From Gammaproteobacteria bacterium (lineage in GTDB: Bacteria; Pseudomonadota; Gammaproteobacteria; UBA5861): a DNA stretch of 64,000 nucleotides. A model generated the notes under the pieces. It saw nothing but the letters and a program-made list of their open reading frames with translations. It made no database searches and was not told where the DNA came from. The position numbers were made by a program, and so were the translations under genes. The stretch is from contig JAKSCV010000036.1 in assembly GCA_022360445.1 (NCBI GenBank), positions 1-64,000 on the forward strand, written 5' to 3'. This document shows, piece after piece, positions 1-64,000 of this stretch (position 1 is the first letter of the stretch; every line of letters begins with the position of its first letter).

Positions 1-33
1 CATAGCAATAATTAACGTTGTTAGAAATCTCAT
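1..33 (-). CDS. N-terminus of an unidentified, possibly exported protein (runs off window)
   Basis: An ATG at 31-33 on the minus strand is preceded by a strong Shine-Dalgarno (AAAGGAGGTG, complement of 37-46) at ideal spacing. The eleven visible residues, MRFLTTLIIAM, have the basic-then-hydrophobic pattern of a signal peptide or first membrane segment. Everything downstream lies outside the window, so no function can be given. It is divergent from the WYL regulator, which could control it. Confidence 0.55.
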   Translation of the reverse strand, partial: MRFLTTLIIAM

Positions 34-102
34 GTGCACCTCCTTTATTGTGGGACGAAGCAATGCTAACATCAGCCTGTGTCAGAAAATGGCAGTGGTG
101 TG

Positions 103-852
103 ATGAGACTATTTAGACTGTTCCAGTTGCTTGATGAGCTGCGGCTACGGCGCGGTGCGGTCCCGGCTCGAATATTGGCTCGAGACATGGGGGTGTCCCT
201 GCGCACCTTGTACCGGGATATTGCCGATCTGCAGGCCATGGGGGCACCGATCCGTGGTGAAGGTGGCGTGGGTTATGTGATTGAGCCCGGTTACTTCATG
301 CCTTCGTTGCGACTGGACGAAGACGAGTTGTCCGCTCTTGCGCTTGGCGTCCGCATGGTTGCGGCGCGGGCGGATCCGGCCATGTCAGAAGCGGCTCGAC
401 GTGCAGCAGCCAAAATTGCCTCCGCCGTTGGGGAAGATGCACGACGTGAGTTTCTCGAGAGTTCGTTTGAGGCCGGCCCCAGCGATGCCGCCAATACCCC
501 CCATTTGCAGGTGCTGCGTGAGGCATTACGGCAGCGCACTGTGCTGGAAATCGACTATCGGAGCCTTGCTGGTCGGGTTTCTACAAGATTCGCCCGTCCG
601 CTGGGGCTAACGGTGTTCGATTCCGTATGGCTGCTTACGATTTGGTGCGAGACGGCACAGGATTTCCGCCACCTGCGAGTTGATCGAATTGGCGATGTTC
701 GCGTTACCCCCCGGCAGTTTAGGGATGAACGAGGACGTCGCTTCTCCGATTGCCTCGAACGGGAAGGCCTCAAGGGTTTCACGGATTCAACACACCGTCG
801 GGTTGATGCCCAACAAGAGGCTCCAGCCGACGCTAAAAAACGTAGCGGCTGA
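103..852 (+). CDS. YafY-type WYL-domain transcriptional regulator
   Basis: The protein has an N-terminal DeoR-like helix-turn-helix (residues about 1-60, containing ARDMGVSLRTLYRDIADL) followed by a WYL sensor domain that includes RHLRVDRIGDV, the usual order in YafY-family regulators of about 230 residues. The preferred start is ATG 103, because MRLFRLFQLLDELR matches the family N-terminus; an in-frame GTG at 79 adds eight residues. Neither start has a clear ribosome site. The last 15 or so residues are encoded by an attC-like palindrome, so the C-terminus is probably a read-through tail. It is divergent from the partial gene at the window edge. Ligand and targets are unknown. Confidence 0.8.
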   Translation: MRLFRLFQLLDELRLRRGAVPARILARDMGVSLRTLYRDIADLQAMGAPIRGEGGVGYVIEPGYFMPSLRLDEDELSALALGVRMVAARADPAMSEAARRAAAKIASAVGEDARREFLESSFEAGPSDAANTPHLQVLREALRQRTVLEIDYRSLAGRVSTRFARPLGLTVFDSVWLLTIWCETAQDFRHLRVDRIGDVRVTPRQFRDERGRRFSDCLEREGLKGFTDSTHRRVDAQQEAPADAKKRSG

Positions 853-872
853 GCTTTATTTTAGCGCTATAC
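808..872 (+). other. attC-like integron recombination site (degenerate)
   Basis: The site begins with GCCCAAC (808-814), a match to the R'' consensus RYYYAAC, followed by AAGAGGCTCCAGCC. An inner stem pairs CAGCCG (824-829) with CGGCTG (845-850), with CGCT/AGCG as an alternative pairing. It ends near GCTATAC (866-872), where a functional attC would have GTTRRRY, so the right core is mutated in its invariant triplet. It overlaps the end of the WYL gene, and the next gene starts 20 bp after it, as in cassette arrays. Judged by eye; a covariance-model score is needed. Confidence 0.5.
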
Positions 873-891
873 ATATTTAAGGAGCTTAAAA

Positions 892-1416
892 TTGAGTAAT
901 GCAATAGCAGTCTTTGCAAGCGCAAGACGAAATGGAAATACAGGAAAATTTATTGACTGGATTGCAAAGGAATTAACAATTGATGTTATTGATCTTTCTG
1001 AAAAAAATATATCACCCTATGACTATGATCATAAGAATATCGATGATGACTTTCTCCCATTGATGCATAAACTTCTTGAATACGAAAAGATCATTTTTGT
1101 TACTCCCGTATACTGGTACGGACCAAGTGCTCAAATGAAAGTTTTTATTGATAGAACCTCTGATTTTCTGGATTTGGAGGAGCTAAAAGATATAGGCCGT
1201 CAATTACGCAAAAAAATGGCATATATTGTATGCACTTCCATCAGCAATGATGCTGATAGCTCATTTATCAACTCATTAAAAGACACATTTGAGTATCTAG
1301 GCATGAAATATGGCGGCTATATTCACGCTAATTGTGAAGATGGTTATGTGCAAGGAAATTATCGCCAAGATGTTGAGAGCTTTGTAAGCTCAGTTAGAGA
1401 GTTATCAGGCGTGTAA
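892..1416 (+). CDS. Flavodoxin-fold NAD(P)H-dependent FMN reductase-like protein
   Basis: This 174-residue protein has the flavodoxin-like fold of NADPH-dependent FMN reductases: a first beta strand and phosphate loop (AVFASARRNGNTGKF, residues about 6-20), then FVTPVYWYGPSAQMKVFIDR (about 68-87), the flavin-contacting segment of the family. It would reduce a flavin or quinone in the cytosol. The start is TTG 892, supported by AAGGAG at 878-883. The gene is conspicuously AT-rich against its neighbours, and it sits between two attC-like palindromes with its stop codon inside the second, which points to horizontal acquisition as a cassette. Substrate is unknown. Confidence 0.75.
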   Translation: MSNAIAVFASARRNGNTGKFIDWIAKELTIDVIDLSEKNISPYDYDHKNIDDDFLPLMHKLLEYEKIIFVTPVYWYGPSAQMKVFIDRTSDFLDLEELKDIGRQLRKKMAYIVCTSISNDADSSFINSLKDTFEYLGMKYGGYIHANCEDGYVQGNYRQDVESFVSSVRELSGV

Positions 1417-1503
1417 CAACAAAATTCCAGTCGTTCGCTTAACATCCCTGGTTCGTCTTAATTAGTCGCTGTTGAGCTTACTCCGCTACAGCCGGCGTTA
1501 TGT
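1411..1503 (+). other. Possible second attC-like site (weak)
   Basis: GTGTAAC at 1411-1417 overlaps the TAA stop of the preceding gene, as in many gene cassettes, and GGCGTTATGT at 1494-1503 resembles the right end of attC sites. Inside, GCTTAACA (1436-1443) can pair with TGTTGAGC across a 25-30 base loop. The outer arms pair poorly and the left core deviates from RYYYAAC at one position, so this is either degenerate or coincidental. The next gene starts 43 bp after it. Confidence 0.3.
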
Positions 1504-1545
1504 GACTTTCAAGATCAACGTAAAATGTGAACGGAGATAAATTTA

Positions 1546-1980
1546 ATGGCAGCACTAACTCTTAAAATTGCAAATCAGATCGTATTTGAGGCAAGAAAAT
1601 ATGCCCGATCAGTCGATGCAGCCCCGATTTGTATCGCCGTACTAGATATTAGGGGCGTAGTTATTGCTCTTCAAACCGAAGACGGGTGCGCCCTGCTTCG
1701 GCCAGATATTGCACAGGGCAAGGCCTGGAGCAACTTGGGAATCGGGGCTAGTACTCGCAGCATGCGGAGTGCATTCGAAGAGTTACCAAACATGAACCCA
1801 GCATTTCATTCATTCATGCATCTAGCTGGCGGTCGACTGGTGCCATCCCCTGGAGGGGTGTTCATTATGGATGGAGAGGAAACTATCGGAGCTATCGGGA
1901 TTTCTGGAGATCGTCCTGATATTGATGAGGCTTGCGCGATTGCAGGAATAGAAGCTGCTGGCTTTACAGCGCGAATTTAA
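1546..1980 (+). CDS. GlcG/HbpS-family protein
   Basis: The 144-residue sequence matches the GlcG/HbpS (DUF336) family: an N-terminal helix (ANQIVFEARKYARSVDAAP), the strand ICIAVLDIRGVVIAL, and the conserved glycine-rich end GAIGISGDRPDIDEACAIAGI. Members bind haem or are encoded beside glycolate or diol metabolism genes; their biochemical role is poorly defined. The ATG at 1546 follows GGAGAT by eight bases. There is no signal peptide, so it should be cytosolic, unlike secreted HbpS. It is the third + strand gene of the cassette-like block. The family call is firm and the function is not. Confidence 0.8.
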   Translation: MAALTLKIANQIVFEARKYARSVDAAPICIAVLDIRGVVIALQTEDGCALLRPDIAQGKAWSNLGIGASTRSMRSAFEELPNMNPAFHSFMHLAGGRLVPSPGGVFIMDGEETIGAIGISGDRPDIDEACAIAGIEAAGFTARI

Positions 1981-2112
1981 CAGCTTGGAATTCAATATAT
2001 TCGAATAGTTCGCTCACCACTTCTCAGTGGATCTTATAAATCCGCATGGAAAACGTGTTTGAAATGATTTACCAAAAAAGGAGATTTGCACAACCACAAT
2101 TCAATGAGCTAG

Positions 2113-2189
2113 TGGTGGCTATGCCTGGACTTGAACCAGGGACCCCAGCATTATGAATGCTGTGCTCTAACCAACTGAGCTACATAGCC
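2113..2189 (-). tRNA. tRNA-Met (CAU), elongator type
   Basis: The minus strand of 2189-2113 folds as a 77-nt cloverleaf: acceptor GGCTATG/CATAGCC, D arm with AGCTCAGTTGGTTAGAGC, anticodon stem CAGCA/TGCTG around loop TTCATAA (anticodon CAU), T arm with GGTTCAAGTCC, and an encoded CCA end. It is very close to the E. coli elongator methionine tRNA. The paired G-C acceptor end excludes initiator tRNA. Its 3' end faces the cassette-like block, so it could mark that region's boundary. Confidence 0.95.
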
Positions 2190-2308
2190 AAAAAACCGAA
2201 CCAGAAATTTTCCACGCTGTGCTTTCCTCTGTCAAGAAAATTCGTTATTGGCCACAGGCTTTTTAGCGAAGTGCGCGGGGATAAGAATCATGATCAGTGC
2301 CTCTCTTG

Positions 2309-2322
2309 TTGATATATATCAA
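2309..2322. promoter_or_regulatory. FNR/Anr-type operator, perfect consensus
   Basis: TTGATATATATCAA is an exact TTGAT-N4-ATCAA palindrome. It lies 90 bp upstream of the acetyl-CoA synthetase-like start at 2412, a usual distance for an FNR/Anr activator site, and it is the only obvious regulatory motif before the five-gene operon. It predicts oxygen-responsive expression. An exact 10-base palindrome of this kind is uncommon by chance in a short intergenic gap, but binding is inferred. Confidence 0.55.
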
Positions 2323-2411
2323 CTTTAACCGTTTGCTTTTCGGCATACTTTTTAGTGAGAAAAGCAAGTTTTAAACAGCTTTTTGTTGTCTAAAAGCGGT
2401 AGGAGAGGCAG

Positions 2412-4175
2412 ATGTCGTACCACCGAATCAGCAAGAAACCAGCATCAACCATCGCTCCCAATTTACATGATTACGATGAATACCGGGCCCATTTTTCTTG
2501 GGATCAAGCCCGTGCGTCTTTGGATGGCCTCCCCGATGGTAAAGGGTTAAATATTGCCTATGAAGCTGTTGACCGGCATGTAAACGCCCTGCGGGGTCAT
2601 CACACGGCCATCCGCTGGCTGGATAACCAAGGTCATGCGCATGACTACAGTTATGCCGAATTAAAAAAGCGGACGAATCAGTTTGCTAACGCCTTACGGT
2701 CGCTGGGTATTGGTAAACGTGATCGGGTCTTTGTGCTAGCCCCGCGGGTGCCGGAGTTGTATATCACAGCGTTGGGTACTTTAAAAAATACCAGCGTTTT
2801 TTCGCCATTGTTTTCTGCCTTTGGGCCGGAGCCCATTCAGATGCGTATGGATATCGGTGCAGCGAAAGTACTGGTGACGACCACAAGGCTGTATCAGCGA
2901 AAAATCCAGGCCTTGCGTGATAAGTTGCCGAGTTTACAACATGTTATTCTCATTCGTGAAGACGAAAGCGCGGATCTTGTGGCAGATACTCACGACTTTG
3001 ATGAGCTGACCCAGGCCGTGCCGGATACGTTTGAGATTCCACCAACTGACCCGGAAGACATGGCCCTGCTGCACTTTACCAGTGGTACAACCGGTAAGCC
3101 CAAGGGCGCGGTTCACGTCCATAAAGCAGTCATGATGCACAATATGACAGCTCGACTAGCGCTTGATCTTCATCTTGAGGATGTTTTCTGGTGTACGGCG
3201 GACCCGGGCTGGGTCACTGGCACGTCGTATGGCATCATCGCGCCGCTGACCATTGGCGCCACCATGATTATTGATTATGCGGAATTTGATGCAGAGCGCT
3301 GGTACAACATCATTCAAGATCAGCGCGTCAGCGTTTGGTACACTGCGCCCACGGCTGTACGCATGATGATGAAAGCCGGGGAAGAAGTCATCTCCCGGTA
3401 CGATACCAGCAGCCTGCGTTTTATGGCGAGTGTGGGCGAGCCGCTCAACCCGGAGGCGGTTGTCTGGAGTGAATCGGCGTTTGGTTTACCTTTTCACGAC
3501 AACTGGTGGCAGTCTGAAACGGGCGGCATCATGATTTCCAATTACGCAGCCATGGACATCAAACCAGGCTCTATGGGGCGGCCGCTTCCGGGCATCGAAG
3601 CGGCAGTGGTCAAGCGCTTGAAAGACGGCGGGATTAAGATGATCGAAACGCCCAATACCCCTGGTGAACTGGCCCTAAAAACAGGCTGGCCATCCATGTT
3701 TCGTGGCTATCTGGGTGAAGAAGCGCGCTATCAGAAATGTTTTGTTGATGACTGGTATTTATCAGACGACCTCGTCTCGTGTGATGAAGAAGGCTACTTC
3801 TGGTTTATTGGCCGGGCGGATGATCTGATCAAATCATCCGGCCACCTTATTGGGCCCTTTGAAGTGGAAAGCGCCCTGATCGAACACCCCGCAGTTGCCG
3901 AAGCCGGTGTGATCGGGGTTCCGGACGCTATCTCGGGTGAAATCGTCAAAGCTTTTATCGTACCCAATGCGGGTTTTCAGGCCGAGGGCAGTCTCAAAAA
4001 ACAAATTCTGGGCCATGCGCGCAAAAAACTGGGGGTCGCCGTAGCTCCGCGCGACATTGAGTTCAGAAAGAATCTGCCAAAGACCCGCTCTGGAAAAATC
4101 ATGCGTCGCTTACTTAAAGCGCGAGAGCTGGGCCTACCCGAAGGGGATACATCCACCTTGGAGACAGATGAATGA
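2412..4175 (+). CDS. Acetyl-CoA synthetase-like acyl-CoA ligase (AMP-forming)
   Basis: This 587-residue adenylate-forming enzyme converts a short carboxylate, CoA and ATP into acyl-CoA, AMP and PPi. The phosphate-binding signature [10 protein letters not shown] is at 223-232, the A5-type WWQSETGG near 370, and the C-terminal [11 protein letters not shown] holds the catalytic lysine (K562) that is acetylated in acetyl-CoA synthetases. Its length matches the AcsA type rather than the 650-residue Acs type. AGGAG at 2401-2405 precedes ATG 2412. It is first in an operon with 2-oxoacid dehydrogenase genes, whose E1 alpha start overlaps its stop by 4 bp. Acetate is the likely substrate, but propionate or another short acid is possible. 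Confidence 0.85.
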
Positions 4176-5161
4176 CACCTATGACACCCGTCAGCCAGGC
4201 CCATGCGTTGGAACTGCTCCAGGGTATGGTTCGTATTCGGCGGTTTGAAGAAAAGTGTGCCGAATTGTACAGCGCCATGAAAATCCGTGGCTTTTTACAC
4301 CTCTACATTGGTGAAGAAGCCATTGCGGTTGGCGTGATGCAAGCGCTACGGTCAGAAGACTCTGTGGCCGCAACTTACCGTGAGCATGGCCATGCACTGG
4401 CCCGTGGCTTATCTATGCGCAGCATCATGGCTGAGATGTATGGCAAACTTGAAGGCTGCTGTCGTGGGCGGGGTGGGTCCATGCATTTATTCGATGCCGC
4501 CACACGTTTTTTTGGTGGCAGCGCCATTGTTGCCGGAGGTATTCCTCTTTCAGTAGGGCTTGCACTGGCGGATAAGCTGCAAGGTCGCGCCAACGTCAAT
4601 GCTTGCTTTTTTGGTGAAGGCGCTGCCGCTGAAGGCGAGTTCCACGAGTCCATAAATTTGGCCACCTTGTGGAAATTGCCGGTACTTTTCTTGTGCGAAA
4701 ACAATCGCTATGCCATGGGCACAGCACTGGAGCGGTCAGAATCGGAAACAGACATTCACCTAAAAGCACAGAGCTATGGCCTGAAATCAGAAGCCGTGGA
4801 TGGTATGGATGTCATCGCGGTGGAACAGGCCGCCCAGCGTGCGTGTGATGCCATTCGGAATGGAGAAGGCCCCTACTTTCTCGAATTTACAACATACCGT
4901 TTCCGCCCCCACTCCATGTTTGACCCGGAACTGTATCGGGAAAAGGCCGAGGTACACGCCTGGAAGGAAAAGGACCCCATCACATTGTTCAGCCAGAAAC
5001 TGCTGGTGGAAGGTCTGATCCGCGATGCGGATATTGCCCGTATTGAAGCCAATGTACAGGATGAAATCACCGTTGCGGTTGAATACGCCGAGGCCGGCCA
5101 GTGGGAAGCGGCTGAAGATCTAAAGCGCTATGTCTATTCCGAGAGGGGGCATCATGAGTAA
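4172..5161 (+). CDS. 2-oxoacid (pyruvate/acetoin-type) dehydrogenase E1 alpha subunit
   Basis: The 329-residue protein is a thiamine-diphosphate-dependent E1 alpha chain. The cofactor motif runs from GEG (148-150) to ENN (176-178), and the C-terminal loop contains [32 protein letters not shown]-like wording resembles pyruvate dehydrogenase, but GEG instead of GDG is the form seen in branched-chain E1 alpha, so the substrate is open: pyruvate, acetoin or a 2-oxoacid. With the next gene it forms the alpha2beta2 decarboxylase of a multienzyme complex in the cytosol. The start overlaps the preceding stop (ATGA), which implies translational coupling. Confidence 0.88.
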
Positions 5162-6164
5162 CCAGCGTGAGAGCGGTACGGTTGAAACCACGTACCGGGA
5201 AGCCATCCGTGCGGCCATCCGTGAGGCAATGTTAAAAGACCCCCGAGTCTTCCTCATGGGCGAAGACGTTGGCCGCTACGGGGGATGCTACGCAGTCAGC
5301 AAAGGTTTGTACGACGAATTTGGGCCTGAGCGTATCCGCGATACACCTCTGTCAGAGTCTGTTTTTGTTGGCACGGGCATCGGTGCGGCGCTTGGGGGCA
5401 TGCGCCCGATTGTTGAAGTCATGTCCGTCAACTTCAGCTTGCTGTGTATGGACCAGATTGTGAACAATGCTGCGACCATTCAACACATGTCCGGTGGGCA
5501 ATTTAACATCCCCCTTGTCATTCGTATGGCAACTGGAGCCGGTTTACAGCTAGCCGCGCAGCACTCGCACAGCCTGGAAGTGCTTTATGCGCATATTCCG
5601 GGCATTCGGGTGGTCGCGCCGGCAACACTGGAAGATGCACGTGGCATGCTGGCAACCGCGCTGGAAGACCCTGATCCGGTGCTTATTTTCGAACATGCTG
5701 GACTGTACAACCGGCCGGGCCAGATTGCAGTGGATGCCGGTGCGGTTGATATCGACCGGGCGGTGATTCGCCGCAAGGGAGAGGACGTCACACTCATTAC
5801 CTATGGCGGTTCGCTCTACAAAACACTGGATGCCGCTGCCGCGTTAGCGGAGCAGGGCATTCACGCAGAGGTGATTGACTTGCGGAGCCTCAGACCCCTG
5901 GATGAGGCGACATTACTTGCTTCCGTCCGCCGGACCCAGCGCGCTGTCGTCGTGGACGAAGGCTGGCGCAGTGGCAGCCTGGCGGCCGAGGTGATAGCGC
6001 GTATCAGCGAGCAAGCATTTTATGACCTGGATGCGCCCTTGGCACGGGTGTGTTCCGAGGAAGTGCCCATTCCTTATGCCAAACACATGGAGCAGGCAGC
6101 ACTGCCGCAAACACAAACGATCATCAACACCGTAAAAATGTGTTTTGGAGATCGCAATGACTGA
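5154..6164 (+). CDS. 2-oxoacid dehydrogenase E1 beta subunit
   Basis: The 336-residue protein is a transketolase-fold E1 beta chain with the expected [10 protein letters not shown] near residue 33, the central [20 protein letters not shown], and C-terminal transketolase domain VDEGWRSGS. It completes the thiamine active site with E1 alpha. The start chosen is ATG 5154, preceded by GAGAGGGGG and overlapping the E1 alpha stop by 8 bp; an upstream in-frame start at 5130 would put eight extra residues deep inside E1 alpha and is less likely. It has the usual length of the family. Confidence 0.88.
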
Positions 6165-7302
6165 GTTCCTGATGCCTTCATTGGGCGCGGACATGGAAGC
6201 GGCGACCGTTGTTGAGTGGCGGGTGAAACCGGGTGATGCCGTGAAGCGAGGCGACATTGTGGCGGCTGTTGAAACCGATAAAGGGATCATTGACATCGAG
6301 GTATTTGAAGAGGGCATTTTGCAGCAAATCCTGGTGCCAGTGGGTGAAAAAGTGAGTGTGGGCGCTGTCTTGGCGATTTTTAATGGTGCGGATCAAAAGT
6401 CATCTAAACCGTCCGCTGAGCCGCTTGAAAAAGAACAGCCAAAACCTGTGCTCGAATCGACTCAGATCAATCAAAGCACTGTGCCCACCCCCGCGTCAGA
6501 AAAAAGCACTCAACGTATTTCCCCTGCGGCTAAAAAACGGGCCAAGGCCCTGAGTGTTGATCTGGCCAATGTTAAAGGCACCGGTGCGCAAGGGGCAATT
6601 ACAACGGCGGATGTTGAGCAGGCAGCAGGCAATGCAAAGCCGGATGCGATGCGTCAAGCGATTGCGGCAGCCATGAGCCGTTCCAAGCAGGAAATCCCTC
6701 ATTATTATCTGGCTACGACCGTGGATATGACCGATACACTCGATTGGCTGGCAGAAAAAAATACCAACCTCCCGGTGCAAGCGCGGCGGGTTTATGCGGT
6801 GCTTTTAATCAAAGCCGTGGCGTTGGCGCTGGCCGAAGTGCCCGAACTTAATGGGTACTGGGTGGATGGGCAATTTAAATCCAGCAATAAGGTGAATATC
6901 GGCATGGCCATTTCCTTGCGGCAAGGGGGGCTGATCGCACCGGCTTTGCACGATGTGCGAGGCAAAACGCTGGACACCTTGATGGCTGAGTTCCGGGACT
7001 TGGTCAGTCGAGCGCGTGCAGGCCGGATCAGCCGAGCCGAGTTTACCGAAGCGAGCATCACCGTTTCCAGCTTGGGTGAGCAAGGTGTGGAAATGATGTA
7101 CTCCATCATTCACCCACCGCAGGTTGCTATTGTCAGTTTTGGGTCCGTTATTGAGCGGCCGTGGTGTGTCGATGGCGCTGTGGTACCGCGTAAACTCATA
7201 GACGTTTCCCTTGCGGCTGATCACCGGGCCAGTGATGGGCATCGTGGCGCTCTGTTTCTTAATCACGTCAACCAATATTTGCAACAACCGGAGTTGTTAT
7301 GA
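6157..7302 (+). CDS. Dihydrolipoamide acyltransferase (E2) of a 2-oxoacid dehydrogenase complex
   Basis: Domain order in this 381-residue protein is typical: a lipoyl domain (1-75) with the lipoylated lysine in ETDKG (K42), a linker rich in Pro, Glu and Lys, a peripheral subunit-binding domain (about 119-155, [16 protein letters not shown]), and a catalytic acyltransferase domain ending in [10 protein letters not shown] with H356 as the catalytic histidine. It passes the acyl group from E1 to CoA. There is one lipoyl domain only. ATG 6157 follows TTGGAG and overlaps the E1 beta stop. No dihydrolipoamide dehydrogenase (E3) is encoded nearby, so it would share one encoded elsewhere. Confidence 0.9.
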
Positions 7303-7550
7303 ATCGTGACCAGATTAAATCCGTGGTGTTATCTGAACTGTATTCCATTGCCCCCGAGCTGGAGGACGAAGACATTGCGCCGGATACCGCTTTTCGTGAT
7401 CAATTTGACTTCGACTCCATGGACTTCCTGAATTTTGTGATCGGGCTGCATGAAACACTCAAAATCGATATCCCAGAGCCTGATTATCCAAAATTACTTA
7501 GCTTGAACGGCTGTGTTGCCTATTTGGAGTCCAAAGATTTGCCTGGTTGA
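7299..7550 (+). CDS. Acyl carrier protein
   Basis: This 83-residue acidic, four-helix protein carries the phosphopantetheine attachment motif FDFDSMDFLNF, with Ser40 the predicted site. It is co-translated with the E2 gene (ATGA overlap), which is unusual: carrier proteins normally sit with ketosynthases or fatty-acid genes, none of which are adjacent. The arrangement suggests that the acyl group made by this complex is loaded on, or delivered from, the carrier. Its 3' end overlaps that of the convergent PEP synthase gene by 31 bp. Family assignment is firm; the partner is inferred. Confidence 0.85.
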   Translation: MNRDQIKSVVLSELYSIAPELEDEDIAPDTAFRDQFDFDSMDFLNFVIGLHETLKIDIPEPDYPKLLSLNGCVAYLESKDLPG

Positions 7551-9955
7551 GTTGACTCAGCTCGGTGCGTGTTAAGCTCGTTTTCCAGTTCGGCAACCCG
7601 TACGCTCACTGGAATCAGCGCATCGGGTGTGAGGCTCATTGAGTCAATGCCCAGTTTGACAAGAAATTCCGCGATTTCCGGGTAGTCAGAAGGTGCTTGA
7701 CCGCAAATCCCACAATAGCGCTGGTTACGTTGAGCCCCTTTTACAGCCATTTTTAACATGGCCAGCACGCCGGGATCCCGCTCATCAAAATCGAAGGCGA
7801 CAATCTCCGAGTCGCGGTCTACCCCCAGGGTCAGCTGAGTTAAATCGTTGGAACCGATTGAGAAGCCATCAAAGTCCTGAGCAAACGCATCAACCTGAAC
7901 CACGTTATTCGGTATCTCACACATCAAGTAGACGTTCAGTGAGTCATCTCGTTTTAAACCCTGCTCGGCCATGGCGGCGATTGTGCGTTGGCCTTCTTCT
8001 ACACGGCGGCAAAAAGGGACCATGACGTTCAGATTGGTAAAGCCCATGACGTTTCTCACCCATTCAATGGCTTTGCATTCCAATGCAAAGCCCTCGGCAT
8101 ACATGGGGTGGGTATAACGTGCCGCGCCCCGAAAGCCGATCATCGGGTTGCTTTCTTCGGGTTCGAAGGCCGAGCCACCCAGCAGTTGTGCGTATTCATT
8201 AGTTTTAAAATCCGATAAACGAATGATGACGGGTTTAGGGTAAAACGCGCCGGCAATGCTGCCAATGCCTTCGGCCAGTGTGGACACAAAATATTTAGCC
8301 GGTGAGGAGTGACGGGCAGTCAGGTTTTTGATTTTTTGTTGTACAGATTCGTCCATGCGTTCAGGGTGGCAGGCGGCCATGGGGTGCAGTTGCACATGGT
8401 TGTTGATGATAAATTCCATACGCGCCAGTCCCACGCCATCATTCGGCATTTGAGAGGTTTTCAGAGCCAGATCCGGGTTGCCCAGGTTGACCATGATTTT
8501 GGTTTTTGGGCGTTGCATTTCGTTAAGGTGAGTGACGGTTTTTTCAAAGGCTTGTTCGCCTGGATAAATTTCCCCAGTTTCACCCTTGCCACAGGCGACG
8601 GTAATGACGTCCCCGGTTTTTAGCTGCTGGGTGGCCACATCGGTCCCGACCACGGCAGGAATACCCAGTTCCCGCGCAACGATGGCTGCATGGCATGTGC
8701 GTCCACCACGATCCGTGACGATACCGGCGGCTTCTTTCATGACAGCCCCCCAATCGGGCGAGGTGGTTTCTGCCACCAGTATTTCTCCGGGCGTGAAGTG
8801 CAGCAGGTCGTTATCGTCTTTGACCAACCGGACGTTGCCAGTGGCAATCTGGTGACCGACTGCTTTACCCGTGAACAATGGGTGGGCTTTGGTTGTTAGC
8901 GCGTAGCGTTCAAATTTATTTTGGGCGCGTTTGGAGGCGATGGTTTCCGGGCGGGCTTGAACAATGTATAAACGTTGATCAAGTCCGTCTTTTGCCCATT
9001 CGATATCCATGGGTTGAGAGGATCCGACGAGCTGGCTGTAGTGTGATTCAATGCGCAGTGCAATGTCAGCCAGCTGGATGGCCTCATCGTCTGTAATGGA
9101 GAAGGTTTGGCGTTCCGCAGCGGGACAGAGTTTTTCTTCGACCTGGTTGCCGGCAAAAATCAGTTTCGATTGTTTTGCGCCCAGGTGGCGTTTCATCACG
9201 GCGCGGTAACCGGCATTCAACCGATCTTTGTGGACATAAAACTCATCGGGGTCAATATTCCCCTTCACCAGGCTCTCGCCTAAACCACAGGTTGCTGTGG
9301 TGTAAACCACGCCTCGGTGCCCCGAATCAGTATCCAGGGTAAAGGTCACGCCGCTGGCCGCCAGGTCTGAGCGCACCATTTTCATCACACCGATCGAGAG
9401 CGCGACCTGGCTGTGGTCAATCTGATTCTGAATCCGGTAGCGGATGGCGCGTGGGGTATACAGGCTGGCATAGCAGCGCATGCAGGCATCTTTGAGTGAC
9501 GTTTTATCCACATTCAAAAAGGATTCGTGTTGGCCCGCAAAGCTGGCATGAGGCAAGTCTTCGGCTGTTGCAGAGCTTCTGACGGCAACGGTCAGCTCTT
9601 GACCATATTCCTGAGTGAGTTGTTCGAAGGCCGCCATCAGCTCGGTGTGGACGGATTCGGGCAAGGTTGCCTGGTAGAGTATGTTCTGGCACTGTTCGGC
9701 CCGCCTGAGCAGGTCATCCGGATTTTCCGGGACAAGGTCGCTGAGGATTTCTGTGAGCTTTGTTTCGAGGTCATTCTCCTCAATGAGTTGTGCATAAGCG
9801 CGGGTTGTCAGTGCGAAACCATTGGGCACCAGAATATCGTGCTGATGCAGCTGGCTGTACATTTCCCCGAGTGACGCGTTTTTACCGCCAACCAGCAGAA
9901 GGTCTTGCAGCGTGATTGCGCCAAACCAGCGCACATACGACTTGTTTGATGGCAT
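7520..9955 (-). CDS. ppsA: Phosphoenolpyruvate synthase
   Basis: The 811-residue protein converts pyruvate, ATP and water into PEP, AMP and phosphate for gluconeogenesis. It has the N-terminal ATP-binding pyruvate-phosphate dikinase domain (GGKNASLGEMYSQL at 23-36, VRSSATAEDLPHASFAGQ at 125-142), the swivelling phosphohistidine domain (GGRTCHAAIVARELGIPAV at 417-435, H422), and a C-terminal PEP-binding barrel with CGICGQAPSDYPE. E. coli PpsA is 792 residues. Start ATG 9955 follows GGAGAG by ten bases. It converges on the E1/E2/ACP operon, whose probable substrate pyruvate is also its substrate. Confidence 0.93.
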   Translation of the reverse strand: MPSNKSYVRWFGAITLQDLLLVGGKNASLGEMYSQLHQHDILVPNGFALTTRAYAQLIEENDLETKLTEILSDLVPENPDDLLRRAEQCQNILYQATLPESVHTELMAAFEQLTQEYGQELTVAVRSSATAEDLPHASFAGQHESFLNVDKTSLKDACMRCYASLYTPRAIRYRIQNQIDHSQVALSIGVMKMVRSDLAASGVTFTLDTDSGHRGVVYTTATCGLGESLVKGNIDPDEFYVHKDRLNAGYRAVMKRHLGAKQSKLIFAGNQVEEKLCPAAERQTFSITDDEAIQLADIALRIESHYSQLVGSSQPMDIEWAKDGLDQRLYIVQARPETIASKRAQNKFERYALTTKAHPLFTGKAVGHQIATGNVRLVKDDNDLLHFTPGEILVAETTSPDWGAVMKEAAGIVTDRGGRTCHAAIVARELGIPAVVGTDVATQQLKTGDVITVACGKGETGEIYPGEQAFEKTVTHLNEMQRPKTKIMVNLGNPDLALKTSQMPNDGVGLARMEFIINNHVQLHPMAACHPERMDESVQQKIKNLTARHSSPAKYFVSTLAEGIGSIAGAFYPKPVIIRLSDFKTNEYAQLLGGSAFEPEESNPMIGFRGAARYTHPMYAEGFALECKAIEWVRNVMGFTNLNVMVPFCRRVEEGQRTIAAMAEQGLKRDDSLNVYLMCEIPNNVVQVDAFAQDFDGFSIGSNDLTQLTLGVDRDSEIVAFDFDERDPGVLAMLKMAVKGAQRNQRYCGICGQAPSDYPEIAEFLVKLGIDSMSLTPDALIPVSVRVAELENELNTHRAESTQPGKSLDSK

Positions 9956-10036
9956 TGGGCAACGCTCTCCAAAACAGTTTGAATCGCTCTGTGGTGACGT
10001 GAGGGCGACACCGGCACAGGCACCACATGCGAGAGG

Positions 10037-10318
10037 CTAGCTGCCTGGCTTCCACACCCCCATGGCCTCTTCGTTCTCAGAGATTTGGGTGGCTTTTTTG
10101 CCTTCAACGTCATCACACACGTATTGGCTGAATTGCTTCAACTGCTCCAGCAATTCGGCTTTTCTCGGTTTAGGCATATCCACTTCTCCCAGTAAAAAGC
10201 CCGTCACTGCAGCCAGGTACTGGGCAACAATGCCCGGATCTTCCACACTCTCGTCGTGTTCTTTGATGATGTTTTCGATCTTACGGACTAATTGTGCTGA
10301 CAAATTGATTTGGCTCAT
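10037..10318 (-). CDS. Small hypothetical protein
   Basis: The 93-residue, acidic, mainly helical sequence has no membrane segment or recognised motif. Residues 1-30 look like a helix (SAQLVRKIENIIKEHDESVE), and the C-terminus ends in EAMGVWKPGS. A good Shine-Dalgarno (AAAGGAGCC, complement of about 10321-10329) precedes the ATG. It lies 50 bp downstream of the enoyl-CoA hydratase gene and 81 bp upstream of ppsA, all on the minus strand, so it is probably co-transcribed. It could be a regulator or partner of either, but nothing in the sequence shows this. Confidence 0.7.
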   Translation of the reverse strand: MSQINLSAQLVRKIENIIKEHDESVEDPGIVAQYLAAVTGFLLGEVDMPKPRKAELLEQLKQFSQYVCDDVEGKKATQISENEEAMGVWKPGS

Positions 10319-10368
10319 GAAAAGGCTCCTTTTGGGTTGGGGGATCGCAGGTTTGTTTTGGTCTTGGT

Positions 10369-11169
10369 TTAGCGACCTTTGAATGCCGGGCTGGTCTGTT
10401 TGGCCAGAATAGCGTCCAGTGCCAGGCGGTGGTCCTCTGTACTTTGTAAGACGGCTTGAGCTGACGCACAGTGCTCCAGGTGATCCGGGAGTGACTGCGT
10501 TGTGCCCTGACGCATCAGCATTTTAATAAACCGGACCGCATTTGGTGGGCGGGATGCGATCTGCTGGGCCAGTGCTTCGGCCCGGGGCAAGAGCGCCTCC
10601 GGTTCGACGACATCATAAACCACACCAAGGCGCAGGGCTTCCTCTGCGTCAAAAGTCCGGCCGGTGAGGAGAATATCTGTCGCTGCCTGCCAATCGATTT
10701 TACGCGGCATAATCCAGGCGCCACCATCACCGGGTATTAAGCCAAGATTAACAAATTGCTCGCAAAATTTTGCTTTGGTGGAGGCGATGGCAATGTCGCA
10801 AAACAGCGTCATATCCAGGCCTCCTCCGTAGGCGGGGCCATTGACGGCCGCAATCGTCGGGATATCCAGGGTATTCAGGCCTTGGGTAATGTGCTGAATG
10901 CCGTCCACATAGGTGTAGCGATGTTGCAAGGGCGTCTCTTGCTCGTCGGATGTTTTCAGGTCTTTGATGTTGCCACCGGCACAAAATGCTTTCCCCTGGC
11001 CTGTGATGATTAAGACACTGGCTTCCCGCTTTGTCTGCAGGCGTTTGAATACATCAATAAATTCTGCCACGACATCGGGTTCGGTAATGGTATTCCGTCG
11101 ATCATCCCGTGTCATTGTCAGGCGTGCAATACGTCCTTCAATTTCAAATTTAATATTTTTATAGGTCAT
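10369..11169 (-). CDS. Enoyl-CoA hydratase/isomerase family protein
   Basis: The 266-residue crotonase-fold protein has the two oxyanion-hole segments GKAFCAGGNIKDL and AAVNGPAYGGGLDM. GLIPGDGGAWIMPRKID carries Gly-Asp-Gly-Gly where many hydratases have one of the two catalytic glutamates, so the reaction (hydratase, isomerase or hydrolase) is not certain. Start ATG 11169 is preceded by GGAG at six bases; in-frame starts at 11193 and 11241 are possible but would overlap the divergent ligase promoter. It is divergent from the acyl-CoA ligase and part of a fatty-acyl or terpenoid CoA gene group. Confidence 0.85.
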   Translation of the reverse strand: MTYKNIKFEIEGRIARLTMTRDDRRNTITEPDVVAEFIDVFKRLQTKREASVLIITGQGKAFCAGGNIKDLKTSDEQETPLQHRYTYVDGIQHITQGLNTLDIPTIAAVNGPAYGGGLDMTLFCDIAIASTKAKFCEQFVNLGLIPGDGGAWIMPRKIDWQAATDILLTGRTFDAEEALRLGVVYDVVEPEALLPRAEALAQQIASRPPNAVRFIKMLMRQGTTQSLPDHLEHCASAQAVLQSTEDHRLALDAILAKQTSPAFKGR

Positions 11170-11259
11170 CTCATGCTCCGGTTCGTTGCTCATGTCTTTC
11201 ACAAATGGTACAAAAACAAGTCCATTATAAAGAAACAACAAAATAAAACGGAGGAGAAG

Positions 11260-12798
11260 GTGGGGCGTGTAGTTAGCGGAAAACGCGAGATTTCGACCGA
11301 TCAGTTAAATGAAAATGCGGCCCGAGGCGCGCAGGGTTTAAAAGCACAGGGCATCAGGGAGGGTGATTCCGTGGCATTGTTCATGCGCAACGACTTTGCT
11401 TTTTTTGAGGTGAGCCTTGCGGCGGGGCTGGTTGGTGCTTACCCAGTGCCGGTGAACTGGCACTTTAACCGAGAAGAGGCGGGGTATATTTTTCGGGACA
11501 GTTGTGCCAAGTTGATCGTGGCTCACGGGGACCTGTTCCCACTCATTGAAGCGGAGGTGCCGCCCGGTGTACCCGTGTTGCTGGTGGAAACCCCGGATGA
11601 AATCCGTGAGGCTTACTCACTTTTGCCTGGCCAGTGTGAACTGCCCCCAAAATCCGATCGCTGGTTGGACACGTGGGAGGCGTGGTTGTCCCGGTTTGAT
11701 CCCCTTGAGGCTGACGATTCCCAAGCGCCCGGCAGCATGATTTATACCTCGGGCACAACCGGTCATCCCAAAGGCGTACGGAGGAACAAACCGACCCCTC
11801 AGGAAGCAGCTCGGGCTTTGGCTTTAAACAAAATCATGTATGGCTTGGAAGATCATTTAACGACGGTCATGTGTGGCCCCATGTACCACTCTGCACCCAA
11901 TAACTTTGGTGCCCGTTGTGTGCGAACCGGGGGTACCGTGGTGTTATTGCCCAGGTTTGATGCTGAAACACTGCTCCGGGTGATCGAGCAGGAACGCGTG
12001 ACCCACTTGTTCATGGTGCCGATCATGTTCATCCGCTTGTTGAAATTACCGGTAGCCCAACGCCAGCGCTATGACCTAAGCTCACTTAAGTTTGTGGTAC
12101 ATGCAGCGGCACCGTGTCCACCTCATGTGAAGCAACAAATGATTGACTGGTGGGGCCCTATCATTCATGAATACTATGGCTCCACGGAAACGGGAGGCAT
12201 TTCCTTTTGCACCAGTGAGGAGTGGCTTTCTCACCCCGGAACTGTGGGAAAGATTCTTCCCGGCGTTGACATTCGCTTTTTGGATGAGCAGGGCCAAGAT
12301 GTGGCCCCGGGCGATGTGGGAGAAATATACACACGGAATCATGGTCTGGCTGATTTTGTGTATCAGGGCGACCCCGAAAAGCGTCGTAATATTGAAGTGG
12401 ACGGGATGATTAGCGCGGGCGATATGGGTTATTTAGATGACGAGGGTTATCTGTACATCAGCGATCGCCGTAAAGATATGGTGATATCGGGCGGCGTCAA
12501 CATCTATCCCGCTGAAATTGAATCGGAATTGCAGCGGTTACCGGGCTTGCAGGACTGTGCAGTGTTCGGTATTCCCGACGCGGAATATGGTGAGTCCTTG
12601 TGCGCAGTGATCGAGCCGGAGGAAGGCGTGCCGCTCGATGAAGATACAGTACGGTCGTTTTTGCGGGCGCATCTGGCAGGGTATAAAGTTCCCAAACACA
12701 TTGAATTTAAAAATACACTTCCTCGGGAAGATTCCGGAAAAATATTCAAACGCAAACTTCGCGAGCCTTATTGGCGCGAAAGTGGACGAAAAATATAA
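11260..12798 (+). CDS. Acyl-CoA synthetase (FadD/bile-acid-CoA ligase type)
   Basis: This 512-residue AMP-forming ligase activates a carboxylic acid to its CoA ester. The signature TSGTTGHPKGVRR at 163-175 has the GVRR ending typical of the branch that contains bile-acid-CoA ligases and mycobacterial FadD enzymes; the motif YYGSTETGG and the C-terminal DRRKDMVISGGVNIYP and PREDSGKIFKRKL follow in order. GTG 11260 is preferred because GGAGGAG lies at 11250-11256; an ATG at 11173 would add a basic leader with no homology. It is followed after 63 bp by the thiolase-like gene. Substrate is likely a large or branched acid. Confidence 0.85.
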   Translation: MGRVVSGKREISTDQLNENAARGAQGLKAQGIREGDSVALFMRNDFAFFEVSLAAGLVGAYPVPVNWHFNREEAGYIFRDSCAKLIVAHGDLFPLIEAEVPPGVPVLLVETPDEIREAYSLLPGQCELPPKSDRWLDTWEAWLSRFDPLEADDSQAPGSMIYTSGTTGHPKGVRRNKPTPQEAARALALNKIMYGLEDHLTTVMCGPMYHSAPNNFGARCVRTGGTVVLLPRFDAETLLRVIEQERVTHLFMVPIMFIRLLKLPVAQRQRYDLSSLKFVVHAAAPCPPHVKQQMIDWWGPIIHEYYGSTETGGISFCTSEEWLSHPGTVGKILPGVDIRFLDEQGQDVAPGDVGEIYTRNHGLADFVYQGDPEKRRNIEVDGMISAGDMGYLDDEGYLYISDRRKDMVISGGVNIYPAEIESELQRLPGLQDCAVFGIPDAEYGESLCAVIEPEEGVPLDEDTVRSFLRAHLAGYKVPKHIEFKNTLPREDSGKIFKRKLREPYWRESGRKI

Positions 12799-12861
12799 CC
12801 CTTAAGGTAGTGCGAGCTTGCCTGCCTTGACATAAAAATAACAACGATTCAGGAGGAAATC

Positions 12862-14094
12862 ATGGAGACAACGAATCACTTGCGTGGCAAATATGCCATC
12901 GTCGGGGTTGGTGAGACCGCGTACATTCGCGGCGCGGGGCGGACAACACGGTCTATGGCAACCGAGGCGATCAAACGGGCCATGGATGATGCCGGGCTTC
13001 AGCCGGGCGAAGTTGACGGCATGATGTCCTATTCACAGATGGATTCAACCCTGTCGACATTTGTGGCCGGAGACCTGGGATTACGGCTGAACTACTTCAT
13101 GGATGTCTGGGGTGGGGGGTCAAGTATCGAGGCCCTAATCGGCATCGCCACCGGTGTCATTGAAGCCGGCATGTGTCATACCATTGCTATCTTCCGGTCC
13201 ATGAACGGCTACTCCGGTATGCGCTTTGGCGGTACAGGAAAACGTGCGGCAGAGCCTCTGACGGGCGACCAGCTGCATGCCCGTGCTTACGGCTGGCAAA
13301 GTCCAGCACAAATGTTCAGCCTCTCCTTTATGCATCACATGTATCAATATGGTACGACGCCGGAACAGGTTGCCATGGTCAAAGTCGTGCATAGTGAGCA
13401 TGCCTCTAATAATCCTAAAGCGATTATGAAAAAGCGCGTGAGCGTTGAAGACGTGCTTAACAGCCGCATGATTGTGAAGCCGTTGCACTTATTGGACTGT
13501 TGCCTGGAAACGGACAACGGTACAGCCATCATTGTGACCAGCAAAGAGCGAGCCTATGATCTTAAGCAGCGCCCGGCTTTGATTCAGGCTGTTGTAGGGC
13601 GGTGTTCTAAACCCCGTTCTGATATGTACTACCAGCACGGTTCACTATCACAGGTGGCGGGGCACTACGCTAAGGATATTCTTTGGAAAAATGCAGACTG
13701 CCGGCCGGAAGACATCCATGTGACAGGCTCTTACGATGCGTTTACCTTCACCAGCCTGCTGCAATTCGAAGACTATGGCTTTTGTCAAAAAGGCGAGGGA
13801 GGAGAGTACGTCAGCAATGGCACCACTCGGCTGGGTGACAAACGGCCCAACAATACCAGCGGAGGGCACCTGTGCGAAGGTTACACACATGGTATCAGCA
13901 TGGTGATCGAAAACGTGCGGCAACTGCGTGGGGATGTTGACGACAGCTGCCCCATCGGGCCGGATGGCAAGCGCCAGCATACCCACGATTACCGGGAAGG
14001 CGGCTGTCGCCAGCAACCTGGTGTTGAACTCACGGCAAATCTAGGCTGGGCAACCCCCGGCACCGGGTCAGCCATGGTGATGAGAAAAGGTTGA
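12862..14094 (+). CDS. SCP2-thiolase-like lipid-transfer protein (probable retro-aldolase subunit)
   Basis: The 410-residue protein has a thiolase fold (AIVGVGETAYIRGAGRTT near the N-terminus; SGGHLCEGYTHGIS near residue 335). Where thiolases have the nucleophilic cysteine, this one has VWGGGSS (82-88), so it cannot form the usual acyl-enzyme. Cysteine-less SCP2-thiolases paired with a DUF35 protein, such as Ltp2 with the DUF35 part of ChsH2 in steroid side-chain degradation, act as retro-aldolases on beta-hydroxyacyl-CoA. The DUF35 partner gene follows 10 bp later. AGGAGGAAA at 12851-12859 precedes the start closely. The family is secure and the aldol reaction is inferred. Confidence 0.82.
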   Translation: METTNHLRGKYAIVGVGETAYIRGAGRTTRSMATEAIKRAMDDAGLQPGEVDGMMSYSQMDSTLSTFVAGDLGLRLNYFMDVWGGGSSIEALIGIATGVIEAGMCHTIAIFRSMNGYSGMRFGGTGKRAAEPLTGDQLHARAYGWQSPAQMFSLSFMHHMYQYGTTPEQVAMVKVVHSEHASNNPKAIMKKRVSVEDVLNSRMIVKPLHLLDCCLETDNGTAIIVTSKERAYDLKQRPALIQAVVGRCSKPRSDMYYQHGSLSQVAGHYAKDILWKNADCRPEDIHVTGSYDAFTFTSLLQFEDYGFCQKGEGGEYVSNGTTRLGDKRPNNTSGGHLCEGYTHGISMVIENVRQLRGDVDDSCPIGPDGKRQHTHDYREGGCRQQPGVELTANLGWATPGTGSAMVMRKG

Positions 14095-14104
14095 GGAGAA
14101 CATC

Positions 14105-14626
14105 ATGTCGATTAATACACACTACCTGGATATGCCCATTGCCATTGAAGACCTGGACCAGGAGAACCTGGCTTACTTTGAGCACTGTGCTAACCACCAG
14201 TTCCACCTGCAGGCCTGTACAGCTTGCCAGCAACTGCGCTATCCGCCCACAACCGCCTGCCCTTTTTGTGCGCATTTAGACTCAGAATGGCAACCGGTAG
14301 AAGGCAAGGGCACCGTCTGTTCCTATGAGGAAGTCCATCACGTCATCCAGCCTGCATTTAAACCGTTTTTGCCTTATCTGGTCCTTCTGGTTGAGCTGGA
14401 TACCCAAAAAAACCAGCCCAGGCCTGGCGATGCACTGCGCGTGATGGGCAACCTGACTGATCCGAAAGGCCGGTTAGTGGCGCCTGAGGTTGTGAAACAA
14501 GTGGGTATTGGCTCACGCGTCCGGATGGTTTTCACCGAGGTTGATCAAGGCATTGCCCTACCGCAGTGGACCCTGGATGAAACGGCCGAGCAGCCCGCCA
14601 AACCCTGGCGGTATCTCTACGAATAA
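14105..14626 (+). CDS. DUF35 OB-fold protein with zinc ribbon (partner of the thiolase-like protein)
   Basis: This 173-residue protein has a rubredoxin-like zinc ribbon with Cys38-X2-Cys41 and Cys52-X2-Cys55, followed by an OB fold (EGKGTVCSYEEVHHVIQP onward), the DUF35 architecture. Such proteins form complexes with SCP2-like thiolases and CoA hydratases and supply the zinc-stabilised CoA-binding surface. GAGGAGAAC precedes the ATG and the gene lies 10 bp after its presumed partner. It has the usual length of a free-standing DUF35, not fused to a MaoC hydratase as in ChsH2. Confidence 0.88.
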   Translation: MSINTHYLDMPIAIEDLDQENLAYFEHCANHQFHLQACTACQQLRYPPTTACPFCAHLDSEWQPVEGKGTVCSYEEVHHVIQPAFKPFLPYLVLLVELDTQKNQPRPGDALRVMGNLTDPKGRLVAPEVVKQVGIGSRVRMVFTEVDQGIALPQWTLDETAEQPAKPWRYLYE

Positions 14627-14639
14627 GTGCATTGACTAC

Positions 14640-14658
14640 TGCCTGATCGTATCGGGCA
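14640..14658. other. Hairpin between convergent genes
   Basis: TGCCTGAT (14640-14647) pairs with ATCGGGCA (14651-14658) around a CGT loop, eight pairs with one G-T. It lies between the convergent DUF35 and acyl-CoA dehydrogenase genes, but no T tract follows on either strand, so intrinsic termination is doubtful. Confidence 0.3.
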
Positions 14659-14756
14659 TGCTGCTATGCAAGATCGCTTGTCCATTACAGGAGCGGCCAG
14701 AAGGGCGGGCCTAACGGCTTGTGTGCGGCATGGTCACCGAAGAGGGTATAGGAGTG

Positions 14757-15905
14757 CTACGGGTGAATGCCCATTGAGCGGCTCACAATTTGTAGCATGA
14801 TCTCGCTCGCCCCTCCGCCAATAGCCGTTTGACGAAGGTCCCGATAGTAACGCGAGATGATATTGTCATTGAGGACACCTTGACCGCCCCAGTATTGCAG
14901 GCATTCACTCGGTACTTCTTTTGCAAGTTGGCCTGCAAGGTATTTGCCCATCGAAGTCAGGTTGCTGACATCCTGTCCAGAAACGTATTCTTCTGCCGCA
15001 CGGTAGGTGAGTGAACGCAGAGCCTCAATTTTGCACTTGAGCTCCGCCAGCTTGTAATGCACGACCTGGTTGTGCAAGACGGGTTTACCGAAGACGATCC
15101 TGTCTTTAGTGTATTCGATAGTCGCTTCAATCACTTCCTCAAGGTTCAGGCAGGTGCGTGCACACAAAAAAAGCCGCTCTTCCTGGAACTGTTTCATTTG
15201 ATAGATAAAGCCACGGTTTTCTTCACCAATCAGATTGCGCTGCGGAACACGAACGTTGTCGAAGAACACTTGGGCCGTATCCGATGAGCGCAGCACCATT
15301 TTGTCCAGCCGTTTGGAGAAGGAGACACCTTTTTGCTTGAGGGGAACGATAATCAGGGATTTGTTTTTGTGCGGGCCGTTTTCGGTGTCCGTATTGCAAA
15401 GCATGCACATCCAGTCGGCCTGAGTTGCGTTGGTAATCCACATTTTGCTGCCATTGATAACGTAATCGTCGCCATCTTTTTTGGCAAACGTTTTCATGCT
15501 GGCAACGTCTGATCCGGCGTTCAGTTCCGAGACGCCAATACAGCCGACCAGCTCGCCCCGAACCGAAGGAACAAGATATTCCGCGCAGAGTTCATCACTG
15601 CCGTGTTTAGCCAGTGCCGGGGTGCACATATTCGTTTGTACCCCGATTGGAGTGGAAATACCCACGGCTGGGATATGTCCCAGCGCTTCAGCAAAGGCGA
15701 CTTCATAAGAATAATCCAGCCCCAGTCCGCCGTATTTTTCTGGCTTGTTAATCCCAAGAAGGCCGGCATCACCCAATTTTTTGAACAGCTCATGAGCCGG
15801 GAAAATGCCTTCCGCTTCCCAGTCATCTAAGTTAGGGCGAATTTCCCTGTCGATGAATTTGATGGTTGTCTCCTGGAGTGCGCGGTGCTCTTCTGTCAGT
15901 ATCAT
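14757..15905 (-). CDS. Acyl-CoA dehydrogenase (isovaleryl/citronellyl-CoA dehydrogenase-like)
   Basis: The 382-residue flavoenzyme oxidises an acyl-CoA to the 2-enoyl-CoA. It has the family signatures GCIGVSELNAGSD (121-133) and the flavin/substrate segment WITNATQAD (156-164). At the usual C-terminal catalytic position it has AIGGGASEIM rather than a YEG glutamate; the catalytic base is probably Glu243 in FQEERLFL, as in isovaleryl-CoA and long-chain dehydrogenases. This pattern fits branched substrates and is like AtuD of acyclic terpene use. It is co-translated with the upstream SDR gene (4-bp overlap). The exact substrate is not shown. Confidence 0.87.
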   Translation of the reverse strand: MILTEEHRALQETTIKFIDREIRPNLDDWEAEGIFPAHELFKKLGDAGLLGINKPEKYGGLGLDYSYEVAFAEALGHIPAVGISTPIGVQTNMCTPALAKHGSDELCAEYLVPSVRGELVGCIGVSELNAGSDVASMKTFAKKDGDDYVINGSKMWITNATQADWMCMLCNTDTENGPHKNKSLIIVPLKQKGVSFSKRLDKMVLRSSDTAQVFFDNVRVPQRNLIGEENRGFIYQMKQFQEERLFLCARTCLNLEEVIEATIEYTKDRIVFGKPVLHNQVVHYKLAELKCKIEALRSLTYRAAEEYVSGQDVSNLTSMGKYLAGQLAKEVPSECLQYWGGQGVLNDNIISRYYRDLRQTAIGGGASEIMLQIVSRSMGIHP

Positions 15906-16831
15906 GATGGGTTTTCCTCGGATTGTTTTTTCAGGTCGGCCAGATCTTCGTCTGAGCCAATATAAGCTTCACGTAAAAATTCAGGGACACCGTCCAAGTG
16001 AAAGCCTTCGTAAGCAGTAGATTTGCGATGGTCGGGCACGGGCCACATGGATTTTTCCAGTGGTAAACCACCATCCACGCCAATAATCTGGCCTGTGATG
16101 TAGTTGGCCGCCGGGCAAAGCAGGAAAACAATGGCGGCAGAAATCTCGGATTCGGTTGCGAAGCGTTTTAGTGGCACGTCCCGATAACGTTTTTTCATCC
16201 GCGCCTTGAATGCCTCTGGATATGTATCCAGACCACTGGAGGCTACGGGGCCAGGAGCAATCGCATTGAGGCGGACGCCGGAATGTGCCCACTCCAGTGA
16301 AGCTGTTTGGGTAAAGTTTGCCACACCGGCACGCGCTGCGCCTGTGTGGCCCATTTTGGGCATGCCAAACCAGTAGGCAGCAATCACATTGATGACGGCG
16401 CCGCCGTGGTCACACATCCACTGGTTGTAGACTTCACGCGACACAAAAAAAGTACCGTATAGATTATTGCGGATGACCGCATCCCAACCTTTGTCTGAGA
16501 TGTCTTTTAACGGGCTGGGGAACTGTCCACCGGCACTGTTGACAAGTGCGTCAATACGTTTTTCTTCAACGACAATGTGCGTCACAACTTTGGCGACCTG
16601 TTCACCATTGCGGATATCACAGCTGTGCCAGCTTGAGGCAAAGCCATCAGCTTCAAGTTCGGCCGCTACTTTTTTCAGCTTTTCTTCTTTGCGGCCCACC
16701 AACACAGGCTTGGCACCCAGTGATGCTACTTCATGTGCGCAACAGCGGCCAATGCCACTGCCACCTCCGGTGATCACAATGACCTGGTCTTTAAGCATAT
16801 CTGGCCTAAAGACAGACTGGTACTCTCGCAT
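15902..16831 (-). CDS. Short-chain dehydrogenase, peroxisomal 2,4-dienoyl-CoA reductase-like
   Basis: The 309-residue Rossmann protein has the cofactor loop TGGGSGIG (21-28), the NSAGG strand, and APGPV after strand six. The classical YxxxK catalytic pair is absent: the aligned region reads MGHTGAARAGV, which matches the 2,4-dienoyl-CoA reductase branch and bacterial homologues such as AtuG. These enzymes use NADPH to reduce dienoyl-CoA esters made during unsaturated fatty-acid or terpenoid oxidation. The C-terminus extends about 40 residues past the core. It overlaps the acyl-CoA dehydrogenase start by 4 bp, so the two form an operon. Confidence 0.82.
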   Translation of the reverse strand: MREYQSVFRPDMLKDQVIVITGGGSGIGRCCAHEVASLGAKPVLVGRKEEKLKKVAAELEADGFASSWHSCDIRNGEQVAKVVTHIVVEEKRIDALVNSAGGQFPSPLKDISDKGWDAVIRNNLYGTFFVSREVYNQWMCDHGGAVINVIAAYWFGMPKMGHTGAARAGVANFTQTASLEWAHSGVRLNAIAPGPVASSGLDTYPEAFKARMKKRYRDVPLKRFATESEISAAIVFLLCPAANYITGQIIGVDGGLPLEKSMWPVPDHRKSTAYEGFHLDGVPEFLREAYIGSDEDLADLKKQSEENPS

Positions 16832-17139
16832 ACTGAGGCCTCCACCTTATGATGTTTTGTTGTTGTTTTCGTTTTAACTCAAGCATATCAAATCGTTAAA
16901 GGGCACGGTAATTTTCTGGCGATACCTCTCACAACGAGAGAGCGCGATAACAAATATACTATTTCGGACAGATGACTTTCCCGATATCGCGTCAAATGTG
17001 CAATTTGATCGAAGTCCTTGATTCATCAATGTATTTTCTCTGTACAAATCGCGACGCTCCCGTTATAAATAAATCTGTACGGCTAAAGGAACAGCAAAAA
17101 GGCTGTACACCAATAAAAACAATATTTAAGGAGGGGAGT
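16832..17139. other. Divergent intergenic region between two SDR genes
   Basis: This 308-bp AT-rich gap separates divergent genes and should hold both promoters. It contains the palindrome TTGATTCATCAA at 17018-17029 (half-sites like an FNR site but with a 2-base spacer). No gene is seen; an in-frame upstream extension of the next SDR from 16972 lacks homology and a ribosome site. Confidence 0.45.
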
Positions 17140-17931
17140 ATGGACCTTGGGTTGAGTGGTAAAGTTGCTTTAGTTACAGGGAGCCACCGGGGCACAGGGC
17201 AGGTTATTGCAGAGCGACTCGCCAGTGAAGGAGCCACGGTGATTGCACACGGTTTGGAGGAAGGTTCGGCCGATCACGTGGTCGAGGGATCTAAAGTAGA
17301 GTATGCCGTTTGGGGGGATATTCGTAATGAAGCCGGATCAGAAATTGTGGCGAAGCAGGCGTTAGCGGTTTCAGGCCGGGTAGATATTCTCATTAATAAC
17401 TATGGTATGGCAGAAAACGGCAGTTGGGCATCTGCAAGTACTCACGACTGGTTGTCGATGTATCAGGTGAATGTCTTATCGGCGGTACGCATGGTGGGGT
17501 TACTTAAAGAAGCCATGATCGATGCGGGTGGTGGGCGGATTATTCAATTGGGGACCATTGGTTCTACGCAACCGAATGCAAGGCGTCCACATTATTATGC
17601 TGCGAAAGGAGCACTTGCAAATGTAACGGTCAGTCTGGCTAAAGAACTTGCCGGTACCGGGATTACCGTTAACACCGTTTCGCCCGGGTTTATCCGTACA
17701 CCTGAGGTTGAAGCCGGGTTCCGGGCCAAGGCAAAGCGCAAAGGCTGGGGCGAGAGTTGGTATGAAATAGAAACACACATTGTCGCTGAACGTTTTCCCA
17801 ATCCTGTCGGCCGAATAGCAACCCGAGAAGAGGTGGCGGATTTAGTCTGCTTTCTCAGTAGTGCTCGCGCAGGCTTTATTAACGGGCAAAACATCCGCGT
17901 AGATGGTGGCGCAATAGATATTGTTCACTAG
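17140..17931 (+). CDS. Classical short-chain dehydrogenase/reductase
   Basis: The 263-residue protein is a classical SDR: TGSHRGTG nucleotide loop at 13-20, NNYG at about 86-89 (NNAG equivalent), catalytic Tyr152-X3-Lys156 in HYYAAKGAL, and VSPGFIRTP. It reduces or oxidises an alcohol/ketone with NAD(P). AAGGAGGGG at 17129-17137 sits just before ATG 17140. It stands alone, 308 bp from the dienoyl-CoA-reductase-like gene (divergent) and 307 bp before the sugar-type operon, so it could belong functionally to either group. Substrate is unknown. Confidence 0.85.
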   Translation: MDLGLSGKVALVTGSHRGTGQVIAERLASEGATVIAHGLEEGSADHVVEGSKVEYAVWGDIRNEAGSEIVAKQALAVSGRVDILINNYGMAENGSWASASTHDWLSMYQVNVLSAVRMVGLLKEAMIDAGGGRIIQLGTIGSTQPNARRPHYYAAKGALANVTVSLAKELAGTGITVNTVSPGFIRTPEVEAGFRAKAKRKGWGESWYEIETHIVAERFPNPVGRIATREEVADLVCFLSSARAGFINGQNIRVDGGAIDIVH

Positions 17932-18238
17932 CTCATAATTGTTGGCAGTGAGCTGGCCGCAGTTAGAGGACTGTTGTACTGAAATTGAAGGCCTGCTCGC
18001 TCCCAAAAGTCCATGGTTTGAGCGAACTTGTGATAGAAATCTCAAGTACACATTTCTCTTTGTCGAACCCTGATCTAGATCAATATGTTACTGAGGCGAA
18101 GTCTTAGACTGATTGGTTTTCAGCATCATGCCTGGAACACCTGAGTTAAGGCTTTGCGCGTGACTGATTTTATCTTCTATTCTATAAAATAAAGCAGACA
18201 TCTATGGATAGACTGCGACAGCCAGGAGGTAAGTAAAC
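17932..18238. other. Intergenic region upstream of the sugar-type operon
   Basis: No gene is seen in these 307 bp. The FNR-like palindrome at 18070-18083 is the only notable motif, and a ribosome site (CAGGAGG, 18224-18230) closes the region before the Gfo/Idh/MocA gene. Confidence 0.45.
18070..18083. promoter_or_regulatory. FNR/Anr-like operator, one mismatch
   Basis: CTGATCTAGATCAA matches TTGAT-N4-ATCAA except at the first base and contains the exact palindrome TGATCTAGATCA. It lies 155 bp before the Gfo/Idh/MocA start and may control the five-gene operon. It echoes the perfect site at 2309. Binding is inferred. Confidence 0.4.
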
Positions 18239-19273
18239 ATGAGCGAACCACTGAAAATAGGCATTATTGGCCTGGGTAAGATGGGCGGCATCCGCGCCAA
18301 GACCATTCGTGAGCATGATGACACCGTTTTGGTGTGCGGCACGGACCCCAACCCTCCGGCCAAGGGTTATGAAGACATGGAAATTGTGCCGGACTATCAA
18401 GCCGTGATTCATGCGGATGTTGACGCCGTTGTGGTGTGTACGCCGAATCGTTTCATTCCCGACGTTGTCGAAGCGGCACTGGACGCCGGAAAGCATGTCT
18501 TTTGTGAAAAGCCGCCGGGCCGAAACATGGCGGATATTGAGCGGATCATGGCGGCTGAACAGCGCAACCCCGGGTTGGCGCTCAAAGTGGGTTTTAATCA
18601 CCGTTACCACTACGGCATTCTGGAGGCGAAAAAAATCGTCGACAGTGGAGAGTATGGCAAGATTCTGTGGATGCGCGGGGTGTACGGTAAAGCCCAAGGG
18701 TCCGGTAATCCCAACGAGTGGCGCAATAGCCCGCAGCTCGCCGGAGGTGGCATTTTGTTTGATCAGGGCATTCACATGCTGGATTTATTTCGTCACTTTT
18801 GTGGCGACTTTACCGAAATCAAAAGCATGTGCACCACAGCCTTTTGGGATGTGCCACAGGAAGACAACGCCTTCGCTCTGTTGAGAGACGACGCCGGGCG
18901 CATCGCGATGTTGCACAGCTCATTCACCCAGTGGAAGCACAAATTCTGTCTTGAAATCTATATGGAAGACGGCTATGTCATGGTCGATGGGATGCCCTCA
19001 TCGACGCGCAGTTATCGCGATGAATGGATCATTCACGCACGCAAACACACCGGCTACGCCATTGGCAACCCGCATGAAAACGCCACTTTCTGCAATACCG
19101 ATCCATCATGGGACATGGAAATGGCGGAGTTTATCGACTGCATTCGCACGGGCAAACCGGTACAGAATGGCACCTCGCGCGATGCTTACGAAGTGATGAA
19201 ACTGGTCTTCGGTATTTACGATGCAGACGACAGCTTCACCGCGCCACCCGAAATTCAAACGCAAAACGGGTAA
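18239..19273 (+). CDS. Gfo/Idh/MocA-family oxidoreductase
   Basis: The 344-residue protein has the N-terminal NAD-binding fold (GIIGLGKMGG, 8-17) and the family motif CEKPPG with catalytic Lys91, followed by the C-terminal substrate domain with DQGIHMLDL, whose histidine is the usual catalytic partner. Relatives oxidise or reduce sugars, inositols, sugar lactones or sugar phosphates. It opens a five-gene operon; the next gene starts 6 bp after its stop. Together with the lactonase two genes on, it may oxidise a pyranose or sugar phosphate to a lactone. The particular substrate is not visible. Confidence 0.85.
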   Translation: MSEPLKIGIIGLGKMGGIRAKTIREHDDTVLVCGTDPNPPAKGYEDMEIVPDYQAVIHADVDAVVVCTPNRFIPDVVEAALDAGKHVFCEKPPGRNMADIERIMAAEQRNPGLALKVGFNHRYHYGILEAKKIVDSGEYGKILWMRGVYGKAQGSGNPNEWRNSPQLAGGGILFDQGIHMLDLFRHFCGDFTEIKSMCTTAFWDVPQEDNAFALLRDDAGRIAMLHSSFTQWKHKFCLEIYMEDGYVMVDGMPSSTRSYRDEWIIHARKHTGYAIGNPHENATFCNTDPSWDMEMAEFIDCIRTGKPVQNGTSRDAYEVMKLVFGIYDADDSFTAPPEIQTQNG

Positions 19274-19279
19274 CGCGAC

Positions 19280-20224
19280 ATGGCAGACAGTACACCCATC
19301 GCCGTGACGTCCCGCTCGTTCAGTCGCCACCCAGTGCTGCGGGCGGAGCTACTCGAACGTTATTCCAATGTCCGGTTTAACGACGAAGGCGTATCCCTCA
19401 GCGGTCAGGCACTGATCGATTTTGCCCAGGGCCGCAAGAAACTCATTACCGCACTGGAGACCATCGACGAGGCGTTTCTGGCCGGTGTGCCGGAGCTGGA
19501 AGCCATCGGCAAGTACGGCGTCGGCACCGATATGATCGACAAGGCCGCGCTGGCGCGTCACGGCGTGCGCCTGGGTTGGACTGGCGGGGTCAATCGCCGG
19601 TCTGTGTCCGAGCTGGTGATTACCTTTGCCATCTCATTGCTGCGCCACGTGCCTAGGTCCAACCTCGAAATCCGCAACGGCGAGTGGAAAAACAACAAGG
19701 GCCGCCAATTGTCCGAACGCACCGTCGGCATCATCGGTTGTGGCCACATCGGCAAAGATCTGACGCCCCTTTTGAGAGCCTTTGGCTGCACGGTGTTGGC
19801 ACACGATATTCTTGATTTCCCGGAGTTCTACGCTGACCATCAGGTAGAAGCTGTGAGCCTGGAAGAACTGCTCCAGCGGTCGGATATCGTCACGCTGCAT
19901 GTCCCGTTGGACGACAGTACCCGTAATCTGTTGTCGTCGGAACGCTTGGCATTGATGAAACCCGATGCCTTGTTGATCAACGCGGCGCGCGGTGGTCTGG
20001 TCGATGAAGCCGCACTCAAGGCGATGCTCATCGACGGACGCTTGGCTGGCGCTGGGTTTGATGTCTTTGCCATTGAGCCGCCCGAGGATTACAGCTTGAT
20101 GCAACTGCCGAATTTTCTCGCCACGCCTCACATTGGCGGCAGCTCCGAAGAAGCCATTCTGGCGATGGGGCGCTCAGCCATTCGCGGGTTGGACGAAAAC
20201 GCCATTCCCGACGTATCTGTATGA
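19280..20224 (+). CDS. D-2-hydroxyacid dehydrogenase (SerA-like)
   Basis: This 314-residue NAD-dependent dehydrogenase has GIIGCGHIGKDL as nucleotide loop, SDIVTLHVPLDDSTRNLL, NAARGGLVDEAAL (substrate Arg region), and TPHIGGSS with the catalytic histidine. It interconverts a D-2-hydroxyacid and a 2-oxoacid. GVGTDMIDKAALARHGVRL near residue 75 is of the 3-phosphoglycerate dehydrogenase type, but no ACT domain follows. Its stop overlaps the lactonase start by 4 bp. In this operon it may reduce or oxidise a sugar-acid or a small product of the aldolase. Confidence 0.83.
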   Translation: MADSTPIAVTSRSFSRHPVLRAELLERYSNVRFNDEGVSLSGQALIDFAQGRKKLITALETIDEAFLAGVPELEAIGKYGVGTDMIDKAALARHGVRLGWTGGVNRRSVSELVITFAISLLRHVPRSNLEIRNGEWKNNKGRQLSERTVGIIGCGHIGKDLTPLLRAFGCTVLAHDILDFPEFYADHQVEAVSLEELLQRSDIVTLHVPLDDSTRNLLSSERLALMKPDALLINAARGGLVDEAALKAMLIDGRLAGAGFDVFAIEPPEDYSLMQLPNFLATPHIGGSSEEAILAMGRSAIRGLDENAIPDVSV

Positions 20225-20901
20225 CAGTGAACGAATGCCCATTTGCAGATATCGAAGCCGCGGCAACAGCACTTGCGGCCGATTTGGCCACAACTCTGCG
20301 CACAGCCATTGATGCGCGAGGAAGCGCGGTATTGGCCGTGTCAGGTGGGCGCACACCGGCGCATGTGTTTCAGCGCTTGCGTGATGAGCCGCTGGATTGG
20401 GGTCGCGTCACGGTGACGCTGATCGACGAGCGCTGGGTACCCCCAACGCACGCGGACAGCAACGAAAAATTAGTACGCGACCATCTGTTACAAGGGCTTG
20501 CGGCCAAGGCAACGTTTATTCCCTTGTACGGCGGTGAGGCGTCTCCGATGGCCGGTCAGCCAGCCTGTGAAGCACGCTTGGCGAAGCTGGCGCAGATTGA
20601 TGCGGCGTACTTGGGTATGGGGCCGGATGGGCATTTTGCCTCGCTGTTTCCCGGCGACGCGGCGCTGGATGTGCGCGACGGATGTTGCGTTGCCGTGCCT
20701 GAAACACCGCAGCGAGTGGCGCGCATGAGCCTCACGGCACCGCTGATTTGTGCCGCCCGACACCTGTGTCTGCTGTATGCCGGTGACGACAAGCATGAGG
20801 TCTATCAGCAGGCGCGGCAGCCGGGTGATTATCACGAGTTGCCGCTGCGCTTGTTGTTTGACCATGCCCAAGGGCCGGTCGAAGTTTTGCGGGTGGCTTA
20901 A
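20221..20901 (+). CDS. 6-phosphogluconolactonase-like lactonase
   Basis: The 226-residue protein has the three signatures of 6-phosphogluconolactonase: SGGRTPAHVFQRL, LIDERWVPPTHADSNEKLVR and LGMGPDGHFASLFPGD. These hydrolyse a phosphosugar lactone. There is no zwf or edd/gnd neighbour; it lies inside an operon of a Gfo/Idh/MocA dehydrogenase, hydroxyacid dehydrogenase, aldolase and SIS isomerase, so its natural substrate may be a different phosphosugar lactone. ATGA overlap with the gene before indicates coupling. Family call is strong; the gene symbol pgl is withheld because of context. Confidence 0.85.
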   Translation: MTVNECPFADIEAAATALAADLATTLRTAIDARGSAVLAVSGGRTPAHVFQRLRDEPLDWGRVTVTLIDERWVPPTHADSNEKLVRDHLLQGLAAKATFIPLYGGEASPMAGQPACEARLAKLAQIDAAYLGMGPDGHFASLFPGDAALDVRDGCCVAVPETPQRVARMSLTAPLICAARHLCLLYAGDDKHEVYQQARQPGDYHELPLRLLFDHAQGPVEVLRVA

Positions 20902-20965
20902 TCAAAACGATCACAAACGACGATTCCTCTAACCCAATTCTATTCACACACTGGAGCATCTGCTG

Positions 20966-21757
20966 ATGAGAAAAAACACAGTCAAGGAAATCTGGCAAAG
21001 CGGTGGTGCGGTACTGAACGGCTGGTGTTCCATTCCCAGTTCGTTCTCTGCCGAAATCATGGCCCACCAAGGCTTCGATTCGATCACCATCGACATGCAA
21101 CACGGCTTGGTTGACTACCAAACCGCAACGACTATGTTGCAGGCGATTTCCACCACTTCGGTGATTCCGTTCACTCGCGTGCCATGGAATGACCCCGGCT
21201 TTATCATGAAAGCGCTGGATGCCGGCTCCTATGGCATTATCTGCCCGATGATCAATACCGTCGAAGAGGCGGAAAAACTCGTGGCCGCGTGTAAATATCC
21301 GCCGGTCGGATTCCGCAGCTTTGGCCCGATCCGCGCCAAATATTACGCCGGTGGCGCCACGCACGGCGGCGGCGATTACCACAACCATGCCAATGACGAG
21401 ACGCTGGTGATTCCACAAATCGAAACCCGTGAAGCCATTGCCAATCTTGACGACATTCTGCAGGTGCCCGGCATCGGCGGCATTTACGTCGGGCCTTCCG
21501 ATTTGGCAATGGCACTCGGTTCGGAACCGCGTAAAGGCCAAAATGACCCCAACGTCGTTGAGGCGCGCAAAACCATTCTCGAAGCCTGCAAACATCACGG
21601 CATTCCGGCGGGCATTCACACCAACTCCACAGACGTTGCAGTCAACATGATTAAACAGGGCTTTCAGCTCACCTCTGTCCAAAGCGACGACCGTTTCCTC
21701 ATGGCTATGGCCAAGCAGGAAGTCGGCGCGATTCGCAAAGCGCTCGAAGACAATTGA
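20966..21757 (+). CDS. HpcH/HpaI-family class II aldolase
   Basis: The 263-residue barrel protein matches the HpcH/HpaI aldolases, which cleave 4-hydroxy-2-oxoacids to pyruvate and an aldehyde. IDMQHGLVDYQ (catalytic His), GFRSFGPIRA, IPQIETREA (metal Glu) and VGPSDLAMALG (metal Asp) occur in family order. It starts at ATG 20966 after CTGGAG. No 2-keto-3-deoxy acid dehydratase is encoded here, so the 2-oxoacid must be made another way. It is 64 bp after the lactonase and 10 bp before the SIS gene. Confidence 0.85.
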   Translation: MRKNTVKEIWQSGGAVLNGWCSIPSSFSAEIMAHQGFDSITIDMQHGLVDYQTATTMLQAISTTSVIPFTRVPWNDPGFIMKALDAGSYGIICPMINTVEEAEKLVAACKYPPVGFRSFGPIRAKYYAGGATHGGGDYHNHANDETLVIPQIETREAIANLDDILQVPGIGGIYVGPSDLAMALGSEPRKGQNDPNVVEARKTILEACKHHGIPAGIHTNSTDVAVNMIKQGFQLTSVQSDDRFLMAMAKQEVGAIRKALEDN

Positions 21758-21767
21758 GGATCATGTG

Positions 21768-22388
21768 ATGACGTTTCCCGACAACAAATTCAGCCACATC
21801 AGCGAGTACGCCACCGCGTATTTCAACGAAGTTACCCAAGCATCCGCAACGGTTGATGGCGAAAAACTTCAGCAAGCGGCGGATATTCTGACCCAAGTTT
21901 ATTCCGTCGGTGGGCAGGTGTACTCCTGCGGCAACGGCGGTTCGGCCGCCATCGCCAACCATTTGGTTTGCGACCATTGCAAGCTGGTCCAAACTGACAC
22001 AGATCTGACACCCCGTATCGTCTCTTTGAGCACCACCGTGGAGATGATCACTGCGATTGGTAACGACATTTCCTACGACGAAGTGTTTGCCTACCAGCTC
22101 AGCTCATTAGCCAAACCCGGTGACGCGCTGATGACCATCAGTTCATCCGGCGACTCGCCGAATATTATCCGCGCCATTGAAGTGGCGAAAGACGTGGGCA
22201 TACCCGTGATCGCTATGTCCGGCTTTACCGGTGGCCGCTCGGCCAAAATGGCTGACGTCAGCCTGCATGTGGATGCGAATAATTACGGCGTCATCGAAGA
22301 TGTGCATCAGTCACTCATGCATTTGCTGGCCCAGTACGTCCGCCAGGCGCACATGGGCGAGGATGTGATCAAACAACGCAAGTTTTAG
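21768..22388 (+). CDS. SIS-domain sugar isomerase, GmhA-like
   Basis: The 206-residue protein is a single SIS domain. SCGNGGSAAIANHLVCDH and the later ISSSGDSPNIIRAIEVAK are the phosphosugar-binding loops of phosphoheptose isomerase (GmhA) relatives. Start ATG 21768 is preferred over the GTG directly before it; GAGGA lies about ten bases upstream. The context (catabolic-looking operon, no other heptose genes) argues against lipopolysaccharide heptose synthesis and for isomerisation of another phosphosugar. No kinase gene is present. Confidence 0.82.
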   Translation: MTFPDNKFSHISEYATAYFNEVTQASATVDGEKLQQAADILTQVYSVGGQVYSCGNGGSAAIANHLVCDHCKLVQTDTDLTPRIVSLSTTVEMITAIGNDISYDEVFAYQLSSLAKPGDALMTISSSGDSPNIIRAIEVAKDVGIPVIAMSGFTGGRSAKMADVSLHVDANNYGVIEDVHQSLMHLLAQYVRQAHMGEDVIKQRKF

Positions 22389-22425
22389 GTGCGAAAAGGT
22401 TCTGAACAGGCCCTAAAAAGCTGGT

Positions 22426-22455
22426 ACAGGGTTTGTAGTCCTGTGTTGGTTTTTT
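22426..22455 (+). terminator. Possible intrinsic terminator of the sugar-type operon
   Basis: ACAGG (22426-22430) pairs with CCTGT (22440-22444), and a T6 tract ends at 22455 after GTTGG. The stem is short. TGTGTTGGTTTTTT occurs here at 22442-22455 and again at 22471-22484, an unexplained direct repeat that reaches into the 3' end of the convergent gene. Confidence 0.4.
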
Positions 22456-22459
22456 GTGC

Positions 22460-23434
22460 TCACTCTAAAATGTGTTGGTTTTTTACTGTGCTGTGATCAA
22501 TCGCCTCGTTTCTGAGTACAGACAATATATTTTTCGCTGCGCCCATACCCATGTTCGTAAGTGATAAGTCCGATGAGCCGCCAACATGCGGTGTGATGAT
22601 GACATTGTCCCGTTTCAGTAACGGGTGGTCGGCGGGCGGTGGTTCTGTAGTTAAGGTATCCAACGCGGCACCGGCAATGTGCCCAGTTTGCAGGGCGTTG
22701 GCAAGATCCTGTTCTTCAATTATGGCGCCCCGTGCTGTGTTGATGAGGTAAACACCGCGTTTCATCCGTGCAATGTTATCGGCATTGATCAGCCCGGTGG
22801 TTTCAGGTGTGAGCGGGCAATGCAGGCTGATGATATCGGATTTTTCATAGATGACGTTCCATGAGTCGACCTGGCTTGCATGAGCGGGCAGGTCCATTTT
22901 TTGCTGAGAGCGGCGGCAAACCAGGGCACTCACACCGAAGGGTTCCATGAGTTGGAGAAGCCGTTTTGCAATGGGTCCGTAGCCGATCAGGCCAATGGTT
23001 TTGCCTTTAAGCTCCAAGCCAGCATAGCTTTTTTTATCAAAGGTGCCTTTTTTGACACGTGTGTTTTCAAATGGGATATCGCGTGTTAATGCGAGGATGA
23101 GCGCCAAGGTGTGTTCCGCGACGGACTCGAAGTTGGCGCCGGGTGTGAGCATAACGGGAATGCTCAACGATGTGGCATGGTCCACATCAATATTGTCCAG
23201 CCCTACGCCGTGTTTACAAATGACTTTGAGTGATGGGGCGGCGTTTTGCACATCTGGTGTGATTTTTCCTTGACGAACAATCAGTGCGTGGGGGTCAAAG
23301 GCGGCTATTTTGGCTGCAAGCTCTTCCGGTGTGTCTTGTGGGGTCCCTTGCGCCAGGGTGCAATGGTTGTTTTCCAGAAATTGTCGGGCGACTTCGGAAA
23401 TGCCCGAGCCTGTCATAAAAACTCGAAAGTGCAT
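22460..23434 (-). CDS. D-2-hydroxyacid dehydrogenase (phosphoglycerate dehydrogenase-like)
   Basis: This 324-residue enzyme has CKHGVGLDNIDVDHATSL, the nucleotide loop GLIGYGPIAKRLL, NTARGAIIEEQDLANAL and TPHVGGSSD with catalytic His. It oxidises D-2-hydroxyacids or reduces 2-oxoacids. It resembles the dehydrogenase at 19280 only at family level, so the two are not recent duplicates. ATG 23434 is preferred; an in-frame TTG four codons earlier lacks a better ribosome site. It is convergent with the sugar-type operon and may act in the same pathway. Confidence 0.82.
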   Translation of the reverse strand: MHFRVFMTGSGISEVARQFLENNHCTLAQGTPQDTPEELAAKIAAFDPHALIVRQGKITPDVQNAAPSLKVICKHGVGLDNIDVDHATSLSIPVMLTPGANFESVAEHTLALILALTRDIPFENTRVKKGTFDKKSYAGLELKGKTIGLIGYGPIAKRLLQLMEPFGVSALVCRRSQQKMDLPAHASQVDSWNVIYEKSDIISLHCPLTPETTGLINADNIARMKRGVYLINTARGAIIEEQDLANALQTGHIAGAALDTLTTEPPPADHPLLKRDNVIITPHVGGSSDLSLTNMGMGAAKNILSVLRNEAIDHSTVKNQHILE

Positions 23435-23479
23435 GTGCTTATCCAATCATCAGTGAGAAGTCATCTTATATCGCATGTT

Positions 23480-24148
23480 TTAAGAAGTGGGTTTGATATC
23501 GGTCACAATGTCGTGTTGCGCAAAAAGGGTGTTCAGTTGTGCCTGTAGTGCGCGATAGCTGCCGGAAAAAAAGTGGTCTCCCTCTGTGATCGCATGCAGC
23601 GAGGTGGTGTCGCCAAGCCATGTTTGGAGCGCTTCTGCTTCAACCAAAGGGTCATTAGAGCCGTAGATAATGTCGACTGGAACAGGGATGTCCACTTTGG
23701 GTGGATAGTCCAGAACAGTCATCGGCGGAGCGATGAGCAGGGCCTGTGCAACAGGTAGACAAAGGTCTGCGCTTGCGAGCGCCTGGCTGACAATCCATGA
23801 ACCAAAGGAGTAGCCCACCAACCAGAGCGGCCGCTCTGGTTGGTGGTGTTTTAACCACCTAACAACCGCCAATAGGTCTTCTGTTTCGCCCTGACCGCCA
23901 CTGTATTGGCCTGCGCTTTGCCCGACACCTCGGAAGTTAAAACGGAGACACGTCGCATGCGCGGTTGAGCCAAAAAACTCGCAACAGGTGGTGACAACGC
24001 CATCTTTCAGAGTACCGCCGTACTGAGGGTGCGGGTGGCAGATAATGACACTGAGCTGGCACGAGGCTTTCGGCTGTGTGATGGCCGCTTCCAGTTTTCC
24101 GGCAGGCCCTTCGATCATCAATTGAGTACTGGTCATTGCTTGTTGCAT
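23480..24148 (-). CDS. Alpha/beta hydrolase of the dienelactone-hydrolase-like CocE/YfhR group
   Basis: The 222-residue protein has ICHPHPQYGGTLKDGVV (oxyanion region), the nucleophile elbow GYSFGS, an acid-containing IIYGSNDPLVEA and a final histidine in EGDHFFSG. It is a soluble serine hydrolase of unknown substrate. CHPHPxxGG is typical of a group often annotated as alpha/beta superfamily hydrolases in gammaproteobacteria. ATG 24148 has AGGCAAACC upstream. No operon partner is obvious; the endolysin-like gene lies 41 bp upstream. Confidence 0.78.
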   Translation of the reverse strand: MQQAMTSTQLMIEGPAGKLEAAITQPKASCQLSVIICHPHPQYGGTLKDGVVTTCCEFFGSTAHATCLRFNFRGVGQSAGQYSGGQGETEDLLAVVRWLKHHQPERPLWLVGYSFGSWIVSQALASADLCLPVAQALLIAPPMTVLDYPPKVDIPVPVDIIYGSNDPLVEAEALQTWLGDTTSLHAITEGDHFFSGSYRALQAQLNTLFAQHDIVTDIKPTS

Positions 24149-24189
24149 TTGGTTTGCCTGTCAAATTCGGGTTCCGTTTTTGGATGGCG

Positions 24190-24987
24190 TTAGGCAAGCA
24201 GTGATTCCCCTTTTTGATAGGTCCAGGTAAAGGCATCCAGACCATGGCGGCCGCCGTTGACCAGTTTACGCGCTGCGGCAAAATCGTTTTCTGCCAGTGC
24301 TTCTTTAATAGACCGTTCTTTGCTTTTAATAAAACTGGCCAGGAGTTTGGCGGCAATATCTGGTTCGTTGGCCCGTTCAGGTTCGTTCAGTAATTGTTCG
24401 CCGAGCCCGATATTCCGTCCGTAAACGGCGTAGTTATCACGCCCTGTAAGTTGCACATAGCCGCGGCCCCGGTAGCGCTCGCCATCCGGCGGACCGCTGT
24501 TGCCGATGTCCAGGCGATAGTCGTAGTTATCAAAAGGATGGCCATCGGGTGATGTGTTGTAGCGGGAAATGTATTCGCTGATCGGTTCAAACCCTGCGGT
24601 TTCGGCACGTACGGTGGCCAGCGTCATTAAAACCAAGGGTTTTTCGGTGAGCCCGACATCTTCCAGAGCACTTAAGACATACGGCAGATTTTTTTTGATG
24701 GCCCCGATATGCGCCCCAGGAAACATCTCTGAGACCAGACGGCTATTGATGAGGGGAATCACGTTAGGTGTTTTTCCTGTTTCGCTGAGTCCCAAGGCTT
24801 TGAATGTGCGAGGGCCTGCAATACCATCTGCAATCAAGCCTTGACTGTGCTGGAAATTTAACAGGGCGGCTTCTGTGGCGGGGCCGAAGTCGCCATCAAT
24901 CGCGCCGGGATTAAAGCCGTGAATTTTCAGTTCTTGTTGCAGGCGTTTGACTTTAGGGCCTTGGTTGCCGAGTTTGAGTGATTCCAT
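24190..24987 (-). CDS. Peptidoglycan-binding and GH19-like lysozyme/chitinase domain protein
   Basis: The 265-residue protein has an N-terminal peptidoglycan-binding type 1 domain (residues 1-65, QELKIHGFNPGAIDGDFG and DGIAGPRTFKALG) and a C-terminal GH19-like domain with the signature GERYRGRGYVQLTGRDNY and a candidate catalytic glutamate in ATVRAETAGFEP. Such proteins cut peptidoglycan or chitin. There is no signal peptide, so export would need a holin, secretion apparatus or lysis; this is the layout of phage endolysins. No other phage gene is near. AAGGAAGC precedes the ATG. Confidence 0.82.
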   Translation of the reverse strand: MESLKLGNQGPKVKRLQQELKIHGFNPGAIDGDFGPATEAALLNFQHSQGLIADGIAGPRTFKALGLSETGKTPNVIPLINSRLVSEMFPGAHIGAIKKNLPYVLSALEDVGLTEKPLVLMTLATVRAETAGFEPISEYISRYNTSPDGHPFDNYDYRLDIGNSGPPDGERYRGRGYVQLTGRDNYAVYGRNIGLGEQLLNEPERANEPDIAAKLLASFIKSKERSIKEALAENDFAAARKLVNGGRHGLDAFTWTYQKGESLLA

Positions 24988-25099
24988 AGTCGCTTCCTTG
25001 TTATTTTACTGCTCGGGTTGGCTGTAAGCGAGAGGTTAAGTTTGTTCGCGCGAATTGACACCGTAAAGGCATAAGCGGGGAAACTCAATTGGCGCGTTA

Positions 25100-25630
25100 T
25101 TATTTTCCAAACGGTTTGGCTGTTTTTAGAGTTTGACGAATGCGGGCTTTCACAGAGGCGGCTTCGTCACGCAGGGCCATGTCAAAATACTGTTGAACGG
25201 TTTCCTCGTACTCGGCGTGCTGTGTTGCTAGGGTATAAAAGCCGCTATAGGCCCAGGCCCGAACGAATTTGTTGGGTGACACCAGGCAGGTGTGTAAAAA
25301 GGTTTCGATTGCTTTTTTTTGTGTGACGCTGATGGAAAGCTTAGGTAAACACTGGAGTATATGCAGCTTTGCTTCCCAGTGTTCTAGCTGAGGCAGAGCA
25401 TCAAACAGTTGAGCTATTTCATGAAGGGTTATGGGGTTGCCAGTTTCCAGCTGCTTCTTCAAGAGCCAGCTAGCGGCCCGCTGTAATGTCTTGTCGGGCA
25501 GCCATGTAACCAGCTGGTGTGTGAAGTGTTCGCTGTTGTTGAACTGTGTATAAAGATCGCTCAAATCCGCTGCGGATGAGGGGTCGCAATCCATCAGAGC
25601 CTGTTTGAGTGTGGGATTGTTGATTGGCAT
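25100..25630 (-). CDS. Hypothetical helical (HEAT-like) protein
   Basis: The 176-residue protein is almost entirely amphipathic helix, with HEAT-like pairs (LHILQCLPKLSISVTQKKAIETF, then NKFVRAWAYSGFYTLA). No enzymatic motif or membrane segment is seen. Its start abuts the stop of the DUF1801 gene (1-bp overlap), so the two are co-translated. A scaffold or adaptor role is possible, but the function is unknown. Confidence 0.7.
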   Translation of the reverse strand: MPINNPTLKQALMDCDPSSAADLSDLYTQFNNSEHFTHQLVTWLPDKTLQRAASWLLKKQLETGNPITLHEIAQLFDALPQLEHWEAKLHILQCLPKLSISVTQKKAIETFLHTCLVSPNKFVRAWAYSGFYTLATQHAEYEETVQQYFDMALRDEAASVKARIRQTLKTAKPFGK

Positions 25631-26049
25631 TATGCACCTAGCATTGGCAAGTGTTTGATGCGGTGGTAGGTCAGCGCCAAGCGAATGCAGTGGATTAACT
25701 TAGCTACCGGCACCGAATCCATCACGTGAAAGACAATGGCTCTGTTTTTCTCAAAGATAAAAACTTTGGGATAAAGCATAGAAAAGGTATCCACCAGACG
25801 AGTGTTGCAGTTGAAGTACAGGGCGTAATGATCTGGCCGTGATTGTTTCCAGCCCATTCGCAGGGTGCTGCCAGTGGGCGTGAGATAGCTGGGCTCACCC
25901 CATTTTAAGGTTTCTTCCAAAGTGTTGACTTCGGAGGTTTCTGTCGCCGTTGCAATGATTAAGCCACGAAGCGCGAGGATCTTTGCTTGGATCGCTGCCG
26001 GGTAGGTTTCAATTGTGGCTTTGACTTCTGGGCTTTCAGTGAGCAGCAT
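25630..26049 (-). CDS. DUF1801-family protein
   Basis: The 139-residue protein has the DUF1801 (YdhG-like) pattern: an N-terminal helix with IETYPAAIQAKILALRGLI, then LEETLKWGEPSYLT and YALYFNC. The family has an iron-chaperone/frataxin-like fold of uncertain role. GGGAGG sits just before the start. It is followed by the HEAT-like gene and preceded by apaH on the same strand. Confidence 0.8.
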   Translation of the reverse strand: MLLTESPEVKATIETYPAAIQAKILALRGLIIATATETSEVNTLEETLKWGEPSYLTPTGSTLRMGWKQSRPDHYALYFNCNTRLVDTFSMLYPKVFIFEKNRAIVFHVMDSVPVAKLIHCIRLALTYHRIKHLPMLGA

Positions 26050-26080
26050 ATTTGCCTCCCGCAGACATTAAGTTGGTCAG

Positions 26081-26923
26081 TTAAGTCCGTAATTTGCGAT
26101 CAGGGCAGCTGATGGCATGTGTTTTCGTGTCGAGGCTGCCTTCATTGATGCTGATTTCTAAAAGGTTCAATTGCCCTCCCCATACGCAGCCAAAGTCCAG
26201 TGGGTAGATGCCCGGGGTATCGACTTTGCCTAGGGTTGACCAATGACCAAATAAAATTTTGAGCGGTGACGGGATCCGGCCTGGAACGTTGAACCAGGGC
26301 ATTAGCCCATCTCTTTGGCTTCCAGGGGCGCCGACTTCGGACAGATCAAGTTTGCCTTTTTTGTCACAATACCGCATGCGGGTGAAAGGATTGATAATGA
26401 AGCGCAACCTTTTGGGGCCTGTCAGAGACTTTCGCCAGCGTCTGGGTTTGTCGCCGTACATTTCGGTTAGTAGCGCGCGGTAGTCACCCCGCTGCAAAAC
26501 CTCTTCGACTTCTTTAGCCAGAGACTGGGCCATTTCCAGGTCCCAAAAAGGATGAATGCCAGCATGTGCCAGACTAAAACCGGTGGTGGCATCATGGTAA
26601 AACAGAGGTCGGTGGCGCAACCAGTCGATGAGGTCCGCGGAATGCGGTGCATCTAAGATTGCTTGGATACCGGTATCGTATCGGACTTTTTTACACCCGT
26701 AGGCAATGGCGAGGAGGTGTAGGTCGTGATTGCCCAGGACGGTGATGGCGCGATCCCCCAATGATTTCACAAAGTCGAGGGTTTCGAGTGATTTAGGGCC
26801 TCGGTTGACGAGGTCTCCGGCGAACCAGAGCTGGTCTTTGTGTTCATCAAAGGCTACTTTTTCCAGCAGTTGTATGAGTTCGTCATAACAGCCCTGGATA
26901 TCCCCGATTGCATAAATCGCCAT
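26081..26923 (-). CDS. apaH: Symmetrical bis(5'-nucleosyl)-tetraphosphatase
   Basis: The 280-residue protein, the same length as E. coli ApaH, hydrolyses Ap4A to two ADP and tunes 5'-Np4 RNA caps and stress signals. The metallophosphatase motifs are in order: IGDIQGCYDEL (6-16), WFAGDLVNRGPKS, LGNHDLHLL and, further on, HAGIHP and FGHWS. In E. coli the gene follows ksgA-apaG directly; here a methyltransferase gene is inserted between apaG and apaH. Start ATG 26923 is 11 bp after the methyltransferase stop. Confidence 0.95.
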   Translation of the reverse strand: MAIYAIGDIQGCYDELIQLLEKVAFDEHKDQLWFAGDLVNRGPKSLETLDFVKSLGDRAITVLGNHDLHLLAIAYGCKKVRYDTGIQAILDAPHSADLIDWLRHRPLFYHDATTGFSLAHAGIHPFWDLEMAQSLAKEVEEVLQRGDYRALLTEMYGDKPRRWRKSLTGPKRLRFIINPFTRMRYCDKKGKLDLSEVGAPGSQRDGLMPWFNVPGRIPSPLKILFGHWSTLGKVDTPGIYPLDFGCVWGGQLNLLEISINEGSLDTKTHAISCPDRKLRT

Positions 26924-26934
26924 CGTGTTTCCAT

Positions 26935-27552
26935 TTACCCGATGCGTGTGGCTTGTTTTTGTAATTCGATGCGCCGGAACCAGCCGCCGGCCATGAGCGG
27001 TTCGTCATTGACAACCTGGAGTGCCGGAACGTCGGCCAGCACTTCTTCAAAAATGACGTCGGTCCGGGTGGCGATATGGCGCAGCAAACCGTTGGCGATC
27101 CGGCGAACCGGTGCGCTTTCTCCAGGGCGAATAAATTTATCCAGGATGGTTATGTGCCCGCCCGGTTTTAAAACCCGTGCAGCTTCTTGCAAAGCCAGTT
27201 GGGGCGAGGGAACGACGGCGAGGATCAGGTGCATGACGACGCGATCAAACGTCTGATCAGAGTGGTTAAGTGCGAGAATGTCGCCCTCTCTCAAGGCAAT
27301 GGAGAGCTTGTGCTGCTTGGTTCTTTTTCGCGCTTTATGGAGCATCGCTGGCGTTAGGTCAATACCAGTGTAATGTGCTGTTTTGGGCAGGTAGGGAATA
27401 TCCAGCCCGGTACCAACCCCTGGAATCAGAACAGAAAGATTCGTCATCTCACCCATTTGAGACCAGCTCTTCTGGCGCATTTTTCGCGTTGCCCCGGCGA
27501 TGAGCATGTCGTAGATGGGGGAGATGAGGGTATAACTGAATTTTAATGACAC
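26935..27552 (-). CDS. Class I SAM-dependent methyltransferase (UbiE-like)
   Basis: The 205-residue protein has the SAM-binding loop SVLIPGVGTGLDIPYL, the acidic residue in YTGIDLTPAML, then VVMHLILAVVPSPQLAL and VLKPGGHITILDKFIRPGE, as in UbiE-type small-molecule methyltransferases. The start is a GTG with GGGGA eight to nine bases upstream. It lies between apaG and apaH, which are normally adjacent, and shares their strand with short gaps. Substrate is unknown; quinones or lipids are typical for the type. Confidence 0.82.
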   Translation of the reverse strand: MSLKFSYTLISPIYDMLIAGATRKMRQKSWSQMGEMTNLSVLIPGVGTGLDIPYLPKTAHYTGIDLTPAMLHKARKRTKQHKLSIALREGDILALNHSDQTFDRVVMHLILAVVPSPQLALQEAARVLKPGGHITILDKFIRPGESAPVRRIANGLLRHIATRTDVIFEEVLADVPALQVVNDEPLMAGGWFRRIELQKQATRIG

Positions 27553-27576
27553 CGCAGCAAGTCCCCGGTGAGGTTA

Positions 27577-27963
27577 TCAATGCAATACGCGAGGTACCGT
27601 CAGCAGGAAGTCTGGAATCTGGGTGTAAAACTCCTCGCCATTGTCATTGATCATTTTATATTTGCCCGTCATAGTCCCCATTGAGGTCTCGAGCATCGCG
27701 CCGCTGGTATATTGAAAGCCTTCGCCGGGCCTTAAGTGTGGTTGTTCCCCAACCACACCTTTACCTTTAACTTCTTGGACTTTACCGTTGGCATCTGTGA
27801 TGACCCAATGGCGGGAAAGCAATTGAGCGGGCAGCGTGCCCTGGTTAAGGATGGTGACCGTATAAGCAAACACATAGCGGCTTTTCGCCGGCTCAGATTC
27901 AGATTCAATATACTGCGTTTCGACTTCAACATCGAAGTCGCTTTTAAAACCGTCTTCCATCAT
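27577..27963 (-). CDS. apaG: ApaG protein (ApaG domain)
   Basis: The 128-residue protein is an ApaG domain, a fibronectin III-like beta sandwich: RYVFAYTVTILNQGTLPAQL, RHWVITDANGKVQEVKG, GVVGEQPHLRPGEGFQYTS and the final GTMTGKYKMI. ApaG is linked to cobalt/magnesium homeostasis and to the neighbouring ApaH. GAGGAGG lies directly before tandem ATG codons; the second (27960) has better spacing. It follows ksgA on the same strand, as usual. Confidence 0.93.
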   Translation of the reverse strand: MMEDGFKSDFDVEVETQYIESESEPAKSRYVFAYTVTILNQGTLPAQLLSRHWVITDANGKVQEVKGKGVVGEQPHLRPGEGFQYTSGAMLETSMGTMTGKYKMINDNGEEFYTQIPDFLLTVPRVLH

Positions 27964-28042
27964 ACCTCCTCAACACACAGGTATATTATCGCCGAATTGA
28001 ATATAAATCACACGGACTTTCCACATGGAAACCGTGCTCAAA

Positions 28043-28837
28043 TTAACGACTTTGTGTGGCTCGGCTGAGTGATGCGAAGGCCGATAAACTCAGTTGTTCG
28101 GCCCGGTTGCCTGGGTCAACCCCGGCTTTTTCGATCTCCGTTTCAGAAAGCCAGCTCTTTAAGGTATTGCGCAGTGTTTTACGCCGCTGGGCAAACGCGG
28201 CGGTAACAAGCTTGGCGAATGCACTGAGATTTCCCACGTCGACAGGGGGTTCTACATAAGGTGTTAAACGTACGATTGCCGAAGATACCTTAGGGGTGGG
28301 CGAGAATGCTTCTCTACCGACTTCAAATAGCTTCTGGACCTGGCAATAATACTGGGTGATGACCGACAGCCGACCGTAAGTTTTGCTGCCGGGTTCGGCG
28401 GCCAGCCTGTTCACCACTTCCAGCTGCAGCATGAAATGCATATCTTGAATGACGGATGCGCTCTCCAACAGGTGAAAAATCAAAGGTGTTGAGATGTTGT
28501 AGGGCAGATTGCCGACAATGCGCAGTAACTGCTGAGGTTGAGCCAGGGTTGAAAAGTCGAACTTCAGCGCATCGGCCTCATGCACGGTGAGCTCACCGCG
28601 TGTCAGACAATTGGCTTTCAAATAGGGAATTAAATCGCGATCGAGCTCAACCACAGCCAATCGCCCTGTTTGTTCCAATAGTGGTTGTGTCAGCGCGCCG
28701 AGTCCCGGCCCTATCTCGACAATGGCCTCATCCTTTTTAGGGTTGATAGCTCGGACGATTCCGCTAATAACGGTTTCGTCTTGTAAAAAGTTTTGGCCGA
28801 ATCGCTTCCTGGCCCTGTGTATTGGAGGATTACCCAT
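28043..28837 (-). CDS. ksgA: 16S rRNA dimethyladenosine transferase KsgA/RsmA
   Basis: The 264-residue enzyme dimethylates A1518 and A1519 of 16S rRNA during 30S maturation. It has RKRFGQNFLQD at 10-20, the SAM loop EIGPGLGALTQPL, the catalytic NLPYNIS (about 110-116) and the C-terminal helical domain with FAQRRKTLRNTL. It normally follows pdxA; here pdxA is 18.9 kb away beyond accessory DNA. The ATG at 28837 has no strong ribosome site, consistent with its original position inside a longer operon. Confidence 0.95.
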   Translation of the reverse strand: MGNPPIHRARKRFGQNFLQDETVISGIVRAINPKKDEAIVEIGPGLGALTQPLLEQTGRLAVVELDRDLIPYLKANCLTRGELTVHEADALKFDFSTLAQPQQLLRIVGNLPYNISTPLIFHLLESASVIQDMHFMLQLEVVNRLAAEPGSKTYGRLSVITQYYCQVQKLFEVGREAFSPTPKVSSAIVRLTPYVEPPVDVGNLSAFAKLVTAAFAQRRKTLRNTLKSWLSETEIEKAGVDPGNRAEQLSLSAFASLSRATQSR

Positions 28838-29024
28838 ACGAAATCATGATGATTCAATTCGTTAGAAAATGATGGATTGGAATTATCCACTAAACCCAGG
28901 CGGTTAGGAAATCAATTGAGAGATTTCAAGTCGCAACGAAAATCACATCGGCGACGCCATATGCTTTCAAATTTAAGGAGCCCCTGTTATTCAGCGGTGC
29001 CTTAGCTTTCGCCAAAAGTAGAGG
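28838..29024. other. Intergenic region upstream of ksgA
   Basis: AT-rich, no gene seen. It should contain a replacement promoter for ksgA-apaG-apaH because the usual operon promoters are displaced. It ends at the IS3 transposase fragment, so one boundary of the accessory segment lies here. Confidence 0.4.
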
Positions 29025-29222
29025 TTATGCGGCCATCAAGGGTGGCCTGCCGTCATTGGCCTTGTGGAGCCGTTCGTGATTGTAGAACCATAGCCACTGC
29101 GTCGCATAGTCCTGGACTTCTTCTAGGCTGTCGAACAGATGCTGGCTGAGCCAGCTGTGGCGGATCGTACGATTCGCTTGTTCAATATCGACATTCTGCT
29201 GCGGCTTGCCCGGCTGAATATT
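29025..29222 (-). pseudogene. IS3-family transposase (OrfB) fragment, C-terminal end
   Basis: Read on the minus strand, this open segment encodes about 65 residues from IQPGKPQQN through NRTIRHSWLSQHLFDSLEE, TQWLWFYNHERLH and a final PPLMAA stop. This is the end of the rve integrase core of IS3-family OrfB transposases, including the catalytic-helix region. The N-terminal three quarters and any inverted repeat are missing; homology stops abruptly at 29222 next to a REP-like palindrome. It is a relic and cannot transpose. Confidence 0.8.
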
Positions 29223-29230
29223 TTCTCATT

Positions 29231-29248
29231 CCCACGCTCCCGTGTGGG
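29231..29248. repeat. REP-like palindrome
   Basis: CCCACGC (29231-29237) pairs with GTGTGGG (29242-29248) around TCCC. With flanking CATT and GCATGCAGACC, it resembles the widespread gammaproteobacterial palindromes built on CATTCCCACGC-GCGTGGGAATG. Only one copy was noticed in the window. It abuts the truncated transposase. Confidence 0.5.
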
Positions 29249-29422
29249 CATGCAGACCTTTCGGAAAAACACAGTCCGGTATGAATTCCCATGAAAGACC
29301 GTGGAAACCTGTTGAAAACTGGTTTTACAATCGGTCGAAGTAGCTGTATTTTGAGTGATCCAAAAGGGTTCTGTTTGGCGCCGCCTGTATTCTCAGATGG
29401 ATCAAATATTGAGCTTTTAGAG

Positions 29423-29797
29423 ATGTTTGCTGCTTTGATTTATACCGTGATGACATCCGTTGTCATTGCTTTTCATATTGCGTTGCTATTGGGCGCGCCA
29501 TGGGGAGAATTTGCTCTGGCAGGTAAATATCCAGGGCACCTGCCGGGTCGGGCGCGGGTTATTGTGGCCGTTGAAATAGCGGTGTTGGTTATGATGAATG
29601 TGATCGTGCTAATTCGCGCCGGTCAGGTAGCCCGTGATTTCCATGACATATCAAACATAGCGATTTGGGGGGTTGTGGTCATTACGTCAGTGAGCGTTGT
29701 TCTTCACCTCATAACACCAAGTAAACGAGAAAAAATGCTCTGGGGGCCCGTTACCCTGATTCAACTGATCTGTTGTTTCGCGGTGGCTGTAGCCTAG
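29423..29797 (+). CDS. Small integral membrane protein, unknown function
   Basis: The 124-residue protein has about four hydrophobic segments: ALIYTVMTSVVIAFHIALLL, VIVAVEIAVLVMMNVIVLI, IAIWGVVVITSVSVVLHLI and VTLIQLICCFAVAVA. A short loop with HLPGRAR lies between the first two. ATG 29423 is preferred over an upstream start at 29291, whose extra residues have no helix or homology. It overlaps or abuts the M23-like gene. It lies between two transposase relics, so it may be mobile cargo. Confidence 0.6.
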   Translation: MFAALIYTVMTSVVIAFHIALLLGAPWGEFALAGKYPGHLPGRARVIVAVEIAVLVMMNVIVLIRAGQVARDFHDISNIAIWGVVVITSVSVVLHLITPSKREKMLWGPVTLIQLICCFAVAVA

Positions 29798-29823
29798 CAG
29801 GCCCTGACACCAAGGCGGTTATA

Positions 29824-30522
29824 TTGAAACCAATAACAGTATCACCACCACTTAAAGGAGAGTGGTTAGCGGCCACTACACCCGGTGACAAAATACCCAG
29901 TCATGGAACACATGAGTGGGCAATGACGTATGCTTTTGATTTTGTACGTGTTGAAAAAAATAAGAAGAGCAACTTAAGCTGGCATCGAAAAACACGGGCG
30001 GAATACTTGCTCGCACAGGTAAAACTGGAAGACACCTTTGGCTGGAGCGAGCCAATCTTCGCCCCCATCAACGGCGTGGTGCGTGAAGTGGTTGATGGCA
30101 TCAAAGAGCGCCAGAGACTCCACCCGTTAACCGACTTTGGTCTTGTGATCAAAAACTCTGTTTTCTTTTCCTACAAGCGAGGAAAAGTCCACACCCTTAG
30201 CGGTAACTACCTGATCATTGAAGGTGAACATTGTTGTGCTTTCATTGCGCACGCTAAGACGAACTCGATCAAGCCCAAAGTCGGCGACAGCGTGACGGTT
30301 GGTGACCTTATCGCTGAGCTCGGACACTCCGGCAATTCAACCGCCCCACACCTGCACTTTCAACTGATGGATGGTGCCGATATTAAAACAGCTAAAGGCT
30401 TACCCTGCTGTTTTAGCAATTACGATGTTCTGGATGATGGCTCCTGGGTATCAAAAGATAATGGAATACCGACCAGTGCCAATCTGATTAGATTTCATGA
30501 CGAACAAAAGCAACAGTATTAA
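29824..30522 (+). CDS. M23-type (LytM) peptidase-like protein without signal peptide
   Basis: The 232-residue protein carries the M23 zinc-site pattern: His-x-n-Asp in THEWAMTYAFDF (about residues 29-40) and HLHFQL near the end, with GDLIAELGHSGNSTAPHLHF matching the usual LytM core. Most relatives are periplasmic peptidoglycan endopeptidases, but no export signal is visible, so it may be cytosolic, secreted by another route or act on another peptide. TTG 29824 is chosen because AAGGCGG precedes it; a TTG at 29773 has no ribosome site. It is paired with the small membrane protein upstream. Confidence 0.7.
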   Translation: MKPITVSPPLKGEWLAATTPGDKIPSHGTHEWAMTYAFDFVRVEKNKKSNLSWHRKTRAEYLLAQVKLEDTFGWSEPIFAPINGVVREVVDGIKERQRLHPLTDFGLVIKNSVFFSYKRGKVHTLSGNYLIIEGEHCCAFIAHAKTNSIKPKVGDSVTVGDLIAELGHSGNSTAPHLHFQLMDGADIKTAKGLPCCFSNYDVLDDGSWVSKDNGIPTSANLIRFHDEQKQQY

Positions 30523-30597
30523 AAATAAAGGGGCTGAACTTCCTCCAAGTTAACGGATACCTTATATCAGAGGCAATAGTTGCTAAAGGAGTGTTCA

Positions 30598-30690
30598 ATG
30601 AGCAAGACACGCAAGCCTTATCAAGCGTACACGAAAGCGTTCAAACCAGAGACTTTACGCCAGATACAGAGTCTGACTGAAGTCAAACTA
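30598..30690 (+). pseudogene. Possible IS3-type OrfA fragment, N-terminal end
   Basis: A GGAG ribosome site precedes ATG 30598, and the first 25 or so residues (MSKTRKPYQ, then YTKAFKPETLRQIQSL) resemble the start of transposase OrfA helix-turn-helix proteins. The similarity stops near 30690, exactly where the convergent znuB gene ends. The frame stays open further to 31011 only as an antisense shadow of znuB. The homology is short, so the call is tentative. Confidence 0.4.
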
Positions 30691-31500
30691 ATCGCTCGAC
30701 TTCTTCCTGGAATGATGATTGAGTCTCCAAAAAATACTGGAAAACAGGAACATGAGTGCAACCGTGCAGACAATGGTGGGGCCGGTGGGTGTATCGAACT
30801 CATAAGCGCTCTTCAGTCCGATCAGGCTGGCACTGCTACCGATAATTGCTGCCAATATAGCCATGCTCTCAGGTGTTCTGCAAAAAGGTCGCGCAGTGGC
30901 GGCTGGAGTAATCAGCATTGCGGCAATCAACAGTACACCGACGACTTTAATTGCGACGGCCACTACAACCGCCAGAGCAAGGGTGAGTATCAATTGCTCA
31001 CGTTTCGGTGAAATGCCACTAGCGTGCGCCAGATCAGGATTGAGCGTTGCCAGCAACAGTCCTGACCAGCGGTAAGTGACCAGGGCGATAACCAGCGCAG
31101 CACCACCCCAGATAACTGCGAGGTCCGTTTTGCCAACCGCCAGGATATCCCCGAACAGGTAAGCCATAAGATCGATACGAATGCCATCAAGAAAAGATAC
31201 GGCAACCAGACCCACCGCCAGTGATGAATGGGCCATGACCCCGAGCAGAGTGTCCATGGCATATCCCCGGCCAGTCAGACTGGATACCAGAGTGGCCATG
31301 GTCAGAGACACTACGAGAACGCCGGCGAAGATCGGCGTTTCAAGCACCAATGACAGTGCAACCCCCAGTACTGCGGCATGGGCAGTGGCATCACCGAAAT
31401 AGGCCATCCGACGCCAGACAATAAAGCATCCCAGCGGTGCTGCTGCCAGGGCGACACCAAGACCGGCCAGAGCTGCTCGGACCAGAAAATCGTCCAGCAT
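30688..31500 (-). CDS. znuB: Zinc ABC transporter permease
   Basis: The 270-residue protein is an ABC-3 family permease with about eight hydrophobic segments, for example LAAAPLGCFIVWRRMAYFGD, where a family-typical FGD motif follows, then THAAVLGVALSL-like and VKVVGVLLIAAMLITPAATA. It forms the membrane channel for ZnuA-delivered Zn2+. Start overlaps the znuC stop by 1 bp. Its 3' end abuts a possible transposase relic, so the last residues may be altered. Expression is expected to be repressed by Zur through the palindrome at 32309. Confidence 0.92.
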   Translation of the reverse strand: MLDDFLVRAALAGLGVALAAAPLGCFIVWRRMAYFGDATAHAAVLGVALSLVLETPIFAGVLVVSLTMATLVSSLTGRGYAMDTLLGVMAHSSLAVGLVAVSFLDGIRIDLMAYLFGDILAVGKTDLAVIWGGAALVIALVTYRWSGLLLATLNPDLAHASGISPKREQLILTLALAVVVAVAIKVVGVLLIAAMLITPAATARPFCRTPESMAILAAIIGSSASLIGLKSAYEFDTPTGPTIVCTVALMFLFSSIFWRLNHHSRKKSSD

Positions 31501-32222
31501 CAGTGTAATTCCTCGTTATGGCTGAAGCTGTGATGATTCCTGTGCAGGTAAACGGCTTCTTCCTCATGATCCAGGGCGAAAAGAGATTGGTACTCGGGGG
31601 AGGCACTCACTACCTCGGGCAGCCCCTGGCAACAGATATGTCCGTTCAAGCAAATGACCCGGTCGGATCTGCGCATGACGACATGCAGTTCATGGCTGAC
31701 CATGATCACTGCGCACCCGAGCTCTTGCCGCACCGCTTCGATCTGATGGTAAAAGCCCGCCGAACCACGATGATCCAGGCCCTGGGTCGCTTCGTCCAGA
31801 AGCAGAAGATCGGGCTTTTCAAGTAATGCCCGCGCCAGTAGTACGCGTTGAAACTGGCCTCCAGAAAGGGACATCACCTGCCGTTGCTCCAGTCCTGAAA
31901 CGCCTGCTGCTGCCATTGCGGCATTGAGTTCTGCCCGGGGCGGCCGATGCGGCAGGCTCATGAAACGACGCACCGACATGGGCAGTGTTTCATCGACATG
32001 AAGCCGTTGTGGCACATAACCGATCGCCACTCCAGGTGAACGCATGACCTGCCCGGAAGTAGGTTTCACCGCACCGATCAATGCACGCAGCAATGTTGAT
32101 TTACCCGAGCCATTAGGCCCGATGATGGTGACAACCTCACCTTTTTCCACTCCCATGTTGATGCTTTCAAGCACCAGTCTCTGTCCTAAGTGAACAAAAA
32201 GGTTATGGGTTTGGATTAGCAT
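31500..32222 (-). CDS. znuC: Zinc ABC transporter ATP-binding protein
   Basis: The 240-residue ATPase has Walker A GPNGSGKSTLLRAL (about 34-47), the Q-loop region, signature LSGGQFQRVLLARAL, Walker B LLLLDEATQGLD and the switch histidine in MVSHELHVV. It powers ZnuB. The C-terminal tail includes a His-rich stretch (LHRNHHSFSHNEELH) that may bind zinc, seen also in other ZnuC proteins. It is first in a minus-strand operon znuC-znuB and divergent from znuA. Confidence 0.92.
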   Translation of the reverse strand: MLIQTHNLFVHLGQRLVLESINMGVEKGEVVTIIGPNGSGKSTLLRALIGAVKPTSGQVMRSPGVAIGYVPQRLHVDETLPMSVRRFMSLPHRPPRAELNAAMAAAGVSGLEQRQVMSLSGGQFQRVLLARALLEKPDLLLLDEATQGLDHRGSAGFYHQIEAVRQELGCAVIMVSHELHVVMRRSDRVICLNGHICCQGLPEVVSASPEYQSLFALDHEEEAVYLHRNHHSFSHNEELH

Positions 32223-32308
32223 GCAAACAAAGCTCGGTATTTTAGTTTAAAGGGATAAATTGACAGGCCAATAAATCTTGATCATAAAGAAAAGTGTTCA
32301 GAAAATAA

Positions 32309-32325
32309 ATGTTATAACATATCAT
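32309..32325. promoter_or_regulatory. Zur box between znuC and znuA
   Basis: ATGTTATAACATATCAT matches the gammaproteobacterial Zur operator, an AT-rich palindrome around TGTTATA-TATAACA. It lies in the 163-bp divergent gap, 61 bp before the znuA start, where zinc-bound Zur would repress both directions. A site at 36392 shares the 14-mer TATAACATATCATT. Confidence 0.7.
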
Positions 32326-32385
32326 TGATATTTGTCATCCAGAGATCCCTTAACTTTTTTATATTATTAATACCCGGAGATAACA

Positions 32386-33792
32386 ATGTCGTTGAGATTT
32401 TTATTTGCTTCATGCCTCTGCTTGCTCCTGCCACTGTCGGCATTGGCCAGCCCACCCAAAGTATCGGCAGATATTGCCCCTGTACACTCGCTGGTTGCAC
32501 AAGTGATGAAAGGCGTGGGAAACCCCGATCTTATTATTCAGCCAGAGGCATCTCCTCACAGCTACTCCCTAAGGCCTTCTGAAGCCAAGGCACTGTCTCG
32601 TGCTGATGTGGTGTTTTGGGTCAGCCCGGAACTGATACCATGGCTTGAAAAGCCATTGCATAACCTGGCCGCTTCAGCCAGAAAAGTCGAGCTATTGGAA
32701 ATTGCGGGCGTCACCTTGCATGAGTTCCGTGAAGGCGCCACTTTTGAGAGCCACGATCATCATGGTGATGAACACGGACACAAGGATGAACACGGACACA
32801 AGGATGAACACGGACACAAGGATGAACATGGGCACAAGGATGAACATGGGCATGGAGCTCACGCTTTTGAATGGGCCGGAGTCTTTGACCTTACTGCAGG
32901 AACATATCAATGGTCGTTTGCTAAGATAAATGGAAACTATGCTGATCCTGCAATGAAGATGGTTATTCTTGAATCGAATGACATTGAATCTTCAGAAGAG
33001 ATGGCTGAAGAGCTCTTGGAATCGAAAAAATCAGAAGCTAAAAAGCATAATGATGTCTTGCTTGCACAGGAGAAAGCATACGTTCTCAACTTTGACAAAG
33101 CGAAAGAAACCACCGTATTTTCAGTCACCATTAAGAAAGACGGGAAATATGCATTCTTTACTGAGCATATGCCTTTTGAGTTTGAAGCGGACGAACACTT
33201 TTTTAAAGATGGACTAGGTAATGATGTTGAGCCAACGGCACAAGAGCCGGAAGTTGCCCACGACCATCATCATGGCGAACATGACCCTCACGCCTGGCTG
33301 GACCCAGAAAATGCGAAAATCTGGTTACAAGCGATAGCCGCAGAGCTTTCCCGAGTGGATGCGGCCAATGCCGGAACTTATCAACGCAATGCCGCAGCAG
33401 CGGTTAAAGCGCTGGATACCCTTATCGCCGATATCCGTGCGCAAACCCAAAAGCTGGACGATATTAAATTCATCGTGTTTCACGATGCTTATCAATATTT
33501 CGAACGGCGTTTTGATGTGCAAGCCACTGGAGCCATTTCCATTGGCGATGCATCGGACCCGAGCCCCGCGCGCGTTAAGGAAATTCGCGATACCGTTGCT
33601 CGCTTAGGTGTGCGTTGCGTATTTACCGAGCCACAATATAACCCTGGGATGGTGCGCAGCGTTTTTGAGAACACCAAGGTCACCACCATCGGCGTTATGG
33701 ATCCACTGGGCGCCAACATCGAACCCGGCGAGCATCAATATCACAAACTGCTCAAGGCGTTGGCATCAAGCATTACACAGTGCAAGGGCTAG
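32386..33792 (+). CDS. znuA: Zinc ABC transporter periplasmic-binding protein with inserted domain
   Basis: The 468-residue protein delivers Zn2+ to ZnuBC. A signal peptide (MSLRFLFASCLCLLLPLSALAS) is followed by the N-lobe with VSADIAPVHSLVAQVMKG and PHSYSLRPSEAKALSRAD, and the C-lobe starts at HDPHAWLDPENAKIW. Between them lie five DEHGHK-type repeats (residues about 128-156) and then an extra 130-residue module starting FEWAGVFDLTAGTYQW. Typical ZnuA proteins are about 310 residues, so roughly 150 are additional. The insert is more AT-rich than its flanks. It is divergent from znuCB with a Zur box between. Confidence 0.92.
   Translation: MSLRFLFASCLCLLLPLSALASPPKVSADIAPVHSLVAQVMKGVGNPDLIIQPEASPHSYSLRPSEAKALSRADVVFWVSPELIPWLEKPLHNLAASARKVELLEIAGVTLHEFREGATFESHDHHGDEHGHKDEHGHKDEHGHKDEHGHKDEHGHGAHAFEWAGVFDLTAGTYQWSFAKINGNYADPAMKMVILESNDIESSEEMAEELLESKKSEAKKHNDVLLAQEKAYVLNFDKAKETTVFSVTIKKDGKYAFFTEHMPFEFEADEHFFKDGLGNDVEPTAQEPEVAHDHHHGEHDPHAWLDPENAKIWLQAIAAELSRVDAANAGTYQRNAAAAVKALDTLIADIRAQTQKLDDIKFIVFHDAYQYFERRFDVQATGAISIGDASDPSPARVKEIRDTVARLGVRCVFTEPQYNPGMVRSVFENTKVTTIGVMDPLGANIEPGEHQYHKLLKALASSITQCKG
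32767..32853 (+). repeat. Tandem 18-bp repeats coding for DEHGHK
   Basis: Five head-to-tail units of GATGAACACGGACACAAG or a near variant run from 32767 to 32853; the first three are identical, the fourth differs at two silent positions and the last lacks its final codon. Together they encode a His-rich metal-binding loop of ZnuA. Identical units suggest recent expansion or contraction by slippage. Confidence 0.9.
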
Positions 33793-33851
33793 GCAAAATC
33801 GTTGATCAACGGTTTTGAACCCCATGGTTCATACGTCTTTTGAGCGTGTCG

Positions 33852-33900
33852 CTTGCGGCATAGGCTGACTCCCAGGATGCTGGGGGTCCTATGCTGCAAG
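33852..33900. terminator. Strong hairpin between convergent znuA and the metal-transporter gene
   Basis: CTTGCGGCATAG (33852-33863) pairs with CTATGCTGCAAG (33889-33900) with one G-T pair, and after a 3-base bulge GACTCCCAG (33867-33875) pairs with CTGGGGGTC around GATG. No T tract follows, so it may be a bidirectional transcription barrier, an RNA-stabilising end or a REP-like element. Confidence 0.5.
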
Positions 33901-33961
33901 GGGTTTGGCCAGAGGACCGGTTCCACTCAAGGAGCCTCTGGTCAAGGGGAAATAAGCCCGG

Positions 33962-34948
33962 TCAAAGCAAAGGGTGCCCAAGGCTTGTCTGTAGGGCTGT
34001 ATGATACAGCCCCCAGCCAAGCAACATCAGGACCGTGCCACCTGTAAGGCGCACAGAGATGCTGATAACGGCGTGGTTGAGTGAGCCATGATTCTCCCCC
34101 CCTTTTTGCAACATGATTTGTTCCAGCCAGTGGCGTGCATATTGGCTGCCCAGCGCGATTACGCTTACCGATAGCCCGGTACCCAGGCCCATAAACAGTG
34201 TTGCTATGACGCCATAATGGAAAACCCCGACCAGATGAGCATAAATCAATACGACAATCGCACCTGAACATGGCCGCACGCCGCTTGAGAAAACGACGGC
34301 GAGTGTATGCCACAGTGGTTGACCGGGAGTGACTGCATGTGCATGCTGGCAGCTGCAATCATGATTGTGATGCGTATCATGGTGATGATCATCATGGGTA
34401 TGAGCAATCGGTTTCGTCGAACGCCATAAGTGAAACAAACGCCGGATCGCAGAAGCCGCCAGTACCAGGCCAAGGATTATGACCAAAACATAACTCACCA
34501 ACGCCATGTCTTCGCCATAGTTGTCGATCTCGGAAAACTTCAGACGCAGGATGTTCGCCAGAATGCTGACCAGGGCAATGGCGACAATGGATTGGATCAG
34601 CGCGGTCGCCATCGAAATACCAATGCCTTTGGCAAGGCTCTCACGGTGGGTTCCCAGATAAGTTGCGATCACCGCTTTGCCATGTCCGGGGCCGACCGCA
34701 TGGAAGGCGCCATAGGCAAAGCTCAACATAATCAGTGCCCAGCCATAAGTTGCAGCATCTTCGGAGACGGCACTCATATGGTTCGCGAGTTTGGCATGAA
34801 AGATTCTTTGCCAGTCAATGATCTGATGGATGAGAGCGGTCCAATGCAAGTACGCTGTGCTAACGAGCAATACGATAAACAAGAAAAGGATCAGCTTGGG
34901 TAATTTTTCCATACGTGTGCTGCGGGTTGCCGCGTTAAAGTCGTTCAT
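33962..34948 (-). CDS. NicO/RcnA-family metal transporter
   Basis: The 328-residue membrane protein has six or so hydrophobic segments and the family motifs FAYGAFHAVGPGHGKAVIATYL and SSGVRPCSGAIVVL, both seen in RcnA/NicO nickel-cobalt transporters. A His-rich cytosolic loop (HTHDDHHHDTHHNHD) follows helix three. It sits with a DUF1007 protein gene and zur in a zinc block, which suggests zinc, nickel or cobalt as substrate; import or efflux cannot be told from sequence. It starts 21 bp after the DUF1007 gene. Confidence 0.85.
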   Translation of the reverse strand: MNDFNAATRSTRMEKLPKLILFLFIVLLVSTAYLHWTALIHQIIDWQRIFHAKLANHMSAVSEDAATYGWALIMLSFAYGAFHAVGPGHGKAVIATYLGTHRESLAKGIGISMATALIQSIVAIALVSILANILRLKFSEIDNYGEDMALVSYVLVIILGLVLAASAIRRLFHLWRSTKPIAHTHDDHHHDTHHNHDCSCQHAHAVTPGQPLWHTLAVVFSSGVRPCSGAIVVLIYAHLVGVFHYGVIATLFMGLGTGLSVSVIALGSQYARHWLEQIMLQKGGENHGSLNHAVISISVRLTGGTVLMLLGWGLYHTALQTSLGHPLL

Positions 34949-34969
34949 TGGTATAAAATCAGAGTCTCC

Positions 34970-35641
34970 CTAGACACAATGAATACGAACTTTTTCAGCA
35001 AAGCTCTTGCCCAGGCCCCCGGTGTCCTTCTGGGTGCGGTCCAGGCTTTGTGCATATTCGGTAAGTTCGCTTGACGGGTTCGGTAAGCTCAGAGTCAACT
35101 GGCATTGAGTGTTTTTTGCTCCCTTGATGGAAATATTCTCGACTTTCGAATAATTCATCGCGATGTAGTAAGTTGGGTCAAATACGGACCAGACTAGGTC
35201 TTTGCCCTTGATAATCAGAGGTGAAGCGATGTCAAAGCGCATTTCGAGTTCGAGTACCGGCTGCTCCAGTTGGGTATTTTCGGTCAACTGGTACACGGAT
35301 GGTTGAGGTAAATCTATCTCAGTACCATTGATAGTTAACACGGAAAGGTACTGGTACTTAGCCAGATTAGCGATGATTTGATCGGCCATGTTTCTTAACC
35401 CGGTCTCTTTATCGCCATGCTCATTAACAGCATCCGCCACTGTCATCATGGAGAAGTAGGCATCAAAAGCCCAACGTTGTCTGATCGCGGCCAGGCGGCC
35501 TTGATCGTCGAGTATCATGTCAGCTTTCAGGTTCATCCAGTAATGGGGGTGTGCGTAGCTGGGTTGTGTCTGCACGCCTGCGAGCAATAGACCCATCACG
35601 AATGTCCAAATCAGGCCGCTACGCAAGTGATTCGCCTTCAT
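34970..35641 (-). CDS. DUF1007-family periplasmic protein
   Basis: The 223-residue protein has a signal peptide (MKANHLRSGLIWTFVMGLLL, cleavage near SYA-HP) and starts its mature part with HPHYWMNLKADMILDDQGRL, the HPH motif and conserved tryptophan strand of DUF1007. Members are regularly encoded beside NicO-type transporters and are thought to be their periplasmic metal-binding partner. That arrangement is preserved here, with zur directly upstream on the same strand. Confidence 0.87.
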   Translation of the reverse strand: MKANHLRSGLIWTFVMGLLLAGVQTQPSYAHPHYWMNLKADMILDDQGRLAAIRQRWAFDAYFSMMTVADAVNEHGDKETGLRNMADQIIANLAKYQYLSVLTINGTEIDLPQPSVYQLTENTQLEQPVLELEMRFDIASPLIIKGKDLVWSVFDPTYYIAMNYSKVENISIKGAKNTQCQLTLSLPNPSSELTEYAQSLDRTQKDTGGLGKSFAEKVRIHCV

Positions 35642-35668
35642 ACCTTGTTCTTCTGGCTGTCTTCAACA

Positions 35669-36184
35669 TCATTTCATTTTCCCGCAGCTTCCGCATAAGC
35701 CATTGATTTCCAGTTGCGGGCTATCCAGTTCGAAATCAGTGTCATAGACCTCTTGAAGCAATGAGTGAATGACCGAGTCACGGAGATTGATTTCTTTTAC
35801 GCGCTGGCACTGTTTGCAGATCAGAAACTGTGAAACTGCATGCTTGTGATGACACGTAATATGTGCGCAGGCGATGTACTTGTTGACCAGGTCCAGCTTA
35901 TGGACCAACTGCTGGCTTTGAAGAAAGCCCAGAATACGGTAAACAGACATGGCAGGAATCGTTTCACCAAGCTGCTCTTTACAGTATCCGACCAGCTCAT
36001 AAGCGGATAAGGCTTTGCCTGAATGCAACAGGGCAGCAAGTATGTGCTTACGTTTTTCGGTTAAACGGACACCGTTTTTCTTGCATTGCTGTTCGGCATG
36101 CTCAACGATAGCTTGCACTTTGCGCACAATGATTTTCTCGAACAAGTTGAGTGAGATCACCTGGCTCTGGTGTGTCGGAACCAT
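35669..36184 (-). CDS. zur: Zinc uptake regulator, Fur family
   Basis: The 171-residue protein has the Fur-family winged helix (RLTEKRKHILAALLHSGKAL, IPAMSVYRILGFLQSQQLVHKL) and a metal-rich C-terminal half: HITCHHKHAVSQFLIC, CKQC and CGSCGK, the cysteines of the structural zinc site. With excess zinc it represses uptake genes. The start is uncertain: ATG 36184 adds about ten residues without a ribosome site, and GTG or TTG codons shortly downstream (VISL, LFEK) are possible. It belongs to a minus-strand block with the DUF1007 and NicO-type genes. Confidence 0.9.
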   Translation of the reverse strand: MVPTHQSQVISLNLFEKIIVRKVQAIVEHAEQQCKKNGVRLTEKRKHILAALLHSGKALSAYELVGYCKEQLGETIPAMSVYRILGFLQSQQLVHKLDLVNKYIACAHITCHHKHAVSQFLICKQCQRVKEINLRDSVIHSLLQEVYDTDFELDSPQLEINGLCGSCGKMK

Positions 36185-36905
36185 GAACTAGGCCGATGTG
36201 TTTATTTCCTTCACAGAGTGAAACGTTGAGTAAAGCAATATCAGCCTTAGATAACTGCAGAACAGCTTTGGCTTCAGTCACCGTCGGGAGATCCGCATCA
36301 GTGTTGATTGGGGTAGAGACATCGGTTGCTGCACCTTAGATTATTGCATTTTGTTTTACCAAGACTGAGTTTCGCATTAAGACTTAGGCAATATGATATA
36401 ACATATCATTCGGGAAAATGTCGACATTCTTTAGGCTCAAAGAACCGTTGGTTAATGTTTTCGAGGCAGTCATCACAAGACAAAAAACAGATTTATCCCG
36501 GTTGGATGATTGTCTTGCCCAATATCTCATCGCCAATGGAATGCTGTGTGTCGCTAATCAGTCAGCGCAAGCTCGATAAGGCGAAACAGAAACGTGGAAA
36601 CAATAGGCTGGGATATCAACAACCCTATCGATTCAAATGAGCTGGAGTTTTCCTATCGGGCAATATCCGCAACTGGAAAAATGAATCAATAGAGCTGGTA
36701 TTCAACAGTCATTAGCTCTAACCAGGTATCAGGATGACAATAAGGCAAACCCTTATGACCCGTACATATCTGACTTTAAAGACCTGCATCACTCAGTGCC
36801 TGCATGTTTTACTCAATTCAAAATAATAATCCAGCTATCGTGTCGGTAAGCGCAGTACTAGCGTGCGGGCTCTGTTGAAATACGTGTTGTGAGGAGGAAG
36901 CCGGG
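36185..36905. other. 721-bp gap with a Zur-box-like site and degraded reading frames
   Basis: No intact gene is recognised. A Zur-like palindrome (36392-36409) is followed 8 bp later by ATG 36418 and a 53-codon frame (36418-36579) starting MSTFFRLKEPLVNVFEAV, which has no family resemblance that I can see. On the minus strand 36080-36337 is open but lacks a plausible start. The stretch looks like decayed DNA of a lost zinc-regulated gene. Confidence 0.45.
36392..36409. promoter_or_regulatory. Second Zur-box-like palindrome
   Basis: TATGATATAACATATCAT is palindromic around its centre and shares TATAACATATCATT with the site upstream of znuA. It lies 208 bp upstream of the annotated zur start and just before a short frame at 36418. 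It could autoregulate zur or be the leftover promoter of a lost gene. Confidence 0.5.
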
Positions 36906-37562
36906 TCAGGGGAGCTTTCCAGTTCCTTTGGTCAGTTCATATTCATTCACGCCCAGAATAGTCAGGATCTGTTTCTGGGCCGCCATAAGAATGGACTCTT
37001 GCTCTTCAACGTGTGGAATGCTTTTAGCAATCGCAACAGCGCCCACTAATGAGGCCAAAATGGCTCGCGACTTCTCGGCCACGATGTCCCGATCTGAACT
37101 AAAGGGCAGTTTATTGAGTCGGCTGAGTGCGGTAATACGGGTTTCGAGCATTTTTTTCAGGTGCTGGTAAGAAGCCTCGTACATTTTTTTGATTTCGTGA
37201 TGAGAGGTGCCAATCTCATTGAACAGTACCGACTCCGGCCCCGGCGATGCTGCGGTATGCTGACTTTGAGCCATATCCCGCAGGTTCAAATAATCCGTGA
37301 CCAGCGCAGTCAGGTGTTTGACTGAAAAAGGCCCTTTGGCCAGCCGGGCAGCACGGCTGTTTTTCAACGTTTCCATAAAGGAGGCATTATAGAGTGTCTC
37401 CTTTGACTCAAAGTGGGCATAGAAAGCGCCATGAGTCATACGCGCCAGCTTCATGATTTCGCCAATGGAGACTTTGTCAAAACCATAACGAGAGAAGAGT
37501 TCAGTCGCGGCCTTCAATATGCGTTCTTTGGATCGAGTTTTATGATCTTTGGAATAAGGCAT
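36906..37562 (-). CDS. TetR-family transcriptional regulator
   Basis: The 218-residue protein has the TetR N-terminal DNA-binding domain: RSKERILKAATELFSRYGF, VSIGEIMKLARMTHGAFYAH and FESKETLYNASF (residues about 10-58). The C-terminal half is helical and typical of ligand-binding TetR domains. It is divergent from the FabF-like gene, with a 94-bp gap that would hold a shared operator, so it probably controls that gene. Ligand is unknown, possibly an acyl-CoA or lipid. Confidence 0.85.
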   Translation of the reverse strand: MPYSKDHKTRSKERILKAATELFSRYGFDKVSIGEIMKLARMTHGAFYAHFESKETLYNASFMETLKNSRAARLAKGPFSVKHLTALVTDYLNLRDMAQSQHTAASPGPESVLFNEIGTSHHEIKKMYEASYQHLKKMLETRITALSRLNKLPFSSDRDIVAEKSRAILASLVGAVAIAKSIPHVEEQESILMAAQKQILTILGVNEYELTKGTGKLP

Positions 37563-37656
37563 AACCGTCTCTCTGCGGGTTCAGGAAAATATTATCTTGA
37601 TCATATTTTACTCTGAGGTAGTGTTTTTGCCATATTTTATTGCCTGGGAGAAACAT

Positions 37657-38922
37657 GTGAACTCACCAATTGTCATCACCGGTATGGGCATTGTCAGCCC
37701 GTTAGGGTGTGGGGTTGAAGGCGTTTGGCGGCGTTTGATTGAAAGCCAGTCCGGCATTGGCGCAATAGACCGTTTTGATACGGAAAACTTTCCGATTCAA
37801 ATTGCCGGCCTGGTGCCTACCATTGAGCAAGATCGTGACTTGGGGCTCGATTCGGACAACTTGATTGACCGAAAAGAACGCAAAAAAATTGACACCTTCA
37901 CCCTTTATGCGATTGTGGCGGCTCAAGAGGCTTTGGAGCAGGCGGATTGGTTCCCGAAAAGTGATCGCGATCAACAGGCCACAGCTACGATTATCGCGAC
38001 TGGCATTGGAGGATTTCCTGCCATCACTCAAGCGCAGAGAACCCTGGATAGTCGCGGATATAAGCGAATTTCCCCGTTCACGGTACCGGCTTTTCTTGCC
38101 AATCTGGCAGCGGGGAATCTCTCGATTCGCTACGGTTTCAAAGGTCCTTTGGGGTGCCCGGTGACGGCTTGTGCAGCGGGTATCCAAGCGATTGGCGATG
38201 GCGTCCGCATGATCCGCAGCGGCGAAGCGGAGGTGGCACTGGTTGGGGGGACCGAGGCCTGCGTCGATCCACTTTCATTGGCTGGCTTTCATGCCTTGAA
38301 GGCGTTGTCCACACGGAATCAAGAGCCAGAAGAAGCGTCTCGCCCTTTTGATCGTGATCGCGATGGTTTTGTGATGGGTGAAGGCGCAGGTTTGATGGTG
38401 ATTGAAACGCTGGCACATGCCGAAGCACGGGGTGCTACACCACTGGCCATCATCAGCGGTTATGGTACCAGCGCAGATGCTCACCATATTACCTCAGGCC
38501 CGGAAGATGGTGCTGGCGCTGCTGCGGCTATTCGAGCCGCCTTGAGAATGGCAGCACTGGAACCCCATGAGATTGGTTATGTGAATGCACATGCGACATC
38601 CACTCCGGTGGGCGATCTCGCGGAAGTGGCTTCTTTGCGCCATGTGTTTGGGGATCAACTGCCACATATCCCCGTTTCCTCGACCAAATCCGCCGTGGGC
38701 CACTTGCTCGGAGCGGCAGGGGGTATTGAAAGCATTTTCTCTGCTCAAGCCGTGAGGGAGGGACTTTTGCCTCCCACGTTAAATCTCCATCAGGTAGATG
38801 AAGTCATGGCTGACCTGGACCTGGTTCCCCAGCATGCCCGGACGCACTCTGTCGAGCATGCGTTATGTAACGGTTTTGGTTTTGGTGGGGTGAATGCGGC
38901 TTTAATAGTCAGCCAGTGTTAA
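37657..38922 (+). CDS. Beta-ketoacyl-ACP synthase II (FabF-like)
   Basis: The 421-residue condensing enzyme has the nucleophile cysteine in VTACAAGIQA, and catalytic histidines in NAHATSTPVGD and SAVGHLLGAAGG. It elongates acyl-ACP with malonyl-ACP in the cytosol. GTG 37657 is preferred because GGGAG lies seven bases upstream; an upstream ATG at 37597 adds a hydrophobic leader without homology. It is not in a fab cluster and is divergent from TetR, so it is probably a second, regulated ketosynthase rather than the housekeeping FabF. A T6 terminator follows at 38989. Confidence 0.87.
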   Translation: MNSPIVITGMGIVSPLGCGVEGVWRRLIESQSGIGAIDRFDTENFPIQIAGLVPTIEQDRDLGLDSDNLIDRKERKKIDTFTLYAIVAAQEALEQADWFPKSDRDQQATATIIATGIGGFPAITQAQRTLDSRGYKRISPFTVPAFLANLAAGNLSIRYGFKGPLGCPVTACAAGIQAIGDGVRMIRSGEAEVALVGGTEACVDPLSLAGFHALKALSTRNQEPEEASRPFDRDRDGFVMGEGAGLMVIETLAHAEARGATPLAIISGYGTSADAHHITSGPEDGAGAAAAIRAALRMAALEPHEIGYVNAHATSTPVGDLAEVASLRHVFGDQLPHIPVSSTKSAVGHLLGAAGGIESIFSAQAVREGLLPPTLNLHQVDEVMADLDLVPQHARTHSVEHALCNGFGFGGVNAALIVSQC

Positions 38923-38988
38923 AGTCGGACGGGCTCCTCTGACCTGTCTTTCAGCGGAGTGCAGTGCACACGATTGGATAGACGCAGC

Positions 38989-39020
38989 GGCAGGTTTCTC
39001 ATCGCCTGCCCTGCTTTTTT
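38989..39020 (+). terminator. Intrinsic terminator after the FabF-like gene
   Basis: GGCAGG (38989-38994) pairs with CCTGCC (39005-39010) around a 10-base loop, followed by CTGC and six T residues (39015-39020). This is a plausible Rho-independent terminator 67 bp after the stop. Confidence 0.65.
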
Positions 39021-39355
39021 ATCCGTTGATGTGTATTTTTTCCTTCCCTCGACTGCAACCTGACAAAAACAGTAGGCTTCCAAATGCCCCATTAGTAAAC
39101 GCATATTCTGTTTCTCTCATCAGACATTAAGTTGATTACCTGTCCCTTTGCCTATCTTGCGAATTTTATGATAAAGAAATTTGCAGTCATCAGACTTACA
39201 GTCGTCCATTTATTTCTTGTTAAGTGTTTGAGGAGTATCAATAATGAGCCATGGGTTTGTTTAACGAATATTGATTTGTAGCACCGGGGAAGGTGGTGTC
39301 AAAGTACGTAAAGTAAAAATTGCGGCTGTCGCACTCAAGTGAGAGGAGTCTTCTC
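39021..39355. other. Intergenic region upstream of glucokinase
   Basis: No gene is seen. A ribosome-site-like GAGGAG precedes ATG 39244 of a six-codon frame (MSHGFV), which may be chance. The region probably contains the glucokinase promoter; none could be picked out with confidence. Confidence 0.4.
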
Positions 39356-40360
39356 GTGAACAAGCTCACAATGCTGGTGGGTGATATCGGCGGAACTCAT
39401 GCACGGTTTGGACTCATTAAGCCAGGCGTGTTGCGCCCTGCTTATATCCAACGGTTTTCAACTGTTCATTATGCGACGCTTGATGAAGTGATTCAGATCT
39501 ATCTTGCCGAATGTCCAAGCCACCATGTGACACATGGCGCCCTTGCGGTTGCAACACCTGTGCAGAGCGACCGAATCGAGTTGACCAATCATACCTGGTC
39601 ATTTTCCATCAGTGGGTTATGTCAGCGGTTGGGACTTACCGAGTGTAAGGTGATTAACGACTTCACCGCGCTTGCACTCTCGATTCCTTTGCTTGCTGCT
39701 GAGGAATGCTGTCAAATTGGGGGTGGTCATTCGGATTCCGGCAGCGCCCTCGCTGTTATCGGTCCGGGTACAGGGCTGGGAGTATCGGGCCTGATTCCAA
39801 CCCCCGCAGGCTGGATGCCACTCAGCGGGGAAGGTGGGCATGTGACGATTGGGGGTACCACAGAGCGGGAGTTGGCGGTTTTCAAAGCCTTCTGGAATCG
39901 CTATGGACATATGTCAGCAGAACGCCTGATTTCAGGCATGGGCTTGGTCGAGACTTATCAGGTGTTATGTGCACTGGATAACCAGCCGCCTCAAACCTTG
40001 TCAGCAAAAGCAATCAGTAGCCGTGCGGCTGCACAGTCTTGTAAGATCTGTGAAGAAGTGATGTCCCTCTTTTATGGTTGGCTGGGTGTTGTGGCAGGCA
40101 ATTTAGCTTTAACGTTGGGTGCCCGTGGTGGTGTTTACATTGGAGGTGGAATTGTCCCAAGATTGCTTGATGATTTGGAGCAATCACCTTTTCGTCAGCG
40201 GTTTGAACAGCGGGGTCGATTCAGTGACTACCTTCAAAAAATACCAACATTCGTGATTGCCAGTGAGACCCCCGCTTTGCTGGGCCTTGTACACGCTTTT
40301 GACGAAAAATACAGTCACATTGGGCGGACTTATAAACATAACAATGGGGCAAATCAATAA
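39356..40360 (+). CDS. glk: Glucokinase (ROK-unrelated, E. coli Glk type)
   Basis: The 334-residue protein phosphorylates glucose with ATP. It has the phosphate loop LVGDIGGTHARFGLI (6-20), the catalytic Asp in VINDFTALAL, GPGTGLGVSGLIP and GEGGHVTIGG, all characteristic of the Glk family. GTG 39356 is preferred: GAGAGGAG lies seven or more bases upstream. It stands alone between the FabF-like gene and the BMP-transporter operon; no zwf-edd-eda genes are adjacent, unlike in pseudomonads. Confidence 0.9.
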   Translation: MNKLTMLVGDIGGTHARFGLIKPGVLRPAYIQRFSTVHYATLDEVIQIYLAECPSHHVTHGALAVATPVQSDRIELTNHTWSFSISGLCQRLGLTECKVINDFTALALSIPLLAAEECCQIGGGHSDSGSALAVIGPGTGLGVSGLIPTPAGWMPLSGEGGHVTIGGTTERELAVFKAFWNRYGHMSAERLISGMGLVETYQVLCALDNQPPQTLSAKAISSRAAAQSCKICEEVMSLFYGWLGVVAGNLALTLGARGGVYIGGGIVPRLLDDLEQSPFRQRFEQRGRFSDYLQKIPTFVIASETPALLGLVHAFDEKYSHIGRTYKHNNGANQ

Positions 40361-40673
40361 CATGATTGCCTGTTTCTCATATAACAGGCGTAAGTGATGA
40401 TGAGTCTGTCGTTTTATGAAAGGAAGGTGTGCTGTGATGAGAAAGTTAGCAGGTGCGCCATGATCGCAGTCAGTGAGCGTCGGCCTGATAACAGGTGTTA
40501 AGGTCGGCGAAGAAGCGCGATCAGCTGCAGGCCTGAAGCGACCACTGGGGGCTAAGGCGCATACCTGGAAAGATTTTGCAGTGCTGGTGGTGGCGGTGAA
40601 AGCGCTATGACGGCTCTAAAGTCACGTGTCGTCTCCGGTAAGCCTCCAACAGCCGTACACATTAAAGGACCAT
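40361..40673. other. 313-bp intergenic region, no gene seen
   Basis: The stretch follows glucokinase and precedes the convergent cupin gene. No homology, hairpin with T tract or repeat was recognised. A nine-codon frame beginning at ATG 40437 after AGGAAGG is too short to support. Confidence 0.4.
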
Positions 40674-41030
40674 CTACAGTATTGTTTCATCAAATGCGTT
40701 GATGAACTCGACCGGCTTTTCCCAGTGAATCAAAATAACACAACCCTGCTCAGACCAAACCGTATGCTCTGAACCCACCGGGTTGAGGATGACACTCCCT
40801 TCCGAATAGGTAGCCTGTTCATCGCTTTGTGAACCTTCTAGCACGAGAATCAGCTCAGTTCCAGTATGGCGGTGGCGTGGGACTGATGCCCCCGGCTCGT
40901 ACTTGAGAAGCGCCAGCGTGGTTTCTTCTGCCCATAAGGTACAGATGTGTACGCCTTCGTGAAAGGGTTCAAAACGGTGTTGTTTCCAGCCCTCGTTGAG
41001 TAATGTTTGAAAAATACCCGGCTTAAACAT
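40674..41030 (-). CDS. ChrR-like cupin protein
   Basis: The 118-residue single-cupin protein has the metal-binding pattern PRHRHTGTELILVLEG followed by GSVILNPVGSEHTVWS, as in the C-terminal cupin of ChrR anti-sigma factors and small related proteins. ATG 41030 is chosen because it overlaps the hydrolase stop by 8 bp; an upstream start at 41093 would lie far inside that gene. It ends the seven-gene BMP-transporter operon and could bind a zinc ion and sense or process the imported compound. Confidence 0.78.
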   Translation of the reverse strand: MFKPGIFQTLLNEGWKQHRFEPFHEGVHICTLWAEETTLALLKYEPGASVPRHRHTGTELILVLEGSQSDEQATYSEGSVILNPVGSEHTVWSEQGCVILIHWEKPVEFINAFDETIL

Positions 41031-41694
41031 GAAGAGAGGCCAAAATGTCATCGACGGTGGCGGTCCATCCCACAATGGCGCCTTGGGCTTCAATCATGTC
41101 GATGGTTGTTTGCTTGAAGGCGTCAAAGTAGCTTTCTGTTGCATCACGCGCTAGCAGACAGAAGTAGCCCCGGTCGTTGGCCTCCCGCATGGTTGTTTGG
41201 ACGCACACCTCGGTGGTAACACCGGCAAAAAACAAGGTCTCGATGTGTTGGTCTTGTAAAAAGCCTTCCAGGTCTGTCTGGTAGAAAGCCCCTTTTCCCG
41301 GTTTGTCGATGACTTTTTCACCGGGGATGGGCGCCAATGCCGGGATAATTTCAACACCCGGCTCACCTTTGACCAGCAAGCGTCCCATGGGGCCTGAGTC
41401 GCCTATTCGAAGACCTGGGCTGCCCCGGTAACGTTTTGCGTCCGGGCAGTCTGATAAATCGGGTAAATGGCATTCCCGGGTGTGGATGATCGTGATGCCA
41501 GCATCCCGGAAACCGCTGATCAGCTGCTTCACAGTGGGAATGATTTTTTGTAGTCGGGAAACATCATTTCCCAGGCTCTCTCCAAACCCACCGGAGTCAA
41601 TAAAGTCGCGTTGCATGTCAATAACAATCAATGCAGAAGCATCCGTTTGGAAGTTAAAGATATGGGGCCTGGCCTGAATCATCAGCTCATTCAT
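41023..41694 (-). CDS. Isochorismatase-fold cysteine hydrolase (BiuH-like paralogue 1)
   Basis: The 223-residue enzyme has the Asp-Lys-Cys triad of the family: IDMQRDF (Asp in strand one), DKPGKGAFY (Lys) and [17 protein letters not shown] (Cys). ECHLPDLSDCPDAKR and GEPGVEIIPAL match the biuret/ureidoacrylate amidohydrolase branch. It probably cleaves an amide or ureide bond of the compound brought in by the operon's transporter. It overlaps the ATPase gene by 4 bp and the cupin gene by 8 bp. It is clearly related to, but diverged from, the hydrolase at 43240. Confidence 0.82.
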   Translation of the reverse strand: MNELMIQARPHIFNFQTDASALIVIDMQRDFIDSGGFGESLGNDVSRLQKIIPTVKQLISGFRDAGITIIHTRECHLPDLSDCPDAKRYRGSPGLRIGDSGPMGRLLVKGEPGVEIIPALAPIPGEKVIDKPGKGAFYQTDLEGFLQDQHIETLFFAGVTTEVCVQTTMREANDRGYFCLLARDATESYFDAFKQTTIDMIEAQGAIVGWTATVDDILASLHV

Positions 41695-43232
41695 GCGGTT
41701 GTCCTGTGGCCGGCCATATGCTGGCCAATCTGTTCAAGCGTTGTCTGTTCAATCGGGCTTTCATACGTAATTTGGCCTTCAGACATGACCAGAACCCGAT
41801 CGGATAATTCCATAATTTCATCAAGGTCTTCGCTGATGAGTAAAACGGCAGCACCCGCGTTGCGGGCCTGCATAATGCGGTGGCGGATATCGGCAACGGC
41901 CGAAAAATCCAGACCGAAGCAGGGGTTGGAGATGATAAGCAAGTCAACTTCGCCTGTGAGTTCACGGGCGAGAACAGCGCGTTGTATATTGCCGCCCGAG
42001 AGTGACTCAATGGGCGTATCCAGTGAGGTTGTTTTAACATTGAAATCTGTTACCAGTTGGGCTGAGCGTGATTGCATCAAGCGCTTTTGAAGCCAGAATA
42101 AGGGCTTTTTCCGGTTATCTCTGTCGAAGTCCCTGAGCGCAATATTTTCTTTGACCGACATGCCGGGAACGCAGGCATTCTGCAGCGGTTCCTCTGGGAG
42201 GAAACGTACATTGTGTTTGAAGGCTTTCTCGCGTGTAGCACGAAAAGGTTCACCATGGACATAAATACTACCCGCTTGTCGTGACCGCTGACCTGTGAGT
42301 AGCTCCATCAACTCAACCTGGCCGTTGCCAGAGACGCCGGCTATGCCGACAACTTCTCCTGCACTCACATTGAGTGAGTCGATTTCTATGTTTTTCAGGC
42401 CGTTGCGATCTTCACAACGAACATGCTCAAGCGAGAGTACGGTATCTGTTGGGTGTGGTTGGCGCTCATAGGTGTTTTGGGTAACGGGTTTACCTACCAT
42501 CATGGTTGCCATATCAGCCACTGATAGTTGAGATGTTTGGCCCTGCCCAACCCATTCACCCTTACGTAAAATGGTCACCTCATCAGCATAGGTGGTCACC
42601 TCTCGAAACTTGTGGGAGATCATCAAAGCCGTAATTTGGCCCGCTTGGCATAACTGGCGTATTAGACCCAGCACTTCATCGGCTTCCGATAATGTGAGCA
42701 CAGAAGTGGGTTCGTCCAAAATTAAAAAGCGGCAGCCGAGGTACAGCTGTTTGAGTATTTCCAGCTTTTGTTTTTCGCCGGCTGAAAGTGCGTACACCTT
42801 CTGCTCCAGAGGAACGGAAAAAGGCATGGTGTTCAAGAAATCGGCCAGTTTTTGTTTTTCCTGCGACCAGTGAATCACAACAGAAGCATCATGTCGACTG
42901 ACCAGCAGGTTTTCAGCGGCGGTGAGCGATGGTGCTAGAGTAAAGTGCTGGTAGACCATACCAAGGCCCAATGCATGTGCATCTTGCGGTGCGAGGATGT
43001 CGGCTTGGCGGCCATTGACGATTATTTCCCCTTCAGTGGCTTGGTAAAAACCCATCATGCATTTCACCAGCGTTGATTTTCCTGCACCATTCTCTCCCAG
43101 CAGTGCATGGAAGTGTCCGGGCGGAATTTTCAGCGAGACCTGGTTCAAAGCGGTGAAGCGTCCAAAACACATGGTCATCCCAAGAACTTCAATGCCAATC
43201 GCGCTATGGGTCTTTTTTGTGGTATGCGTCAT
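41691..43232 (-). CDS. ABC transporter ATP-binding protein, nucleoside/BMP type (duplicated ATPase)
   Basis: The 513-residue protein carries two ATPase cassettes as in NupO/YufO and RbsA-like proteins. The first has GENGAGKSTLVKCMMG, ALSAGEKQKLEILKQL and FLILDEPTSVL; the second has the degenerate loop GVSGNGQVELMELLTG and SGGNIQRAVLAREL. It energises the two permeases encoded upstream. ATG 43232 lies 7 bp after the stop of the BiuH-like gene. Start at 43292 is unlikely because it overlaps that gene. Confidence 0.88.
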   Translation of the reverse strand: MTHTTKKTHSAIGIEVLGMTMCFGRFTALNQVSLKIPPGHFHALLGENGAGKSTLVKCMMGFYQATEGEIIVNGRQADILAPQDAHALGLGMVYQHFTLAPSLTAAENLLVSRHDASVVIHWSQEKQKLADFLNTMPFSVPLEQKVYALSAGEKQKLEILKQLYLGCRFLILDEPTSVLTLSEADEVLGLIRQLCQAGQITALMISHKFREVTTYADEVTILRKGEWVGQGQTSQLSVADMATMMVGKPVTQNTYERQPHPTDTVLSLEHVRCEDRNGLKNIEIDSLNVSAGEVVGIAGVSGNGQVELMELLTGQRSRQAGSIYVHGEPFRATREKAFKHNVRFLPEEPLQNACVPGMSVKENIALRDFDRDNRKKPLFWLQKRLMQSRSAQLVTDFNVKTTSLDTPIESLSGGNIQRAVLARELTGEVDLLIISNPCFGLDFSAVADIRHRIMQARNAGAAVLLISEDLDEIMELSDRVLVMSEGQITYESPIEQTTLEQIGQHMAGHRTTA

Positions 43233-43239
43233 GGGTGGC

Positions 43240-43917
43240 TCAGGGCAGCTCATTGAGTATGGCTTGGCTATTGGACACGCTGCCAAAAACACCGCCTTGC
43301 ATTTTGATCATGCGAATGGCGGCTTGATGGTTGCTCTGATCCGTTGCGCCGCAACAGTCTTCAAGGATCAGGCATTCCAATCCCCGGTCATTGGCTTCGC
43401 GCATGGTGGTGTGCACACAAACGTCTGTTGTGATGCCTGTGAGGATAATATTTTGAATGTCTCGGGTGCGTAAGATCAGTTCCAAGTCCGTGGCATAGAA
43501 GCTACCTTTGCCGGGTTTGTCGATAATCACTTCATTGGGTTCTGGGCGGAGTTCATCGATGATCTCCCAACCGGGTTCGCCCCTTACGAGCACTTTCCCG
43601 CAGGGGCCTGCATCGCCAATGCCGACACCCACTTGCCGTGAACGCCAGCGTTTATTGTCGGGTAAGTCCGATAAATCGGGTCGATGCCCCTCCCGAGTAT
43701 GTAAGATGTGGTAGCCCTTGGCGCGCATGTGGGTCAGCACCGATTGGATGGGTTCGATTGGGGCTCGGGTTAATTCAAGATCGTACCCCATGCTGTCAAC
43801 ATAACCGCCTAACCCGCAAAAATCGGTTTGCATATCGATTATGATCAGAGCGGTATTTTCGGGTTTTAAATCACCGTTGTAAGGCCAAGGGTAAGGATCC
43901 GCGTTAATCGTTGTCAT
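43240..43917 (-). CDS. Biuret-amidohydrolase-like cysteine hydrolase (BiuH-like paralogue 2)
   Basis: The 225-residue protein has the family triad in [29 protein letters not shown] and [24 protein letters not shown] at the N-terminus, [19 protein letters not shown] and DKRWRS-like stretches are close to my memory of rhizobial biuret hydrolase BiuH, which converts biuret to allophanate and ammonia. Triuret hydrolases are close relatives, so biuret, triuret or another ureide is possible. Neither allophanate hydrolase nor urea amidolyase is in the window. It lies between the permease and ATPase genes of a BMP-type importer. Confidence 0.75.
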
Positions 43918-43926
43918 AAAAAGCTC

Positions 43927-44850
43927 CTAACGGGTAATGCTCAGCGCACCGGGAGCACCGGTGAGTGCTTTTGAAGGTGAGCTGGTTGCAATGAGTAACG
44001 CCAATGTCAAAACGTAAGGTGCGGCATAAAAAAGATAATACCCCTGAGTGATGCCAATGGACTGAAGTGCCGGGCCTAACGCACCTGCACCACCGAATAA
44101 AAGAGCTGCCCAGAAGCAGTTCAGAGGGCTCCAACGGGCAAAAATTACCAGTGCCACGGCCATTAAGCCTTGGCCGGAAGATAAGCCTTCGTTCCAGCTG
44201 CCGGGGTAGTAAAGAGACAGGTAAGCACCGCCGATACCAGCTAACGCTCCGCCACACGCGGTGCTGAGAAAGCGTACCCTGTTCGTTTTTAAACCTATTG
44301 CACGGGCGGCAGCATCGCTATCGCCCACGACTCGAATGGTCAGGCCCAGCTGGGTGTTGCGAAACATCCAGGCCATAGCGACGGCCAGTACCGCACCAAT
44401 AATAAATAACACATTGATTTTTAAAGCAGCTTGGACTTGGGGGATATCTGACCAGGTCCCCAGGTTAAGGGTGGGCAGATCTGGCGCGACAGGTTGAATA
44501 AAGGGTTTGCCAAAGAAGAAAGCCAGACCCATGCCAAAGAGCATCAGTGCTATTCCAACGGCGATATCATTAACTCGTGGAAGCGTGCATATCCACCCAT
44601 GCACCAACCCAAAGCCAAAGCCACAGATCGCCGCCGCGAGTACACCCAGCCAGGGCGACCCGGTGAGGTAAGCGGTGGCATAGCCTGACATGGCGCCAAA
44701 GACCAGTGTGCCCTCTAACCCAAGATTAATACGGCCTGAACGTTCCGTTAAACACTCGCCCAGGCTCACGAACAAAAACGGTGTTGAGACACGAATGGCG
44801 CCACCCATAATTGCGAGAGGCACACCCCAGAGTCCGATGTCAGTAGTCAT
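43927..44850 (-). CDS. ABC transporter permease, nucleoside/BMP type
   Basis: The 307-residue membrane protein has about eight hydrophobic segments and the family motif LTERSGRINLGLEGTLVFGA near residue 40, as in NupQ/YufQ. GDSDAAARAIGLKTNRVRFL is the cytoplasmic coupling loop to the ATPase. It pairs with the next permease. ATG 44850 overlaps the stop of that gene by 4 bp; the longer frame from 44886 is less likely. Confidence 0.86.
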   Translation of the reverse strand: MTTDIGLWGVPLAIMGGAIRVSTPFLFVSLGECLTERSGRINLGLEGTLVFGAMSGYATAYLTGSPWLGVLAAAICGFGFGLVHGWICTLPRVNDIAVGIALMLFGMGLAFFFGKPFIQPVAPDLPTLNLGTWSDIPQVQAALKINVLFIIGAVLAVAMAWMFRNTQLGLTIRVVGDSDAAARAIGLKTNRVRFLSTACGGALAGIGGAYLSLYYPGSWNEGLSSGQGLMAVALVIFARWSPLNCFWAALLFGGAGALGPALQSIGITQGYYLFYAAPYVLTLALLIATSSPSKALTGAPGALSITR

Positions 44851-45947
44851 GGTTTTTCTCTGATGGTTGTTGGTGTTGTTTTCCAACGTTCTGGGTTGAA
44901 CAGATGAATACGGCCGTAGAGCGTTTCGCTGATGAGAATGGTGATAAAGACGAAACCCTGTAGGACTAGAACTGTTGCATCCGGTAAATCCATACGCCGT
45001 TGCACGAGGCCATTGGCGGCCTCGAATCCACCGAGCAGAATAGCAACAGGGATAATAACCAGCGGATTGTGCCGCGCCAGAAAGGCAACCAGTATTCCGG
45101 TATAGCCGTAGCCTGACGCCAGCGAGGCATTGGCTGTGCCGTGTACGGCAGCCACTTCTACCATGCCTGCAAGGCCGGCAAAGGCGCCACCTAAAGCTGT
45201 AAAGCCAACGATCAGTATGCCAACCGGTAAGCCTTGGACTTGGGCAGCGCGTACATTACCCCCGGCAACGCGTGCAGAAAATCCCCAGCGCGTATAGGTC
45301 ATCAAAATCCACACCAGAAAGCAGCTGATGATACCGATCACAAGGCCCCAGTGGATATCCAAGCCTGGAAGGTTGCCCAAGCGCTGTTCAGCAGACAGCG
45401 GGTACGTCGCCGGTTTATTCAAACTATTGGGGTCTCGCAGCGGGCCCTCGACCAGATGATTCATGAGCGCCACACCAATGTAGGCCATCAAGAGGCTGGA
45501 AATGGTTTCGTTAACGCCGCGCCCGTAGCGCATCAGACCAATCAGGCCAATCCAGAGAGCCCCCATCGCGGCAGCACTGGCTCCCATCAATAAAAGCCCG
45601 ACAAGACCTGTGTTGCCTGGGAAAAATGTGGCGAATGCACTGGCTGCGACACCGCCAAGCACAATCGCGCCCTCACCACCAATAACAATCAGGCCTAGAC
45701 GCGCCGGGAGCGCAACGCACAAAGCTGCTAGGATGAGAGGAGACGCCCGTGTGAGTGTATTCTGCCAGGAAAAGGCTGTACCAAAACCGGCCTTGTAGAC
45801 GAGCGTAAAGTAGTCCAGGGGTGATTGCTCTTGGAGTAGTAAGAAGAGGGCAAACAAACTGAAACCTGCCGCCAGTGCCATGAGAGGAATGGCGACCGTC
45901 TCTGAACGTCGAGCCAGGTGCTGGAGCAAGGGGCTGTCAAGCGGCAT
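44847..45947 (-). CDS. ABC transporter permease, nucleoside/BMP type
   Basis: This 366-residue permease has a longer N-terminal part and about nine hydrophobic segments, with LIVIGGEGAIVLGGVAASAF and YGRGVNETISSLLMAYIGVAL typical of NupP/YufP. Together with the 43927 gene product it forms the channel for the imported solute. The gap to the solute-binding protein gene is 18 bp, so it is in the same operon. Confidence 0.86.
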   Translation of the reverse strand: MPLDSPLLQHLARRSETVAIPLMALAAGFSLFALFLLLQEQSPLDYFTLVYKAGFGTAFSWQNTLTRASPLILAALCVALPARLGLIVIGGEGAIVLGGVAASAFATFFPGNTGLVGLLLMGASAAAMGALWIGLIGLMRYGRGVNETISSLLMAYIGVALMNHLVEGPLRDPNSLNKPATYPLSAEQRLGNLPGLDIHWGLVIGIISCFLVWILMTYTRWGFSARVAGGNVRAAQVQGLPVGILIVGFTALGGAFAGLAGMVEVAAVHGTANASLASGYGYTGILVAFLARHNPLVIIPVAILLGGFEAANGLVQRRMDLPDATVLVLQGFVFITILISETLYGRIHLFNPERWKTTPTTIREKP

Positions 45948-45965
45948 TAGGGTGTACTCGTTCAG

Positions 45966-47090
45966 TTACGAAGACGTGGAACCAATAACGCCTTCTACCA
46001 GATAGTCCATGCTTTCCAGCGCCACATCTGTTTCGACAAATGACTCGCCTGCCCTGGCAATCAGATTGCCTTTGTTGTCTTTCATGGGGCCTTGGATCAC
46101 TGCGTAATTTCCTTTAAGGATTTTTGCCTGGATGTCTTCAAACTGTTTCCTAGCTGTGTCGGAAACAGCTGGACCCAGGGGGCTCATCTTGATAAAACCC
46201 TCTGCCAGCCCACCGCGATGAAAGTTAGGTATCGTATGGCCGGCCTGGGCGGTTTTAACCATATTGGTGTAAACATTGGCCCAGTTCCACTCAGCCCCTG
46301 TTAGGTATTTTTCTGGTGCGAGAGTGCTTTGGTTGGTGTGGTAACCACAGACATAAGCGCCACGCCCTGCTGCTGTCTCGATAACCACTTTAGGACCATC
46401 AACGTGGCAGGTAATGACATCTGCACCCTGGTCAATCAAGGCGTTGGTCGCTTCGGCTTCTTTGACGGCGAGTGACCATTCTCCTGTGAAAATGACTTGA
46501 CAGGTTATGCTGGGGTCAACGGCACGGGCTCCGAGCAAGAAGGAGTTGATGTTTAATAAAACTTGGGGAATGGGTTTTGCAGCGACGAAACCAATTTTCT
46601 TACTCTTGCTGGCATGGCCTGCGGCGATGCCATTTAAATATTGTCCCATGCCAATGTAGCCAAAATAAGAGCCGACATTTTTGGGGTGCTCGGATGTCCA
46701 CAGACCGCCGCAGTGTTCAAATCGGAGATCTTTGTATTTGGACGCTAGCTGCAAAACAAATGGATCAAAATAACCAAAGGAAGTTGGGAACAGGAGGTCA
46801 ACGTTATCGAAGTTAATCATGCTCTCCATGGTTTTAAGCACTTCGACGGATTCGGGGACATTCTCTTCTTCAACGACAGTGATGCCTCCTAGTTTTTTGA
46901 TCGCAGAGGCACCTTCTGCATGCGACTGGTTATAGCCGTAGTCATCTTTTGCGCCAACATAAATGAAACCAACGGTTAAATCTTTTGCCTGTGCCAGCTT
47001 AGGTAGCAAGCTGCTGAATGCCACCATACCAGCAACGCCGGCACTGGTTTTTAGGAATGATCGTCGAGATGATCGCTTTTGCGTGGTCAT
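45966..47090 (-). CDS. BMP-family solute-binding protein with Tat signal
   Basis: The 374-residue protein is a Bmp/PnrA-type ligand-binding protein (VGFIYVGAKDDYGYNQSHAEGA, then VDLLFPTSFGYFDPFVLQLA). The N-terminus MTTQKRSSRRSFLKTSAGVA has the twin-arginine motif SRRSFLK and a hydrophobic stretch ending in AQA, so it is exported folded by Tat and is not a lipoprotein, unlike most BMP proteins, which have a lipobox. It is the first gene of the operon and sets the specificity, probably for a nucleoside-like or ureide compound. Confidence 0.87.
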   Translation of the reverse strand: MTTQKRSSRRSFLKTSAGVAGMVAFSSLLPKLAQAKDLTVGFIYVGAKDDYGYNQSHAEGASAIKKLGGITVVEEENVPESVEVLKTMESMINFDNVDLLFPTSFGYFDPFVLQLASKYKDLRFEHCGGLWTSEHPKNVGSYFGYIGMGQYLNGIAAGHASKSKKIGFVAAKPIPQVLLNINSFLLGARAVDPSITCQVIFTGEWSLAVKEAEATNALIDQGADVITCHVDGPKVVIETAAGRGAYVCGYHTNQSTLAPEKYLTGAEWNWANVYTNMVKTAQAGHTIPNFHRGGLAEGFIKMSPLGPAVSDTARKQFEDIQAKILKGNYAVIQGPMKDNKGNLIARAGESFVETDVALESMDYLVEGVIGSTSS

Positions 47091-47748
47091 GAGCTCAGCC
47101 CTCGTGGTTTTCAGGATCGTGTTCGGGTTGCGGCCGATGGAAAATGCCTTGAGTTCTGATCATAAAGAGCTTTAGGTGCCGTTGTCTCCTGTTAGTTTCG
47201 CACTTAAGGTATGCAAAAAATGCACTGCTTGATGTATGTAATTGTCTACTTAACTTGGTTTACGGGTCTTGTGGTCATGCAGACTGGAGGCGGTTGGAAT
47301 GATGAAAGTCAGCATGATCGAGAAGAGTGTGATGAGTGCATGCCTCTGAAACCAATAACCGCGATGAGGAATAATGTCTGTAGTCAGCGTGATCGGTGGC
47401 TATGTTTCTATTATGTTGTCTGGAGTGAGGTGAGATGGTATCTGCGTTTGGGGTCGTCACTGGCACCGTAGACTAAAAACGCACCTTTCTTACGCTTGAG
47501 AAAGTGGCGAAAACTCACGGAGTGTGAGGTGGTCGGTCTCGAAACAACGCTGTTCAACTCTGATCAATGCGTCCAGATCCGTCCAGGTTGCGTGCGGGCG
47601 AACAAAAGCATTGGAAAGGGCTTGAGGGCGATGGAACGGCATGGCGCTCACTCGTAGATAAGGGCACGTAGGACCAATAACGTAAAGTACGAGATTAGCG
47701 GGCTGACTGCAGTCATCATAACGTGACTAGTGACGTCATCTAGTACAC
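47091..47748. other. 658-bp region: operon promoter and a broken acetyltransferase gene
   Basis: The part next to 47090 should hold the promoter of the BMP-transporter operon; no box is convincing. The right part holds the frameshifted GNAT relic (47411-47642). It lies next to pdxA, so one border of the accessory segment is here. Confidence 0.45.
47411..47642 (-). pseudogene. Frameshifted N-terminal fragment of a GNAT acetyltransferase
   Basis: From ATG 47642 the minus strand reads MPFHRPQALSNAF, then ATWTDLDALIRVEQRCFETD and LREFSPLSQA stop. Removing one base from the TTTT run (47510-47513) restores FRHFLKRKKGAFLVYGA, which fits the pattern of GNAT proteins with ALxxLExxCF and RSFRHFLKR near the N-terminus. 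After YGA the homology fades and a stop follows at 47411. The gene is thus frameshifted and lacks the acetyl-CoA-binding half. The exact parent subfamily is uncertain. Confidence 0.55.
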
Positions 47749-48753
47749 TCAGTACGGAGTTTTTTGTAGCTCATGTTTATGTGCCATCTGACAGGCGAGC
47801 TCGAGTGCGGCGTTAAAACTACCACTGTCTGCGTTGCCTGAGCCGGCTAAATCCAGTGCAACGCCGTGGTCTACTGAGGTCCGGATGATGGGCAATCCCA
47901 AGGTAATGTTAATGGCATTGCCAAAACCGATATGTTTAAGAACCGGTAGCCCCTGGTCATGATACATGGCGAGCACTGCATCGGCGTTGTCTAGGTTGGC
48001 CGGAGTAAATAAGGTATCTGCCGGTAAGGGCCCTACAAGGTTTATGCCTGCTTCTTTGAGTTGTTTCAGTACGGGAATAATAATGTTTATTTCTTCCCGG
48101 CCCAGGTGTCCGTTTTCTCCGGCATGCGGGTTGAGACCACAAACCAGGATACGGGGATTGTCCAACGCAAATTGTTGGCTGAGGTCCTTGTGTAAGATTT
48201 GAATCACACGTGTTAATCGAGATGGGGTGATTTGCTTAGCTACGTCAGCCAGAGGCAGGTGGGTGGTGACCAACGCAACTCTCAGGTCTCCGGTTGCCAA
48301 CATCATGACAGGCCAGGCATGGGTGAGCTCTGCCAGAAATTCGGTATGGCCTGAAAAAGGCGTGCCAGCATCGTTAATAATGCCTTTATGCACGGGGCCG
48401 GTCACAAGTGCCGAAAAGGTGTTGTCCAAACAGCCTTGAGTCGCAATGCGGAGTGTTTGCAGGACATAATCTGCGTTTTGTGTGTCGAGCGTTCCTGGTA
48501 TTGAGGGTGCGGCGAGTGGAACAGGCTGGACGAGAGCGATGCCCGCTTTTGACGGAGTCACCGGGGTATGGGGCTGGTACGAAGTGATTTGTATAGGCAA
48601 GTGGAGTTGTTCGGCACGCGCTTGTAGCAACTGAGGGTCGGCTACCCAGATAATTTGGGCCGGCCAGTCTTTTTGTATGAGCTGGATGGCAAGCTCCGGG
48701 CCAATGCCAGCAGGCTCGCCGGGGGTTATTGCAATGCGTGGTGTGATGGACAT
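47749..48753 (-). CDS. pdxA: 4-hydroxythreonine-4-phosphate dehydrogenase
   Basis: The 334-residue enzyme oxidises and decarboxylates 4-phosphohydroxy-L-threonine in pyridoxal phosphate synthesis. [17 protein letters not shown] near residue 8, the metal-binding [25 protein letters not shown] and [12 protein letters not shown], and [16 protein letters not shown] are in order. ATG 48753 lies 10 bp after the surA stop; a frame open further upstream would overlap surA by 300 bp and is not homologous. In E. coli ksgA follows directly, but here accessory DNA intervenes. Confidence 0.94.
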
Positions 48754-48763
48754 GGGGCTGTTA

Positions 48764-50080
48764 TCAGGTGTTTTCGTCCAGCCGGTATTCAATATAGGCC
48801 TCGCCTTTGAGCCGTTGTAACCAAAAGTCCGTTTCTTCTTCGACCTTTTGCCGTTGCAGCGCTCGTTTGATTTGTAAGTGTTGCTGTTCTTCCGTGGCGT
48901 CGTGGGTGCGTCTCCCCAATACTTCAAGGATATGCCAGCCGAAGGTTGATCGAAAGGCACCACTGACTTCGTGAATGGATAAGCTTTCGGCGACATCTTC
49001 AAACACTTCGACCATTTCTCCCGGTCCAAACCAGGGTAAGTCGCCACCATCTACAGCACTGGCGGTATCCTCGGAATGTGCCCGGGCTATGTCCGCAAAA
49101 GATTCGCCGGCAAGGATACGTTCGCGTAACTCAAGTAGCTTGTTACGGGTCTGCTCCTCGTTTCTGACAGCGGTGACTTTTAATAGGATATGCCGGGCTT
49201 TGGTCTGGTTGATCAATAATTTTTCAGCACCTTTTTTGTCGCTTAAATGCAAGAGGTGAAATCCGTTTGGGCTGCGGATGGGTTGAGTAATGTCACCTAC
49301 TTTCATGTTGCCGACAATATCGGTAAACAGCGAGGGGATTTGTTCGAGTGAGCGCCAGCCCAGGTCTCCGCCTTCCAAGGCATTATTGCCATCAGAGTAG
49401 GCCAGTGCCAGGCTGGAAAAGTCACTACCGGCTTCAAATTCACGAGTCAGGTTGTCGGCTTTTTCTCGAGCGCGTTGAATGGTTTCGGGGCTAGAGGCCT
49501 CGGGAACCGCAATCAGGATGTGAAATAGGCGGTAGCTGGCGGCTTTTTCTTCTGTAGGCTTCTCACGTTCGAGGAAATCGTTGACTTCTTGATCAGAGAC
49601 GGTCACTTTGGCGACAACTTCCTGGCGCCGAATGCGGGCAATGAGCATCTCTGTTCGGATATCTTCTCTGAATTTGAGGTAATCATAGCCACTCGCAAGC
49701 AGCGCTTGCCTAAACTCATCGAGTGACTGCTGATTTTGTTGTGCAATTCGTTGTAGCGAGCGATTGAGTGCGGCATCATCAATGCGAATACCTTGTTTTC
49801 TGGCCACTTGCTTTTGTAGCGTTTGTAAAACCAGGTAGTCGAGAATCTGTTGCCTGAAACGGTTTTCAGGTGGGAGCTTCTGACCACGTTCATTGGCACG
49901 CTTTCTCTGTGATGATAGTTCTGCATTCAGCTCGCTCAGCAAAATGATATCGTCATTGACGACAGCAACAATCCTGTCTAACACGCGTTCTCCTTGCAGG
50001 CCAGTAATCGTTGCGTGTGTTGTATGGGTGAGTGTCAGTAAGGTGCAAGCAAGTGTGATTGCAATAAAGCGTGTCATCAT
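48764..50080 (-). CDS. surA: Periplasmic chaperone / peptidyl-prolyl isomerase SurA
   Basis: The 438-residue protein has a signal peptide ([16 protein letters not shown], cleavage after HATI or THA), an N-terminal SurA domain with [17 protein letters not shown], and two parvulin domains, the first with [13 protein letters not shown] and [15 protein letters not shown], the second with KARHILLKV and [13 protein letters not shown]. It escorts outer-membrane proteins. The start was set at ATG 50080; ATG 50077 directly after it, or 50104, are alternatives. It lies 37 bp after lptD on the same strand. Confidence 0.94.
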
Positions 50081-50117
50081 GGTTGTATCTAAGACTCCAT
50101 TCATATTGGGAGTGATG

Positions 50118-52277
50118 TCATTTAAATAATCTGCCGGCACTTTCACCTAGTGATGTCAGCCCTTTGAGCACCCATTCGAGATAATAGGCTTCTTGTTCTT
50201 CACTGTTTTCGTCGATTTTTTTGCGGGCAGAAAATCTCAGTGCCCAGCAACAGCTATCATACTGAACCCCTGCCATTTGGTCGATGGTTTCGCGGCTTCG
50301 CACGGCATAGAGTGCTTTAGCAGAGAACGAAAGACGGCCTGTCACCGGCCATAGGAACTCGGCTTCAAACTGTTCGATTTCATCCCGTTCGGTTTCTTCC
50401 GGGCGATAACGGTGGGCAAACCAAAACCGCGCATCATTCTGTTTGTTTTGGTAATGCAGCGAGGCACTGCTAAGCTCAGTGCGCTCGGTTTTGGGATCCC
50501 AGAGCAGGTCGTTCTCGAGCCGCCAGTGGGGTGCGACGTGGTAAAAGCCTTGAAAGGTCAGGCTCGACATTTCAGATGTTTCGATGGCGTCTTCGGGTAA
50601 GGTGACCTGTCTGTCACGGAAGTAAAACAACCGTCCCAGCGAAAGGGTGAGTTGTTCTTGGCCCAGGGGTGATAAGACCCGGGTTGTCAGAGCTAGGGCA
50701 ATCTGATTGGCATCACCGATTCGGTCATACCCTGAGAATCGGTTTTCTCGAAAAAGTTGATTGAAACCAAAACTGTTCAGGCTGGTATCGAAGTCAGGGG
50801 TGTCGTTTTGGTCTTCGTGGGCCGTGAAGAGGTAATACAGCCGGGGTTCCAGGGTGTGTAAGCCACCATTTTTCAGGTTTCTATCAAAAAACAGGCCGCT
50901 GTCCAAAGAAAAAACAGGGGTCGTGACGCTGGGAGAGGTTTCTATCTCCGGTGTTTGGTTGTCGAGTTGATATTGGCTATGCCAAAGGCTGGTCGAGGGT
51001 ATGACAAACCAGCCGGGCTGCTTATGAGGCCAGGAAAGCCGGGGTTGCAGGAAAACACGGTCACCTGTTACGGACTCATCACGGTCAAAACGTGTCCACT
51101 CAGTGTTGATGCGATATTGCAGGGTGCCTATGTCCCGATCGGAGTAGGCATTCCAATTGACTTTGGGGAGCTGGCGGTAAGGGCGGTCAGTTATCGGCGT
51201 GTCTGGATCCAGTGTCTGGTGTCCTTGCGCCAGCAGGCTAAAGTCGGTGTGATTGCCTTGATACTTGAGGCTAGCCCGACGTGGGAGGTGCTCAATGTCT
51301 GAGTTTGAAAATTCGTCGCCAAAGTCATCGAAATAATCTTGGTCAGAGGCATAGCTGGCATCAATGGCGGTTTGCCAGCGAGAGCCAAACTGGCCTGTCT
51401 GGCGCAGGCGGGCAAACTTTCGCTCCTGTGATTGTTTGTCATCATCAATGTAGCCGGTATTCAGGGCCCACAGCCCCGCTTGATTGAGGTGGCGAAGTTC
51501 TGTATCGAGGTGCAAGCCGCGATCTTCCAGGTACCGGGGTGTGAGCGTGGCGTCTGCTGTGGGTGCGATGTTCCAGTACCAAGGTGTAGCAATATCGGCT
51601 CCGTGTCGAGTGCTGTAACCCACACTGGGAGCAAGAAAACCTGTTTTACGCTGATCGCCGAGCGGGAAGCCAAACCAGGGAAAGTAGAAAAAAGGGATAT
51701 CTTGGAAGTACAGTTTGATGTGCTTCGCTGAGCCTGCTTGGGCAGCGGTGTCCAGGTTGACCTCCGAGGCTTCGATGCGCCAGCTCTCATCCTCAGGAGG
51801 GCAGCTGGAGTACGTTGCATCGGTGAGTTTGAGCACGCCATAGCTCGTTCGCGTAACACGCTGTGCGCGGCCCTGAGCAGTTTGGACGGTCGTGGTGTAT
51901 TGGTAGCTTGCGCTGTCTATGGTGAACGTTTCACGCTCTAGGTTCAGTTCTGCCTGCTCACCGAGCACGGTAAGGTCTGTCGATTGAAAGCGGATCGCGC
52001 CACTGGCGGTAATGGTTTGTGCGGCTTTATCGTAGCGTGCCTGATTGGAAAACAGATGCTTATCTGCGTCAAGAACGTTGACATTGCCTTCGAGTTTGAA
52101 AAAGCTGCTGCCGTCGAATAGTAGGTAGTCCGAGGAAATACGGGTTGTTTCTTCGGGCAAAAGGTGAATACTATCGGTATCACCTTGCAGAAGATTGTCA
52201 TCTGAACACTGCGTATCGGCTGAGAGGCTGTTAGTCAGCAATAGCCAACATGCTGTGATAAAAAGCGTTTTTTTCAT
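50118..52277 (-). CDS. lptD: LPS-assembly protein LptD
   Basis: The 719-residue outer-membrane protein inserts lipopolysaccharide with LptE. A signal peptide (MKKTLFITACWLLLTNSLSA) precedes the OstA/LptA-like jellyroll (FDGSSFFKLEGNVNVLDADK) and the beta-barrel. The four conserved cysteines are present: C24, one in TYSSCPPEDESW near 160, and the paired CC in YDSCCWALRFSARKK near the C-terminus, so the disulfide network of E. coli LptD is conserved. It is somewhat shorter than the E. coli protein (784). It is divergent from ung. Confidence 0.95.
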   Translation of the reverse strand: MKKTLFITACWLLLTNSLSADTQCSDDNLLQGDTDSIHLLPEETTRISSDYLLFDGSSFFKLEGNVNVLDADKHLFSNQARYDKAAQTITASGAIRFQSTDLTVLGEQAELNLERETFTIDSASYQYTTTVQTAQGRAQRVTRTSYGVLKLTDATYSSCPPEDESWRIEASEVNLDTAAQAGSAKHIKLYFQDIPFFYFPWFGFPLGDQRKTGFLAPSVGYSTRHGADIATPWYWNIAPTADATLTPRYLEDRGLHLDTELRHLNQAGLWALNTGYIDDDKQSQERKFARLRQTGQFGSRWQTAIDASYASDQDYFDDFGDEFSNSDIEHLPRRASLKYQGNHTDFSLLAQGHQTLDPDTPITDRPYRQLPKVNWNAYSDRDIGTLQYRINTEWTRFDRDESVTGDRVFLQPRLSWPHKQPGWFVIPSTSLWHSQYQLDNQTPEIETSPSVTTPVFSLDSGLFFDRNLKNGGLHTLEPRLYYLFTAHEDQNDTPDFDTSLNSFGFNQLFRENRFSGYDRIGDANQIALALTTRVLSPLGQEQLTLSLGRLFYFRDRQVTLPEDAIETSEMSSLTFQGFYHVAPHWRLENDLLWDPKTERTELSSASLHYQNKQNDARFWFAHRYRPEETERDEIEQFEAEFLWPVTGRLSFSAKALYAVRSRETIDQMAGVQYDSCCWALRFSARKKIDENSEEQEAYYLEWVLKGLTSLGESAGRLFK

Positions 52278-52383
52278 TAAATCAATAGTAAAATGCCATA
52301 GCTTAAGGTATTGAGTCGGCTAAGAACAAAACCGTGAAGGTATATAATGATAGTCTTTCAGGCAAGTGAAAGAGTCGCAATGA
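52278..52383. promoter_or_regulatory. Divergent promoter region lptD/ung
   Basis: A TATAAT at 52343-52348 in the + direction is a candidate -10 for ung, 36 bp before its ATG. No well-spaced -35 element was found for it, and no motif for lptD was seen. Confidence 0.35.
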
Positions 52384-53091
52384 ATGGATAAGGGCCGTAC
52401 AGTGCAGATGGAACACTCGTGGCTTGCGGTGATGCAAAGTCAATTTCAGTCGGCTTATATGCAGAAGCTGCGACAATTTCTTCTGGAACGAAAAAAAAGC
52501 GGGGCCGTCATTTATCCCCTCGGAGAGCAATACTTTTCGGCATTCAATACCACGTCTTTTAATCAGGTAAAAGTGGTGATCCTAGGCCAGGATCCATACC
52601 ATGGCCCCGGTCAGGCGCATGGTTTGTGTTTTTCTGTTTTACCCAATGTTCCGCCGCCACCCTCGCTCATCAATATTTTTAAAGAAATTCAGAGTGACCT
52701 TGGTATTGCATCTCCTAATCATGGCTGTCTGATCCCTTGGGCTGAGCAAGGTGTGTTTTTGTTGAATGCGGTGTTAACCGTTGAAAAGGGGCGGGCCGGT
52801 GCTCATCAGGGCAAAGGCTGGGAGTTATTCACGGACTATGCCATTCAGCAATTGAGCGAAAAGCGAGAAAGATTGGTTTTTTTACTGTGGGGTAGTTACG
52901 CACAAAAAAAGGGACAGCATATTGATTCGAAAAAACACTTGGTGTTGAAGTGTGCGCACCCTTCCCCTCTGTCGGCTCATCGGGGCTTTCTGGGGTGTCA
53001 GCATTTTTCCCAAACAAACACTTACCTCCAGGCTCATGGCCAGCAACCTGTTGATTGGCAGTTGCCTGATAAGATGGCATTAACGATCTAA
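52384..53091 (+). CDS. ung: Uracil-DNA glycosylase
   Basis: The 235-residue enzyme removes uracil from DNA. It has the water-activating motif GQDPYHGPGQAHGLCFSV (about 69-86), PPPPSLINIFKEI, the uracil-binding LLNAVLTVEKG, and HPSPLSAHRGFLG near the end. ATG 52384 and ATG 52408 (MEHSW) are both possible; the second gives a 227-residue protein closer to E. coli Ung (229). It is divergent from lptD and 48 bp before the MFS gene. Confidence 0.95.
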   Translation: MDKGRTVQMEHSWLAVMQSQFQSAYMQKLRQFLLERKKSGAVIYPLGEQYFSAFNTTSFNQVKVVILGQDPYHGPGQAHGLCFSVLPNVPPPPSLINIFKEIQSDLGIASPNHGCLIPWAEQGVFLLNAVLTVEKGRAGAHQGKGWELFTDYAIQQLSEKRERLVFLLWGSYAQKKGQHIDSKKHLVLKCAHPSPLSAHRGFLGCQHFSQTNTYLQAHGQQPVDWQLPDKMALTI

Positions 53092-53139
53092 AAATAATAC
53101 TACGCACCTGGTTAACGCCTTGAAAAGAAAGGAATTTCT

Positions 53140-54333
53140 ATGAAACCCGCAAATATCCCTGTTTTGATGCTCGCTCAATCGTTGGCGATGGCAACCGCGC
53201 CGGTGGTTATCTTGCTGGGTGGTATCATCGGAACAGATCTTGCCCCAACGCCAGCGTTGGCAACGCTTCCCGTTTCTACCATGATTGTTGGGACGGCTGT
53301 GGCAACGGTTCCTGCTGCCTTGTTGATGGAACGGTTTGGTCGACGAATCGGTTTCGTTAGTGCTGCGCTGGTTGCCATGTGCGCGGCACTGATGGCGGCC
53401 TTTTCCATTGCCAGTCATAACTTTTGGCTGTTGGTACTCGCCACCTTTTTTTTAGGTACTAAGCTTGCATTTATTCAGCAGTACCGGTTTGCGGCAGTCG
53501 AAAGTGTGAGACCTGAAAACGCGAGCAAGGCCATCGGTTGGGTATTGGCCGGTGGCATAGTGGCTGCGTATTTGGGGCCTGCTATCGCAAAGGCAACAAG
53601 CGACTGGTTGCCTTATGGCCTGTATACGGGTTCTTTTGTGGCGCTTGCCGTGATCCTGTTGTTGGCGTCGGTTGTTTTATGCTTTTACCGGAATGTTCAG
53701 GTATCGACGGCAGTTGTCGAGGAGCCTAGTCGGTCCTTGGTTGAAATTTTCAGGCAGCCTGTGGTGCTGGTTGCGTTATGTTCGGGTGTGACGGCTTATG
53801 CGGTGATGAGTTTCATTATGACAGCGACCCCGCTCAGTATGCATTTGATTGACCACCATTCCATGTCGGATACAACGTGGGTGATTCAAAGCCATGTGTT
53901 GGCCATGTTTATTCCATCATTGTTTACGGGCTATTTGATTGCCTGGGTGGGCTTGCACCGTATCCTTTTGATGGGTGTTTTGCTGAATATGGGAACAGTG
54001 GTTTTTGCGCTCAGTGGTCATGATCTTCACAACTATTGGTGGGCATTGGTTTTGCTTGGGGTTGGCTGGAACTTTCTTTTTGTTGGGGCGACGATGTTGT
54101 TGACTCAAACGTATGTGCCCCAAGAGCGTTTCAAAGTCCAGGCTGTGAATGATTTTGGAATATTCACATTCCAGGCGATTGGCTCGCTGGGTTCTGGGGT
54201 TGTTATGTACCACTTTGGCTGGGCGGCTATTCAATGGGTGAGCCTGCCATTTCTGATTTTGTCTTTATTCGCAGTCTTTTACTTTTACCGTATACAACAA
54301 AAGGGTGCGATCACTGCTTCGGCCCATATTTGA
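53140..54333 (+). CDS. Major facilitator superfamily transporter
   Basis: The 397-residue protein has 12 predicted membrane helices and the MFS loop motif after helix two, LLMERFGRRIGF (about 67-78). FIMTATPLSMHLIDH in the second half resembles the YnfM/YbcL-like sugar or drug exporters. It is likely a proton-coupled transporter in the inner membrane with unknown substrate. AAGGAATT precedes ATG 53140. It follows ung but has no obvious functional link. Confidence 0.83.
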   Translation: MKPANIPVLMLAQSLAMATAPVVILLGGIIGTDLAPTPALATLPVSTMIVGTAVATVPAALLMERFGRRIGFVSAALVAMCAALMAAFSIASHNFWLLVLATFFLGTKLAFIQQYRFAAVESVRPENASKAIGWVLAGGIVAAYLGPAIAKATSDWLPYGLYTGSFVALAVILLLASVVLCFYRNVQVSTAVVEEPSRSLVEIFRQPVVLVALCSGVTAYAVMSFIMTATPLSMHLIDHHSMSDTTWVIQSHVLAMFIPSLFTGYLIAWVGLHRILLMGVLLNMGTVVFALSGHDLHNYWWALVLLGVGWNFLFVGATMLLTQTYVPQERFKVQAVNDFGIFTFQAIGSLGSGVVMYHFGWAAIQWVSLPFLILSLFAVFYFYRIQQKGAITASAHI

Positions 54334-54432
54334 AGGGGTGGTTTTCAGGGCTGTATACAATTTTTTTTGGCAGGTTTCCTTGTTGAGGAGGTAGTGTGTC
54401 TGAAAAAACAAATGAAACTACGTTAAAATAAG

Positions 54433-54456
54433 CCTGTTTAGCGAAACTAAACAAGG
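54433..54456. other. Hairpin upstream of icd
   Basis: GTTTAG (54436-54441) pairs with CTAAAC (54447-54452) around CGAAA, with an outer CCT/AGG and one bulged A. It lies about 100 bp after the MFS stop, in the 280-bp gap before icd. No T tract follows directly, so its role (weak terminator or leader structure) is unclear. No gene is seen in this gap. Confidence 0.35.
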
Positions 54457-54613
54457 CGGCCCTCGATTCATTTTTCGTAATCCTCATGACCCTTGGTTCA
54501 ACACTATGGTGTCGCTGACATTTAAGTAAAGCAGATACCTTATCCAGGCTCATTTGCTTCAAATAAAGATAAAACACTATGGCCCCAAAAGGAGCCTTAA
54601 CTAGGAGATATGT

Positions 54614-55867
54614 ATGAGTTACCAGCATGTAAAAATCCCTGAAGGTGGCAAAAAAGTCACGGTAGAAAACGGCAAGCTTGTTGTCCCTGATAACCCGATT
54701 ATTGGCTATGTGGAAGGGGATGGGATTGGCCCGGATATCACCAATGCAAGTCTTAGGGTTTGGGATGCAGCCGTTGAAAAAGCGTATGGCGGTCAGCGCA
54801 AAATTTACTGGACTGAGCTGTTCATGGGTGAGAAGTCAGCCGGTATTTATGATGGGGATTACTTCCCTGAAGAAACTTTGGCCGCTCTTAAAGACCTAAT
54901 TATTTCGATTAAAGGCCCCTTAACCACACCAGTAGGCGGCGGCTTTCGATCGCTGAATGTTGCATTGCGCCAAGAGTTGGATTTGTATGCCTGCGTCCGT
55001 CCAGTGAAATATTATTCGGGTGTTCCCTCGCCCATGCGTAAGCCTGATGATGTCGATGTCGTGATTTTCCGTGAAAACACAGAAGATGTTTACAGTGGGA
55101 TTGAATATGAAGCGGGTACGCCTGAAAACAAAAAACTGGCCCAGTTTTTACGTGAGGAAATGGGTGTTGATTTTTTTGAAGATGCCGGTTTGGGCATTAA
55201 ACCGATCAGTGCTTTTGGGACTAAGCGCCTAGTACGTAAAGCTATTCAGTATGCGATCGATAATGAGCGCGATACGGTGACTCTGGTGCACAAAGGCAAC
55301 ATCATGAAGTTCACCGAAGGCGCTTTCCGGAACTGGGGTTACGAAGTGGCCAAAGAAGAGTTTGGTGATGCCACTATTACTGAAGACGAGCTTTGGGAAA
55401 AATATGAAGGTAAGCGCCCAGAAGGGAAAATTGTGATCAATGATCGCATTGCGGACATTACTTTTCAGCTTATGCAATTGCGGCCAGCTGAGTTTGATGT
55501 ATTGGCAACAATGAATCTGAACGGTGACTACCTGTCAGATGCAGTTGCGGCCGAGGTTGGAGGCGTTGGTATTGCCCCTGGCGCAAATATTGCCGATCAT
55601 GTGGCCGTTTTTGAAGCGACGCATGGCACTGCGCCCAAATATGCGGGGCAAGATAAAGTGAACCCATCTTCTCTTTTATTATCGGGCGTGATGATGCTGG
55701 ATTACATGGGTTGGCGTGAAGCGGCTAAGCTTATTAATGACGTATATCCGCAAGTGATTGCTGATAAAACCGTGACCTATGACTTTGCGCGGCAAATGCC
55801 AAATGCAACAGAGCTTTCCACAAGCAAGTTTGCCGATGCCTTGATCTCTAAGATACAAGCAATGTAG
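54614..55867 (+). CDS. icd: NADP-dependent isocitrate dehydrogenase
   Basis: The 417-residue enzyme decarboxylates isocitrate to 2-oxoglutarate in the TCA cycle. [13 protein letters not shown] includes Ser113, the residue phosphorylated by AceK in E. coli, at the identical number. [28 protein letters not shown] (Lys-Tyr of the NADP pocket) and [12 protein letters not shown] confirm NADP type. AGGAG precedes ATG by seven bases. The gene for its kinase/phosphatase follows 224 bp later on the same strand. Confidence 0.95.
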
Positions 55868-55930
55868 TGAGTTTTTTAAGTAGATTTCTTATCTGTCAGC
55901 TACTTATATTGAACTAATATATGAATATAT

Positions 55931-55957
55931 CTAGAGGAGTCAGTTTTGCTCCTCTGG
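55931..55957 (+). terminator. Hairpin between icd and aceK
   Basis: CTAGAGGAG (55931-55939) pairs with CTCCTCTGG (55949-55957) with one T-G pair, loop TCAGTTTTG. Only five T residues follow after ten bases, so it may be a weak terminator or attenuator that lets some icd transcript reach aceK. Confidence 0.4.
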
Positions 55958-56091
55958 ATTGATACGAATTTTTATTGTACCCGCGTCGTTCTTCAGCACG
56001 ACATTCATTCGCTTTTTGACGTGCGTGGGTTTCCTTCATTAAATTATGCTAGGACTTCGAGCGCGTCACTGTTTACGGCTCAAGATATTAA

Positions 56092-57837
56092 GTGAGCAGA
56101 GAAACAAAAAAAACGATTAAAGCCGTTGCGAAAACCATCCTGGACGGTTTTGAAAAGCACTTTACGTTGTTCAGCGAAATTACAGCCGGCGCTCAAGCTC
56201 GTTTTGAGCGAGCGGATTGGCCTGCCGTGCAACAGGCTTCCCGTGACCGTATTTATTACTATGCCCAGCGTGTTGATGAGACTGTCCAGATATTACAAAC
56301 AAAATTTCGCATCCAACATTTTAGTGATGAAAACTTTCAAGAGCTCAAGTTACGTTATGTACGTTTATTGCTGAATCACAAGCAACCACAGCTCGCTGAA
56401 AGTTATTACAATACCGTTTTTTGTAAACTATTTCACCGCAGCTACTACAACAACGACAATATTTTTGTTCGCTCATCGATGTCGTCCGAATACTTGGATT
56501 TCGATGACATGGTTTACCATAATTATTACCCCGCGAAACATGGCTTCAGGGCTACGATTGAGACGATTCTAAAAAGCTTTAATTTGGAAAATTCGTTTTT
56601 TGATTTGAAGCGAGACGTGAGACGCATCATTCACTATCTACGCCAAAACTTGCCCGCTCGGCCTCATCATGCAAACTTGAATTTCTATATTACGATACTG
56701 AACTCCCTCTTTTTTCGAAATAAAGCCGCGTACATTATTGGCAAAGCTGTGAATGGGCATGAAGTGACGCCATTCATTGTGCCTTTACTGCAGAATTCAC
56801 GGGGGGAAATTTATGTTGATACCATTCTCTTAGATGAAAGAGAACATTCGAAGATCTTTAGTTTTTCACGTGCTTATTTTATGGCGCAAACTGATGTCCC
56901 TTCAGCGACTGTCAGCTTTTTGCAAAACATGCTGCCCACTAAAACAAGTGCTGAAGTTTATGCGGCGATCGGTTTCCATAAACAAAGTAAAACGGCATTT
57001 TACAGAGACTTTCTTTATCACTTGAATCATTCAGAAGATGACTTGATCATCGCGCCGGGTATCAAAGGTATGGTGATGATGGTGTTTACGCTGCCGTCTT
57101 ACCCTTATGTTTTTAAAGTGATTAAGGATAAATTTGCTCCCCAAAAAAAAGGTATTACCCGACAGACAGTGATCGAAAAGTATCAATTGGTTAAACAGCA
57201 TGACCGAGTTGGCCGCATGGCTGACTCCATGGAATACTCGGATGTCGCCTTGCCTCGTAACCGAATGACACAAGAGCTTCTTGATGAATTATTTGCGACC
57301 TGTGCTAACAGTATTGAGCAAGAGGGAGATCTGATACTCATCAAACACCTATATATTGAGAGGCGTATGCAACCGCTTAATCTTTTTATATCACACGCCA
57401 ATGATCAGGAGCTTGAGCAGGTTATATTGGACTATGGCAATGCCATCCGGCAGATGGTTGCTGCCAACATCTTCCCTGGTGACATGTTGTATAAAAATTT
57501 TGGCGTGACTCGTAATAAACGAGTGGTTTTTTATGATTATGACGAAGTGTGTTATCTCACAGAGTGCCGCTTCCGGACAATTCCAGCGTCACCTTTTGGT
57601 GAGGCTGTGTTGTCAGGTGGTCAATGGTATTCCGCGCAGCCCAATGATGTTTTCCCGGAAGAATTCGAGGCATTTTTTTGTAGTCATCCTCGTGTTCGAG
57701 AGCCCTTTATGAAATACCATAAAGAGCTTCTTGATCCTCAATTTTGGAAGCAAAAACAAGCGGCTATAAACTCAGGTGTCCAGGAGAACGTCTTCCCTTA
57801 TTCAATTGATAGGCGGTTTGTGAATCAAAAGTTTTAG
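56092..57837 (+). CDS. aceK: Isocitrate dehydrogenase kinase/phosphatase
   Basis: The 581-residue protein phosphorylates and dephosphorylates ICD, switching carbon between the TCA cycle and the glyoxylate bypass. It has the AceK regulatory domain (YNTVFCKLFHRSYYNNDNIF and MSSEYLDFDDMVYH) and the kinase domain with ATP loop APGIKGMVMMVFTLPSY, PYVFKVIKDKF, and FYDYDEVCYL in the active site. The start is GTG 56092 with no clear Shine-Dalgarno. E. coli AceK is 578 residues and belongs to aceBAK; here it sits beside its target icd. Confidence 0.95.
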   Translation: MSRETKKTIKAVAKTILDGFEKHFTLFSEITAGAQARFERADWPAVQQASRDRIYYYAQRVDETVQILQTKFRIQHFSDENFQELKLRYVRLLLNHKQPQLAESYYNTVFCKLFHRSYYNNDNIFVRSSMSSEYLDFDDMVYHNYYPAKHGFRATIETILKSFNLENSFFDLKRDVRRIIHYLRQNLPARPHHANLNFYITILNSLFFRNKAAYIIGKAVNGHEVTPFIVPLLQNSRGEIYVDTILLDEREHSKIFSFSRAYFMAQTDVPSATVSFLQNMLPTKTSAEVYAAIGFHKQSKTAFYRDFLYHLNHSEDDLIIAPGIKGMVMMVFTLPSYPYVFKVIKDKFAPQKKGITRQTVIEKYQLVKQHDRVGRMADSMEYSDVALPRNRMTQELLDELFATCANSIEQEGDLILIKHLYIERRMQPLNLFISHANDQELEQVILDYGNAIRQMVAANIFPGDMLYKNFGVTRNKRVVFYDYDEVCYLTECRFRTIPASPFGEAVLSGGQWYSAQPNDVFPEEFEAFFCSHPRVREPFMKYHKELLDPQFWKQKQAAINSGVQENVFPYSIDRRFVNQKF

Positions 57838-57920
57838 TTGCGAGTTATGTCGAAATCAACTATCATTTCGCGTCTTTTTAGCTCAAATGCTGCGATTAAT
57901 CACTCGGTACGGGACATAAA

Positions 57921-58349
57921 ATGAAAACCTTTAGTGCAAAGCCTGCTGAAGTTAAGCGTCAATGGTTTGTTGTTGATGCGGAAGGAAAGACTTTGGGGCG
58001 CTTGGCCTCGGAAGTTGCTTTACGCTTGCGTGGTAAACACAAGCCTATTTATACACCGCATGTAGATACGGGCGATTACATCGTCGTTGTCAATGCAGAT
58101 AAGATCACTGTCACGGGTGACAAAGCTAAAAATAAAATGTATCACCGACACACGGGTTATATTGGCAGCCTGAAATCCGCTAACTTTGAAGACATGATGA
58201 AAAAGTCGCCTCAGCGGGTCTTTGAACTGGCAGTGAAAGGTATGTTGCCCAAAAATCCGCTTGGCAGGGCAATGATCAAGAAGCTAAAAGTTTTTTCAGG
58301 TCCTTCTCATACACACAGTGCACAGCAGCCTCAGGCACTTGAAATATAA
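57921..58349 (+). CDS. rplM: 50S ribosomal protein L13
   Basis: The 142-residue protein, same length as in E. coli, starts [20 protein letters not shown] and contains [20 protein letters not shown] and [14 protein letters not shown], both L13 signatures. It is an early 50S assembly protein. The 83-bp leader has only a weak ribosome site (CGGGAC). rpsI follows after 35 bp. Confidence 0.97.
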
Positions 58350-58384
58350 GTGTTACAAGTCAAACTAATCGAGTTAAAGAACTT

Positions 58385-58777
58385 ATGAGCATGGAACAAC
58401 ATTACGGGACAGGTCGGCGCAAAACATCAAGCGCTCGTGTTTTTTTACGCCCAGGAAGAGGCGAAATCACCATCAATAAGCAACCGATGGATGACTATTT
58501 TGGGCGTGAAACATCTAAAATGGTTGTTAGGCAGCCGCTTGAGGTTACAGAGTCTCAATCCCAGTTTGATGTTTATGTCAGTGTAGCGGGAGGGGGCGAT
58601 AGCGGCCAAGCCGGTGCGATACGGCACGGTATTGCAAGAGCGCTTGTCGATTACAACGAAGATTTCCGCCCTCAACTGAGAAAAGCGGGCCTATTAACCC
58701 GAGATGCAAGAAAAGTTGAACGTAAGAAAGTTGGTTTGCACAAAGCACGTCGTTCAACGCAATTCTCTAAACGATAA
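58385..58777 (+). CDS. rpsI: 30S ribosomal protein S9
   Basis: The 130-residue protein has [35 protein letters not shown] and the C-terminal tail [17 protein letters not shown] that reaches the P-site tRNA. It is co-transcribed with rplM, as in nearly all gammaproteobacteria. Confidence 0.97.
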
Positions 58778-58816
58778 AACGGCTTTTCACTTTATCTGTT
58801 TGCAAAATCTATTGTG

Positions 58817-58860
58817 ACCTAGTCTGTTTATCCGGCAATATTTGGGTAGACAGGCTAGGT
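58817..58860. terminator. 17-bp hairpin shared by rpsI and rpiA 3' ends
   Basis: 58817-58833 pairs without interruption with 58844-58860 (Watson-Crick plus four G-T pairs) around a 10-base loop. It lies between the convergent rpsI and rpiA genes and covers the rpiA stop. There is no long T tract on either strand, but stem length makes it the likely bidirectional end signal. Confidence 0.55.
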
Positions 58861-59523
58861 ATATCTCTTCACCTGACCGTTAGAAATTCCTACAAGTAAC
58901 ATGTCTGCTGGTCTTTGGGCAAAAAGACCTACTGCTACAACGCCTGCCATTTGGTTGATTTGTTTTTCAGTAGTCGCGGGGTCTAGCACGTCAAAGTTAT
59001 GGATATCGAGAATGAGATTGCCATTATCTGTTATAAAGCCTTCCCGGAAATGCGGTTGACCACCTAGCTTCACGAATTCTCGTGCAACATAGCTACGCGC
59101 CATCGGGATGACTTCGACCGGCAAGGGAAAGGCTCCTAAATATCCTACAAGCTTTGTTTCATCGATGATACAAAGAAACTGCGAGCTTGCAGCTGCGATT
59201 ATCTTTTCTCGTGTTAAGGCACCACCACCACCTTTAATCAAGTGTTTATCTTTGGTGGCCTCGTCAGCGCCATCGACATAAAGTGGTAAGGTACCGGTAG
59301 TGTTAAGGTCTACAGTATTAATGCCTGAGTTTTTTAGCCTTTTTTCTGTTTCAATAGAGCTAGCTACTGCACCTTCTATATCTTGGCGTATATCGCCCAG
59401 TAGTTCGATAAAGTAATTGGTTGTTGAGCCAGTGCCTACACCAATCACGGAACCCGGTGTGACAAAGCTGATTGCAGATTCTGCGGCGGCTTTTTTCATT
59501 GCCTCGTTAGACATGGTCATCAT
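58855..59523 (-). CDS. rpiA: Ribose-5-phosphate isomerase A
   Basis: The 222-residue enzyme interconverts ribose 5-phosphate and ribulose 5-phosphate in the pentose phosphate pathway. [15 protein letters not shown] (26-40), [25 protein letters not shown] with catalytic Asp and Lys, and CIIDETKLV are diagnostic. It overlaps the flavin reductase stop by 4 bp (ATGA). In E. coli rpiA is followed by serA; here it ends at the ribosomal protein genes. Confidence 0.94.
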
Positions 59524-60029
59524 TCCTTAGATCTAGACAGTGAGGTAGTCTGGTAAGTGGCATCCCCATATAGCAATGGTTGGTCGTGTGAATTTACTTT
59601 CAGCGCAACAATGCGCCCGATCAATACATCATGGGTGCCGTGAGGAATTTGCTGGTCCAATATACAGTCAAAGTTAACGATTGCGTTTTTTAAAGCGGGG
59701 GAGCCTGTCTTTAAATGTGTCCAACTACCGTGTTTAAATCGTTCTGATTGCCTAGCATCACCCCAGCCAAAAATATCAGATAGATTTATCTGAGAGCGAG
59801 AAAGCACGTTGACGCAAAAGGCACCGCTTTTTTCAATAATTTCATGTGCGGATGTTGTCCGATTCACACAAGCAAGAACGGACGGTGGCTCCGCTGTGAC
59901 TGAGCATACTGCTGTCGCGGTTAATCCCGCTTTGATCTCTTGGAATTCGCTGGTAACGAGAGTGACGGCAGCAGTTAGATGCCGCATCCCAAGCCGAAAT
60001 TCGTCTACTGAAATGGGTGAATCGATCAT
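59520..60029 (-). CDS. Flavin reductase-like protein
   Basis: The 169-residue protein has the flavin_reduct domain: [35 protein letters not shown] and [22 protein letters not shown], as in HpaC and related reductase components that supply reduced FMN or FAD to two-component monooxygenases. No monooxygenase gene is in the window. It is directly upstream of rpiA and downstream of the GntR regulator on the minus strand. Confidence 0.83.
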
Positions 60030-60069
60030 TACTTGTTAGGCCTGCTGCACTTTTGCCTTTTACATGTGT

Positions 60070-60786
60070 TTATTCGTCTTCGTCCATTTGGTACGTTATG
60101 CCTTCAAAACGTCGGAGCAGTAACCTCATCAAGTTATGGAGACTTTCGTCCGCTTTGTCTGGGTCACGGGACCGAAGATCACGCACCAGCTTTTTTCGAG
60201 CTTCGATCGTCTCCATCCCTTCTTGTGGAGGGACTTGGCGGGCAAAGTTGCGCATCATATCCATCAACATTTTAACATTCAAAACAAGAACAGGGTTACC
60301 CGTTGCGGCTGCCAGGATATTGTGAAATTCGATACCCACTAAGTCTTTTTCCTCGTAGCGCTGTTGCTTAGCAAGTTCTATCGATTCTTCAATATTGTCT
60401 TCGAGTTCCCGAAAGTGCTCTTCTGTTGCACGTTCACAGACAACACGGCAGGCGATTGATTCAACCCAAAGCCGCGCTTCAGCAAGGTCCTTAAAAGTAA
60501 TACTGCCGAGCAGTAACATGTCGCGCAGACCATTTGCCAGAAAGCTCGGGTCACCTTCAGTAATAAAAGCCCCCCCCCGCACACCTTTGACAAGGCGGAT
60601 CGTCCCTGACATTTCCATCGTGCGTAAAGCTTCTCTTACAGCGTTTCGGCTGATACTGAATGTTTCTGCCAATTCTCTTTCAGGAGGCAGTTTGTCGCCG
60701 GGCTTCAGTGTTCCCGATGCGATTTGAGCACGAATCTGATCGACAACTTGCTCAAAAACTCTCTGCGCTTTGATTGGTTTAAACAA
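60070..60786 (-). CDS. GntR-family (FadR subfamily) transcriptional regulator
   Basis: The 238-residue protein has the GntR winged helix (LKPGDKLPPERELAETFSISRNAVREALRTMEMSGTI-type, residues about 27-60) and an FCD ligand domain of all helices, with IEFHNILAAATGNPVLV carrying metal-binding residues. It probably regulates the divergent CoA-transferase/enoyl-CoA hydratase operon, in response to an acid or acyl-CoA. Its ribosome site AAAGGAG precedes ATG 60786. Confidence 0.87.
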   Translation of the reverse strand: MFKPIKAQRVFEQVVDQIRAQIASGTLKPGDKLPPERELAETFSISRNAVREALRTMEMSGTIRLVKGVRGGAFITEGDPSFLANGLRDMLLLGSITFKDLAEARLWVESIACRVVCERATEEHFRELEDNIEESIELAKQQRYEEKDLVGIEFHNILAAATGNPVLVLNVKMLMDMMRNFARQVPPQEGMETIEARKKLVRDLRSRDPDKADESLHNLMRLLLRRFEGITYQMDEDE

Positions 60787-61029
60787 TACAAACTCCTTTA
60801 TCGAGCGTGAGAAAAACAGTTTACCAACATAGTGTTATATTATGGTCTAAAGATTGAACCAGTTAACGTAACGATAATATCGTGTATTGCTTACTAATAT
60901 GCAAGCAAGAGAGGAGATTATACACGAGCTACCACAGAGTAGGCGTTTCAGTGGAAGATTTCAGTTTATTTTACTTGAACTACGTAATATCAGTATAGAT
61001 TAAATTAATAATTAATTGAGATGGAGAAC
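60787..61029. promoter_or_regulatory. Divergent promoter region of GntR regulator and CoA-transferase operon
   Basis: This AT-rich 243-bp gap should hold both promoters. TGGT at 60843 and ACCA at 60858 form a loose FadR/GntR-like inverted repeat, but the spacing (11) is longer than usual. No gene is seen. Confidence 0.35.
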
Positions 61030-62166
61030 ATGATGGAGACTGCTTTACCGTTAACAGGGCTTAAAGTTGTTGAGCTTTGTTCGAGCTTTTCAGGTCCGAT
61101 TGCTGCTGAAAATTTGGCCATACTGGGGGCTGATGTGATTAAGGTAGAACCCCCAGGCGGTGATGTCACGCGGAGCTGGGGGCCGCCGCTGGGAATGGAT
61201 TCAGCGGCTGGATTCGAAACCGTCAATCGGGAAAAAAAGTCCATTGTGATTGATTTCAACGATGCCGACCAAAAGCAAGCATTAATTGAACTGATACAAA
61301 GCGCAGATGTGCTTATTCAAAACCTGCGACCGGGTCTGACAGAGACTCTGGCACTTGATGGAGAAACCATGTGTGCCAGTAATCCCAAGCTTGTTTACTG
61401 CAATGTAGGCGCATTTGGTCGCAAAGGGCCGCTACGCAGTCGACCTGGTTATGATCCTTTAATGCAGGCTTTTTCCGGTATTATGAGTGTGACGGGAGAA
61501 GATCCGGGGAATGCAGCGCGCGTCGGGGTTCCTGTGATTGATTTTGGCACAGGGCTTTGGACAACGATTGGTGTGCTTAGCGCACTTTTTCGTCGAAGTC
61601 TCACCGGACAAGGGTGCGTAGTTGACAGCTGTTTGTTTGAAACCGGGGTGCACTGGATGAAATACGCGATTAGTGAATATCATGCGGGAGGCCCCATGCC
61701 CGGACGAATGGGCACACGAGGCCCTGCTGTGGCACCGAATCGAGCCTACAATGCAGCTGATCAAGCCTTTATGCTTTGTATTGGTACAGATAACCAGTTT
61801 AAGACATTGTGTGAAGTCATCGACCACCCTGAGTTAGCTGATAGCCCGGCTTTTGCAAAAAATCAGGCTCGAAAAAAGAATGAGCATGAATTGGACAGCC
61901 TCCTCGAGGCTATTTTTATAACCGATACTCGAGACCACTGGTTAGACAAGCTGGAAGCCGCGGGGCTTCCTCATGCTCCCATACTGAATATTAAGGAGCT
62001 ATTAGCGAACCCTCAAATGCAAGCGTCTGGCTTGCTACAACAGCAACAAGATAGCCGGATTGACTTAATCGGATTGCCATTGCTGTTTAATGGGCAGAGG
62101 CCGGCGTTCCGTAGACCACCTCCACGTTTAAATCAGCATGAAGATGAGCTAATGGGAGGCGCTTAG
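61030..62166 (+). CDS. Class III (CaiB/BaiF) CoA-transferase, paralogue 1
   Basis: The 378-residue protein has LTGLKVVELCSSFSGPIAAENLAILGADVIKVE at its N-terminus and SRPGYDPLMQAFSGIMSVTG with the catalytic Asp (near residue 145) of formyl-CoA and CaiB-type transferases. It moves CoA from an acyl-CoA to a free acid. GGAGAAC precedes ATG 61030; ATG 61033 or ATG 61021 are alternatives. It is the first gene of an operon with a paralogue and an enoyl-CoA hydratase. Substrate unknown. Confidence 0.88.
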   Translation: MMETALPLTGLKVVELCSSFSGPIAAENLAILGADVIKVEPPGGDVTRSWGPPLGMDSAAGFETVNREKKSIVIDFNDADQKQALIELIQSADVLIQNLRPGLTETLALDGETMCASNPKLVYCNVGAFGRKGPLRSRPGYDPLMQAFSGIMSVTGEDPGNAARVGVPVIDFGTGLWTTIGVLSALFRRSLTGQGCVVDSCLFETGVHWMKYAISEYHAGGPMPGRMGTRGPAVAPNRAYNAADQAFMLCIGTDNQFKTLCEVIDHPELADSPAFAKNQARKKNEHELDSLLEAIFITDTRDHWLDKLEAAGLPHAPILNIKELLANPQMQASGLLQQQQDSRIDLIGLPLLFNGQRPAFRRPPPRLNQHEDELMGGA

Positions 62167-62225
62167 CGTTGTGAGCAGCCTATTCATAAAGAATAATAGA
62201 AATAATACATTAAGATGAGGTCAAC

Positions 62226-63353
62226 ATGTCTGAAACACTCCCTTTAACAGGAATCAAAGTGATCGAGCTAGGCTCCAGTATTTCCGGGCCCAGTTGTACA
62301 GAAGCATTGGCGTTTATGGGGGCTGACGTCATTAAAGTCGAAGGTCCGGAAGGTGATGCAACGCGCGCCTGGGGGACAAAACTCGACTGGAACTCAGCCG
62401 TTGGCTATGAGTGCGTGAACCGCGAAAAGCGTGCGGTAACCGTGGACTTTGGAAATGCTGAGCAGCTGAAAATGCTCATTCACCTGATTGCGTCCGCAGA
62501 TGTTGTTTTACAAAACTTTCGTGCCGGTGTTGTGGAAAAGTTTGGTATTGATGCCGAAGCCATGCTTAAGAAAAATCCACAGCTGATCTACTGTAATGTG
62601 AATGCTTATGGCGATGGCCCTATGTTTGCAAGGCCGGGTTATGATCCACTGATGCAAGCCTTCTCTGGCATTATGAGTATTACCGGAGAAGCCGAACGCT
62701 CGCCTTCGCGTGTGGGTGTTTCCCTGATTGATATCGGCACAGGCATGTGGTCAACCATTGGAATTGTCGCAGCACTTTTCCGCCGGCATACGACAGGCAA
62801 AGGCGGTGTGGTGGATACAGCGCTCCTGGATACGGCATTAAACTGGATGAAGTTGCCAATCACTGAGTATCTTGCATCCGGTTACATGCCTCAACGAATG
62901 GGAAACCGCGGGCCCGCTTTAGTGCCTAACCAAGGGTTTGAAACAGCCGATGGGATTCTCATGGTGACAGCAGGTACGGATGGGCAATTTAAAAACTTTT
63001 GCAAAGCCCTTGATCGCACCGAATGGTCTGAAGATGAACGATTTGAAAAAGTACAAGCGCGTAATGCTCATGCTGATTTGTTGCTCGTAGAAATTGCGGA
63101 AGTCATGAAGACCCAGCCCCGAGCATACTGGGTTGAAAAGTTTGATGCGTTGAATATTCCCAATTCACCGGTGCAGACGATTGATGAAGTCGTTGTTCAT
63201 CCTCAAGTGCTTGCGAGCCAGATGATTCAATCCAATGAAAGCTCATCTCTGAAGCTCGTTGGGTTACCGATTAAATTTGATGGTCAGCGCCCTGGTTTTA
63301 TGCGTCGGCCACCTCATTTAGGTGAGCACAATGATGAAGTGTTCGGACAATAA
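62226..63353 (+). CDS. Class III (CaiB/BaiF) CoA-transferase, paralogue 2
   Basis: The 375-residue protein aligns along its whole length with the gene before it: LTGIKVIELGSSISGPSCTE, GPEGDATRAWGTKLDWNSAV, and ARPGYDPLMQAFSGIMSITG with the catalytic Asp. The two are tandem paralogues, clearly diverged, and may form a heterodimer or use different acids. The enoyl-CoA hydratase gene follows after 21 bp. Start ATG 62226 is preceded by GATGAGGTC. Confidence 0.88.
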   Translation: MSETLPLTGIKVIELGSSISGPSCTEALAFMGADVIKVEGPEGDATRAWGTKLDWNSAVGYECVNREKRAVTVDFGNAEQLKMLIHLIASADVVLQNFRAGVVEKFGIDAEAMLKKNPQLIYCNVNAYGDGPMFARPGYDPLMQAFSGIMSITGEAERSPSRVGVSLIDIGTGMWSTIGIVAALFRRHTTGKGGVVDTALLDTALNWMKLPITEYLASGYMPQRMGNRGPALVPNQGFETADGILMVTAGTDGQFKNFCKALDRTEWSEDERFEKVQARNAHADLLLVEIAEVMKTQPRAYWVEKFDALNIPNSPVQTIDEVVVHPQVLASQMIQSNESSSLKLVGLPIKFDGQRPGFMRRPPHLGEHNDEVFGQ

Positions 63354-63374
63354 TATATTTTGAGGAGGAAACCC

Positions 63375-64000
63375 GTGAGTGACATAGACGATATTGTACT
63401 GGCTGAACAGAAAGGCCATGCGCTTTGGCTAACGGTCAACAGACCAGAGCGGAGAAATTCATTAACCGGGCATGTTTTTCAAAAACTCCGTGCCCATCTT
63501 GAAGCAGCTGAACAGGATCCTTCTGTGCGGGTAATTGTGCTGACCGGTGCGGGTGACGCGGCTTTTTCCGCCGGAGCAGACCTTAAGCCAGATACCGATT
63601 ACAGCCCAGTCAAAATGCGTCTGGAGAGTTTAAATCACCCCATTGTAGATGTATTCCGTGTGCTGGAACGTTGTACGACCCCTACGATTGCACGCGTAAA
63701 TGGTGTTGCTATGGCCGGCGGTATGGCATTATTGGCAATGTGCGATATGGCTGTGGCAGCGGACCACGCTAAATTCGCATTGCCCGAGGTCAAAATCGGT
63801 TTGTTCCCTCTAATGATCGTACCGTATTTACAGAGAACGCTGCCGCGACGAGTGTTAAATGAAATGATTTACACCGGTGAGACGTTCGATACCCAGTGGG
63901 GTAAGGAAATGGGCCTGCTGAACTATGTCGTGCCCCAAAGTGAGTTGGACACTAAAGTTAACTGGCTTTGTGAGCGTGTGGCGACCAAGTCACCGGCAGC
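63375..64000 (+). CDS. Enoyl-CoA hydratase/isomerase, partial (runs off window)
   Basis: GTG 63375 follows GAGGAGGAA by four to five bases. The 208 visible residues have the crotonase fold: NRPERRNSLTGHVF, GDAAFSAGADLKP (oxyanion hole one), RVNGVAMAGGMALLAMCDMAVA (oxyanion hole two) and LPEVKIGLFPLMIVPYLQR, where the usual catalytic Glu region reads FPLM, so the exact reaction is open. It extends the CoA-transferase operon; roughly 50 residues lie beyond 64000. Confidence 0.85.
   Translation, partial: MSDIDDIVLAEQKGHALWLTVNRPERRNSLTGHVFQKLRAHLEAAEQDPSVRVIVLTGAGDAAFSAGADLKPDTDYSPVKMRLESLNHPIVDVFRVLERCTTPTIARVNGVAMAGGMALLAMCDMAVAADHAKFALPEVKIGLFPLMIVPYLQRTLPRRVLNEMIYTGETFDTQWGKEMGLLNYVVPQSELDTKVNWLCERVATKSPA

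Follow-up and report, generated by a model that had tools for sequence, protein, structure and literature searches.

What route do five tightly packed carbohydrate genes serve when their families match no recognised pathway? The question was raised by a locus in the window, the whole 64,000-nucleotide stretch of DNA from a Gammaproteobacteria bacterium analyzed here. The original prediction had described five such genes on one strand. An ORF check recovered all of them, here named A to E, exactly where they had first been placed (18239–22388, plus strand), and their Pfam families were as named. A further gene, F, lies beyond E on the opposite strand.

Gene layout and family assignments

The features of the locus were as follows.

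18224..18229, plus strand: Shine-Dalgarno-like AGGAGG, 5' of A, identified from the sequence
A, 18239..19273, plus strand: Gfo/Idh/MocA dehydrogenase (PF01408/PF22725); proposed NAD-dependent, lactone-forming aldose-phosphate 1-dehydrogenase
B, 19280..20224, plus strand: D-2-hydroxyacid dehydrogenase (PF02826/PF00389); proposed phospho-aldonate 2-dehydrogenase
C, 20221..20901, plus strand: 6-phosphogluconolactonase-family lactonase (Pfam Glucosamine_iso (6PGL), TIGR01198)
D, 20966..21757, plus strand: HpaI-type class II aldolase (PF03328, HpcH_HpaI); proposed to form hydroxypyruvate
E, 21765..22388, plus strand: SIS-domain, GmhA-like phosphosugar isomerase (PF13580, SIS_2)
F, 22460..23446, minus strand: second D-2-hydroxyacid dehydrogenase (PF02826); proposed hydroxypyruvate reductase

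Genes A and B were separated by 6 bp, B and C overlapped by 4 bp, and the C/D and D/E gaps were 64 and 7 bp, respectively. An alternative ATG start of E at 21768 agreed with the starts of its homologues. A consensus scan for promoters and terminators around the module remained at chance level. The GC content of B–D was 57–59%, compared with about 48–54% in the flanks, as expected for acquired DNA.

When the proteins were compared with curated profile models, C alone passed an equivalog cutoff (6-phosphogluconolactonase, TIGR01198; 173.9 bits against 124.45). A, B, D, E, and F scored under every such cutoff, and their family names therefore do not reveal their substrates. D reached 165.2 bits with the HpaI model (4-hydroxy-2-oxoheptanedioate aldolase, TIGR02311; cutoff, 368.8) and 143.8 bits with the GarL model (2-dehydro-3-deoxyglucarate aldolase, TIGR03239; cutoff, 406.75), and E reached 120.6 bits with TIGR00441 (GmhA; cutoff, 209.45), whose fold it does match. 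Within the checks run here, the view that these genes match no recognised pathway held up. Zwf and Gnd were lacking in the window genome, Eda and an SMP-30 lactonase were lacking in the module, and the HpaI, GarL, and GmhA cutoffs were missed.

Most catalytic motifs were retained. A kept the Gfo/Idh catalytic motifs, with EKP and DQGIHMLD invariant or nearly so across the operon homologues and the relatives from polysaccharide clusters; its predicted fold was close to those of levoglucosan and L-glucose dehydrogenases, and its cofactor is probably NAD, judging from an Asp (Asp36) that closes the second strand. B retained the catalytic Arg, Glu, and His together with GxGxxG; F of the window reads GYGPIA, and the other F copies carry GxGxxG. 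C was the sole pgl match in the window genome and the least conserved of the five genes among carriers. In the operon clade of C, the DGHT motif was replaced by DGHF or DGHV, and the change to DGHF may shift the specificity. For E, the best match in both sequence and structure was GmhA (sedoheptulose 7-phosphate isomerase), with which its predicted fold agreed at a target TM of about 0.80–0.88. The two proteins share the SIS fold and two active-site histidines (His65 and His180 in E), but E has about 30% identity with GmhA, falls below the gmhA cutoff, and carries Asp69 and Glu177 in place of the GmhA Glu and Gln, respectively.

Conservation of the module and linkage of gene F

With A as the query, a search through 84,980 species genomes found relatives with 76–81% identity in MAGs that bear the labels Deltaproteobacteria, Calditrichaceae, KSB1, and Kiloniellaceae, in addition to the window's own genus. 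A homologues in other phyla showed 74–81% identity, and B of the carriers showed 74–78% identity with the window copy. Searches of phyla added five carriers: three (G336, G352, and G353) grouped with the KSB1 genomes, and two (G389 and G390) with the Calditrichaceae genome. Every named carrier record is a MAG. The MAG labelled Deltaproteobacteria falls in the phylum of the Calditrichaceae genome, and the carriers span three phylum-level groups.

The neighbourhood search proposed with the original prediction returned the same genes, A–E, clustered in the KSB1, Calditrichaceae, and Kiloniellaceae MAGs, as well as in the Deltaproteobacteria-labelled loci, where contigs allow. All five genes were present in eight of nine readable carriers outside the window's genus, at 57–84% identity to the window; the ninth (G353) lacked only C. 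In the Kiloniellaceae copy (L017/L069), the five genes are shuffled over both strands, but none has left the cluster. Conservation across phyla thus ruled out a chance grouping found nowhere else, the finding that had been named as fatal to the original prediction.

In the window's class (274 genomes), no A orthologue with more than 42% identity was found outside the genus, and a search of the order around the Kiloniellaceae carrier returned only that carrier itself. No viral match appeared in a scan with D, and no close orthologues were found on plasmids, where A, B, D, and E had only relatives with less than 60% identity. From the phylogenetic spread and the GC rise in B–D, we infer that the module spread by horizontal transfer. 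The deep nodes of the module trees were poorly supported, so the donor and the direction of transfer cannot be named.

The second dehydrogenase at 22460, gene F, had been described as converging on the cluster and was not counted among its five genes. The convergence was confirmed, but F is no bystander. In a search of 63 genomes (E-values up to 1e-70), F orthologues were present in 9 of 12 carriers and in none of 51 sampled non-carriers (Fisher p = 9e-9). F homologues with 55–56% identity were convergent to E in five loci (L016, L019, L064, L066, and L092), and F adjoins E in carriers wherever contigs permit a view. In three cases F looks unlinked at first, but the gap is explained by contig ends. 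The F contigs of G352 and G390 have E or the E tail beside F, again in convergent orientation, and the E and F contigs of G001 each end about 300 bases past the gene. F is therefore an integral sixth member of the module. The Kiloniellaceae carrier (G277) had no F orthologue, and a non-homologous Ldh_2-family gene lay within its cluster, as would be expected if the aldolase releases a keto acid. Neither F nor a known substitute was seen in G274 and G336, which counts against the route proposed below.

Central metabolism of the carriers

Neither the window genome nor its congener had a match to Zwf (glucose-6-phosphate dehydrogenase, PF02781), and 6-phosphogluconate dehydrogenase (Gnd, PF00393) was absent from the window genome and from six of eight other carriers tested. 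Among the nine carriers first tested, Zwf was missing in eight, Gnd in seven, and both in seven, including the window genome; in those eight Zwf-lacking carriers, nothing but the operon lactonase exceeded the pgl cutoff. Zwf was missing in 8 of 12 carriers and in 41 of 66 non-carriers (p = 0.52), which is no enrichment. Since Zwf is missing about equally often in non-carriers from the same phyla, carriage of the module is not explained by Zwf loss, and a plain replacement of the oxidative pentose phosphate pathway was dropped as a statistical argument. In the carriers without Zwf, C must act on a lactone from another enzyme, for which A is the candidate. In G353, Zwf and Gnd are present together with a Pgl linked to Zwf elsewhere in the genome, and no recognisable remnant of C was found in the 0.3-kb gap of its module; this single case was counted in favor of the route proposed below. 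On the other side, G389 and G390 keep C alongside Zwf, and this, like the lack of enrichment, counts against the route. The presence of Pgi in carriers does so as well. With Pgi at hand, glucose 6-phosphate can be formed without E, and a function of E as a simple glucose-6-phosphate isomerase is unlikely.

Proposed route and its alternatives

Our preferred reading is a tentative one, to which we give a probability just short of even: A–F would form one horizontally spread module that oxidizes and splits a phosphosugar without a dehydratase, in the order E, A, C, B, D, and F, with every function, including reaction, substrate, and direction, assigned from sequence. E would interconvert a ketose phosphate and an aldose phosphate, A would oxidize the aldose phosphate to a lactone with NAD, and C would hydrolyze the lactone to a phospho-aldonate. 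B would then oxidize the (R)-C2 hydroxyl of the phospho-aldonate, and D would split the resulting 2-keto-aldonate phosphate into hydroxypyruvate and an aldose phosphate with three fewer carbons, namely glyceraldehyde 3-phosphate from a hexose or erythrose 4-phosphate from a heptose. Reduction of hydroxypyruvate to D-glycerate by F would regenerate NAD and pull the unfavorable B step. The order given in the original prediction, isomerization, lactone formation, hydrolysis, and aldol cleavage, was judged the most sensible reading of the genes. Its placing of a hydroxyacid dehydrogenase on a product suits F but not B, which would act before the aldolase. The lack of a dehydratase that it pointed out holds for the module but need not be a gap, since B can form the keto group by C2 oxidation.

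The proposed succession of B and D corresponds to PdxB-type chemistry followed by retro-aldol cleavage, both established for these families. B shares with PdxB (4-phosphoerythronate dehydrogenase) its D-2-hydroxyacid dehydrogenase superfamily and the putative C2 oxidation of a phosphorylated aldonate, but it is shorter, scores far under the PdxB model cutoffs, and has an aldolase and a lactonase as neighbors. As in the Entner-Doudoroff pathway (Zwf, Pgl, Edd, and Eda), a sugar phosphate would pass through lactone formation, hydrolysis, and aldolase cleavage; unlike in that pathway, a Gfo/Idh enzyme would take the place of Zwf, an HpaI-type enzyme that of Eda, and the B/F pair that of the dehydratase. 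Neither a dehydratase in general nor 6-phosphogluconate dehydratase (Edd) was seen in any module copy, and KDPG aldolase (Eda) was not in the cluster, whose aldolase is of the HpcH_HpaI family. The sulfo-Entner-Doudoroff pathway has a similar logic of dehydrogenase, lactonase, and HpaI-type aldolase. However, it uses an SMP-30 lactonase and a dehydratase, neither of which is in the module, where the lactonase is of the 6PGL type.

The best solved relative of D was SwHKA of Sphingomonas wittichii RW1 (PDB ID: 6R62), an HpaI-family metal aldolase with 40% identity. SwHKA uses hydroxypyruvate as a donor with aldehydes, and this acceptance has been linked to aromatic residues in place of a conserved leucine (PMC10099721). 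The relationship favors the release of hydroxypyruvate by D. Both enzymes have a non-leucine residue at position 210, but D has an insertion, and every operon copy of D has His at the position of SwHKA F210; the work on SwHKA, moreover, used hydroxypyruvate and simple aldehydes. D was nearer (52–56% identity) to aldolases found mostly in galactarate operons than to SwHKA, and two of these HpaI/GarL-like enzymes (L039 and L040; 53–56% identity) carry the same His. The L044 aldolase, translated in a wrong frame, was left out of this comparison. As these closer relatives have it too, the His would be only permissive for hydroxypyruvate use, and its value as proof of hydroxypyruvate chemistry was weakened. 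The neighbors of the L039 and L040 aldolases are a galactarate dehydratase and a tartronate semialdehyde reductase, whereas D has no dehydratase beside it. Pyruvate release is expected of the galactarate-operon aldolases, which counts against our reading and suits another that we consider unlikely, an Entner-Doudoroff-like route with an unlinked dehydratase, in which pyruvate and an aldose phosphate would arise from cleavage of a 2-keto-3-deoxy-aldonate phosphate by D, and side products would be the substrates of B and F. Such a route would leave two D-2-hydroxyacid dehydrogenases tied to an aldolase unexplained, and the module copies are without a dehydratase despite gene loss, replacement, and reordering. 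This combination suggests instead that B oxidizes C2 and F reduces hydroxypyruvate.

The GmhA fold of E and its best match to GmhA, together with E and A relatives in GDP-heptose-like clusters, point to a heptose as the substrate. In this sub-case of the preferred route, which is not exclusive of it, sedoheptulose 7-phosphate would be converted via heptose 7-phosphate and heptonate to hydroxypyruvate and erythrose 4-phosphate. We regard it as rather improbable, because C belongs to a 6-phosphohexonolactone family and the GmhA product, a manno-heptose, has C2 in the S configuration, which on general grounds does not suit a D-2-hydroxyacid dehydrogenase, unless the product of E is the C2 epimer.

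More distant relatives of A (46–49% identity) and E (36–49%) were clustered on a Leisingera plasmid and a Paenibacillus replicon with a D-2-hydroxyacid dehydrogenase, an inositol-monophosphatase-family phosphatase, and a CTP_transf_3 cytidylyltransferase. Judging from their genes, these clusters probably make a CMP-activated 2-ulosonic acid. The set makes chemical sense, since the SIS, Gfo/Idh, and dehydrogenase proteins would yield a 2-ulosonate phosphate for subsequent dephosphorylation and CMP activation, and it was counted in favor of the preferred route; the hydroxyacid dehydrogenases there, only about 28% identical to B, count against that route. A B relative (54%) in another genome of the window's class was accompanied by a cytidylyltransferase, a dehydroquinate-synthase-family enzyme, and an HpaI homologue. 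If the parallel clusters make ulosonate, A–F would be an ulosonate-forming core extended by a lactonase, an aldolase, and a reductase. The occurrence of A and E relatives in surface-polysaccharide clusters with cytidylyltransferases would also agree with a biosynthetic module for an ulosonic acid or another surface-polysaccharide precursor, with the aldolase working in the condensation direction. This we consider very unlikely: no conserved cytidylyltransferase, phosphatase, or polysaccharide glycosyltransferase was found beside A–F, and hydrolysis of the lactone would commit the route toward degradation.

It is possible, at a probability somewhat below even, that the dehydratase-free module represents an undescribed glycolytic route carried across phyla by gene transfer, in which B makes the 2-keto acid, an HpaI aldolase frees hydroxypyruvate, F closes the redox loop, and the first step is catalyzed by a Gfo/Idh enzyme non-homologous to Zwf. 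No description of such a pathway was found in the open-access literature searched. With six small enzymes, the module is directly testable in vitro. If the reading is true, it would suggest a physiological role for hydroxypyruvate-using HpaI aldolases, so far studied mainly as biocatalysts, and would offer a possible route of sugar oxidation where genomes show no glucose-6-phosphate or 6-phosphogluconate dehydrogenase. It would also extend the short list of bacterial routes that split sugar phosphates by a branch without a dehydratase.

Genes upstream of the operon

The genes at 12862–16831, located 5' of the operon (A–E), apparently constitute an acyl-CoA cluster with no relation to it; among them, family models were applied to the SDR alone. 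The more distal genes at 2412–7302 were judged by eye; among these, the E1-alpha, E1-beta, and E2-like genes were assigned to a 2-oxoacid or acetoin dehydrogenase complex.

Window 12862–16831: genes for thiolase-like and DUF35-like proteins, an acyl-CoA dehydrogenase, and an SDR
Window 2412–7302: acyl-CoA synthetase, then E1-alpha, E1-beta, and E2-like genes

Module neighbours in other carriers

An orthologue of F, the second D-2-hydroxyacid dehydrogenase, was not found in the Kiloniellaceae carrier, and the Ldh_2-family gene within its module copy is a possible non-homologous stand-in for F. The protein immediately 3' of the module in carrier G274 was similar to defence-type NACHT proteins.

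L017:2978–4006: Ldh_2-family (malate/L-lactate dehydrogenase) gene, Kiloniellaceae
L014:4692–7499: protein with NACHT and FGE-sulfatase domains, G274
L064:16303–18702 and L104:744–5367: sucrose synthase close to F, in two KSB1-group genomes

A sucrose-phosphate synthase-like protein, identified by eye, also lay near F.

Related gene sets

The cluster containing a B relative (54%), in another genome of the window's class, possibly represents a cyclitol or ulosonate pathway.

L044:5918–11214: B relative, Gfo/Idh, SDR, HpaI aldolase, dehydroquinate-synthase-family protein, and cytidylyltransferase
L036:8920–14021 (Leisingera plasmid) and L038:2907–7819 (Paenibacillus): in each, SIS, Gfo/Idh, D-2-hydroxyacid dehydrogenase, inositol-phosphatase-family protein, and cytidylyltransferase

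The surroundings of the latter two sets appeared surface-polysaccharide-like. This shared gene set may encode a so far undescribed CMP-ulosonate pathway.
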